From assembly GCA_026396385.1 (NCBI GenBank), contig JAPLWV010000027.1, positions 1 through 32,009 of the forward strand: 32,009 nt of DNA, read 5' to 3'. The DNA comes from Microcaldota archaeon (GTDB taxonomy: Archaea; Micrarchaeota; Micrarchaeia; Burarchaeales; Fermentimicrarchaeaceae). The translations under genes were made by a program, and so were the position numbers. Under the pieces are notes generated by a model. It was not told where the DNA came from, searched no databases, and saw only the letters and a list, made by a program, of their open reading frames with translations. Positions 1 through 32,009 of the stretch are shown in pieces; position 1 is the first letter of the stretch, and the number at the start of each line of letters is the position of its first letter.

Positions 1-174
1 AAGCTCCAGCTTCCTTATGTTCACAATTTTGCTTCCGAATTCATCCACCTCTGACCACAGCTTTTTCCTCTCAACCAGCTCGTTGAGATAGATGACTTGG
101 AACCCCTTCTTCTTCAGCGCATTTGCAATTGCCGTCTTTCCGGTGCCCGGCACTCCTGTGAGAGCTATTCTCAT
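1..174 (-). CDS. Fap7/AK6-like adenylate kinase, 3' end outside window
   Basis: The first 58 codons of a P-loop kinase are visible, starting at the ATG whose complement is 172-174 and running off the window edge. The N-terminus carries a perfect Walker A motif, GVPGTGKT, at residues 7-14, immediately after a short hydrophobic strand (MRIALT). This is the layout of the Fap7/hCINAP (AK6) family, a small adenylate kinase/NTPase linked in archaea and eukaryotes to ribosomal protein S11 handling in small-subunit maturation. An AT-rich TATA-like stretch near 200-206 lies about 26-30 nt ahead of the ATG, which suggests a leaderless transcript. The gene is divergent from the MEMO gene. Other small nucleotide kinases share this motif, so the family call is probable but not certain. 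Confidence 0.72.
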   Translation of the reverse strand, partial: MRIALTGVPGTGKTAIANALKKKGFQVIYLNELVERKKLWSEVDEFGSKIVNIRKLEL

Positions 175-286
175 GAGTTAGATTTGGAGGAAAGAGATAA
201 AATAATTGCTGGGCCCTCTGGATGGCAGTTCAACAGTGATGCGATTAGCATTTATACTTCCCTCTCCAGATTATAACGGTGGTCCA

Positions 287-1117
287 ATGCGCTATCCGGC
301 TGTCGCAGGTGCGTTCTATCCCTCTGGAGTGGAACAGCTGAAGAGGAATGTTGAAGAGTGCTTCAGGAAAGGTGCCGGCATGCCCAAAGCCGGAACTGGC
401 AGGAAGCTGCTTGCAGTGGTTTCTCCCCACGCTGGCTATGTATACTCCGGATGGGTTGCTTCCTTTGCTTACAGTGAGATATTTCGGAATTACTCCCAGC
501 CCCCGACCTTTGTGATACTGGGGCCGAACCACACTGGAAGAGGAAGCGGAGTAGCCCTCTCGCAGCAGGACTGGGAGACGCCTCTCGGCACTGTAGATAA
601 TGACAAAGAACTTGGGGCGCTTGTGCAGAGGAATTCAAAGATGATTGACTTTGATGAAACAGCTCACGAGGGAGAGCATTCAATAGAGGTCCAGCTGCCG
701 TTCATTCAGTTCCTCTACAAGAATCCCAGGTTTGTGCCCATATGCATGGGCTTGGGCGATTATGAAACTGCCGAGGACATTGCGAATGCGCTATTCAGGG
801 CATCCCAGGAGCTCAAGAGAGAGGTTCTGGTTATAGCCAGCTCGGACTTCACCCACTTCGAGGATGCGCAGAGTGCCAGGAGGAAGGATGAGCTCGCCCT
901 GAAGCATATCGAGAAACTGGATGCAAGAGGTTTCCTCAGGGAAGTTAAGAATAATAATATTTCAATCTGCGGCTACGCCCCCATAATGGCTGCAATCATC
1001 TACTCCAAGCTCAAGGGAGGAAGGGAGGCCAAGGTTCTGAAATACGCCAATTCCGGGGATGTGACGAAGGACTACCAGGAAGTTGTAGCATACTGCTCAA
1101 TTGCATTTCCCAAGTAG
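287..1117 (+). CDS. MEMO1 family protein (AmmeMemoRadiSam system protein B family)
   Basis: A 276-residue protein of normal length for archaeal MEMO homologues. The motifs SPHAGYVYSG (residues about 48-57), GPNHTG and CGYAPI are typical of this family, which shares the fold of non-haem iron extradiol dioxygenases. Its biochemical role in archaea is unsettled. The reading frame is open from 206, but ATG 287 is preferred: family similarity begins there (MRYPAVAGAFYP), a GGTGG lies just upstream, and a TATA-like box at 250-257 would start transcription a few bases before it. MEMO genes often sit beside mevalonate-pathway genes in archaea, and here the gene directly precedes the isoprenoid operon. 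It has its own promoter, and the next gene has another, so it is not clearly co-transcribed with the operon. Confidence 0.88.
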   Translation: MRYPAVAGAFYPSGVEQLKRNVEECFRKGAGMPKAGTGRKLLAVVSPHAGYVYSGWVASFAYSEIFRNYSQPPTFVILGPNHTGRGSGVALSQQDWETPLGTVDNDKELGALVQRNSKMIDFDETAHEGEHSIEVQLPFIQFLYKNPRFVPICMGLGDYETAEDIANALFRASQELKREVLVIASSDFTHFEDAQSARRKDELALKHIEKLDARGFLREVKNNNISICGYAPIMAAIIYSKLKGGREAKVLKYANSGDVTKDYQEVVAYCSIAFPK

Positions 1118-1143
1118 CTGATGTTCTATTCTTGTCGAATATA

Positions 1144-1154
1144 GCTATAAAAAC
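1144..1154 (+). promoter_or_regulatory. TATA box of the isoprenoid operon
   Basis: The sequence GCTATAAAAAC lies 31-24 nt before the GTG at 1176. That spacing puts the transcription start on the start codon itself, so a leaderless mRNA is expected. No other clear TATA box lies between here and 5761, so this is probably the main promoter for ubiX through ipk. Confidence 0.6.
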
Positions 1155-1175
1155 CTCCTTTTTCCTAAATAGTCT

Positions 1176-1727
1176 GTGAAAGTAATCCTCGCCATTACCG
1201 GGGCTTCTGGAGTCCCCATTGGGATGAGGCTAGCCAAAGCTTTGAGGAAAGAGCAGCTGAGCATAGTTGTAAGCGAAAATGCGAAGAAAGTTATTAAATA
1301 CGAAGTTGGGGACGTGAAGAAATTCCTGGCCGAGCTTAGTAAATACGGCAGACTCTATGATGAAGCGGAAATAGATGCTCCACCCGCTTCAGGTTCTTCC
1401 CTGTTTGATGCAATGGTGGTATGCCCCTGCTCAATGAAAACCCTCTCGGCAATTGCAAGTGGTTACTGCCACAACCTAATAACGAGGAGTGCGGATGTCA
1501 TGCTGAAGGAGGGCAGGAGGCTGATTCTTGTCCCTAGGGAGACTCCCCTCAATGCAATTCACCTTGAGAACATGCTTAAGCTTTCCAGGATTGGCGTTGT
1601 AATACTACCCGCATCCCCCGCGTTCTACCACAGGCCAAAGAAAGTCGAGGATATGGTGGATTTTATAGTGGGAAAAATCCTGGATTCGCTGAGGGTTGAG
1701 AATCATCTGTACAAAAGGTGGAATTGA
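1176..1727 (+). CDS. ubiX: UbiX-type flavin prenyltransferase
   Basis: A 183-residue flavoprotein of the UbiX/Pad1 family, which joins a dimethylallyl group from dimethylallyl phosphate to FMN, giving the prenylated FMN cofactor of UbiD enzymes. The flavin-binding GASG motif is at residues 9-12, and the hallmark CPCSMKTLSAIASGY segment is followed by LITRSADVMLKEGRRL and the LVPRETPL phosphate-binding region. The start is GTG, chosen because the TATA box gives a leaderless transcript beginning there. The stop codon overlaps the next start (TGATG), indicating translational coupling. A UbiD-type decarboxylase two genes downstream is the obvious client. The required dimethylallyl phosphate is chemically close to the isopentenyl phosphate made by this same operon; that metabolic link is an inference. 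Confidence 0.93.
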   Translation: MKVILAITGASGVPIGMRLAKALRKEQLSIVVSENAKKVIKYEVGDVKKFLAELSKYGRLYDEAEIDAPPASGSSLFDAMVVCPCSMKTLSAIASGYCHNLITRSADVMLKEGRRLILVPRETPLNAIHLENMLKLSRIGVVILPASPAFYHRPKKVEDMVDFIVGKILDSLRVENHLYKRWN

Positions 1728-2098
1728 TGAAAATCAGTCTCGGTCAAATCTTTCTCGTGACAGGTTCATTGCTAGTTTCAGTGGGCTTTCTAGCTCCTTC
1801 GCAGAACCATCCAAGTGTGAATCCGATTGATATACTCCTCATAATCTTGATGTGGTGCTTCTCGCTAGCAGCTTTCAAATTTCATGATGAGATTTTCCGC
1901 AAGGACCGCATTCTTCTAGTGGTGATGCCACTCCTTGCTCTGGCTTTCATCCTATTGCTGCTCAGCCTGAACTACCTGCTCTCACTCGGAATAAGGGAAT
2001 TCAACCTATATGCAATACTGCTGGGTTGGGCTTTTTTCAATGGAGGCCTTTACTATGATACTAAGGAAGTTTTGAAAGTAGCACCCAAAAAGAGGTGA
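1727..2098 (+). CDS. Four-helix membrane protein of unknown function in the isoprenoid operon
   Basis: I do not recognise this 123-residue protein. It has about four hydrophobic helices (roughly residues 6-24, 36-53, 63-86 and 93-109) and a short basic tail ending KKR; no enzyme motif is visible. The ATG at 1727 overlaps the UbiX stop in a TGATG, so the two are translationally coupled, and the UbiD gene begins only four bases after its stop. The reading frame is open nine bases further upstream, but the overlapping ATG is the simplest start. Its position between the cofactor synthase and the cofactor user suggests a role linked to prenyl-phosphate metabolism or to membrane placement of the enzymes. 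That is inference from context only. Confidence 0.75.
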   Translation: MKISLGQIFLVTGSLLVSVGFLAPSQNHPSVNPIDILLIILMWCFSLAAFKFHDEIFRKDRILLVVMPLLALAFILLLLSLNYLLSLGIREFNLYAILLGWAFFNGGLYYDTKEVLKVAPKKR

Positions 2099-2102
2099 TC
2101 GA

Positions 2103-3395
2103 ATGCTCAGGGACTTCATAAAGCGTCTTAAGCTCTCAAAGGAGCTTGTTGTGATAAAAAAGCCTGTCAGCAAGAAGTTTGTTGCTGCAGCCATACTGAA
2201 AGAACTTGATGGAAGGCCGGTGCTTTTTGAGAGGATAGAGGAGAGCAAATTCAAGGTCATCGGGAATGTATTCTCATCAAGAGAACTCATCGCAAAATCC
2301 CTTGGCGTACCGAAGGAGAAAATGCTGTCCAGAATTGCGCATGCAATAGACAACCCCAGTGAGCCACAGCTTGTTAAAAAAGCCAACTGCCAGGAGGTTG
2401 TGGAGGAAGGGGTAGACCTCAACAAGCTCCCCATACTTACTCATTGCAAGAAGGATGGCGGACCTTACGTTTCATCAGGGGTTGTTGTCGCAAAGGATCC
2501 AGAGCTTGGAAGGAACTCATCTTTTCACAGGCTGATGCAGCTGGATGGGAGAAGGTTCGTGATGAGAATCCTGCCCAGGCATCTGAACGAATTCATGAAA
2601 AGGAATGGGGGGGAGCTTGATGTCGCAGTCTGCATAGGGAATTCCGTTAACTTTCTACTGGCAGGAGCAACATCTGTTGAACTGGGTTTCGATGAGATGA
2701 AGATAGCGAATGCATTGGAGAAACTGCCAATTGCGCGTTGCAAGACTGTGGATATTGAGGTTCCTGCCCCGAGCGAATTTGTGCTTGAAGGAAGAATCAC
2801 AAGGGAACTTGTTCCCGAGGGCCCTTTCGTTGATTTAACAGAGACATATGACGTAATAAGGGAACAGAATGTGCTTGAAATAAAGAAGATAACCCACCGG
2901 AAGGATGCGTTGTACCACGCCCTTCTGCCAGGATGCAACGAACACAAGCTTCTCATGGGGATGCCCAGGGAGCCAACAGTTTTCAGAGAGGTGAATAAGG
3001 TATGCGAGTGCAAGGATGTCCACCTAACTCTTGGAGGATGCTCCTGGTTGCATGCAGTTGTCAGGATAAAGAAGAAGAATGAGGATGATGGCAGGAGAGC
3101 AATCGAGGCTGCGTTCAAAGGGCATTCATCGCTCAAGCATGTGCTTATCATAGATGATGATATAAACATCCACAACCCGCTTGATGTGGAGTGGGCAATA
3201 GCGACCAGATTCCAGGCAAAGAATGGGCTGGTGGTTAAACTGCATGAGAAAGGCTCATCACTGGACCCTTCTGCGAACCCATACACAAGGGAGACGAGCA
3301 AGATGGGCCTTGACGCAACCGCCCCCCTAAAGAAGCACCTGAAAGATTTCAAGAAGGCGGAATTTCCAAAAGTAAAGCTTGGGAGGTATCTCTGA
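2103..3395 (+). CDS. UbiD-family decarboxylase, probable anhydromevalonate phosphate decarboxylase
   Basis: A 430-residue UbiD-family protein of usual length. The family expects prenylated FMN and metal binding; supporting segments are HCKKDGGPYVSSGVVV (about 115-130), LQLDGRRF-like and RHL segments (about 145-165), and EGPFVDLTETYD (239-250). In the archaeal mevalonate pathway this family decarboxylates trans-anhydromevalonate 5-phosphate to isopentenyl phosphate. Specificity is assigned from the operon, which also encodes both phosphomevalonate dehydratase subunits, isopentenyl phosphate kinase and UbiX. The third acidic residue of the usual catalytic trio, Glu in EGPFGE, is Asp here (D244). 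The stop overlaps the AcnX large subunit start as TGATG. Sequence alone could also fit other archaeal UbiD decarboxylases, but the neighbours make that unlikely. Confidence 0.9.
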   Translation: MLRDFIKRLKLSKELVVIKKPVSKKFVAAAILKELDGRPVLFERIEESKFKVIGNVFSSRELIAKSLGVPKEKMLSRIAHAIDNPSEPQLVKKANCQEVVEEGVDLNKLPILTHCKKDGGPYVSSGVVVAKDPELGRNSSFHRLMQLDGRRFVMRILPRHLNEFMKRNGGELDVAVCIGNSVNFLLAGATSVELGFDEMKIANALEKLPIARCKTVDIEVPAPSEFVLEGRITRELVPEGPFVDLTETYDVIREQNVLEIKKITHRKDALYHALLPGCNEHKLLMGMPREPTVFREVNKVCECKDVHLTLGGCSWLHAVVRIKKKNEDDGRRAIEAAFKGHSSLKHVLIIDDDINIHNPLDVEWAIATRFQAKNGLVVKLHEKGSSLDPSANPYTRETSKMGLDATAPLKKHLKDFKKAEFPKVKLGRYL

Positions 3396-4561
3396 TGCAC
3401 CTTAGCAGGGAGGAAGAGGATATCCTAGGAGGAGAGCATGGAGTTGCCGCAGCCAAATCGATGGAGATACTCCTAGCAATTTGTAAAATATTCGGGGCAG
3501 AGAAGCTGATTCCGGTAACCTCAGCACAGATTTCAGGAGTCAGCTATAAAACTATTGGGGACGCAGGGCTGGAGTTCCTTGAGAGCTTCGCAAATGACGG
3601 CAGGGTTAAAATTCCCAGCTATCTTAACCCCTGCGGTATGGACCTTGAGGAATGGAAGGGGATGGGCTTTCCAAAGGATTTTGCCAAGAAACAGATGAAG
3701 ATAATTCAGGCTTACCAGAAAATGGGAGTGGAGTCCACATGCACCTGCACACCATACCTCATAGGAATACTGCCTAAAAAAGGTGAGCATATAGCTTGGA
3801 GCGAGAGCTCCGCGGTGATATTCGCCAATTCCGCGCTCGGAGCCAAGACGAACAGGGAGAGCGGAATGAGCGCTTTGGCATCTGCAATTACCGGAAAGAC
3901 CCCCTATTTTGGCTATCACCTTGATGAGAACAGAATTGCAGAAGTTGTGTTCAATGTGAAGGTTAAGCTTGAGGATATGTCGGATTTTGGTGCGCTGGGA
4001 ATCTACGCTGGAGGAATAGCCAAGCAGCGGGTTGTTGCATTTGAGGGAATGGAGGATTTCACGGTTGATGAGGTAAAGGCTCTCGGAGCAGCCCTTGCTG
4101 CATCTGGCTCTGTTGCACTTTTTTTCATCGAGGGAGTTACCCCGGAATGGAGAGTGGTGGGCAATCCAGAGAGGTTGGAGTTCGGTAGCAAGGAGCTGAA
4201 GGAAACCAAGGAAAACCTGAACTCCTCAGAGGATGCCGAGCTAATAGCAATTGGCTGTCCCCACTGCTCCCTTGAGGAGATAAAAGAGATAGCCGAGAAA
4301 TTGCGGGGAAAAAAGCTGAAAAGGAAGCTGTGGGTGTGCACTGCAAGAAAAATCAAAATCAAGGCAGACAAGCTGGGTCTTACAAAAATAATTGGGGAAG
4401 CAGGAGGAAAGGTGGTCAGCGATACCTGCATGGTTGTTTCCCCCATTGAAGACATGAACTTCAAGCGCATTGCGGTGAACTCTGGCAAGGCAGCGCACTA
4501 CCTACCGAGCTTCTGCAAACAGAAGGTGCTTTTCGGCTCGCTGAAGGATATCCTGGAGTAA
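3395..4561 (+). CDS. Aconitase X large subunit, probable phosphomevalonate dehydratase large subunit
   Basis: A 388-residue aconitase-X (AcnX) large-subunit protein. With the small subunit encoded next, it is expected to dehydrate mevalonate 5-phosphate to trans-anhydromevalonate 5-phosphate. Cysteines placed to hold an iron-sulfur cluster are C116/C118 in STCTCTPYL, C288 in AIGCPHCS and C345 in VSDTCMVV. The conserved GEHIAWSESSAVIFANS and GAKTNRESG segments are also present. The start ATG overlaps the UbiD stop. Large and small subunits are separate genes here, as in other archaea; in many bacteria AcnX is fused. Adjacent decarboxylase and IPK genes point to the mevalonate role rather than the hydroxyproline-type dehydratase role of bacterial AcnX. 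Confidence 0.92.
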   Translation: MHLSREEEDILGGEHGVAAAKSMEILLAICKIFGAEKLIPVTSAQISGVSYKTIGDAGLEFLESFANDGRVKIPSYLNPCGMDLEEWKGMGFPKDFAKKQMKIIQAYQKMGVESTCTCTPYLIGILPKKGEHIAWSESSAVIFANSALGAKTNRESGMSALASAITGKTPYFGYHLDENRIAEVVFNVKVKLEDMSDFGALGIYAGGIAKQRVVAFEGMEDFTVDEVKALGAALAASGSVALFFIEGVTPEWRVVGNPERLEFGSKELKETKENLNSSEDAELIAIGCPHCSLEEIKEIAEKLRGKKLKRKLWVCTARKIKIKADKLGLTKIIGEAGGKVVSDTCMVVSPIEDMNFKRIAVNSGKAAHYLPSFCKQKVLFGSLKDILE

Positions 4562-4565
4562 GAGC

Positions 4566-4967
4566 ATGAAGATAAAAGGAAGGGCAATTTCAAGAGGAAA
4601 GGCGGAAGGAGAAGCCCTGGTCAGCACTGAGGCTATAGGCTTCCTAGGGGAGGTGGATACAAAGACAGGAGTTGTTGTAAACCCCAAGCATCCGCTTTTC
4701 AGGAAGTGCATGGCAGGAAAGATATTGGTCTTTCCAAGAGGCAGGGGTTCAACTGTTGGCTCCTATGCGCTGTACCAGCTGAAGAAGAATGGAAAAGCTC
4801 CGAAAGCAATTGTGAATGAGGAGGCCGAGGTCATAGTTGCAGTCGGTGCAATAATCTCGGAGATTCCTATGGTGGACAAGCTGGAGAAGAAAGGATTCAA
4901 GCTTATAAAGAATGGAAGCAAAGTTGTTGTGGATGGGAATACGGGAATTGTCGAGGTATTGAGATGA
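4566..4967 (+). CDS. Aconitase X small subunit (DUF126), probable phosphomevalonate dehydratase small subunit
   Basis: A 133-residue DUF126 protein forming the swivelling-domain partner of the AcnX large subunit. The conserved PRGRGSTVGSYAL segment contains the serine (S62 in GRGSTVGS, residues 59-66) corresponding to the aconitase substrate-binding/catalytic serine. The protein begins MKIKGRAISRGKAEGEAL, typical of the family start. It begins four bases after the large-subunit stop and its last codons overlap the isopentenyl phosphate kinase start by four bases (ATGA), so all three products are likely made in balance from one mRNA. Confidence 0.92.
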   Translation: MKIKGRAISRGKAEGEALVSTEAIGFLGEVDTKTGVVVNPKHPLFRKCMAGKILVFPRGRGSTVGSYALYQLKKNGKAPKAIVNEEAEVIVAVGAIISEIPMVDKLEKKGFKLIKNGSKVVVDGNTGIVEVLR

Positions 4968-5761
4968 GCGAGCTGGTCTTCGTAAAGCTTGGCGGAAGTT
5001 TGATAACCGACAAGACTAAGCCATTCACTGCAAGGATACAGGTTATAAACCGGCTCGCCAGGGAGATTCACGAGGCAAAGGAGGAAGGAAAGCTGAAGGT
5101 TCTTGTTGGCCATGGCGGGGGCTCTTTTCCCCATGTTCCCGCCAGGAAGTATGAGGTGCACAAGGGGGTGGTAAGCCCGGAAACCTACAAGGGTGTCGCA
5201 GAAGTGCAGGATGCTGCGTCAAGGCTGAACAGGATTGTTGTCGAAAGCCTCATTGAAGCCGGGGAGAACGCAGTCTCTGTGCAGCCGTCTGCATGCACCC
5301 TGGCAAGGAATGGGAAGATAGTCCACTTTGATGTCAAACCTCTGAAAAGGATGCTCTCAGAAAATCTGCTCCCTGTTCCTTACGGGGATGTGGTGGTCGA
5401 TTTGGAGAGGGGCTGCTCCATACTGTCGACTGAAATAATTTTTGACTATCTCGCAAGGAGGCTCAAGCCAAAAAGAATTATCCTGGCTGGAGTAACAGAT
5501 GGGGTTTTCACCTCTGACCCACAGCTGAATCCAAAAGCTGAAAAGATTCCTGAGGTAACTCCTAAGAATTTTGAGGAAATAAAATCCTCCCTTAAAGGCT
5601 CCTATGGAATAGATGTTACCGGCGGGATGCTGCACAAGGTTGAGACACTGATTGGGCTCGTTGAACGTGGGATAACCAGCAATATCATCAGCGGACTGGA
5701 GGAAGGAAATCTGAAGAATGCCATGCTGGGAAGGAAGAGCGGGACAATTATCCACAGATGA
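4964..5761 (+). CDS. Isopentenyl phosphate kinase
   Basis: A 265-residue amino-acid-kinase-fold protein that phosphorylates isopentenyl phosphate to isopentenyl diphosphate with ATP. The N-terminal FVKLGGSLITDK motif is the nucleotide-binding loop, and GHGGGSFPH carries the histidine (H50) that separates this family from related kinases and contacts the substrate phosphate. Further along, RIILAGVTDGVFTSDP and the GIDVTGGM segment are typical. The ATG overlaps the preceding stop. This is the last gene of the tight operon; an AT-rich promoter-like stretch for the IPP isomerase begins within ten bases of its stop. Confidence 0.95.
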   Translation: MSELVFVKLGGSLITDKTKPFTARIQVINRLAREIHEAKEEGKLKVLVGHGGGSFPHVPARKYEVHKGVVSPETYKGVAEVQDAASRLNRIVVESLIEAGENAVSVQPSACTLARNGKIVHFDVKPLKRMLSENLLPVPYGDVVVDLERGCSILSTEIIFDYLARRLKPKRIILAGVTDGVFTSDPQLNPKAEKIPEVTPKNFEEIKSSLKGSYGIDVTGGMLHKVETLIGLVERGITSNIISGLEEGNLKNAMLGRKSGTIIHR

Positions 5762-5762
5762 T

Positions 5763-5777
5763 ACTAAATCTTATAAG
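5763..5777 (+). promoter_or_regulatory. TATA-like promoter of the IPP isomerase gene
   Basis: The stretch ACTAAATCTTATAAG lies directly after the ipk stop and about 20-30 nt before the isomerase ATG at 5795. It would give a leaderless or nearly leaderless transcript, letting the isomerase be expressed separately from the upstream operon. Readthrough from that operon remains possible across the 33-base gap. Confidence 0.45.
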
Positions 5778-5794
5778 CATCCTCAAATATATTT

Positions 5795-6886
5795 ATGGCA
5801 AAAACTGCTACCCAAGATAGAAAATCATCCCATCTGAGCATATGCTCAAAGAAGAATGTAGAGTTCAGGGAGAAGAGAACTGGTTTTGACGATATAGACT
5901 TCATGCACTGCGCACTGCCAGAGCTCGACCTTGACAAGATAGATGTCTCCTGCAGCATATTCGGGAAGAAGCTCTCTGCTCCCTTCCTTATAGAATCAAT
6001 CACCGGCGGGTCAGCAGAGGCAGGGAAGATAAACAGATCATTGGCAGAGGCCGCCCAGCAAGCTGGAGTTGCCATGGGGCTTGGCTCTCAGAGAGCCATG
6101 ATGGAGAACGCATCCCTCATCAATACCTACAGAGTGAGGGATGTCGCTCCGGATATCTTCCTGCTTGGGAACATAGGAATAGCGCAGCTACTTGAATATG
6201 ACGCGAAGAGAATACAGGAAGCCCTTGAGCAGGTGGAGGCAGATGCCCTTTTCATCCATATGAATGCATTGCAGGAGGCAATACAGCCTGAAGGAAACAG
6301 GAATTTTGAGAAGTGCATCTCATCCATTGAGAAGCTCACATCCCAGCTTAAGCTCCCAGTAATAGCGAAGGAGACCGGAGCCGGGATATCGAAAGAAGTT
6401 GCTCTTTCGCTGAAGAATGCCGGGGTGAAGGGAATAGATGCGGCTGGGGCAGGAGGAACCTCCTGGGGAGCGGTCGAGTTGCTGAGAAACCCTGGGGCGC
6501 ATGAGTCGTTCTGGGAATGGGGAATTCCAACCGCCCTTTCCATAGTCGAAGTTGCAAGTGTCTGCAATCTGCCTCTCATAGCCAGTGGGGGAGTTCGCTC
6601 TGGGATTGATGCTGCAAAGGCAATTGCCCTGGGCGCGGATTATGCGGGGGCTGCGCTTCCTTTCCTCAAGAGTGCAGAGAAAGGCAGCAAAGGTGTTGCG
6701 GAAGAGCTAGCCAAGTGGAAGGAACAGCTCAAAATCTGCATGTTCCTGAGCGGCTCCAAAAACCTTGCATCGCTCGTCAACTCCCAACTCCTAATAACCG
6801 GAAAGACTGCAGAGCTTTTCAAGCTGAGAGGCATAAGCACGGAAGGGTTTGCTAACAGAAGGGAGCACTCAAGGGCAATTCTCTAG
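5795..6886 (+). CDS. fni: Type 2 isopentenyl-diphosphate delta-isomerase
   Basis: A 363-residue TIM-barrel flavoenzyme that interconverts IPP and DMAPP using reduced FMN and magnesium. Visible hallmarks are the N-terminal RKSSHLSIC segment, TGFDDIDFMHCALPELDLD, ITGGS (FMN phosphate region), and MNALQEAIQPEGNRNF, containing the catalytic glutamine and magnesium-binding glutamate of QPEGN (Q164, E166). Later AGAGGTSWGAVE and ASGGVRSGID bind the FMN phosphate. It follows ipk by 33 bases and completes the set needed to start prenyl-chain synthesis. No prenyltransferase (idsA) gene is seen next to it. Confidence 0.95.
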   Translation: MAKTATQDRKSSHLSICSKKNVEFREKRTGFDDIDFMHCALPELDLDKIDVSCSIFGKKLSAPFLIESITGGSAEAGKINRSLAEAAQQAGVAMGLGSQRAMMENASLINTYRVRDVAPDIFLLGNIGIAQLLEYDAKRIQEALEQVEADALFIHMNALQEAIQPEGNRNFEKCISSIEKLTSQLKLPVIAKETGAGISKEVALSLKNAGVKGIDAAGAGGTSWGAVELLRNPGAHESFWEWGIPTALSIVEVASVCNLPLIASGGVRSGIDAAKAIALGADYAGAALPFLKSAEKGSKGVAEELAKWKEQLKICMFLSGSKNLASLVNSQLLITGKTAELFKLRGISTEGFANRREHSRAIL

Positions 6887-6919
6887 TAATAAACCAAAAA
6901 AGAAATAGAGCGAATTGGC

Positions 6920-7438
6920 TCAACCTATGGTGATATTCAACTCCAGCTTCGGGTTTGCCACTATCCATTTGTACAAGAGGGGGCTGACAAAGTAAGCTAG
7001 AATTATATTCCCTAGAAGATGGTATGCGGTGAATGGAATCTGCCCCATTATGGTTGCTTCCAGATTCTGCCCAAACTGAATTCCAAATGCAAGAGCAGTC
7101 ACAGCATCATAGAATATTGTTGCGAACAGCGCAAATTCTGCATACTCCCTTCCTTTTACCTCTTTTTTCCTTGAGAGCCATAGAGCTGCAGCATAACCCA
7201 CTATCCCATATGCAAGAGCGGTATATATCGTCCAATAGCCAACCCTTCCGACAATGAAGTCAAGGGCTACAACTGAGAAAGCCGCAAATATGAACCCGCT
7301 GTAACTACCAAATTTCCTTGAAATTGGCATTGAGGCGCTCATTATAGGTTCAATATTTGGGGGTCTTGGCAGAATTCTGACAAATACACAGAAAAAAAGT
7401 ACAAGAATGTACTTTGCCGACTCCCTAAGCGTATTCAC
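6920..7438 (-). CDS. Membrane protein resembling ECF transporter S components (DUF6580-like)
   Basis: A 172-residue protein with five to six hydrophobic helices. Near the first helix the segment RILPRPPNIEPIMS resembles the substrate-loop region of small S-component/DUF6580 membrane proteins, and the overall size fits an ECF S component. Those proteins bind vitamins or other micronutrients and use shared ECF ATPases; no ATPase or T component is in this window. The start is a GTG whose four bases GTGA overlap the stop of the upstream DUF4430-like gene, so the pair is translationally coupled. The substrate cannot be read from the sequence. Family assignment is moderate because such small membrane proteins are divergent. 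Confidence 0.55.
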   Translation of the reverse strand: MNTLRESAKYILVLFFCVFVRILPRPPNIEPIMSASMPISRKFGSYSGFIFAAFSVVALDFIVGRVGYWTIYTALAYGIVGYAAALWLSRKKEVKGREYAEFALFATIFYDAVTALAFGIQFGQNLEATIMGQIPFTAYHLLGNIILAYFVSPLLYKWIVANPKLELNITIG

Positions 7439-8274
7439 TTTCTCACCCTCTTAAGTACATATAGAAAAGCTAAGATAGCAATGCCGCCTGCCAGAACCGG
7501 CAGGGCTGTCTGGAGAGGATTCGCCAGTGCCATGCCCACAGAGGTAGGCGTCTCCTCTGCTGGAGTTTCTGGGCCTTTCAGTGAAGCTTCGGTCGGCATT
7601 ACGATGTTGGTAACCCTGAATGAGCTAAGGAGATGGTTGGGCGAGCTGTAGCTGTAGATTCCCTCCCTGTCAGCGCTGAATGTCGCCTCACCGCTCTCAT
7701 TTGTTACGAGTTCCTTCTTACCGCCTGAAAATTCTACTATCACACTTTCATAAACAAGCGGTTTTCCATCCTCAGATGTCATCTTGACCAAAATAGTGCT
7801 GTTGACTGGAACGCTGTCGGGAGCTGTTATGACGGCCCTGGTCTTCTCAGTTCCACTCCCGCACAGCTCATTGAAGCTATGCGTCTCGGGCGTGTTTCCG
7901 TAACTGCCCCATCTGAAACCGATCACATCTCCATCCTTCATCTTGTAGTCCCCTATACCGGCATCCGAGTACTTCCAATCATTCCCATCCAGGTAATAGA
8001 ACCCCCAATAATCAGACTTGCAGAAGCAGTTGCTGGCATCACAGCCGAGCGAGCCTATCCCGCAAAGCGCAATTCCCAAAGTTTCATATTTGTATGTAAC
8101 CACCACTAAGCCGGAGTTCTTTATAAACTCAAATGCGCTGTCCCCGCTTTGAAAATCAATGCACTTCTCAAAGACACTTGAGTTGCTGAACTGGACAACC
8201 AGACCTGCTCTTCCAGCGGAGACTGTTGCCGAGAGCATGAGCAGTACCAGAAGCCATCTCTTCAAATTTCTCAC
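7435..8274 (-). CDS. Secreted, membrane-anchored DUF4430-like (transcobalamin-type) surface protein
   Basis: A 279-residue protein with an N-terminal signal peptide (about 1-21, basic then hydrophobic), a central domain at about 30-135, an Ig/Big-like beta domain at about 140-215, and a C-terminal membrane helix (about 253-274) with a basic tail. The central domain carries FEFIKNSGLVV and later YYLDGNDWKYSDAGIGDY plus KMKDGDVIGFRWG, the layout of DUF4430, a beta-grasp ligand-binding domain related to transcobalamin. A cysteine cluster (CGIGSLGCDASNCFC) is inserted in it and could form disulfides. A TATA box at 8298-8305 puts transcription on the GTG start, so the mRNA is probably leaderless. 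Coupling to the ECF-S-like gene suggests an external receptor for the same nutrient. Confidence 0.72.
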   Translation of the reverse strand: MRNLKRWLLVLLMLSATVSAGRAGLVVQFSNSSVFEKCIDFQSGDSAFEFIKNSGLVVVTYKYETLGIALCGIGSLGCDASNCFCKSDYWGFYYLDGNDWKYSDAGIGDYKMKDGDVIGFRWGSYGNTPETHSFNELCGSGTEKTRAVITAPDSVPVNSTILVKMTSEDGKPLVYESVIVEFSGGKKELVTNESGEATFSADREGIYSYSSPNHLLSSFRVTNIVMPTEASLKGPETPAEETPTSVGMALANPLQTALPVLAGGIAILAFLYVLKRVRK

Positions 8275-8297
8275 CCTATGATTTTAACCAATTCAGC

Positions 8298-8305
8298 TAT
8301 ATATA
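8298..8305. promoter_or_regulatory. Shared TATA box of the DUF4430/M20 divergent pair
   Basis: TATATATA is a perfect palindrome between two divergent genes. Read leftward it lies 31-24 nt before GTG 8274. Read rightward it would start transcription near 8329, leaving a leader of about 55 nt for the peptidase gene. Confidence 0.5.
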
Positions 8306-8383
8306 CCTAATGCCAGCAAAGCTTGCTTAGTAAGTGGGGGATGACAGATTTTCGGTAAGGTAAGAGGTCGTGCGGTGGTGATT

Positions 8384-9703
8384 ATGGATATTGACTTCCT
8401 TGCTATGCTTGTGGAGATTGATACAAATCAGGATGCCATTAATTACAGGAAGTGTGCAAAAGCAATTTCAAAAAAAGCAGAGAGTAGCGGGCTTGCGGTA
8501 GAGGTGCACTCTCCAAACAACCTGAAACCGAACATAATCATCTCCCTTGATGCCGGTGCTGAGCAAACCATGCTTCTTGCAACGCACTATGACGTAGTGC
8601 CCGCAGGTGGAGGGTGGAAGCATCCTCCCTTCAGGCTTACTGTCAACGGAGGGAGGGCATACGGGAGAGGGGCTGCTGACGACAAGGGAGGGATACTCGC
8701 CGCTCTTTCGGCTCTTGAAGCTCTCAGAGAAAGCGGTTCCTCAAGAGTGAATGTAAGGCTCCTTGTGACATGTGACGAGGAAATAGGCGGTGAGGATGGA
8801 CTTGGTTTTGTGATGAAGAAAAAGGCAAACGGAGGTTTTCTTGTCAAGGGGGATGCAGCCATACTGGTTGATGCAGGCCCTCGGGTCTACAGGGGCTCAA
8901 GCGGCAGGGTTGGCGGGAGGATAACGGCAAGAGGCTCTCTCCTTGAACTTCTCTCGCTTCTATCCCGAATGATTGACTATTCAAAACAGAGGGAGAGGGT
9001 TATATCGAAGCTGGTAAGCGCATCCACGGGAAGGAGAATCTGGGGCAGATTTTCACTGACAATGCTAGATCTCAGGGCAGGAGCTGTTGAACATGCGAAA
9101 GCAGGAGTGAAATCGAACATCATACCCGGCGAATGCCGCATCAAGCTGAAGGGAAAGAGGGAGACTGTGGTTCTGGGCAAGCAGGGTCATGCCGGCTACC
9201 CGCATCTGGCCAAGAATGCTATAGAGAAATCCATCCCGCTGCTCAGGAAAGCAGCTGAAATATCCGATGAGGAAGGAAAGTGCGAGTTTGTTTTCGATCT
9301 GAGAACCGTACCCGAAGAAAGCCTGAGTTCCGCAATTGCTGATTTTCGGAAATATGCGAAGGAGGTAGACTCCAGTGCTGAGCTTCAGATAGAGGAAAAA
9401 TCTGGAGGATATGTGCTTTCCGAAACCCATCCTTTCGCCAGGATGCTCAAGAGTGCAACCGGAGAGGAGAGGGCATACGGAACCCTTGGGGGCACAGATG
9501 TGCAGTTCTTCAGCAGGAGAGGCATACCCTCACTGTGCTTTGGTCCAATAGCAGATGATAGCAATGTGCATGGGAAGGATGAGTTCGTGAAAATAAGGGA
9601 TTTGGAGTTTGTCTCCAGTGCTCTCGTAAGGCTATGCGAGAATTGGAGAAATTTTAGAGCTTCTCCTTATGGACGAGTTCGTCAAGCTCCCTTCTTCGAG
9701 TGA
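8384..9703 (+). CDS. M20 family metallopeptidase/deacylase (ArgE/DapE-like)
   Basis: A protein of about 439 residues of the M20 zinc-hydrolase family (ArgE, DapE, carboxypeptidase G2). The first metal motif is THYDVVPAG, the second is YGRGAADDKGG with the bridging aspartate, and the catalytic pair of glutamates is in VTCDEEIGGEDG. A C-terminal metal histidine is likely in DSNVHGKDEF. Between them lies a dimerisation-type insert (about 185-310) including GKQGHAGYPH. A GTG start at 8375 is possible; ATG 8384 is preferred because a GGTGGTG stretch lies just upstream. The substrate cannot be named: arginine/lysine biosynthesis and peptide breakdown are both possible, and no partner pathway genes are adjacent. 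It is convergent with the nitroreductase, with seven bases between stops. Confidence 0.88.
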   Translation: MDIDFLAMLVEIDTNQDAINYRKCAKAISKKAESSGLAVEVHSPNNLKPNIIISLDAGAEQTMLLATHYDVVPAGGGWKHPPFRLTVNGGRAYGRGAADDKGGILAALSALEALRESGSSRVNVRLLVTCDEEIGGEDGLGFVMKKKANGGFLVKGDAAILVDAGPRVYRGSSGRVGGRITARGSLLELLSLLSRMIDYSKQRERVISKLVSASTGRRIWGRFSLTMLDLRAGAVEHAKAGVKSNIIPGECRIKLKGKRETVVLGKQGHAGYPHLAKNAIEKSIPLLRKAAEISDEEGKCEFVFDLRTVPEESLSSAIADFRKYAKEVDSSAELQIEEKSGGYVLSETHPFARMLKSATGEERAYGTLGGTDVQFFSRRGIPSLCFGPIADDSNVHGKDEFVKIRDLEFVSSALVRLCENWRNFRASPYGRVRQAPFFE

Positions 9704-9710
9704 CTCTGGG

Positions 9711-10175
9711 CTACTCATCCGCATATCCTATCGGAAGCATTGAAACTGGCTTGGAATTCCCCTCCGCATTCACGGCTTTTGCAACCTCGTTCTCATCAAA
9801 CGCGCCGACCCACACGCAACCCAGTCCAAGTGCAGCAGCTGCGAGCTGTGCGTAAGCACTTGCTATTGCTGCATCCTGCAGGCAGTACAGCTCGGCGCCC
9901 CTCCTGCTGTATTTCCTTGATGACCTATCTGGATGGGTGAGGAAAACCAGCACGACTTGGGCATGCGCTATGAACTCCTGCTCGTATGCAGCGCTCGCAA
10001 GCTTCTCCTTTCTTTCCTTGTCCTTGACAACAACTATCTCGTATGCCTGCAGGTCACCGGCAGATGGAGCCGAGTTGGCAGCCTCCAGAATTTTCTGGAG
10101 TTTCTCTTCTTCCACTTCCTTCTCCTTGAACTTTCTTACCGAATGCCTGCTTTTCAGCACTTCGAAGAACTCCAT
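9711..10175 (-). CDS. Nitroreductase family protein (FMN oxidoreductase)
   Basis: A 154-residue single-domain nitroreductase-family protein. The N-terminal RHSVRKFKEKEVEEEKL with SAPSAGDLQAYEIVVV is the FMN-binding signature; QDAAIASAYAQLAAAALGLGCVWVGAFDENEV is the conserved central helix and loop. The C-terminus MLPIGYADE is the usual end of the short archaeal forms. The physiological substrate of such enzymes is generally unknown. ATG 10175 is chosen over an in-frame GTG three codons upstream because AAAGGTG lies at the right distance. The gene diverges from mevalonate kinase and shares its AT-rich promoter region. Confidence 0.87.
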   Translation of the reverse strand: MEFFEVLKSRHSVRKFKEKEVEEEKLQKILEAANSAPSAGDLQAYEIVVVKDKERKEKLASAAYEQEFIAHAQVVLVFLTHPDRSSRKYSRRGAELYCLQDAAIASAYAQLAAAALGLGCVWVGAFDENEVAKAVNAEGNSKPVSMLPIGYADE

Positions 10176-10210
10176 AGGATACACCTTTCACTTACATGTG
10201 AAGTATACAA

Positions 10211-10226
10211 TTTAAAATATATTAAT
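10211..10226. promoter_or_regulatory. TATA region between nitroreductase and mevalonate kinase
   Basis: The stretch TTTAAAATATATTAAT lies 22-37 nt before the mevalonate kinase ATG (10248) and 36-51 nt before the nitroreductase ATG on the other strand. It is a TATA sequence in both orientations and probably serves both genes. Confidence 0.5.
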
Positions 10227-10247
10227 ATTCATTGCATAATCTATTCC

Positions 10248-11237
10248 ATGGCATCAGCACCGGGCAGCCTCAAGCTCTTCGGGGAGCATGCAGTTGTCTA
10301 CAACAGGCTAGCCCTCTCCGCGGCGTTCAACAGGAGAGCTTTCTGCAGGCTCAGCAAGGCCAAGGGCGGAATAACAATCAAACTGGAGGATTTCGGGAGG
10401 AAGGACAGGTTCACTTTCAACGAAGTTTTGAAAACCTATGCGGAATTGAAGGGCATGATAGAAAAAGGCGATATGGAGGGCCTTGCAAAGGCAAGGAGGG
10501 ATATCTTCTCGCCCTACAGGATAATACTCGGGGAGTTCTTCTGCGAGTTCGGCTTCACTGCCGTGGATATCTCAATCCACTCGGAAGTGCCGCGCAATTC
10601 CGGGCTGGGCTCAAGTGCGACTGTTTTTTCATCCCTGTCTGCAGAGCTGAATAATTGCTTCCATGGCGGGCTTGGCAAAAAGCAGCTTGCCGAGCTTTCG
10701 AACCTTGGTGACAAAGTGGTGCATGGCAACCCAAGCGGGCTTGACGCCAGCACATGCGCATTTGGCGGCTACATATCCTTCAGGAGGGAGGAGGGAGCCA
10801 AGCCATTAAAGATAAAGGCAGAAGTGCCCATGCTTGTTGTCAACACCGGCTCGCAAAAGGACACCGGCCAGATGATAAAAAGGGTTGCGGAAAGATACAG
10901 GAAGAGCAGGAATGAGGTCGATGGAATATTCGACAGGATGGAGGAAACCGCCCTGAGCGGCATAAAGGCATTGAAATCCTCGAACTTCAAAAAGCTTGGC
11001 GGGAACATGAATGCTGCGCAGCAGTGCTTTTCTGAGCTTGGCTTGTCCACTCCTCAGATGGACAGGATAATAGAAACTGCGCTGGAGAACGGCGCATTCG
11101 GGGCCAAGATAACGGGTGCAGGCGGAGGCGGGTGCGTGATAATCCTGGCAAAAAAACCGAAGGAATTCACGCATCTCTACAAGCGCATGGGTTATGATTC
11201 TTTCGAAACTGTGCTGGGGGCAAGAGGTGCCGAATAG
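10248..11237 (+). CDS. mvk: Mevalonate kinase
   Basis: A 329-residue GHMP kinase that makes mevalonate 5-phosphate from mevalonate and ATP, the entry point to the dehydratase operon 5 kb upstream. Motif 1 is SAPGSLKLFGEHAVVYN (residues about 3-19), motif 2 is NSGLGSSATVFSSL with GLGSSA at 119-124, and motif 3 is KITGAGGGGCVI near the C-terminus. NPSGLDAST matches the mevalonate kinase subfamily and carries the catalytic aspartate. The frame stays open far upstream, but protein similarity starts at this ATG and the TATA box at 10211-10226 fits it. The GluRS gene follows at once, so the two are probably co-transcribed. Confidence 0.94.
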   Translation: MASAPGSLKLFGEHAVVYNRLALSAAFNRRAFCRLSKAKGGITIKLEDFGRKDRFTFNEVLKTYAELKGMIEKGDMEGLAKARRDIFSPYRIILGEFFCEFGFTAVDISIHSEVPRNSGLGSSATVFSSLSAELNNCFHGGLGKKQLAELSNLGDKVVHGNPSGLDASTCAFGGYISFRREEGAKPLKIKAEVPMLVVNTGSQKDTGQMIKRVAERYRKSRNEVDGIFDRMEETALSGIKALKSSNFKKLGGNMNAAQQCFSELGLSTPQMDRIIETALENGAFGAKITGAGGGGCVIILAKKPKEFTHLYKRMGYDSFETVLGARGAE

Positions 11238-11259
11238 CTGAATGTCAAAGGTGAATGAT

Positions 11260-12957
11260 ATGGGTGGAAAATTGGGTGTTGAGGAAGTGGCATACAAGCA
11301 TGCCCTGAAGAATGCGAGCGACTACGGCAAGGCACAGGTCGGAGCAGTAGTTGGCAAGGTCATAGCAGAAATTCCTGAAGCCAAGGCAGACATGAAGGCA
11401 ACCATGAAAGTCATTTCCGAAGTCATCACGAAAGTCAACAAGTTGAAGAAGGAGCAGATTGACAATGAGCTCAAGAAGTTCACATTTGAGGAGAAGAAGG
11501 AAGAGGAGAGGAGAATCACCCTTGAGGATGGGGAGAAGGGAAAGGTTGTGACAAGATTCCTTCCCGAGCCTAACGGCTTTGCGCACCTTGGGCATGCGAA
11601 GGCTGCTCTCCTCTCGTATGAGGCTGCAAAAGAATACGAAGGTAAGTGCCTGCTGCGCTTTGATGACACGAACCCGGAGAAGGAGAAGGGGGAGTTTGTT
11701 AATGCCATAAAAGAGGATTTGGAATGGCTTGGCATGAAGTTTGAGAAGGAGCTGTACTCATCCGACAAGATGCCGGAGTTCTACAAGCTTGCAAGGCAGC
11801 TCATAATGCAAGGCGACGCCTATGTGTGCAGCTGCGAGAAGGAGAGGATAAACGAGCTTAGAAAGCTTGGGAAGGGCTGCACTTGCAGGTCCAACAGCAC
11901 TGAGGGCAACTTGGATGCATGGGACAGGATGCTTGCGGGCAAATACGGGAAGGGCGATGCAGTCGTAAGGTTAACTGCAGAGCCGGATTCAGCCAACACG
12001 GTGATGCGCGACCCAACGCTGTTCAGAATATGCAGTGCCGAGCACTACAGGCAGGGCAGGAAATACTCTGTCTGGCCGACATATGATTTTGAGGTTAGCA
12101 TAGCTGATTCCCTGGACGGAGTCACCCATGCCCTAAGAAGCAAGGAGTATGAGTTGAGGGATGAGCTATACTACAGGATAATAGAGAAGCTTGGGATGAG
12201 AAAGCCGATTGTATACGATTTCTCAAGGCTCACCATAAAAGGAATCCCGCTGAGCAAGAGGCTGTTGAAGCCCCTCATTGATGAGAAAAGAGTCTCGGGC
12301 TGGGACGACCCGAGAATGCCGACACTGCGGGGCTTGAAGAGGCGAGGAATACTGCCTGAAGCAATAAGGAATTTCGTCCTTAGTTTTGGCTTGAGCAAGG
12401 TGGAGAGCGAGCCTTCAATAGATGCACTCCTGACAGAGAACAGGAGGCTGCTCGACCCCAAAGCTCCAAGATATTTCTTCGTGAAAGACCCTGTCGAGCT
12501 GGTTGTTGATGGTGCGAAAAAGGGAGAGATGAAGCTGAAGAAGCATCCCACTGAGAATCTTGGCGAAAGGACGCTTGAGATAACCGGGAAGTTCTTCATA
12601 AGCAACTCCGATGCGGAGAAACTGAAGAAGGGAGACAGGTTCAGGCTGCTGGACTTGTGCAATGTCAAGCTTGTTGAGAAAGGCAAAACTCTCAGGGGGG
12701 AATTCCTAGGGAATGAAGGAATGGAGGATAAGAAGCTCCACTGGGTGCCCGAGGAGCACGTGAAGGCACAGGTGCTTGTTCCCTCAGAGCTGTTTATAGG
12801 GGAGGAGTTCAACAATGACAGCCTGAGGATGGATGAGGGATACTGCGAGCAGGAGTGCAGGAACCTGAGGAAGGGCAGCGCGATACAGTTTGTCCGCTAC
12901 GGGTTCTGCATGCTGGATGACGAGAAGACGATGCAGTTCATATTGACTAATCCTTAA
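11260..12957 (+). CDS. gltX: Glutamyl-tRNA synthetase, archaeal type
   Basis: An archaeal-type class I GluRS of 565 residues, counted from ATG 11260. The N-terminal about 85 residues form an archaeal helical extension, followed by the catalytic Rossmann domain with the HIGH-type motif FAHLGHAK (near residue 109) and the KMSKS-type loop IPLSKRL. The C-terminal half is the beta-barrel anticodon-binding domain of the archaeal/GlnRS-like type. ATG 11260 has AAAGGTGA five bases upstream; an in-frame ATG at 11242, just after the mevalonate kinase stop, is an alternative with a weaker ribosome site. Archaeal GluRS usually charges both tRNA-Glu and tRNA-Gln, the latter then amidated by GatDE; that gene is not in this window. 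Confidence 0.95.
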   Translation: MGGKLGVEEVAYKHALKNASDYGKAQVGAVVGKVIAEIPEAKADMKATMKVISEVITKVNKLKKEQIDNELKKFTFEEKKEEERRITLEDGEKGKVVTRFLPEPNGFAHLGHAKAALLSYEAAKEYEGKCLLRFDDTNPEKEKGEFVNAIKEDLEWLGMKFEKELYSSDKMPEFYKLARQLIMQGDAYVCSCEKERINELRKLGKGCTCRSNSTEGNLDAWDRMLAGKYGKGDAVVRLTAEPDSANTVMRDPTLFRICSAEHYRQGRKYSVWPTYDFEVSIADSLDGVTHALRSKEYELRDELYYRIIEKLGMRKPIVYDFSRLTIKGIPLSKRLLKPLIDEKRVSGWDDPRMPTLRGLKRRGILPEAIRNFVLSFGLSKVESEPSIDALLTENRRLLDPKAPRYFFVKDPVELVVDGAKKGEMKLKKHPTENLGERTLEITGKFFISNSDAEKLKKGDRFRLLDLCNVKLVEKGKTLRGEFLGNEGMEDKKLHWVPEEHVKAQVLVPSELFIGEEFNNDSLRMDEGYCEQECRNLRKGSAIQFVRYGFCMLDDEKTMQFILTNP

Positions 12958-13310
12958 ACCACATAAATCGCATGTAAATCGCCAATAAATCAGGTAAAAC
13001 TGGTAAAATCGACCGTTTTCGCTTGGGTATGAAATACGTCTGGAAAAACGGTAAAATCGGTATGCAGTTTTGAAGGGCTTGCCGTCGGAGAGCAGATCTA
13101 TACCGTTTTTCCTTTTTCTGCTCTCCGAGGAAAAACGGCTTGCCCTGCCGTTTTTATGAAAGAATTTGAAGGAAAGGGCGTTTTCACGTCTGGAGAACTG
13201 GCTTAGCCGGGCTCTGCCGGTCTGGTCCGGCTTTTCCTGCCTGTTTTCCGCTCTTTTTACCGCTTCAGGCGGAGCCGGATGGCGTTTTTACTGATTTTCT
13301 GGATGGTATA
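12958..13310. other. Gene-free block of inverted repeats built on an NCCGTTTTT core
   Basis: No convincing reading frame lies in these 353 bases. They hold many self-complementary pieces. ACCGTTTT at 13012-13019 pairs with 13045-13052; AAAAACGGTA at 13044-13053 pairs perfectly with TACCGTTTTT at 13101-13110; a 12-base perfect stem joins 13085-13096 with 13117-13128; a 9-base stem joins 13131-13139 with 13147-13155; AGCCGG at 13205-13210 pairs with 13227-13232. The NCCGTTTTT core recurs in alternating orientation, with GGCGTTTT variants at about 13178 and 13281. It lies between the GluRS stop and the AT-rich island. It could be stacked terminators, a structured RNA or protein-binding sites; the sequence does not decide. 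Confidence 0.6.
13131..13155. terminator. Hairpin with T-run, terminator-like in both directions
   Basis: AAAAACGGC and GCCGTTTTT form a perfect 9-base stem around a 7-base loop, with a T-run at the 3' side on both strands. It resembles a bidirectional intrinsic terminator. It could end the GluRS transcript rightward and the minus-strand island transcript leftward. Confidence 0.4.
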
Positions 13311-13742
13311 TTATACACCAAAGTCAGGTACATCAAATTCAGGTAAATCAAATTTTGGTAGTTCGAATAATCCAGTATTCGTTCTTCTACGCTTGCTTTT
13401 CTTTTTTCCGCCTTTCTTAGTGCTTGTGACTGACCTAGTTTGAGGTTTCCCCATTTTTCTCATAAATGTTGCCCAACTATCAGTTCCTTGTAATTTATTA
13501 CATCTAGCACAAATACAAACTGAATTTCTTAGGGTTGCAGTTCCACCCTTAGAAGCTGGGTTTTTATGCCCAGACTCCATCTCATCAAATTCGATTTTAC
13601 GCCCGCAAGCCTCGCATCTGCCCCTTGCGCGTCTATAAAGAATTTGTTTATCTCTAATCCCTAATGTTCTTTTACTTCCTTTACTCTCACTTCCTCCAAA
13701 TCCAAGAACGGAGGGATTATAATCCCAAAGATTTCCTGCCAT
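13311..13742 (-). CDS. HNH endonuclease domain protein
   Basis: A 143-residue protein with a zinc-type HNH domain. CEAC (C43, C46) and CARC (C78, C81) supply a structural zinc site, and SGHKNPASKGG (H59) with the asparagine of LRNSV (N73) gives the nuclease core in the usual order. A basic linker (about 108-125) follows, and the last 19 residues repeat an amphipathic LPxFD-like unit three times, possibly a partner-binding tail. GGTGGTGA lies just before the ATG. It is the last gene of an all-minus AT-rich island and has its own copy of the island promoter at 13772-13792. Its target is unknown; such stand-alone HNH proteins occur in mobile and defence contexts. Confidence 0.8.
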   Translation of the reverse strand: MAGNLWDYNPSVLGFGGSESKGSKRTLGIRDKQILYRRARGRCEACGRKIEFDEMESGHKNPASKGGTATLRNSVCICARCNKLQGTDSWATFMRKMGKPQTRSVTSTKKGGKKKSKRRRTNTGLFELPKFDLPEFDVPDFGV

Positions 13743-13771
13743 TTCACCACCATAAAGTAGTTAGCATCCCT

Positions 13772-13792
13772 AATTATATCAAGATTGCTTTG
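13772..13792 (-). promoter_or_regulatory. Island promoter repeat, copy 1
   Basis: On the minus strand this reads CAAAGCAATCTTGATATAAT, a diverged copy of the repeated promoter that precedes four island genes. Its TATA centre lies about 35 nt before the HNH gene ATG, leaving a leader of about 10 nt that contains GGTGGTGA. Confidence 0.6.
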
Positions 13793-13819
13793 TAAGTATG
13801 GTTACATTTCGAAGGTATA

Positions 13820-14560
13820 TTACTGATTCAACTTCTTATAAATCTCTAAAAATCTTACACTGTCACCAAGTAATGCTAATGCATCTGAAGATTCTGCAAA
13901 AATATCAATTCTGTGTGAGAGAAAATTTCGAGTTTTTTTGTTCGCCTTTATTATAGTTTCCTTAACATCTTTTCTATCAGCATTTATAACGCCATTTGAG
14001 ACTAAGAATTTTATCTTATCTTCTAATGTTTCCCCATCAAATCTATCTAAGATATACTCTATAATTCGGCTCGTAATTAATACCGAACCCAGAAAATATC
14101 CTTTTTCAGCTCCTTCTATTGCTTTACTCAAATTCTTTTCAAATAGTGGATCAATATCTTCGCACAGTTTCGCTATTTCTATCTTTAGGCTGTTTAGTCT
14201 ATCTACATCCTCTTCTGACAAAGCTGTGGTCAGCATCTCCATAGCTCCTATAACCTTACCGCAATTTACTATGAGCTTACGCAAAGCGGCTTCTGGAAAC
14301 TTTAATTTACTGGGTGTTCTAAGTAACGGTGGTAATATGAGTCGAATATCCGGTGTTGGTTGTATTCCCAACTCCACTACTTCTTCTATGCTATTATTGT
14401 AAATTTCCAACAAAACTCTTGTTTGTTCGACTAAAGATATCCTATAAGGGGTATTCATATAAGGAGACTCTAAATTCCCAAATTTTTTTAGTACGTCCTC
14501 TGCTTGATTTTCCATACTTCGAAACTGACTCAGAAGACCCGCAGCTTTTATTTTTTTCAT
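13820..14560 (-). CDS. HEPN-like helical protein of unknown function
   Basis: A 246-residue, mostly helical protein without membrane segments. The C-terminal half (about 145-240) resembles DUF4145/HEPN-type bundles: AEKGYFLGSVLITSRIIEYIL, then LEDKIKFLVSNGVI, then RNFLSHR, where R211-x4-H216 fits the Rx4-6H motif of HEPN ribonucleases. The N-terminal half has no feature I recognise. Start ATG 14560 follows AGGAGAAG at a usable distance. Codon use and base composition are AT-rich like the rest of the island. It may be an RNA-cleaving toxin-like protein, but the HEPN call rests on one short motif and the helical pattern, and no obvious antitoxin partner is adjacent. Confidence 0.5.
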   Translation of the reverse strand: MKKIKAAGLLSQFRSMENQAEDVLKKFGNLESPYMNTPYRISLVEQTRVLLEIYNNSIEEVVELGIQPTPDIRLILPPLLRTPSKLKFPEAALRKLIVNCGKVIGAMEMLTTALSEEDVDRLNSLKIEIAKLCEDIDPLFEKNLSKAIEGAEKGYFLGSVLITSRIIEYILDRFDGETLEDKIKFLVSNGVINADRKDVKETIIKANKKTRNFLSHRIDIFAESSDALALLGDSVRFLEIYKKLNQ

Positions 14561-14596
14561 AATCTTTCTTCTCCTAAAGTAATATTTGGTTTAACT

Positions 14597-14617
14597 GAAT
14601 ATATTAAACTTGCTTTG
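14597..14617 (-). promoter_or_regulatory. Island promoter repeat, copy 2
   Basis: Minus strand: CAAAGCAAGTTTAATATATT, with the TATA centre about 42 nt before the ATG of the HEPN-like gene. The repeat overlaps the end of the upstream gene, and its TTTAA contains that gene's stop codon. Confidence 0.6.
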
Positions 14618-15161
14618 ACTTCTTTTCAGTTTCTTTCATTACTTTCCTAATCTCACTAATTTTGCTATTGTACTCTTCTTCTCTATTTTCAAGAGATTTT
14701 TTAATCTTACCTAAAATATCTGCCGTAAACCAAATAAGAATAAAAGCAAAGAGCAGGGCGGATATGAAGAAACTATTCCATCCTCTGCTATTTAATGAAT
14801 CCTGCATAATCGGATGGCTAACAGTAACTATGAACACCATAACAGATACAAAAACTGCAATTAGAAAATTCATCTGTGTTCTGTTGTGATCTCTCATCTC
14901 TTCTAATTCGTATTCTACAAGTTTAATTCGATATTCTTTGTTAGTTATGGACTTGTCTTCTGGTTCAATTTTCTTTTCGGGTTTTTCTTCGTAGATACGG
15001 CGAAATGACCCAAGTAATGAAAGCAATGATATAAGGAAAATTATAAAACCTAAGATGTATAGACCTACTTTCATAGATCCAGATTCAATTCGTCCTTCAA
15101 AACCGTATATACCAAACAACAAAATAAAGAACAAAACGGATATAACTAGATTAATATCCAT
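14604..15161 (-). CDS. Four-helix membrane protein with cytosolic coiled segments
   Basis: I do not recognise this 185-residue protein. It has two N-terminal membrane helices (about 3-20 and 33-52), a charged loop of about 45 residues predicted to be helical (EYRIKLVEYELEEMRDHNR), two more helices (about 98-117 and 128-150) and a highly charged tail ending EKKSKQV. ATG 15161 is preferred over the in-frame GTG three codons earlier because GGGTGG lies five bases before it. Its two-pair helix layout suggests both ends and the central loop are cytosolic. It lies in the AT-rich island with its own promoter copy (15192-15213). Function is unknown. Confidence 0.65.
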   Translation of the reverse strand: MDINLVISVLFFILLFGIYGFEGRIESGSMKVGLYILGFIIFLISLLSLLGSFRRIYEEKPEKKIEPEDKSITNKEYRIKLVEYELEEMRDHNRTQMNFLIAVFVSVMVFIVTVSHPIMQDSLNSRGWNSFFISALLFAFILIWFTADILGKIKKSLENREEEYNSKISEIRKVMKETEKKSKQV

Positions 15162-15191
15162 GAAAACCACCCGTCAGATATCTGCCATTCT

Positions 15192-15213
15192 GGAGTATAT
15201 TAAGATTGCTTTG
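15192..15213 (-). promoter_or_regulatory. Island promoter repeat, copy 3
   Basis: Identical over at least 22 bases to copy 4. Minus strand core: AGCAATCTTAATATACTCC. The TATA centre is about 37 nt before ATG 15161. The TAA of the TATA box is also the stop codon of the upstream 108-residue gene. Confidence 0.65.
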
Positions 15214-15526
15214 ATTTTTCATTGACAGGAGTTCTTTGTTCTGGATTCTCCTTTGCAATCAATCCATAGGTTCCAATAATTAACCCAAACAATACCATAA
15301 CTGCTCCAATAAAAATAATAATATAAGCAAAAGTATCTATCCTCGAACTACATTCAGCGAGGTAAAGCCAATCATCCTGCCGTAAACTGGTTAGAAGTGG
15401 GCATAAATAGGCGACATTACCAAAATTAATTAGATTATTATTACCAAGTATAATTATCGCTATGACAACTGCAATAAATCCCATTATAAAGAATACAGCA
15501 CCTGCTATTATGTAGCTCCATCTCAT
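15200..15526 (-). CDS. Small two-helix membrane protein
   Basis: A 108-residue protein with two membrane helices (about 4-27 and 64-87) separated by a loop of about 36 residues with two cysteines, and a short hydrophilic tail ending EKSKQS. The loop is probably outside if the tail is cytosolic. ATG 15526 is chosen rather than the TTG at 15538 because GAGTGGTGA directly precedes it, as for the other island genes. I do not recognise a family. Copy 4 of the island promoter lies 36 nt upstream. Confidence 0.6.
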   Translation of the reverse strand: MRWSYIIAGAVFFIMGFIAVVIAIIILGNNNLINFGNVAYLCPLLTSLRQDDWLYLAECSSRIDTFAYIIIFIGAVMVLFGLIIGTYGLIAKENPEQRTPVNEKSKQS

Positions 15527-15555
15527 TTCACCACTCAATTAGTAGTTAGTTTCTT

Positions 15556-15577
15556 GGAGTATATTAAGATTGCTTTG
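15556..15577 (-). promoter_or_regulatory. Island promoter repeat, copy 4
   Basis: Identical over at least 22 bases to copy 3, 364 bases away. The TATA centre is about 36 nt before ATG 15526. The sequence after the repeat (AACTAACTACT, then GGTGA before ATG) also resembles that of copy 1, so the leader was probably duplicated too. Confidence 0.65.
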
Positions 15578-15635
15578 GCTTAGAGCAAAAGTTAGACAAC
15601 TTATTCGGACTAATGTTATAGTGAGGAAATTTTCA

Positions 15636-16343
15636 TTAGTCATTTAAACCAAGAAATAATACAGCGAGTAGCTCTATTCCAACAAATGTTGCTGACATAG
15701 AACCAGTTACTATGGTAGTCAAAATAGGAGGTAATTGCGAGTTATATACGTTAGTGCCCAAAAAATATATCGCAATTAAAGAGATAAAAATTGAGTCGTG
15801 GACACTACTTTCCAGGATATTACCAATACCTTTTATGTTAAGATCAGAAATGGACTGAATTTTCTTAACATTTTTCTCTTTACTAAATCTCTTAATAACT
15901 GATTTAGATGATTTATAGAGAGATAGCCTATACAGAAGTAGTAGTGACAGAGGCAATGAAATGATATAAAATATTTTATCACCCGACATATCCACGGAAT
16001 AATTGGTTTGAATCCCTATAGCTAAAACCTCCCCGAGTACGAAATACATTAAAAATGAAATTAATACGGCTATGAATCTGCCAGTAATAGATTTAAATTT
16101 CAAGAATATAAAACTGCGAATTACCATTATGGAGATATAAGTCAGAGCAAGAACCAAAAAGGTTTGGAGAATCGCATAAGGTATTATAAGTACAGGATAC
16201 TGATCCTTATACAGCAATATAAACGGAAAAATAACCGAGGGAATAAGTAGAAATATTATTACAGCCAAAGACATTTTTAATGATATTTTCCTTGTAGGTT
16301 CAATTGCTACTATTTTACTTTGAATTTCTCGTTTCATTCTCAT
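15636..16343 (-). CDS. Polytopic membrane protein of unknown function
   Basis: A 235-residue protein with about six hydrophobic helices (near residues 25-45, 50-75, 88-112, 124-142, 182-198 and 205-230) and a basic cytosolic loop at about 145-170 (KSSKSVIKRFSKEKNVKK). No enzyme or transporter motif is visible and I do not recognise it. It starts 18 bases after the stop of the upstream gene, so the two probably share a transcript, and it has no copy of the island promoter. Base composition is the most AT-rich of the window. Confidence 0.6.
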   Translation of the reverse strand: MRMKREIQSKIVAIEPTRKISLKMSLAVIIFLLIPSVIFPFILLYKDQYPVLIIPYAILQTFLVLALTYISIMVIRSFIFLKFKSITGRFIAVLISFLMYFVLGEVLAIGIQTNYSVDMSGDKIFYIISLPLSLLLLYRLSLYKSSKSVIKRFSKEKNVKKIQSISDLNIKGIGNILESSVHDSIFISLIAIYFLGTNVYNSQLPPILTTIVTGSMSATFVGIELLAVLFLGLND

Positions 16344-16361
16344 CAGCTTCTTTTTAGTACC

Positions 16362-16703
16362 TTACCTAATGTATTGTTGCGGAGCAACTGAAGTCCCAAT
16401 ACCAGCCCGTTTTTTAACTTCTTCAAAATGTTCAGCAAACTGTTTCCATGTTGCATCTGCCATTTTACCTCTAAGAATTTTAGTGATAATCTGTCTCGGC
16501 ACTGGCGTATTTTCATGAGGACGATAATCAGCTAGTACTGTATCGTCTTTCTTGATGATATTCTCTATTTTTTCATCGACCAGTAATATCATAAGATTTT
16601 CATCCCAAGTTTTTATCATCGCTAGCGTATGCTTATCTGCTGATTCAAGCTCCTTATCTCCAGGTGTAAAAACCATCAACACCTTCGCAGGATGATATAC
16701 CAT
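16362..16703 (-). CDS. Small soluble conserved-looking protein of unknown function
   Basis: A soluble protein of 113 residues. I do not recognise it. It looks alpha/beta: strands KVLMVFTP and LMILLVD separated by helix DKHTLAMIKTW, then a PVPRQIITKILRG segment and a C-terminal helix. ATG 16703 is preferred because GGAGATGA lies eight bases before it; a TTG at 16730 in the same frame would add nine residues. A TATA box at 16762-16772 (minus strand CTTATAAAG) fits either start. It opens the minus-strand transcript that continues into the six-helix membrane protein. Its base composition is less AT-rich than the island interior, so it may belong to the host side of the junction. Confidence 0.6.
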   Translation of the reverse strand: MVYHPAKVLMVFTPGDKELESADKHTLAMIKTWDENLMILLVDEKIENIIKKDDTVLADYRPHENTPVPRQIITKILRGKMADATWKQFAEHFEEVKKRAGIGTSVAPQQYIR

Positions 16704-16863
16704 AACTTCATCTCCAATATGTTTCAACAAGCTGCTAACTATTCTAAATTATAGTTCATAAGCTTTATAAGGCATCTCCAGGGGTAACTTTCCAGTAATC
16801 CCATATTTGTAGCAATGATTACCTATCTCAGCTCCCTCAAACACACTTTCCAGAACAAGCAGC

Positions 16864-17505
16864 CTATCTCTTCCTGCCTTTCCTCATTTTCCTTTTTGCC
16901 GGTCTTTTCTTCACTCTCTTTACAATTTTTGCCTTCTTCCTTGCCTTCCTCTTCCCCACTTTCTTCTTTGGTTTTCTCGCAACTTTCTTGGCTTTCTTCA
17001 TCTCGCTTATTTTCTTCTCAAGCTTCTCGATTGCCTTCGCTGCCCTCTCCTTTTCTTTTGAAATAGCCTTTGCCTCTTTCTTCGCAGCCTTCAAAGACTC
17101 ATTTCCCGCTTTCTTGATATCTTTCATCTTCCCGGCAATTTCCTCAACTTTTCTCTGGAGTGCCGCTATATCCCCTTCAAGCTCTTTCTTGGTCCTTGCA
17201 GCCTTCTTGCCGTTATCCTTGAGCATCTCATACGCTCTGACTTTCTCATCACTTATCTTCTCCAGCTCGCCAGAAAGGTTGCTTGCCTCCTCCTCAAAGT
17301 TCCTTTTCTCCTTGCTTAGGCGGGCGATCTGATCTTCAAGTTCATGTATCATAGCATTCTTCTCAGCCTCAACCATCGAGGAATGCGCCTTCTCCTCCTT
17401 CAAAGCTCTCTGGAGTCGGTCAAATTCACGCTGGGTAACATAACCCGCGCCCCTCATTATTCCCTCGAACATGTGGAACACCCATTCACTCTTTGGTTCA
17501 CCCAT
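16864..17505 (-). CDS. Coiled-coil protein with histone H1-like basic tail
   Basis: A 213-residue protein in three parts. Residues 1-35 form a small head (MGEPKSEWVFHMFEGIMRG). Residues about 36-165 are a long charged coiled coil rich in E, K and A. The last 45 residues are almost only K, R, A, V and P (for example RKPKKKVGKRKARKKAK), like bacterial histone H1-like tails, and should bind DNA or RNA. No enzyme domain is present. Its TATA box (17544-17551) is a palindrome shared with the divergent gene. It may compact nucleic acid or tether it to a partner; function is inferred from composition only. Confidence 0.7.
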   Translation of the reverse strand: MGEPKSEWVFHMFEGIMRGAGYVTQREFDRLQRALKEEKAHSSMVEAEKNAMIHELEDQIARLSKEKRNFEEEASNLSGELEKISDEKVRAYEMLKDNGKKAARTKKELEGDIAALQRKVEEIAGKMKDIKKAGNESLKAAKKEAKAISKEKERAAKAIEKLEKKISEMKKAKKVARKPKKKVGKRKARKKAKIVKRVKKRPAKRKMRKGRKR

Positions 17506-17543
17506 ATTATAAATTTATCCCTTTTTTTTGAAGCGCAGATATA

Positions 17544-17551
17544 TTTATAAA
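17544..17551. promoter_or_regulatory. Palindromic TATA box shared by two divergent genes
   Basis: TTTATAAA is a perfect palindrome. Leftward it predicts a start near 17520, 15 nt before the coiled-coil ATG. Rightward it predicts a start near 17575, 22 nt before ATG 17597. Confidence 0.6.
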
Positions 17552-17596
17552 CCTCGTAGCCCCAACCAATTCAAGGATTTGATCCGAGGTGGTGAA

Positions 17597-18040
17597 ATGG
17601 ATTTTAAGAAGATAATTAAGGCCGCTTTGATTCCAACAGTAGCTTTGGTCGTTTTGGGAGTGATAGGCGTCGTTCTAGGCTTTGTACTGAGCAGCGTTCC
17701 TTTCGTTCCCCTGCTCGTTGGCCTGGGTTTCTTCGTCGTAGACTGCCTGATAATGGTCTATGCCGGTTATGCAGCAGTCAAGAATAGCAAGCTGGACCTC
17801 GTTAGTGCGGCTCTGGTAGGTGCTCTTGCTGCCTTTATAGCGGGCATAATAAACGGGATTATAAGCCTGGTCCTCATGGTTGTCGGTGTATACTCTATTG
17901 CAGGCTCGACCGCTGGAGCAATTGGTGGCGCAACCGCGCTCGTAATAGGCATTGTAGGGCTCATAATAGGGGTCTTCATCAACCTTGTGATCGGAGCAGT
18001 GCTAGGCGCAATAGGCGGATTCATAGGCCAGAAGATGTAA
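17597..18040 (+). CDS. Glycine-rich four-helix membrane protein
   Basis: A 147-residue, very hydrophobic protein with about four membrane helices (near 10-32, 36-58, 70-95 and 108-140) rich in G, A, V and I. It resembles the small DUF5518-type archaeal membrane proteins in size and composition, but no diagnostic motif is visible. The start ATG follows GAGGTGGTGA at normal spacing, so an upstream in-frame start at 17528 is not needed and would lie before the predicted transcription start. T-runs after the stop (18051-18072) look like an archaeal terminator. Confidence 0.7.
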   Translation: MDFKKIIKAALIPTVALVVLGVIGVVLGFVLSSVPFVPLLVGLGFFVVDCLIMVYAGYAAVKNSKLDLVSAALVGALAAFIAGIINGIISLVLMVVGVYSIAGSTAGAIGGATALVIGIVGLIIGVFINLVIGAVLGAIGGFIGQKM

Positions 18041-18193
18041 TCAGTTGCATTCTTTTTTCCAATCTTTTTTTCTTGCTACCCTATCTTCAGCCATCGCATA
18101 CTGGTAGTTATAGATAGCCACTATTCTCTCATCATTCATACCGGTCGCCTCTTTGAAGGACTGTAAAACTTGAAATAAGCTATATTTAAACAT
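18041..18193 (-). CDS. Possible small protein (50 codons, or 32 from an inner ATG)
   Basis: An open frame of 50 codons starts at ATG 18193 and ends exactly at the neighbouring gene's stop on the other strand. An inner ATG at 18139 is preceded by GAGG and by a TATA sequence (minus TTTAAATATAGC, 18179-18190) at a fitting distance, giving a 32-residue product that begins [20 protein letters not shown]. The C-terminal lysines come from the T-rich terminator of the convergent gene, so the frame may be accidental. No family is recognised. Confidence 0.25.
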
Positions 18194-18241
18194 TACGGTT
18201 GTTGGACTAGCAAACTTAAATACTTCTCCTCGCAGACTATA

Positions 18242-18454
18242 ATGATGCCGAAATTTGACAAAAAGAAAAGGTTATACCGCTCTAGCAAGGATAAAATTCT
18301 CGGCGGAGTCTGCGGGGGGATAGCGGAGTATTTCGATGTAGATCCCACTCTTGTCAGGCTAATTTGGATTCTGTTTGCTTTGAATGGTACGGGTGTACTC
18401 GCTTATTTCATAGCCTGGCTGGTAATGCCGATAAATCCAAAGCACAAGCGATGA
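18242..18454 (+). CDS. PspC domain protein
   Basis: A 70-residue protein that is essentially one PspC domain. [33 protein letters not shown] is the family signature (residues about 10-42), followed by one membrane helix (about 43-63) and a basic tail. PspC proteins sit in the membrane and in bacteria sense envelope stress; in archaea the role is not established. A TATA box CTTAAATA at 18215-18222 lies about 27 nt before the ATG, so the mRNA is probably leaderless. Two ATG codons are adjacent, and either could serve. No PspA-like gene is nearby. Confidence 0.88.
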
Positions 18455-18458
18455 AAGC

Positions 18459-18914
18459 TCAACCCTTCCCAATATTCCTAACTCTCTCCGCATATTTTTC
18501 ATAAGAACTAACTACTAGTTCCCTGTCCTCTTCATTAAGTTCTCTTGCAACCTTCGCCGGAATTCCAAGAACTAGACTGTTCGACTTAACTTTCATGCCA
18601 GGTGGAACAACAGCTCCAGCTCCTATTACCACCCAATCGCCGATTTCCGCCCCGTCAAGCACTATAGCACCTATCCCGACAAGCACATTGCTTCCAATCC
18701 TCGCACCATGAACAACCGCAGAGTGGCCGATTGTGACATTATCGCCAATGCCAACTTTCTCCCCGTGAATAATGCAGTGCTCCTGCACGCTGACATTTTT
18801 TCCAATAGTTATTTTCCCCTCGTCTCCCCGGATCACTGCAAAAGCCCAGACAGAGGAGCCATCGCCGATAGAGACATCCCCAACAACTTCTGCTTTCGGA
18901 TGCAGGTACTTCAT
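18459..18914 (-). CDS. Gamma-carbonic-anhydrase-like hexapeptide-repeat protein
   Basis: A 151-residue left-handed beta-helix protein built of hexapeptide repeats from residue about 12 to 125 (for example VSIGDGSSVWAFAVIRGDEGKI). Three histidines in VQEHCIIHGE and TIGHSAVVHGA match the zinc site of gamma-class carbonic anhydrases and the related PaaY/YrdA group. A C-terminal helix packs on the beta-helix. Many such proteins lack measurable carbonic anhydrase activity, so the reaction is uncertain. ATG 18914 is chosen because a TATA-like GGTTAAAAAG (18936-18945) lies 26 nt upstream; a GTG five codons earlier is the alternative. It follows the CysRS gene by about 30 bases. Confidence 0.85.
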   Translation of the reverse strand: MKYLHPKAEVVGDVSIGDGSSVWAFAVIRGDEGKITIGKNVSVQEHCIIHGEKVGIGDNVTIGHSAVVHGARIGSNVLVGIGAIVLDGAEIGDWVVIGAGAVVPPGMKVKSNSLVLGIPAKVARELNEEDRELVVSSYEKYAERVRNIGKG

Positions 18915-18944
18915 AAAAGTATTTTTCACTTACGACTTTTTAAC

Positions 18945-20192
18945 CTATGCTGAGGATTCCCTATGCATAAAACCAAGCACGGAATCCATCCTGCCTAACG
19001 CAGCCAGTGCACCTTTGGCGTTTCTTTTTCCAATTTTCTTTTTCTTTATGAATTCCTGCAACTCGCAGACAAAGGAGCAGAATATCCTAGTGGCACTTGG
19101 CGTGTCAAAATCGTCACATATCCTACCCTCAAATTCCGCAAGCATCTTTTTTATGAATTCATCCACTCCGGGGTTATCCCCCCGGAACTCCCTTTGCTTC
19201 AGGGAGCGGGCGCAGCATTTGCACCTCTCAAGCTCCTTTGCTGCATCCCTAAGCCCTGCAAAAGTGAAGTTGAGTCGTTTTCTGTAATGCGTTCCAAGCA
19301 GATGCACCCTTATCACATCGTAATCATAGCCCATCCGGTGTATGTCGTCAACAGTGTAGAAGTTCCCAAGGGACTTGCTCATCTTCTTCCCTTCCATCAG
19401 GAGATGACGCACATGCAGCCAGTAGTTCGCAACCTTCCTGCCAGTAGCACCTTCGCTCTGGGCTATCTCGTTCTCATGATGCGCGAATATGTTATCCACC
19501 CCGCCCATATGTATGTCAAAAGGAGTGCCTAGATAACGCATGCTCATGGCGCTGCACTCTATATGCCAGCCGGGCCGGCCCCTTCCAAGTTCGGTATCAT
19601 AGAATATGTTGCCATCGCTCTTTTTCCAAGTCTTCCAGAGTGCAAAATTCCCAGCTTCCCTCTGGTAGTAATCATCTTTGTAGACCATCCTATCCAGCGG
19701 ATGCATGAACTTTGAACGGGAGAGCCTTCCGTAGCTGGGGAACCGCGATACGTCGAAGAACACATTGCCCTTCCCATCCTTGAAAGTCAGCCCTTTCCTC
19801 TCCAGTTTATTTATCAGCCCAACCATTGCACCTATGCTCCCAGTTGCGCGCGGATAGACATCAGCCGGAATAATGTTAAGGTTGTGGGAATCCTTCATGA
19901 AAATCCTTTCATTCCTCCGGGTTATCTCAATAAGTTTCTTCATATCCCCCCTTGCAGCCCTCACTGCCTTGTCCTCAATGTCTGTCAGGTTCATCACATG
20001 CCTGACTCTGTATCCCATGAACATAAGAACCCGCTTCACCACATCCTCAAAAACATAGGTGCGGAAGTTCCCCAAGTGTGGTTTTGAATAGACACTAGGG
20101 CCGCAGGTGTAGAGCCGCACCTCACCCTTCCTGATAGGGGTGAACTCCCTCTTCCTCCTCGTCATGGTGTCGTAAACAAGCAGTCTAGTCAT
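18945..20192 (-). CDS. cysS: Cysteinyl-tRNA synthetase
   Basis: A class I CysRS of 415 residues. TCGPSVYSKPHLGNFRTYVF carries the first zinc cysteine and the HIGH-type motif (HLGN near 39). FALWKTWK, GRPGWHIECSAMS (second zinc cysteine), HHENEIAQSEG (zinc His/Glu) and KKMSKSLGNF (near 267-271) follow in standard order. It is shorter than the 450-480 residues common in bacteria because the C-terminal anticodon-binding region is trimmed. A TATA box (minus ATTATAAG, 20216-20223) is placed so that transcription begins on ATG 20192; a GTG one codon earlier is less likely. Its presence means this archaeon does not depend solely on the SepRS/SepCysS route for Cys-tRNA. Confidence 0.95.
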   Translation of the reverse strand: MTRLLVYDTMTRRKREFTPIRKGEVRLYTCGPSVYSKPHLGNFRTYVFEDVVKRVLMFMGYRVRHVMNLTDIEDKAVRAARGDMKKLIEITRRNERIFMKDSHNLNIIPADVYPRATGSIGAMVGLINKLERKGLTFKDGKGNVFFDVSRFPSYGRLSRSKFMHPLDRMVYKDDYYQREAGNFALWKTWKKSDGNIFYDTELGRGRPGWHIECSAMSMRYLGTPFDIHMGGVDNIFAHHENEIAQSEGATGRKVANYWLHVRHLLMEGKKMSKSLGNFYTVDDIHRMGYDYDVIRVHLLGTHYRKRLNFTFAGLRDAAKELERCKCCARSLKQREFRGDNPGVDEFIKKMLAEFEGRICDDFDTPSATRIFCSFVCELQEFIKKKKIGKRNAKGALAALGRMDSVLGFMHRESSA

Positions 20193-20246
20193 CACTAATA
20201 AAGACGTCTTCTGGTCTTATAATATTTACTCAGAAATGTCAGCTAA

Positions 20247-21050
20247 TCAGTAGCAGAACCTGTATCTGACGTTCCTCTCCTTGCACAGCCTGATTGCCCT
20301 CTCCTTCAATTTTTCGTAATAATCATTCTTTGAGAAGAATATCTCCCTCCAAACAGGCAATAACTCGGGGTAGGAATTCTGGAGAACTTTCTGCATGCTC
20401 TCCCATACGCCCGGCTTGAGGTTCAGCTTGTCAAACCAGAGATAATCCACCTTAAGCTCAGAAGCGGTTTTCACAAGCTCCCCCAAATCCCTGTCAGTCA
20501 GATGTGGCAGCACAGGTCCAATGAAAATATACGTTCTTATCCCATTCTCCTGCAACAGCTTGAGGGCTTCAAGCCTCTCTTTTACAGGAGATGAAAGAGG
20601 TTCAAAGTTCCTCCTCACGGACTCATCAAGTGTTGTTATAGTGAATCCAACCTCGCGCTCGTTGAATTTTTTTAGCAGGTCAACATCTCTAGCGACCAAG
20701 GATGATTTAGTCTGGATGCAGACCGGGAATTGGCTCTCAAGCAGTATCCCAAGCAGTTTCCTGGTAAGCTCGTATTTTTTCTCAAGAGGCTGGTATGCAT
20801 CCGTGAGCGACGAAATGAAAACCTGGCCTTTCTTCCTTGATGAAACCTCTTTTCTCAGAACTTCGGGTGCGTTAATCTTCACGTCAACGAACCCCCCCCA
20901 TTGCTCGGAATGCCTGCTGAACCTCCTTGTGAGGGGGTTTGCGTAGCAGTATGGGCAGGCATGCTGGCAGCCAACATAGGGGTTGATGCAGTAGACGGCA
21001 AGCTTGCTGGGGTTGAGCATGGTTTTGCACCTAACCTCATTTGTTATCAC
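20247..21050 (-). CDS. SplB-like radical SAM protein
   Basis: A 267-residue radical SAM protein of the SplB-like/Rv2578c group. The [4Fe-4S] motif CQHACPYCYA (Cx3Cx2C) follows YCINPYVG near residue 24. FISSLTDAYQPLEKKYELTR and QTKSSLVARDVDLL are typical of the group, as is FIGPVLPHLTD later. No spore photoproduct lyase is expected here and the substrate is unknown. The frame is open to 21197, but GTG 21050 is preferred: AGGTGG lies right before it, family similarity begins there, and the shared TATA box at 21085-21098 is upstream of it and inside the longer frame. It diverges from the Nre gene by 62 bases. Confidence 0.85.
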   Translation of the reverse strand: MITNEVRCKTMLNPSKLAVYCINPYVGCQHACPYCYANPLTRRFSRHSEQWGGFVDVKINAPEVLRKEVSSRKKGQVFISSLTDAYQPLEKKYELTRKLLGILLESQFPVCIQTKSSLVARDVDLLKKFNEREVGFTITTLDESVRRNFEPLSSPVKERLEALKLLQENGIRTYIFIGPVLPHLTDRDLGELVKTASELKVDYLWFDKLNLKPGVWESMQKVLQNSYPELLPVWREIFFSKNDYYEKLKERAIRLCKERNVRYRFCY

Positions 21051-21084
21051 AAGTCCACCTGGAAAGTTACCGTTCAGAAAAGAT

Positions 21085-21098
21085 TGTATATATTTACA
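21085..21098. promoter_or_regulatory. Near-palindromic TATA box between radical SAM and nre genes
   Basis: TGTATATATTTACA reads as a TATA box on both strands. Rightward it predicts a start close to GTG 21113 (leaderless nre mRNA). Leftward it predicts a start near 21065, giving a 15-nt leader with AGGTGG before GTG 21050. Confidence 0.6.
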
Positions 21099-21112
21099 TT
21101 CATAATTTTGTC

Positions 21113-22435
21113 GTGCCAACAAATTTATGGCTTTCGAATCTCCTTGAGGAGCAGAGTTCCCTCCAAGAGCTGGCAGGGAAAAGGGAAACCATGCCATTCA
21201 GCACACCTGATTCTAGACAGGATACGCGATGTGCGATCTGCAAGGGCTCAAAGCTGCTCTGCGGCAAGGATACCTGTCCAATTCTTGTTAAGTTCTATGC
21301 CCAGATGAAAACAAAGCCATTGATTGACAGCCTTACGCTCGAGGGCTCTTCCCCTCCGGATTTGTTCGTTGGCAGGATGGGTTATCCTTACGTGAACATA
21401 GGACCGCTCATACCGCCAGTTACAGGAGATACAACTCTGCTTGGTACCCCAGAGATGTGGCAAGGAAAAAGCATAGAGGAAATTGCAGAATTCCGTTTCC
21501 AGCTTGTGAGGGGCAAGTACAGGGTGAATGTGAGAGATGTGGATGCAGGCAAGATTGTAGAACTCACAAGGGAGCTGGCTTTGTCAAAGGCACCCACAGA
21601 GGTGGACGCGGAGTTCAGGAAAAAGCCTGTTGGAAGAATTGCTCTGGATGATGAAGTACAGCCTTTCGGTCCGTCTGCACCATTGAAAAATATTGATTTA
21701 ATATCCTCAACCGCAGACCACAAAATCGAGAAGGCTTTCAGCGATACAGATATGAGAGCTTCAGAGGCAGTCATACAGCTTTACCGTGATAATGTTCTCG
21801 TTTCAAAAATACAGAGAGCATTCTCAGCAGGGCTGTTCGGAATTGAGAAGAACAGGAGATTTGTTCCCACAAGATGGTCCATCACTGCAGTAGACAGCAT
21901 GCTCTCAAAAAATCTTTTGGATGAAGTTAAGACATTTCCTCTGATAAACGAATTCAGAGTTTATGAACACACTGCTCTTGATAACAGATGGATTGCACTG
22001 ATGATTCCATCCCGCTGGAGCTATGAGTTGATTGAGGCGTGGTATCCAAGGACAATATGGAACCCTGGGGGAAGTGAAATTGCGATATTCTCTGACTGCG
22101 AGGGATATGGAGGGAGGAGTGAATATCCGGATATAGGAGGATGCTATTTCTCCGCAAGGCTTGCTGTGGTCGAACAGCTGAAAAAAGAGAGGAGGCAGGC
22201 AGCTGCAATAATTCTGAGGGAAGCACACCCGGGTTATATCATGCCGGTTGGCGTGTGGAATGTGCGCGAGGCGGTGAGAAACGCAGTGAAGAAAACACCA
22301 ATGAAATTTGCAACCCTGAAAGAAGCTTTCGCTTACATATTTTCAAAATTTGATATCAGTGTGAATGTGTGGATAAGGAACAGCAAGCTTCTGCAGGAAG
22401 CATTATTCCAGAAAAAGATTCAGGATTATCTCTAG
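21113..22435 (+). CDS. nre: Archaeal DNA repair protein Nre
   Basis: A 440-residue protein of the archaeal Nre family (DUF650/DUF651). A four-cysteine zinc finger of spacing Cx2Cx6Cx4C (C40, C43, C50, C55) is followed by the conserved FVGRMGYPYVNIGPLIPP and ATLLGTPE-like segments. RFVPTRWSITAVDSML and the WYPRTIWNP region are typical of the C-terminal half. The last eight residues, QKKIQDYL, fit a PCNA-interacting peptide (Qxx-hydrophobic-xx-aromatic-L), in keeping with Nre proteins that bind PCNA and act in DNA damage repair. GTG 21113 is selected from the promoter position; ATG 21191 is a possible alternative. Its stop CTAG is shared with the stop of the convergent ZIP gene. Confidence 0.9.
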   Translation: MPTNLWLSNLLEEQSSLQELAGKRETMPFSTPDSRQDTRCAICKGSKLLCGKDTCPILVKFYAQMKTKPLIDSLTLEGSSPPDLFVGRMGYPYVNIGPLIPPVTGDTTLLGTPEMWQGKSIEEIAEFRFQLVRGKYRVNVRDVDAGKIVELTRELALSKAPTEVDAEFRKKPVGRIALDDEVQPFGPSAPLKNIDLISSTADHKIEKAFSDTDMRASEAVIQLYRDNVLVSKIQRAFSAGLFGIEKNRRFVPTRWSITAVDSMLSKNLLDEVKTFPLINEFRVYEHTALDNRWIALMIPSRWSYELIEAWYPRTIWNPGGSEIAIFSDCEGYGGRSEYPDIGGCYFSARLAVVEQLKKERRQAAAIILREAHPGYIMPVGVWNVREAVRNAVKKTPMKFATLKEAFAYIFSKFDISVNVWIRNSKLLQEALFQKKIQDYL

Positions 22436-23157
22436 ATTATCGAAGTGAGTATTAAAATCAGGAGAATGCCAAGCGCCATGCATAGGTTCATTTTCCAAGG
22501 CTCATGCTTGTGTGTTTCTGGCAGCAGGTTAGCAGCCCCAAGGTATATGAACTCCCCTGCAAATGCTGCCAGTATCAAAGCGAGAATTACCTGGCTTATG
22601 CTAACTAGTGATGCGAATAATACACCAAGGACAGGAGCTATCGCATCCATAAGTAAAAACAATTTTGCATTTTTAACAGGATGCCTATTCTTTAGCATTA
22701 ATGTGACTGTATTCGCCCCATCAGTAAAATCATGGAATATAACCGCAAAAGCCACTATCAAACCAATTGAAGCATTAACCTGGTACGCTGTCCCTATCGC
22801 AACCCCGTCCAAGAAGCTGTGTATGACCAAACCACCTGCCCCTACGGGGCCCATAATGTGTCCATGTTCCCTTCCTTCGTCTTCATGGTAATGGTGAGTC
22901 AAGAAGTATTTTTCTAAAAAGCTATAAAAGAAAAAAGATGCTACAACAGTTATCATAACATATCTTACTGGTAAAGCGATTGATTCTGAGATCTCCAAAC
23001 TCTCCGGCAGCATATCAAAGAAAGATACAGCAATCAAGCTTCCTGAAGCAAATGCGAAAAAGTAAGGTAAAACATTTCTAAACTTTAAGGTGACTGCACC
23101 TCCTACCAGCGTTGACAGGAATGTCACCAAGGCTATGCCTATTACGGTAGGATCCAT
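22432..23157 (-). CDS. ZIP family metal transporter
   Basis: A 241-residue ZIP transporter for zinc or another divalent metal, with about eight membrane helices. The metal-path motifs are VIHSFLDGVAIGTAYQ in helix 4 and VIFHDFTDGANTVTLML in helix 5. The cytosolic loop between helices 3 and 4 is histidine-rich (HHYHEDEGREHGH), as usual for the family. ATG 23157 is the clear start. The gene overlaps the convergent nre gene by four bases, CTAG, which gives both stop codons. The second helix-5 motif has D in place of the more common E, so metal preference cannot be stated. Confidence 0.92.
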   Translation of the reverse strand: MDPTVIGIALVTFLSTLVGGAVTLKFRNVLPYFFAFASGSLIAVSFFDMLPESLEISESIALPVRYVMITVVASFFFYSFLEKYFLTHHYHEDEGREHGHIMGPVGAGGLVIHSFLDGVAIGTAYQVNASIGLIVAFAVIFHDFTDGANTVTLMLKNRHPVKNAKLFLLMDAIAPVLGVLFASLVSISQVILALILAAFAGEFIYLGAANLLPETHKHEPWKMNLCMALGILLILILTSII

Positions 23158-23259
23158 AAATTTACCCTTTTATCACTAAGATTTTGATAAACAAAGATTA
23201 ATAATTTTGACATTGATGGGGAATCAATCCAATTTCGGATGCCAGGTATTTCATGAAAG

Positions 23260-24522
23260 TCATCCCCTCCTGCGCTTGCTCTCCTCCCTTTTGAATATAA
23301 GTTCGACAAAAGCCAGGACCGCAAAGACGTAGACGAATCCCAGAAGCACATCCACCGCGTAGTGCTCGCCAAGATACACAAGAGAGAAAGCGGTTGCTAT
23401 CGGGTAAAGGAACACTAGCCATCCTTTCTTCCCCCACAGCTTCACCGAGAAAATTGAAATCAACAGGGGGAATGCCGCATGCAGGGAGGGCACAGCAGCC
23501 ACCTCGTTCGCGTTTATCCAGTAGTAGAGGCTTGGCAGTATCACCAGGCTGAGAGTTTTTGATATTTCGTAGTAAACCTTCTTTACTCCATCCGCATACC
23601 CCACCAGACTAGCCAGCCATGGCGGTGCAGCCGGATAGAGCAGGAAAGTCACAAGTCCCGCATAGGCGAGAAGCAGGAATGCAGCAGAATATTTTTTGTA
23701 CAACTCCCTGTCCCTGAACCAGATGTAGGATGCAAAAAAGAATGGCAGCGGTATGTGCACGCAGTAAGTTATGATCGCAATGATGTCAAGCAGTGAAACC
23801 TGCCCTTCCCTGTAGAACTGCTGCTGGAGATAAACGGAAGGTATGCCCCCAAACAGCTTTCTCTCCCATTCAACCGGTTCCTTGTAGTGCACATTTCTCG
23901 TTATCGCAACAGCAGAGCTGCCATTCATCTCCTTTCTATCAGGCGAGTAGGCAGTGATGTTATACACCCCGACCTCGCTAAAAACCTTAGCCGAATACGC
24001 CTCTTTTATGGGATAACTCCCTTTCCCATCGCTGAGGCCTACGCCGAAAATCTCCGTTGTAAGCGGCCCCCCTCCAACTTTTGTTATAAGAATGCTTGCC
24101 TGTCTGATGCTGCTGTCGTTTGTCATAAGTTTTATCTCGACAGCATCCCCAACATTAAGCATCCGCGGAGTGACATTTACTTCAAAACCATTCATGCTCT
24201 GCCCGGATGACCAGTAGTCGGTTATAACATTCTGCTCACCTGCGATAATGACTCCCCTCATTGCCTCATAGGCAAAGAACAGTATCACCAGAGGAGCTAA
24301 ATCCCTCAGGAATCCAACCCCTTTCCCAACAAATACTGCATAAGTCAAAACAAGAAAAAGTATCTGTTCGGGTGTGGGAATCGGTATCTTGCCGAGAATT
24401 AGCGGGATGCCGAAAAGAAGAAACGTGTAGACGATTAGAGAGCCCTTCACTATATACTCAACTATACCTGTGCTCCTGCTCTGCTTGAGGAAATCTGAGA
24501 TTGCTCTCCCCAAGTTTTTCAT
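23260..24522 (-). CDS. PAP2-family (Aur1/inositolphosphotransferase-like) membrane enzyme with an inserted external domain
   Basis: A 420-residue membrane protein. Helices 1-3 (about 25-95) are followed by a soluble segment (about 110-215) with alternating beta-like strands (VTPRMLNVGDAVEIKLM, VGVYNITAYSPD) resembling an Ig-like ectodomain. Helices then resume from about 240. The catalytic PAP2 motifs are LLYPAAPPW, VPSLHAAFP (H in SLHA) and YLGEHYAVDVLLG (H near the end), the arrangement of the Aur1/inositolphosphotransferase branch (PAP2_3). It probably transfers or removes a phospho-headgroup on a lipid at the outer face. A TATA box TTTTAAAA at 24543-24550 gives a leaderless start at ATG 24522. 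The inserted domain is not usual for the family. Confidence 0.82.
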   Translation of the reverse strand: MKNLGRAISDFLKQSRSTGIVEYIVKGSLIVYTFLLFGIPLILGKIPIPTPEQILFLVLTYAVFVGKGVGFLRDLAPLVILFFAYEAMRGVIIAGEQNVITDYWSSGQSMNGFEVNVTPRMLNVGDAVEIKLMTNDSSIRQASILITKVGGGPLTTEIFGVGLSDGKGSYPIKEAYSAKVFSEVGVYNITAYSPDRKEMNGSSAVAITRNVHYKEPVEWERKLFGGIPSVYLQQQFYREGQVSLLDIIAIITYCVHIPLPFFFASYIWFRDRELYKKYSAAFLLLAYAGLVTFLLYPAAPPWLASLVGYADGVKKVYYEISKTLSLVILPSLYYWINANEVAAVPSLHAAFPLLISIFSVKLWGKKGWLVFLYPIATAFSLVYLGEHYAVDVLLGFVYVFAVLAFVELIFKREESKRRRG

Positions 24523-24582
24523 GCATGAATTTTACCTCATGGTTTTAAAATAGATACTAGAATCTGCGAATTAACAAAAGAG

Positions 24583-24654
24583 CGCCCTGGCCGGGATTCG
24601 AACCCGGGTCGCAGGCTTGACAAGCCTGAATGCTAACCACTACACTACCAAGGC
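24583..24654 (-). tRNA. tRNA-Asp (GTC)
   Basis: The 72-base sequence folds as a full cloverleaf. The acceptor stem is GCCTTGG/CCAGGGC with one G-U pair, the anticodon stem is CAGGC/GCCTG around loop TTGTCAA (anticodon GTC), and the T arm is CCGGG-TTCGAAT-CCCGG. The discriminator is G, as expected for Asp. CCA is not encoded. No intron is present. A TATA box (minus TTTAAATA, 24681-24688) predicts transcription about three bases before the tRNA. Confidence 0.95.
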
Positions 24655-24656
24655 AT

Positions 24657-24691
24657 GCGGATATCTTTTTGAAAAACAAACTATTTAAACC
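24657..24691 (-). promoter_or_regulatory. tRNA-Asp promoter
   Basis: GGTTTAAATAG at 24681-24691 is the TATA element. Between it and the tRNA lies AAAAAGATATCCGC (24657-24670), nearly identical to the sequence in the same place before tRNA-Tyr, so it probably helps set the start site. Confidence 0.55.
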
Positions 24692-24720
24692 ATTATCGAA
24701 TATGTCGACAATAACCGAAA

Positions 24721-24822
24721 TCCCGCCAGGGTGATTTGAACACCCAACCATCCGGTTTCTGCTGGAAAAAGCCAGCAATGCAGACTACAGCCGGATGCTC
24801 TACCAAATTGAGCTATGGCGGG
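24721..24822 (-). tRNA. tRNA-Tyr (GTA) with a 28-base intron
   Basis: The 102-base gene gives a 74-base mature tRNA. The acceptor stem is CCCGCCA/TGGCGGG with the C1-G72 pair that marks archaeal tRNA-Tyr, and the discriminator is A. The anticodon stem TCCGG/CCGGA surrounds CTGTAG, the intron, then A, giving loop CTGTAGA and anticodon GTA. The intron (24757-24784) sits after position 37, the usual archaeal site, and contains its own hairpin (TGCTGG/CCAGCA), consistent with a bulge-helix-bulge substrate of the splicing endonuclease. The T arm is GGGTG-TTCAAAT-CACCC. CCA is not encoded. Confidence 0.95.
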
Positions 24823-24823
24823 A

Positions 24824-24860
24824 GCGCATATCTTTTTTCACATTCATGCATTTAAAAGTA
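24824..24860 (-). promoter_or_regulatory. tRNA-Tyr promoter
   Basis: CTTTTAAA (minus strand, 24851-24858) is the TATA element, predicting a start about five bases before the tRNA. AAAAAGATATGCGC (24824-24837) matches the element before tRNA-Asp at 13 of 14 bases. Confidence 0.55.
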
Positions 24861-24920
24861 TTGGGTACTAAGCAAGAAGTGTTTGAGATCCTATTGAATC
24901 TTTTTGCAAGTTCCTGCAAC

Positions 24921-25274
24921 TTACTTTTCTGTCTTATCACTCAAGCATGTTCTGTTAAACCCCTTTGACGCTTCTCTTGCTCTTATTACCTCTTTTATCG
25001 ATTCTCTTCGTGGTTCCCCTTTGTATCAAAAGCAATGAACTAGCTTGTACCATAATCTATCTAAAAGTACCTTTCCTTCTCGTCTGTATCTTAAATAATT
25101 CTTTCCACTTTGCCTTATAGATGCGATAACTTTCTGTGGTTCTATATACCCAACTAACTTTACAAAATGATATTTTACCAATTTTTTTGTAAAACTTTTA
25201 AATGCTTTAAAATTGCCCAAATTCTTAGACGGCAATAATCACAAAACTGCCCCTACCAGTTTCAAGCAGTTCAT
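24921..25274 (-). pseudogene. Decayed reading frame interrupted by two in-frame TGA codons
   Basis: This is the main content of the 525-base gap between tRNA-Tyr and the glycosyltransferase. One minus-strand frame runs from ATG 25274 to TAA at 24921-24923, about 117 codons, broken only by TGA at 25239-25241 and at 25026-25028. The central 69-codon piece is basic (SIRQSGKNYLRYRREGK) and the piece after the second TGA still looks protein-like (EPRRESIKEVIRAREASKG). I do not recognise the family. TGA is used as a normal stop by many genes in the window (for example ubiX and ubiD), so it is read as a stop here. The region is AT-rich. It may be the remnant of a transferred gene, or partly a chance frame. 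Confidence 0.35.
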
Positions 25275-25347
25275 TTTATAAATCTTTGTTTACATAGTTT
25301 AATTGGAACTTAGTAGATACTTTAGGAGTGATGTAAGAGGTGAACTT

Positions 25348-26484
25348 GTGCGTATAGCAATGCTAGGGTGGGAGTTCCCCCCCTTCAAAAGCGGAGGACT
25401 AGGAGTCCATTGCTATGAGTTGACACACGCACTGGCAAACAGAGGAATAGAAGTGGACTTCTACATGCCTAGAACCGAGTTTGAGATGAAGGGAACCACT
25501 CCGAGACTTATCCAAGTAATGCCTGTGCACTTCGGCCCTTACACTGCTAGAGAGACATACGGCGCTGATTTCATGAGTAGAGTTATGCAGTACAACCTGA
25601 AATGTGCGGAGGAAGTTGAGAAGAACAACAGGGAGAGAGAATATGACCTCATACACAATCACGACTGGCTCACCATGAGGGCGGGCATACTCGCAAAACA
25701 GAAAATAAAGAAACCGCATGTAGCCACAGTTCACTCTACCGAATATGATCGCTCTGCCATGGGTGCAAACCAACAGATCCTCGATATCGAAAGAGCCGGC
25801 ATGCATGCAGCTGATAGGGTGATAACTGTCAGCCAAATGATGAAGAAACAGCTAGTGGGTAAATTCGGGATGGACTGCAGCAAGATAAGAGTTATCTACA
25901 ACGGAGTCGACCCAGAGAAGTTCAAGAAGAAATGGGAAGTCAAGAAATATTCGAAAGAGAAGGTAGTGCTGTTCCTAGGCAGAATGGCAGAGCAGAAAGG
26001 GCCTGTGCAATTCCTGCAGACTGCCCAGAAAGTTCTCTCTGCGATGAAAAATGTTAATTTCGTCATGGCAGGTGGGGGCGACATGCTCCCCTACCTCATA
26101 AACTACTCCATTCAACTTGGCATAAGCGACAATGTGACCTTCCTTGGTTATCTTCCCGAGAGCCAGCTCAAGGAAGCATACGCTAAAAGTGATGTGTACG
26201 TACTTCCAAGCGTCTCAGAGCCATTTGGGATAACCGCTCTTGAGGCAATGGCAAGCGGTACTCCAATAATTCTATCAAAAACATCCGGCGTGAGCGAGAT
26301 AACTCCTCACTGCCTGAAGGTTGATTTCTGGGATGTAAACAGGATGGCGGAGGACATCATAGCATTGCTGAAATACAGAGTGCTCAACCACACAATGGGG
26401 ATATATGAAGTAGAGGATGCGAGGAAGTTCAGCTGGGGAAGGGCAGCTGATGAGACGATAGGTGTTTACAGGGAGTTGGTCTGA
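25348..26484 (+). CDS. Glycosyltransferase of the GT4/GT5 (glycogen synthase-like) type
   Basis: A 378-residue GT-B fold enzyme. The N-terminal MLGWEFPPFKSGGLGVHCYELTHAL carries the glycine-rich KSGGLG loop that binds the nucleotide-sugar phosphate. The domain linker and C-terminal half include VLFLGRMAEQKGP and VLPSVSEPFGITALEAMASGTP, with the E-x7-E pair of GT4/GT5 enzymes (E291, E299). GTG 25348 is preferred over TTG 25303 because AAGAGGTGA lies five bases upstream and similarity begins there. Its stop overlaps the ATG of a GH57 gene, so the enzyme most likely works in alpha-glucan (glycogen-type) metabolism. The sugar donor cannot be read from the sequence. Confidence 0.87.
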   Translation: MRIAMLGWEFPPFKSGGLGVHCYELTHALANRGIEVDFYMPRTEFEMKGTTPRLIQVMPVHFGPYTARETYGADFMSRVMQYNLKCAEEVEKNNREREYDLIHNHDWLTMRAGILAKQKIKKPHVATVHSTEYDRSAMGANQQILDIERAGMHAADRVITVSQMMKKQLVGKFGMDCSKIRVIYNGVDPEKFKKKWEVKKYSKEKVVLFLGRMAEQKGPVQFLQTAQKVLSAMKNVNFVMAGGGDMLPYLINYSIQLGISDNVTFLGYLPESQLKEAYAKSDVYVLPSVSEPFGITALEAMASGTPIILSKTSGVSEITPHCLKVDFWDVNRMAEDIIALLKYRVLNHTMGIYEVEDARKFSWGRAADETIGVYRELV

Positions 26485-27692
26485 TGCCGTCGATATGCTT
26501 CTACTTCCAAGTCCACCAGCCTTTGAGAATGAGGCGCTTCTCTATTTTTGAGGATAACAGCGGAGACCCCTATAATCTATACTTCAACGAGAAACTAAAC
26601 CGAGAGGTATTCGAGAAAGTTGCAAGGAAATGTTATCTCCCGGCAAACTCCATCATGCTGGATTTGATAAACAGATTCGACGGAAGATTCAGGATATCAT
26701 ACAGTCTCACAGGAGTATTCCTGGACCAGTGCAGCGAGTTCAACCCAAAGGTGCTGGATTCGTTTGAGGACCTGGCGAAGACCGGATGCGTTGATTTCCT
26801 GGATGAGACATACTACCATTCCCTATGCAGCCTTTTCAAAGACAAGACGGAATTCAAGGAGCAGGTTGAGCTGCACAGGAAAGCTCTTAATTCCCTTTTC
26901 AAATGCAAGCCGGTTGTTTTCAGAAACACTGAGGCTCTCTTCACAAACGACATAGCGAAACTTGTTGAGGATATGGGGTATAAGGGCATGGTGACGGAGG
27001 GTTTTGAGAGAATTCTTGGCTGGAGGAGCCCAGACTACTTATACCGGGTAAAGGGATGCAGTTCAATAAAGGCATTCCTCAGAAACTACAGGTTAAGCGA
27101 TGATGTTGCATACAGATTCTCAGCCCGCTGGTGGAGCGAGTATCCTCTGACTGCTGAAAAATATGCTTCATGGCTCAACAAATCCGAGGGTCCTCTTGTA
27201 AACATATTCATGGATTACGAGACCTTTGGCGAACACCAGTGGGAGGACACCGGCATATTTGAATTCCTGAAGAAAATACCGGAGGAGATATTGAAATATC
27301 CGAACCTTAACTTCAAAACTCCAAGCGAACTTGTCGGAATTGAACCCGTAGGAGAGGTAGATGTGCCGACTCCGCTCTCCTGGGCGGATATGGAAAGAGA
27401 TGCATCGGCGTGGCTTGGTAATGATATGCAGAGAGTTTGCTTCAGAATGCTGGAAGGGCTTGAGCCCATGGTGATGGAAGCAAAGGACGAGAAACTTACC
27501 AGGATATGGAGGCTGCTGCAGAACAGCGACCATCTATACTATCTTTGCACCAAATCATGGGCAGACGGGGATGTGCACAAGTACTTCTCCCCGTTTGATA
27601 CACCCTACGATGGTTTTATCAATTTCATGAATGTGCTTCAGGATGTTAAGTGTAAGCTGAAGGAGAAGTTGAATATTCCTAAGAGGAGGTGA
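26484..27692 (+). CDS. GH57 family alpha-amylase/glucanotransferase
   Basis: A 402-residue glycoside hydrolase of family 57. The conserved start CFYFQVHQPLRM contains the HQP motif, FRNTEALF holds the catalytic nucleophile glutamate (E150), and FMDYETFGEHQW holds the general acid aspartate (D244). The barrel is followed by a helical C-terminal region. Family members hydrolyse or rearrange alpha-1,4 glucans. Translational coupling to the glycosyltransferase (TGATG overlap) suggests the two build and trim one intracellular polymer; no signal peptide is seen, so it should act in the cytosol. GGAGGTGA at its very end is the ribosome site for the next gene. Confidence 0.93.
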   Translation: MPSICFYFQVHQPLRMRRFSIFEDNSGDPYNLYFNEKLNREVFEKVARKCYLPANSIMLDLINRFDGRFRISYSLTGVFLDQCSEFNPKVLDSFEDLAKTGCVDFLDETYYHSLCSLFKDKTEFKEQVELHRKALNSLFKCKPVVFRNTEALFTNDIAKLVEDMGYKGMVTEGFERILGWRSPDYLYRVKGCSSIKAFLRNYRLSDDVAYRFSARWWSEYPLTAEKYASWLNKSEGPLVNIFMDYETFGEHQWEDTGIFEFLKKIPEEILKYPNLNFKTPSELVGIEPVGEVDVPTPLSWADMERDASAWLGNDMQRVCFRMLEGLEPMVMEAKDEKLTRIWRLLQNSDHLYYLCTKSWADGDVHKYFSPFDTPYDGFINFMNVLQDVKCKLKEKLNIPKRR

Positions 27693-27697
27693 GAGGG

Positions 27698-27982
27698 ATG
27701 GCTAGATATAAGGCAAAGAATTACTCAAACAAGCCCTGTCCGCCAGGCGGTGAGTTTGTGTTCAAGATGCCGGATGGCAGGGAAGTGGGTAAAGCCAAGA
27801 GTGTGGCTGACTTCGTGAGGATGGTGAAGATAGCTCCGCTCACGTCACTGCTCTACCACGCGAACGGCGGGCACTTTGCTCCCTGGCTTGAAATGATGGG
27901 GGAGAAGGAGCTTGCTGATGAAATAAAAGATGCGAAGGGCAACGATGAGTCAGTGAGGAAGAAGCTCGTGCAGGCGTTCTGA
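27698..27982 (+). CDS. DUF5752-like small protein of the alpha-glucan operon
   Basis: A 94-residue soluble protein. GEFVFKMPDGREVGKAKSVADFVRM, then SLLYHANGGHFAPWLEMMGEKELADEI, follow the pattern of DUF5752 proteins (an FxLxDG strand, a helix, an H-x-x-x-G-x-F-x-x-W-L segment and a leucine-rich helix), which often accompany GH57 genes in archaea. Its biochemical role is unknown. ATG 27698 has a near-perfect ribosome site GGAGGTGA six bases upstream. The gene ends one base before the stop of the convergent VTT gene. Confidence 0.68.
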   Translation: MARYKAKNYSNKPCPPGGEFVFKMPDGREVGKAKSVADFVRMVKIAPLTSLLYHANGGHFAPWLEMMGEKELADEIKDAKGNDESVRKKLVQAF

Positions 27983-28528
27983 TTACCCTACAATGGAGTG
28001 TCCTAGGTATGCCAGCACAACACACTTCAGTATATTGCCTGCAAGGCATGCAAACAGAAATTTCCATACAGGATATTCCAATACGCCAGCAGCAATCCCC
28101 GCAACATCAAAGAACGGGTTGGGGAGAGCTGCGAGTATGAAGATTGTTAGAAAGCCATTCCTGCTCATCCATCTTTTTACATTTTTATACATTCCCTTCC
28201 TGTTCTCTTCAATTGCTACTCTGCCACCGCAGCCTACAAAGTAACCGCTGAGCTCGCCCAGCGCACTTCCCATACCGCCTACAATCCCAACATTGAGAGG
28301 GTTTAGAGACATGCCGGCAACGGGAATTCCAATAAGCCCAGGAACAGGCAGCAGAACGGAGGCACTTGATAAAAACATAAGGAGAAAAATGCCGGCATAA
28401 CCAAGCGTATGCAGCCTTTTCATTATGAATTGCATTGGGTTTGCTATGTAGATAAACGCTATCAGAATTATGGCAAGCAGGAGGGCAAACAGCTCCCACC
28501 TGAAAATGTTTTTCTCAGTTCTCCTCAC
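27983..28528 (-). CDS. VTT-domain (DedA/SNARE-associated) membrane protein
   Basis: A 181-residue membrane protein with five to six helices. The VTT/DedA core is visible: LLPVPGLIGIPVAGMSLNP, GSALGELSGYFVGCGG (the GxxxGxxxGY-type re-entrant motif), and FLTIFILAALPNPFFDVAGIAAG, ending in a last helix with GNILKCVVLAYLGH. Members of this superfamily move or scramble lipids, including polyprenyl-phosphate carriers, in bacteria. The archaeal function is not established. The GTG start lies on the transcription start predicted by the shared TATA box at 28549-28558, so the mRNA is probably leaderless. Confidence 0.85.
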   Translation of the reverse strand: MRRTEKNIFRWELFALLLAIILIAFIYIANPMQFIMKRLHTLGYAGIFLLMFLSSASVLLPVPGLIGIPVAGMSLNPLNVGIVGGMGSALGELSGYFVGCGGRVAIEENRKGMYKNVKRWMSRNGFLTIFILAALPNPFFDVAGIAAGVLEYPVWKFLFACLAGNILKCVVLAYLGHSIVG

Positions 28529-28545
28529 AGTATCACTAACAAATA

Positions 28546-28559
28546 CTATTTATATAAGC
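28546..28559. promoter_or_regulatory. TATA box shared by VTT and AAA ATPase genes
   Basis: CTATTTATATAAGC contains TTTATATA for the right-hand gene (start near 28580, six bases before ATG 28586) and CTTATATA for the left-hand gene (start near GTG 28528). Confidence 0.6.
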
Positions 28560-28585
28560 ATTATTAATTACTATTACTAGATCGC

Positions 28586-31438
28586 ATGCCTACAAAGTTT
28601 CTCTCAAAGGACCCTTCAGAAGATACGAAACCTGAGACTACTTTGAAATCTGAAAAATTGAAGACAGGTGAGTTCGAGCCAGTGCTGAACCAGCTCGTTA
28701 AAAAAAGCAAGGGTGGGACGAAGTTCAAATCACTGAAAGATCTCAGGTTCAAGGCAATGCTGAAGGAAGTTGAGGAGAACACTTCATTCGCAAATGCTCT
28801 GCTTGTTATGGCAGGCTGTTTCTTTCTTTTGATAACCTTTCCTCTTTATCCTATCTGGCTGATTCCATTCATACTTCTGCTCGTAGGGTTCATCGCATAC
28901 CACCATGCACCCCTTGGCACTATGGTGAGCACTTTTGTTGCGTTTCCTGCGGTTGCATACCAGTCACCGCTCTTCGCGTGGTTCTTCACAATAGTGATAT
29001 CGCTAACCCTGCTGCTGTCCTTCACATACTGGCATATCATATCATTACTGTTCATACTAATCCTTGCACCTTTCAACTCACTGCTTGGCTTCTTCGTGCC
29101 TCCGCTGCTCATGTTCTCAACCCTCCTCCTAGGTTCTAAGAAGGGCTCATTTGTGACGTTCGTCGCAGTGCTGCTGGTGCTTATATTATCGGTAATGTGG
29201 GGCAGAGGGACTGGATCGGTTGACAACAGCGCATTTATCATATACAACCCGACCGGCAGCAGGCTTGTGGAGCTCTATGACCAAAAAGGGGCGGAGTTCT
29301 CCGCTTTTGCAAAGCGCATAAGCGCGCCAGATGTGAGCGAGCTTGGAAATGCAATGGTGTCAGCTTTCGGAAATCTCTACAAATGGGATAGCATGCAGTA
29401 TACGGGAACTTCAATAGATGCAATAATGAGCGCATTATTCATACTCGCAATAAATGATTCGGCGCTTGTACAACTTTTCTTCTGGACTGCTGCCATGTTC
29501 ATGGCTGGCAGCATATCCGGGCTTCTTGACAGGAGGTACAAGAACTCAATAGCATCAACCTGCTCCCTTCTCATACCAATTGGTTACTGGCTCTCATGCG
29601 CAATATCCGAGCAGACCCCCAACCCCTTTGTTTTCCTGAGCACTTTTCTTGGAATAGCACTTGTCTTCTTCCTCGAGTATAACCATATTGATATATCCAG
29701 GGAGGTTGCGGTGTCAAAGCTGGAGAAGATGGGCAAGTTCAAGAAATTCGGCATACAGGACTTGAGCCTTTCCTCAGGTGTTGAATCCCTTGATGATATT
29801 GGAGATTATGACGAAACCAAGAAGGAGCTTGTTGAAGCAATACTCTGGCCGCTCACAAAAAAGGAGCTTTCAACAGCCTATGGGTTAAAGCCACCGAAAG
29901 GAATTCTTCTCTTCGGTCCCCCGGGAACTGGTAAAACAATGATAATGAGGGCCCTTTCAAGGGAGATGAAGATAGGCTTCTACTACGTGAAATGCAGTGA
30001 CCTGCTCTCGGAGTGGTACGGGGAGAGCGAGAGGAATGTCAGCGAGCTTTTCAGAATAGCTAGGACGACTGCCCCTTGCGTTTTGTTCTTTGATGAGATT
30101 GATGCAATAGGAAGAAGTAGGGACAAATATACGTCTGATGACGTAGCCCCAAGGCTTATGGCTCTTTTCCTTTCCGAGATGGATGGTTTCAAATCCATTA
30201 AGAATGTCATACTAGTTGGTGCCACCAACATGCCCGGGGAGCTGGACAAGGCATTGCTCAGGCCAGGAAGGTTCGACAAGATAATATACACGCCTCTGCC
30301 AGACAAGGAAGGCAGGAAGGAGATATTCAAGATTCACACAAAGAACTTTCCGCTTTGTGATGATATCAATTTTGACAAGCTAGCTGAGAAAACAGGGAGA
30401 TACTCGGGTGCGGACATACAGAACATTTGCATGGAGGCTGCTCGAAAGGTTGCCAAGCTAGCCAGTGAGACCAATGAGGTCATTCCGGTTTCAATGGAGC
30501 ATTTCATGTCTATTCTAAGTACAATAAAGCCCAGCGTCTCCCTATCCGACTTGGAGGAGTATGAAAAGTTCAAGCTGGACTTCGAAAGACGCTCTGCACC
30601 GCAGAAGGAGAAGAGCAGGGCAGAGAAGACAAGATGGGGCGACGTGGTTGGGCTTGATGATGTGAGGCAGCTTCTGGTTGAGGCTATTGAGCTCCCCCTG
30701 CTGCATGAGGATATCCTTAAAGAGTACCATGTCACGCCAATAAAAGGAATCCTGCTTTTCGGTCCTCCAGGATGCGGTAAGACCATGATAGTGAAAGCTG
30801 CATCCAATGAGCTGAACGTTGCCTTCATACACGTAAGCGGTGCTGACCTCATGAAAAGGGGGTATTCGGGTGCAGTAAGTGTGATAAAGGAGAGCTTCAA
30901 CAGGGCAAGGGAGAGGGCTCCTGCATTGGTCTTCATAGATGAGATAGACTCGCTTGCGCCAAGCAGAGATTATTACGCCTCTCCCGAAAACGAGAAGGTT
31001 GTCGCCCAGCTGCTTGATGAGATGGATGGCGTGAGTGAGCTCAAGCAGGTCATGTTCATTGCTGCAACCAACAAGCCTGACAGGATAGACCCTGCGCTTC
31101 TAAGGCCAGGGAGGTTCGATAGGATAATACTGATACCGCCTCCTATGTTTGGGAACAGGAAGAGCATCTTCCAGCTCAACCTTGAGGGAATACCACTTGA
31201 GAAGGATTTCAACTTCGATGCTCTTGCTGCTAAGAGCGAAGGGTTCACGGGTGCCGATATTGCATCAGTATGTCAAGAAGCTAAGATGGACTTGGTGAGG
31301 AGCAAGCTGAGCGGCAGGAAAGCCGCGCTTGCAATGGACAGCATGGAACGCATTATTTCCAAGAGAAGGCCTTCGGTTACAGTGCAGCATCTCCAGACTT
31401 ACATAAAGTTCCTGGAGGAGTATGGAGAAAGAAGATGA
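28586..31438 (+). CDS. Polytopic membrane protein with two CDC48-type AAA ATPase domains
   Basis: A 950-residue protein. Residues 1-69 are hydrophilic. About eight to ten membrane helices span 70-195 and 275-368, with a soluble loop at about 200-275. Two AAA modules follow. AAA-1 has Walker A GPPGTGKT (about 444-451), Walker B VLFFDEIDA, pore-loop region LLSEWYGESE and RPGRFD. AAA-2 has Walker A GPPGCGKT (about 726), Walker B LVFIDEIDS and RPGRFD, but its pore-loop region is ADLMKRGYSGA, without the usual GESE. Both domains should bind and hydrolyse ATP. CDC48/VAT proteins are normally soluble with an N-terminal beta domain, which is replaced here by a membrane domain. It may extract or unfold membrane proteins; no protease domain is attached. 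Confidence 0.88.
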   Translation: MPTKFLSKDPSEDTKPETTLKSEKLKTGEFEPVLNQLVKKSKGGTKFKSLKDLRFKAMLKEVEENTSFANALLVMAGCFFLLITFPLYPIWLIPFILLLVGFIAYHHAPLGTMVSTFVAFPAVAYQSPLFAWFFTIVISLTLLLSFTYWHIISLLFILILAPFNSLLGFFVPPLLMFSTLLLGSKKGSFVTFVAVLLVLILSVMWGRGTGSVDNSAFIIYNPTGSRLVELYDQKGAEFSAFAKRISAPDVSELGNAMVSAFGNLYKWDSMQYTGTSIDAIMSALFILAINDSALVQLFFWTAAMFMAGSISGLLDRRYKNSIASTCSLLIPIGYWLSCAISEQTPNPFVFLSTFLGIALVFFLEYNHIDISREVAVSKLEKMGKFKKFGIQDLSLSSGVESLDDIGDYDETKKELVEAILWPLTKKELSTAYGLKPPKGILLFGPPGTGKTMIMRALSREMKIGFYYVKCSDLLSEWYGESERNVSELFRIARTTAPCVLFFDEIDAIGRSRDKYTSDDVAPRLMALFLSEMDGFKSIKNVILVGATNMPGELDKALLRPGRFDKIIYTPLPDKEGRKEIFKIHTKNFPLCDDINFDKLAEKTGRYSGADIQNICMEAARKVAKLASETNEVIPVSMEHFMSILSTIKPSVSLSDLEEYEKFKLDFERRSAPQKEKSRAEKTRWGDVVGLDDVRQLLVEAIELPLLHEDILKEYHVTPIKGILLFGPPGCGKTMIVKAASNELNVAFIHVSGADLMKRGYSGAVSVIKESFNRARERAPALVFIDEIDSLAPSRDYYASPENEKVVAQLLDEMDGVSELKQVMFIAATNKPDRIDPALLRPGRFDRIILIPPPMFGNRKSIFQLNLEGIPLEKDFNFDALAAKSEGFTGADIASVCQEAKMDLVRSKLSGRKAALAMDSMERIISKRRPSVTVQHLQTYIKFLEEYGERR

Positions 31439-31524
31439 TCACCGTCGTTAAATCGAAGCCAATGTTGGACAGTTGACGTAGTTTATTATTTAATTTATAA
31501 ATTGTAGTTTATATATACCCGAAA

Positions 31525-31535
31525 CCTTTAAATAG
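31525..31535 (+). promoter_or_regulatory. TATA box of the S-layer gene
   Basis: CCTTTAAATAG predicts a transcription start near 31556, which leaves a leader of about 134 nt before the TTG at 31690. A second AT-rich candidate, TTTATATATACC at 31508-31519, would start about 16 nt earlier. Confidence 0.5.
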
Positions 31536-31555
31536 GGTGTAAAGTCAATCACTAC

Positions 31556-31689
31556 TATCATCATTATTGATGCCTGCCGAAGTAGGCTTTTGGCAGCATA
31601 TGAGATAAGGTGGTGTTGGGCAAACGTCGCCGGTAATCCTTGTATGAATACGCCCAAAGCATTAGGCGACATAAAAACGAGGTGAGAAA
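31556..31689 (+). promoter_or_regulatory. Long structured 5' leader of the S-layer mRNA
   Basis: The leader contains a possible hairpin CTGCC/GGCAG (31574-31578 with 31592-31596) and two interleaved 6-base perfect pairings: TTGGGC 31616-31621 with GCCCAA 31652-31657, and GTCGCC 31626-31631 with GGCGAC 31665-31670. The A-B-A'-B' order means either a pseudoknot or two competing folds. Two short frames are present: MPAEVGFWQHMR from ATG 31570 and MNTPKALGDIKTR from ATG 31644, whose TGA stop lies inside the GAGGTGA ribosome site of the main gene. Most genes in this window are leaderless or have leaders under 25 nt. Confidence 0.4.
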
Positions 31690-32009
31690 TTGAAAGGATT
31701 GAATGTGAAAAGGATTGCGGCCTTAGCTGCTGGCGTAGCTATCTTGGGAGCAACTCTTGCAACCGCAGGGGCTGTGACCTATAGCAACACTCAGATTATA
31801 ACTGCTGAGGGTGTGCCACAGGTTAAGGTTGTAGTCGGAGCGAATGCAGCTGCATCCGACGGTGTTGCAGCAGCAAACATCGCCGCACTGATTGGGAACT
31901 TGGCTTTTAAGTCCCAGGCTGTAACGGCAACTGTTGCTGGAGCTGCGAATCTAGGATGCACAGTAAGTGGTGCTGGCGGAGCTGGCACCTGCGCCGTGAG
32001 CAACGAGAA
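31690..32009 (+). CDS. S-layer protein, N-terminal part (3' end outside window)
   Basis: The first 106 codons of a secreted surface-layer protein. A signal peptide with basic start (KGLNVKR) and hydrophobic core (IAALAAGVAILGATLATAGA) is followed by VPQVKVVVGANAAASDGVAAANIAALIGNLAF. This matches the start of the Methanocaldococcus-type S-layer family (S_layer_N), in which a VGxxAAxxDxVxAANIAAxIG-like segment follows the signal peptide. The start is a TTG preceded by GAGGTGA at good spacing; a GTG five codons later is possible. The mature part is rich in A, G and V with few charges. The cell is therefore expected to have a protein lattice as its wall. Confidence 0.85.
   Translation, partial: MKGLNVKRIAALAAGVAILGATLATAGAVTYSNTQIITAEGVPQVKVVVGANAAASDGVAAANIAALIGNLAFKSQAVTATVAGAANLGCTVSGAGGAGTCAVSNE

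Follow-up and report, generated by a model that had tools for sequence, protein, structure and literature searches.

Gene and protein layout

The window analyzed here, a stretch of 32,009 nucleotides, lies on contig 38 of an archaeal genome of 1.0 Mb that is 97% complete. It contains a single unbroken open reading frame for a protein of 950 amino acids, which is flanked by a divergent gene for a VTT-domain membrane protein and by the start of an S-layer-type gene (Table 1). The protein begins with a lysine-rich tail, continues with about ten hydrophobic helices (amino acids 66 to 365), and ends with two AAA modules. Both modules match the Pfam families AAA and AAA_lid_3 (best E value for PF00004, 1.3e-81) and have intact Walker A, Walker B, sensor-1, and arginine finger residues as well as intact RPGR segments. 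The original prediction, made from the sequence alone, had described membrane helices joined to a double AAA protein, with an aromatic pore loop in AAA-1, KRGYSGA at the same place in AAA-2, and intact Walker motifs and RPGR segments, and all of these features were confirmed.

Table 1. Features of the AAA gene, its product, and the adjoining genes in the window
Feature	Position	Strand	Evidence or remarks
VTT-domain membrane protein, divergent neighbor	27983..28528	-	PF09335, E 2.5e-16
Divergent intergenic region, 57 bp	28529..28585		Sequence; one TATA-like TTTATATAAG
Membrane-embedded tandem AAA ATPase, whole gene	28586..31438	+	Single ORF; homologues of like architecture
Lysine-rich N-terminal tail, aa 1-64	28586..28777	+	AlphaFold2; alignment of family
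Membrane domain, aa 66-365, ten hydrophobic helices (predicted)	28781..29680	+	AlphaFold2, pLDDT 85; conserved columns
Linker helix and KFGxxDL motif, membrane domain to AAA-1, aa 373-400	29702..29785	+	Alignment
AAA-1 module, aa 401-668	29786..30589	+	Pfam AAA and lid; own tree clade, 99/99
AAA-1 Walker A GPPGTGKT, aa 444-451	29915..29938	+	K kept in 39/39 Micrarchaeota
AAA-1 pore loop 1 SEWYGESE, aa 475-482	30008..30031	+	Aromatic in 57/59 family members; intein site between GE and SE in several relatives
AAA-2 module and C-terminal helix, aa 680-950	30623..31435	+	Pfam AAA; own tree group, 98/79
AAA-2 Walker A GPPGCGKT, aa 726-733	30761..30784	+	K kept in 39/39 Micrarchaeota
AAA-2 divergent pore loop KRGYSGA, aa 757-763	30854..30874	+	GE absent in 39/39; double aromatic in 0/39; single aromatic in 24/39
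C-terminal YGER(R) tail, conserved, not HbYX	31421..31435	+	C termini of 39 members
S-layer-type gene start, cut by contig end	31690..32007	+	Cluster c1; S_layer_C PF05124, E 2.6e-17, in complete homologue L021

The N-terminal tail is poorly conserved, with low pLDDT at amino acids 1 to 27 and helices at 30 to 41 and 50 to 64 in the AlphaFold2 model, and is probably cytosolic. Within the linker, residues F385, D392, and L393 are close to invariant across the family alignment. That the N-terminal helices might be a misassembled separate gene was checked and did not hold: full-length homologues of the same order are encoded in most of 60 relatives, a profile of the N-terminal region matched 243 of 295 Micrarchaeota genomes, and hundreds of genomes show this architecture, which rules out a chance fusion or misassembly. 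One apparent split of the gene (G042, locus L044) reflects an assembly gap filled with Ns and not biology.

Distribution and ancestry of the family

Among Micrarchaeota genomes with high completeness and low contamination, the N-terminal profile matched 86 of 96. The micrarchaeal families f10, f14, f16, and f19 appear to be without the gene, and because it is absent from some families, it is not essential across Micrarchaeota. Homologues that align over their full length, membrane domain included, come mostly from Candidatus Micrarchaeota where they are named. The micrarchaeal profile also gave weak matches in two genomes labeled Thermoplasmata/Euryarchaeota, and a search of Thermoplasmatota started from one weak match recovered the membrane domain together with AAA-1 in about 17 of 145 sampled genomes; in many of these proteins, the membrane domain is preceded by a secreted-type ectodomain of approximately 350 amino acids. 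In the Thermoproteota sample of 200 genomes, two encode a full tandem form of 882 amino acids whose AAA-1 falls inside the family clade, and we infer that these genomes are those of Vulcanisaeta distributa and V. souniana. Further weak matches in Thermoproteota (G1018 and G1042) were false positives that resemble solute-binding proteins, and matches in Nanoarchaeota and Asgard genomes (E values of 6e-4 to 2e-6) were treated as noise, as they were short and without the family architecture. None of 197 Halobacteriota and none of 87 Iainarchaeota-type genomes was matched, in runs that carried no positive control.

A maximum-likelihood tree of 90 rows, in which the root was not inferred, placed the AAA-1 modules from three phyla in one group (99/99) and the AAA-2 modules in another (98/79), and both fell outside CDC48 D1 (itself 100/99) and D2. 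This grouping suggests that the tandem pair is probably older than the spread of the family and that the single-AAA members of Thermoplasmatota most likely lost AAA-2, an order of events that is read from an unrooted tree. AAA unfoldases are a known class. The original prediction would have been overturned by an architecture search that led to an already characterized family; no described family with this membrane domain or architecture was found in Pfam, NCBIfam, the PDB, or the open-access papers searched, none of which names the family, and an earlier mention in the subscription literature is possible.

The membrane domain

The N-terminal 399 amino acids were modeled by AlphaFold2 from a 39-sequence alignment with a pLDDT of 85.4 and a pTM of 0.80. 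Ten hydrophobic helices are predicted, not all of which may cross the membrane; short ones, such as that at amino acids 93 to 106, may be half-helices. Conserved positions include YQ (amino acids 125 and 126) and an FYP-type motif (LYP in the window protein, amino acids 87 to 89). In the full-length model, for which the best PDB matches are p97/Cdc48, the placement of the domains is less certain (pTM, 0.55). Searches of Pfam, NCBIfam, and the PDB returned no relatives of the membrane domain, and a fold search of the PDB and BFVD gave no significant match.

Profile comparisons connect the membrane domains of the different phyla. The micrarchaeal and Thermoplasmatota profiles were matched by hhalign with a probability of 99.4% (E value, 5e-21; 300 columns aligned), compared with 0.1% for a VTT profile used as a control, and the match of the presumed Vulcanisaeta domain to the family was weaker (88.7%, 76 columns). 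The same domain was also found on other ATPases in Thermoproteota, namely, on a KaiC-type ATPase (L185:1420-3129; KaiC PF06745 E value, 6.7e-35) and on a possible degenerate relative of that type (L186:604-2352), with membrane domain E values of 3e-20 and 1e-16, respectively, and an hhalign probability of 98.9. In locus L194, a second KaiC-like gene lies directly upstream.

This recombination onto KaiC-type ATPases would be expected if the membrane domain had a sensory or receptor function through which it controlled the ATPase fused to it, whatever its type, making the window protein a signal-responsive ATPase. We regard this as quite improbable, since the KaiC fusion occurs in only 2 of the 200 Thermoproteota genomes and since the strongly kept AAA-1 pore loop of the AAA forms points to threading rather than to switching alone.

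The two ATPase modules

In all 39 micrarchaeal sequences, both modules keep the Walker A lysine, the Walker B aspartate and glutamate, the sensor-1 asparagine, and both arginine fingers. The pore loop of AAA-1 is well conserved: an aromatic residue is found in 57 of 59 family members (37 of 39 Micrarchaeota), GE or GD is present in all 39 Micrarchaeota, and a double aromatic, which is WY in the window protein, occurs in 41 of 59 members, including all 18 from Thermoplasmatota and both presumed Vulcanisaeta copies. The AAA-2 loop, on the other hand, never carries GE or a double aromatic in the 39 Micrarchaeota and has a lone aromatic in 24 of them, and in the presumed Vulcanisaeta copies it reads RVGPERAA, with GE missing in both. 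The divergent AAA-2 loop singled out in the original prediction is therefore real, but it is not peculiar to the window protein. In Thermoplasmatota, AAA-2 is intact in L152 to L155, decayed in L156 (GPPGCGKA and VTDID), a separate reading frame in L167, and absent in L158 to L161, whereas AAA-1 is complete in every member, even where AAA-2 is decayed or gone.

The completeness of AAA-1 throughout, set against an AAA-2 that is without GE, decayed, or lost, suggests that AAA-1 is likely the threading motor and that AAA-2 would be an accessory ring. Divergence of the pore loop in one ring of a pair has a precedent in D1 of eukaryotic p97; here, however, the divergent loop would be in the distal ring. 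Conserved functional sites are the usual place for inteins, and inteins were found between GE and SE of the AAA-1 pore loop in L041, L042, L043, and L064, with a second one beside the AAA-1 Walker B motif in L041 (PF14890, LAGLIDADG; confirmed by Pfam). The decayed AAA-2 of L167 (L167:4932-6023) forms its own open reading frame of 363 amino acids beside the membrane-AAA gene and may represent either a frameshift or a true split.

Comparison with known AAA machines

The closest relatives by both structure and sequence are CDC48, VAT, and p97, with which the window protein shares two tandem AAA modules, their lids, and a C-terminal helix. It differs from CDC48 in that a membrane domain replaces the N domain, which was not matched in any of 39 N-terminal regions, and in that AAA-2, not D1, has the weak pore loop. 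Its score against TIGR01243 (CDC48), 534.6 bits, is below the cutoff of 802.65, and a canonical CDC48 is encoded separately in the same genome (G000:C40). Scores against PAN/proteasomal ATPases (480.2 and 449.3 bits) are likewise below the cutoff of 500. The HbYX motif was not general at the C termini of 39 members, and docking to the proteasome is not indicated because the C terminus, YGERR in the window protein, is not of this type.

Like FtsH, Yme1, and AFG3L2, the protein has an N-terminal membrane segment followed by AAA and presumably acts on membrane proteins, but it has about ten helices instead of two, two AAA modules, and no M41 domain among the matches shown. Like Msp1/ATAD1, it is a membrane-anchored AAA protein without a protease, and the AAA module nearest the membrane has a double aromatic in pore loop 1; Msp1, however, has one helix and one AAA, whereas this family has a second AAA and a membrane domain that is polytopic. 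Archaeal LonB is also a membrane-linked ATP-dependent machine and is found in the same genomes, but it belongs to another AAA class, and no S16 domain was among the matches shown for the window protein. Membership in CDC48, FtsH, Lon, or PAN is thus excluded by cutoffs, domains, and the tree, and the proposal that a multihelix domain occupies the position of the CDC48 N domain in a protein outside CDC48, FtsH, and Lon was supported. Matches to IetA in PADLOC were taken as the generic AAA fold, and an antiphage role was rejected.

A check for FtsH and membrane Lon, suggested at the outset, was made in 60 relatives. The M41 peptidase domain of FtsH was found in none of the 60, while LonB-type (S16) and 20S proteasome genes were found in all of them; in the window's own genome, S16 matches are located at G000:C15 and C51, outside the window protein. 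Around positions 1963-2508 of G000:C15, LonB lies in an open frame of 1,085 amino acids, compared with approximately 650 in most relatives, possibly due to an intein.

Gene neighborhood

The original prediction proposed that the AAA gene shares a promoter with the VTT gene and inferred from this neighbor a role in membrane upkeep. A common promoter is possible in the window, where the divergent gap of 57 bp holds one TATA-like element, but only 7 of 41 micrarchaeal loci have a VTT neighbor; these seven all belong to f1, the family of the window, and in two of them both genes share a strand. An association with VTT as a general rule was therefore rejected. Upkeep of membrane lipids jointly with the VTT protein, which would account for the divergent arrangement and for its preservation in f1, is accordingly very improbable, given the restriction to one family, the changed orientation, and the lack of VTT genes near the other homologues.

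Genes for surface proteins, namely, S-layer, von Willebrand factor type A (vWA), and Ig-repeat proteins, recur across families and phyla. An S-layer-type gene is downstream of or near the AAA gene at 14 of 41 micrarchaeal loci from six families; in the window, it begins 251 bp downstream, preceded by an AT-rich, TATA-like region of its own. In Thermoplasmatota, a recurrent cluster comprises a giant Ig-repeat surface protein, a vWA protein (PF00092), the ectodomain-membrane-AAA protein, and a small three-helix protein. The last of these, a membrane protein of approximately 96 amino acids (L171:10546-10851 and homologues), is encoded directly 3' of the AAA gene at 11 of 18 Thermoplasmatota loci and matched no Pfam family over the cutoff. 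In L162, L163, and L165, separate surface proteins of the ectodomain family that is fused to AAA are encoded upstream, which suggests that fused and unfused versions of one partner exist. No surface genes were recognized by eye alongside the presumed Vulcanisaeta copies.

These neighborhoods could also be read as those of an ATPase for envelope assembly or secretion, which would use ATP to mature, assemble, or export S-layer, Ig-repeat, and vWA proteins and not to extract them for turnover. The Thermoplasmatota cluster, the secreted-type ectodomain of many of its AAA proteins, and the nearby S-layer gene in Micrarchaeota are all consistent with such a role, and an archaeal secretion module of vWA, Ig-like S-layer, and MoxR AAA ATPase (arCOG01314) proteins, in which an AAA ATPase gene is similarly placed beside vWA and Ig-like surface genes, has been predicted (PMC5898192). 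The ATPase described here, however, is of the classical AAA kind, with a membrane domain attached, and not MoxR (AAA_3); the AAA_3 match of the window protein is only 2.9e-5, under its cutoff, so that it is not classed as MoxR type. In addition, AAA-1 has a pore loop of the kind used for threading, and most micrarchaeal loci have no S-layer neighbor. AAA motors with N-terminal membrane anchors pull toward the cytosol, which also counts against export. We therefore consider an assembly or secretion role somewhat unlikely, albeit the strongest of the alternatives.

Proposed function

The reading that we favor, to which we give about even chances, is that of a membrane-embedded AAA unfoldase or dislocase, from an archaeal family distinct from CDC48, that acts on envelope proteins. 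Extraction of membrane proteins, as first suggested for this gene, is a reasonable function because the pore loop of AAA-1 is aromatic like those of Msp1 and Cdc48, both of which are membrane extractors with a double-aromatic loop (PMC7018516); the activity itself is deduced from this likeness. The points that weigh against a dislocase are the partial S-layer link (14 of 41 loci), the separate upstream region of the S-layer gene, the lack of recognizable surface genes beside the presumed Vulcanisaeta copies, the absence of the gene from some micrarchaeal families, and a C terminus that is not HbYX.

By analogy with related AAA proteins, the protein would form a hexamer in which the membrane domains make up a ring in the bilayer over two stacked cytosolic ATPase rings. 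The membrane-proximal AAA-1 would be the motor, its ATP-driven pore loops gripping a polypeptide that arrives either through the membrane domain or alongside it and pulling the chain toward the cytosol, as is done by Msp1, FtsH, and Cdc48. AAA-2 of the window protein would bind and probably hydrolyze ATP without a normal grip on substrate, and it probably stabilizes or times the stack or passes the substrate on. The substrates would most likely be envelope proteins, i.e., S-layer-type proteins, others of the cell surface, or membrane partners of these proteins; they are proposed because the gene neighborhoods hold S-layer, vWA, and Ig-repeat genes, an adjacency that is directly observed, with the encoded proteins as presumptive clients. 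After extraction, a protein could be refolded or passed to the 20S proteasome or LonB.

A path for protein through the membrane domain is a candidate only, as no solved structure resembles this domain. The more specific idea is that the membrane domain works as a retrotranslocation element that conducts protein, with the unfoldase fused directly to it, and acts on S-layer and other surface proteins in FtsH-less archaea; we estimate this to be unlikely. If true, one polypeptide would do the job that is split in ERAD between a Hrd1/Derlin-type channel and Cdc48, and the same element would also have been recombined onto KaiC-type ATPases.

The extraction of membrane and surface proteins in archaea without FtsH is poorly known, and this family, a conserved candidate defined by sequence, may help them to remove or remodel such proteins. 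Its presumed presence in the cultured thermophile Vulcanisaeta means that the protein can be made and tested, and the range of AAA-2 states found in nature (divergent in its loop but intact, decayed, split off, and lost) offers a means of asking what purpose the second ring serves.

Other features of the window

Upstream of the AAA gene, the window contains a glycosyltransferase and GH57 gene pair (25303-27692), and families f1, f7, and f17 keep this pair close to the AAA gene. A 102-base tRNA at 24721-24822 on the minus strand was recognized by Rfam, missed by ARAGORN, and probably contains an intron.
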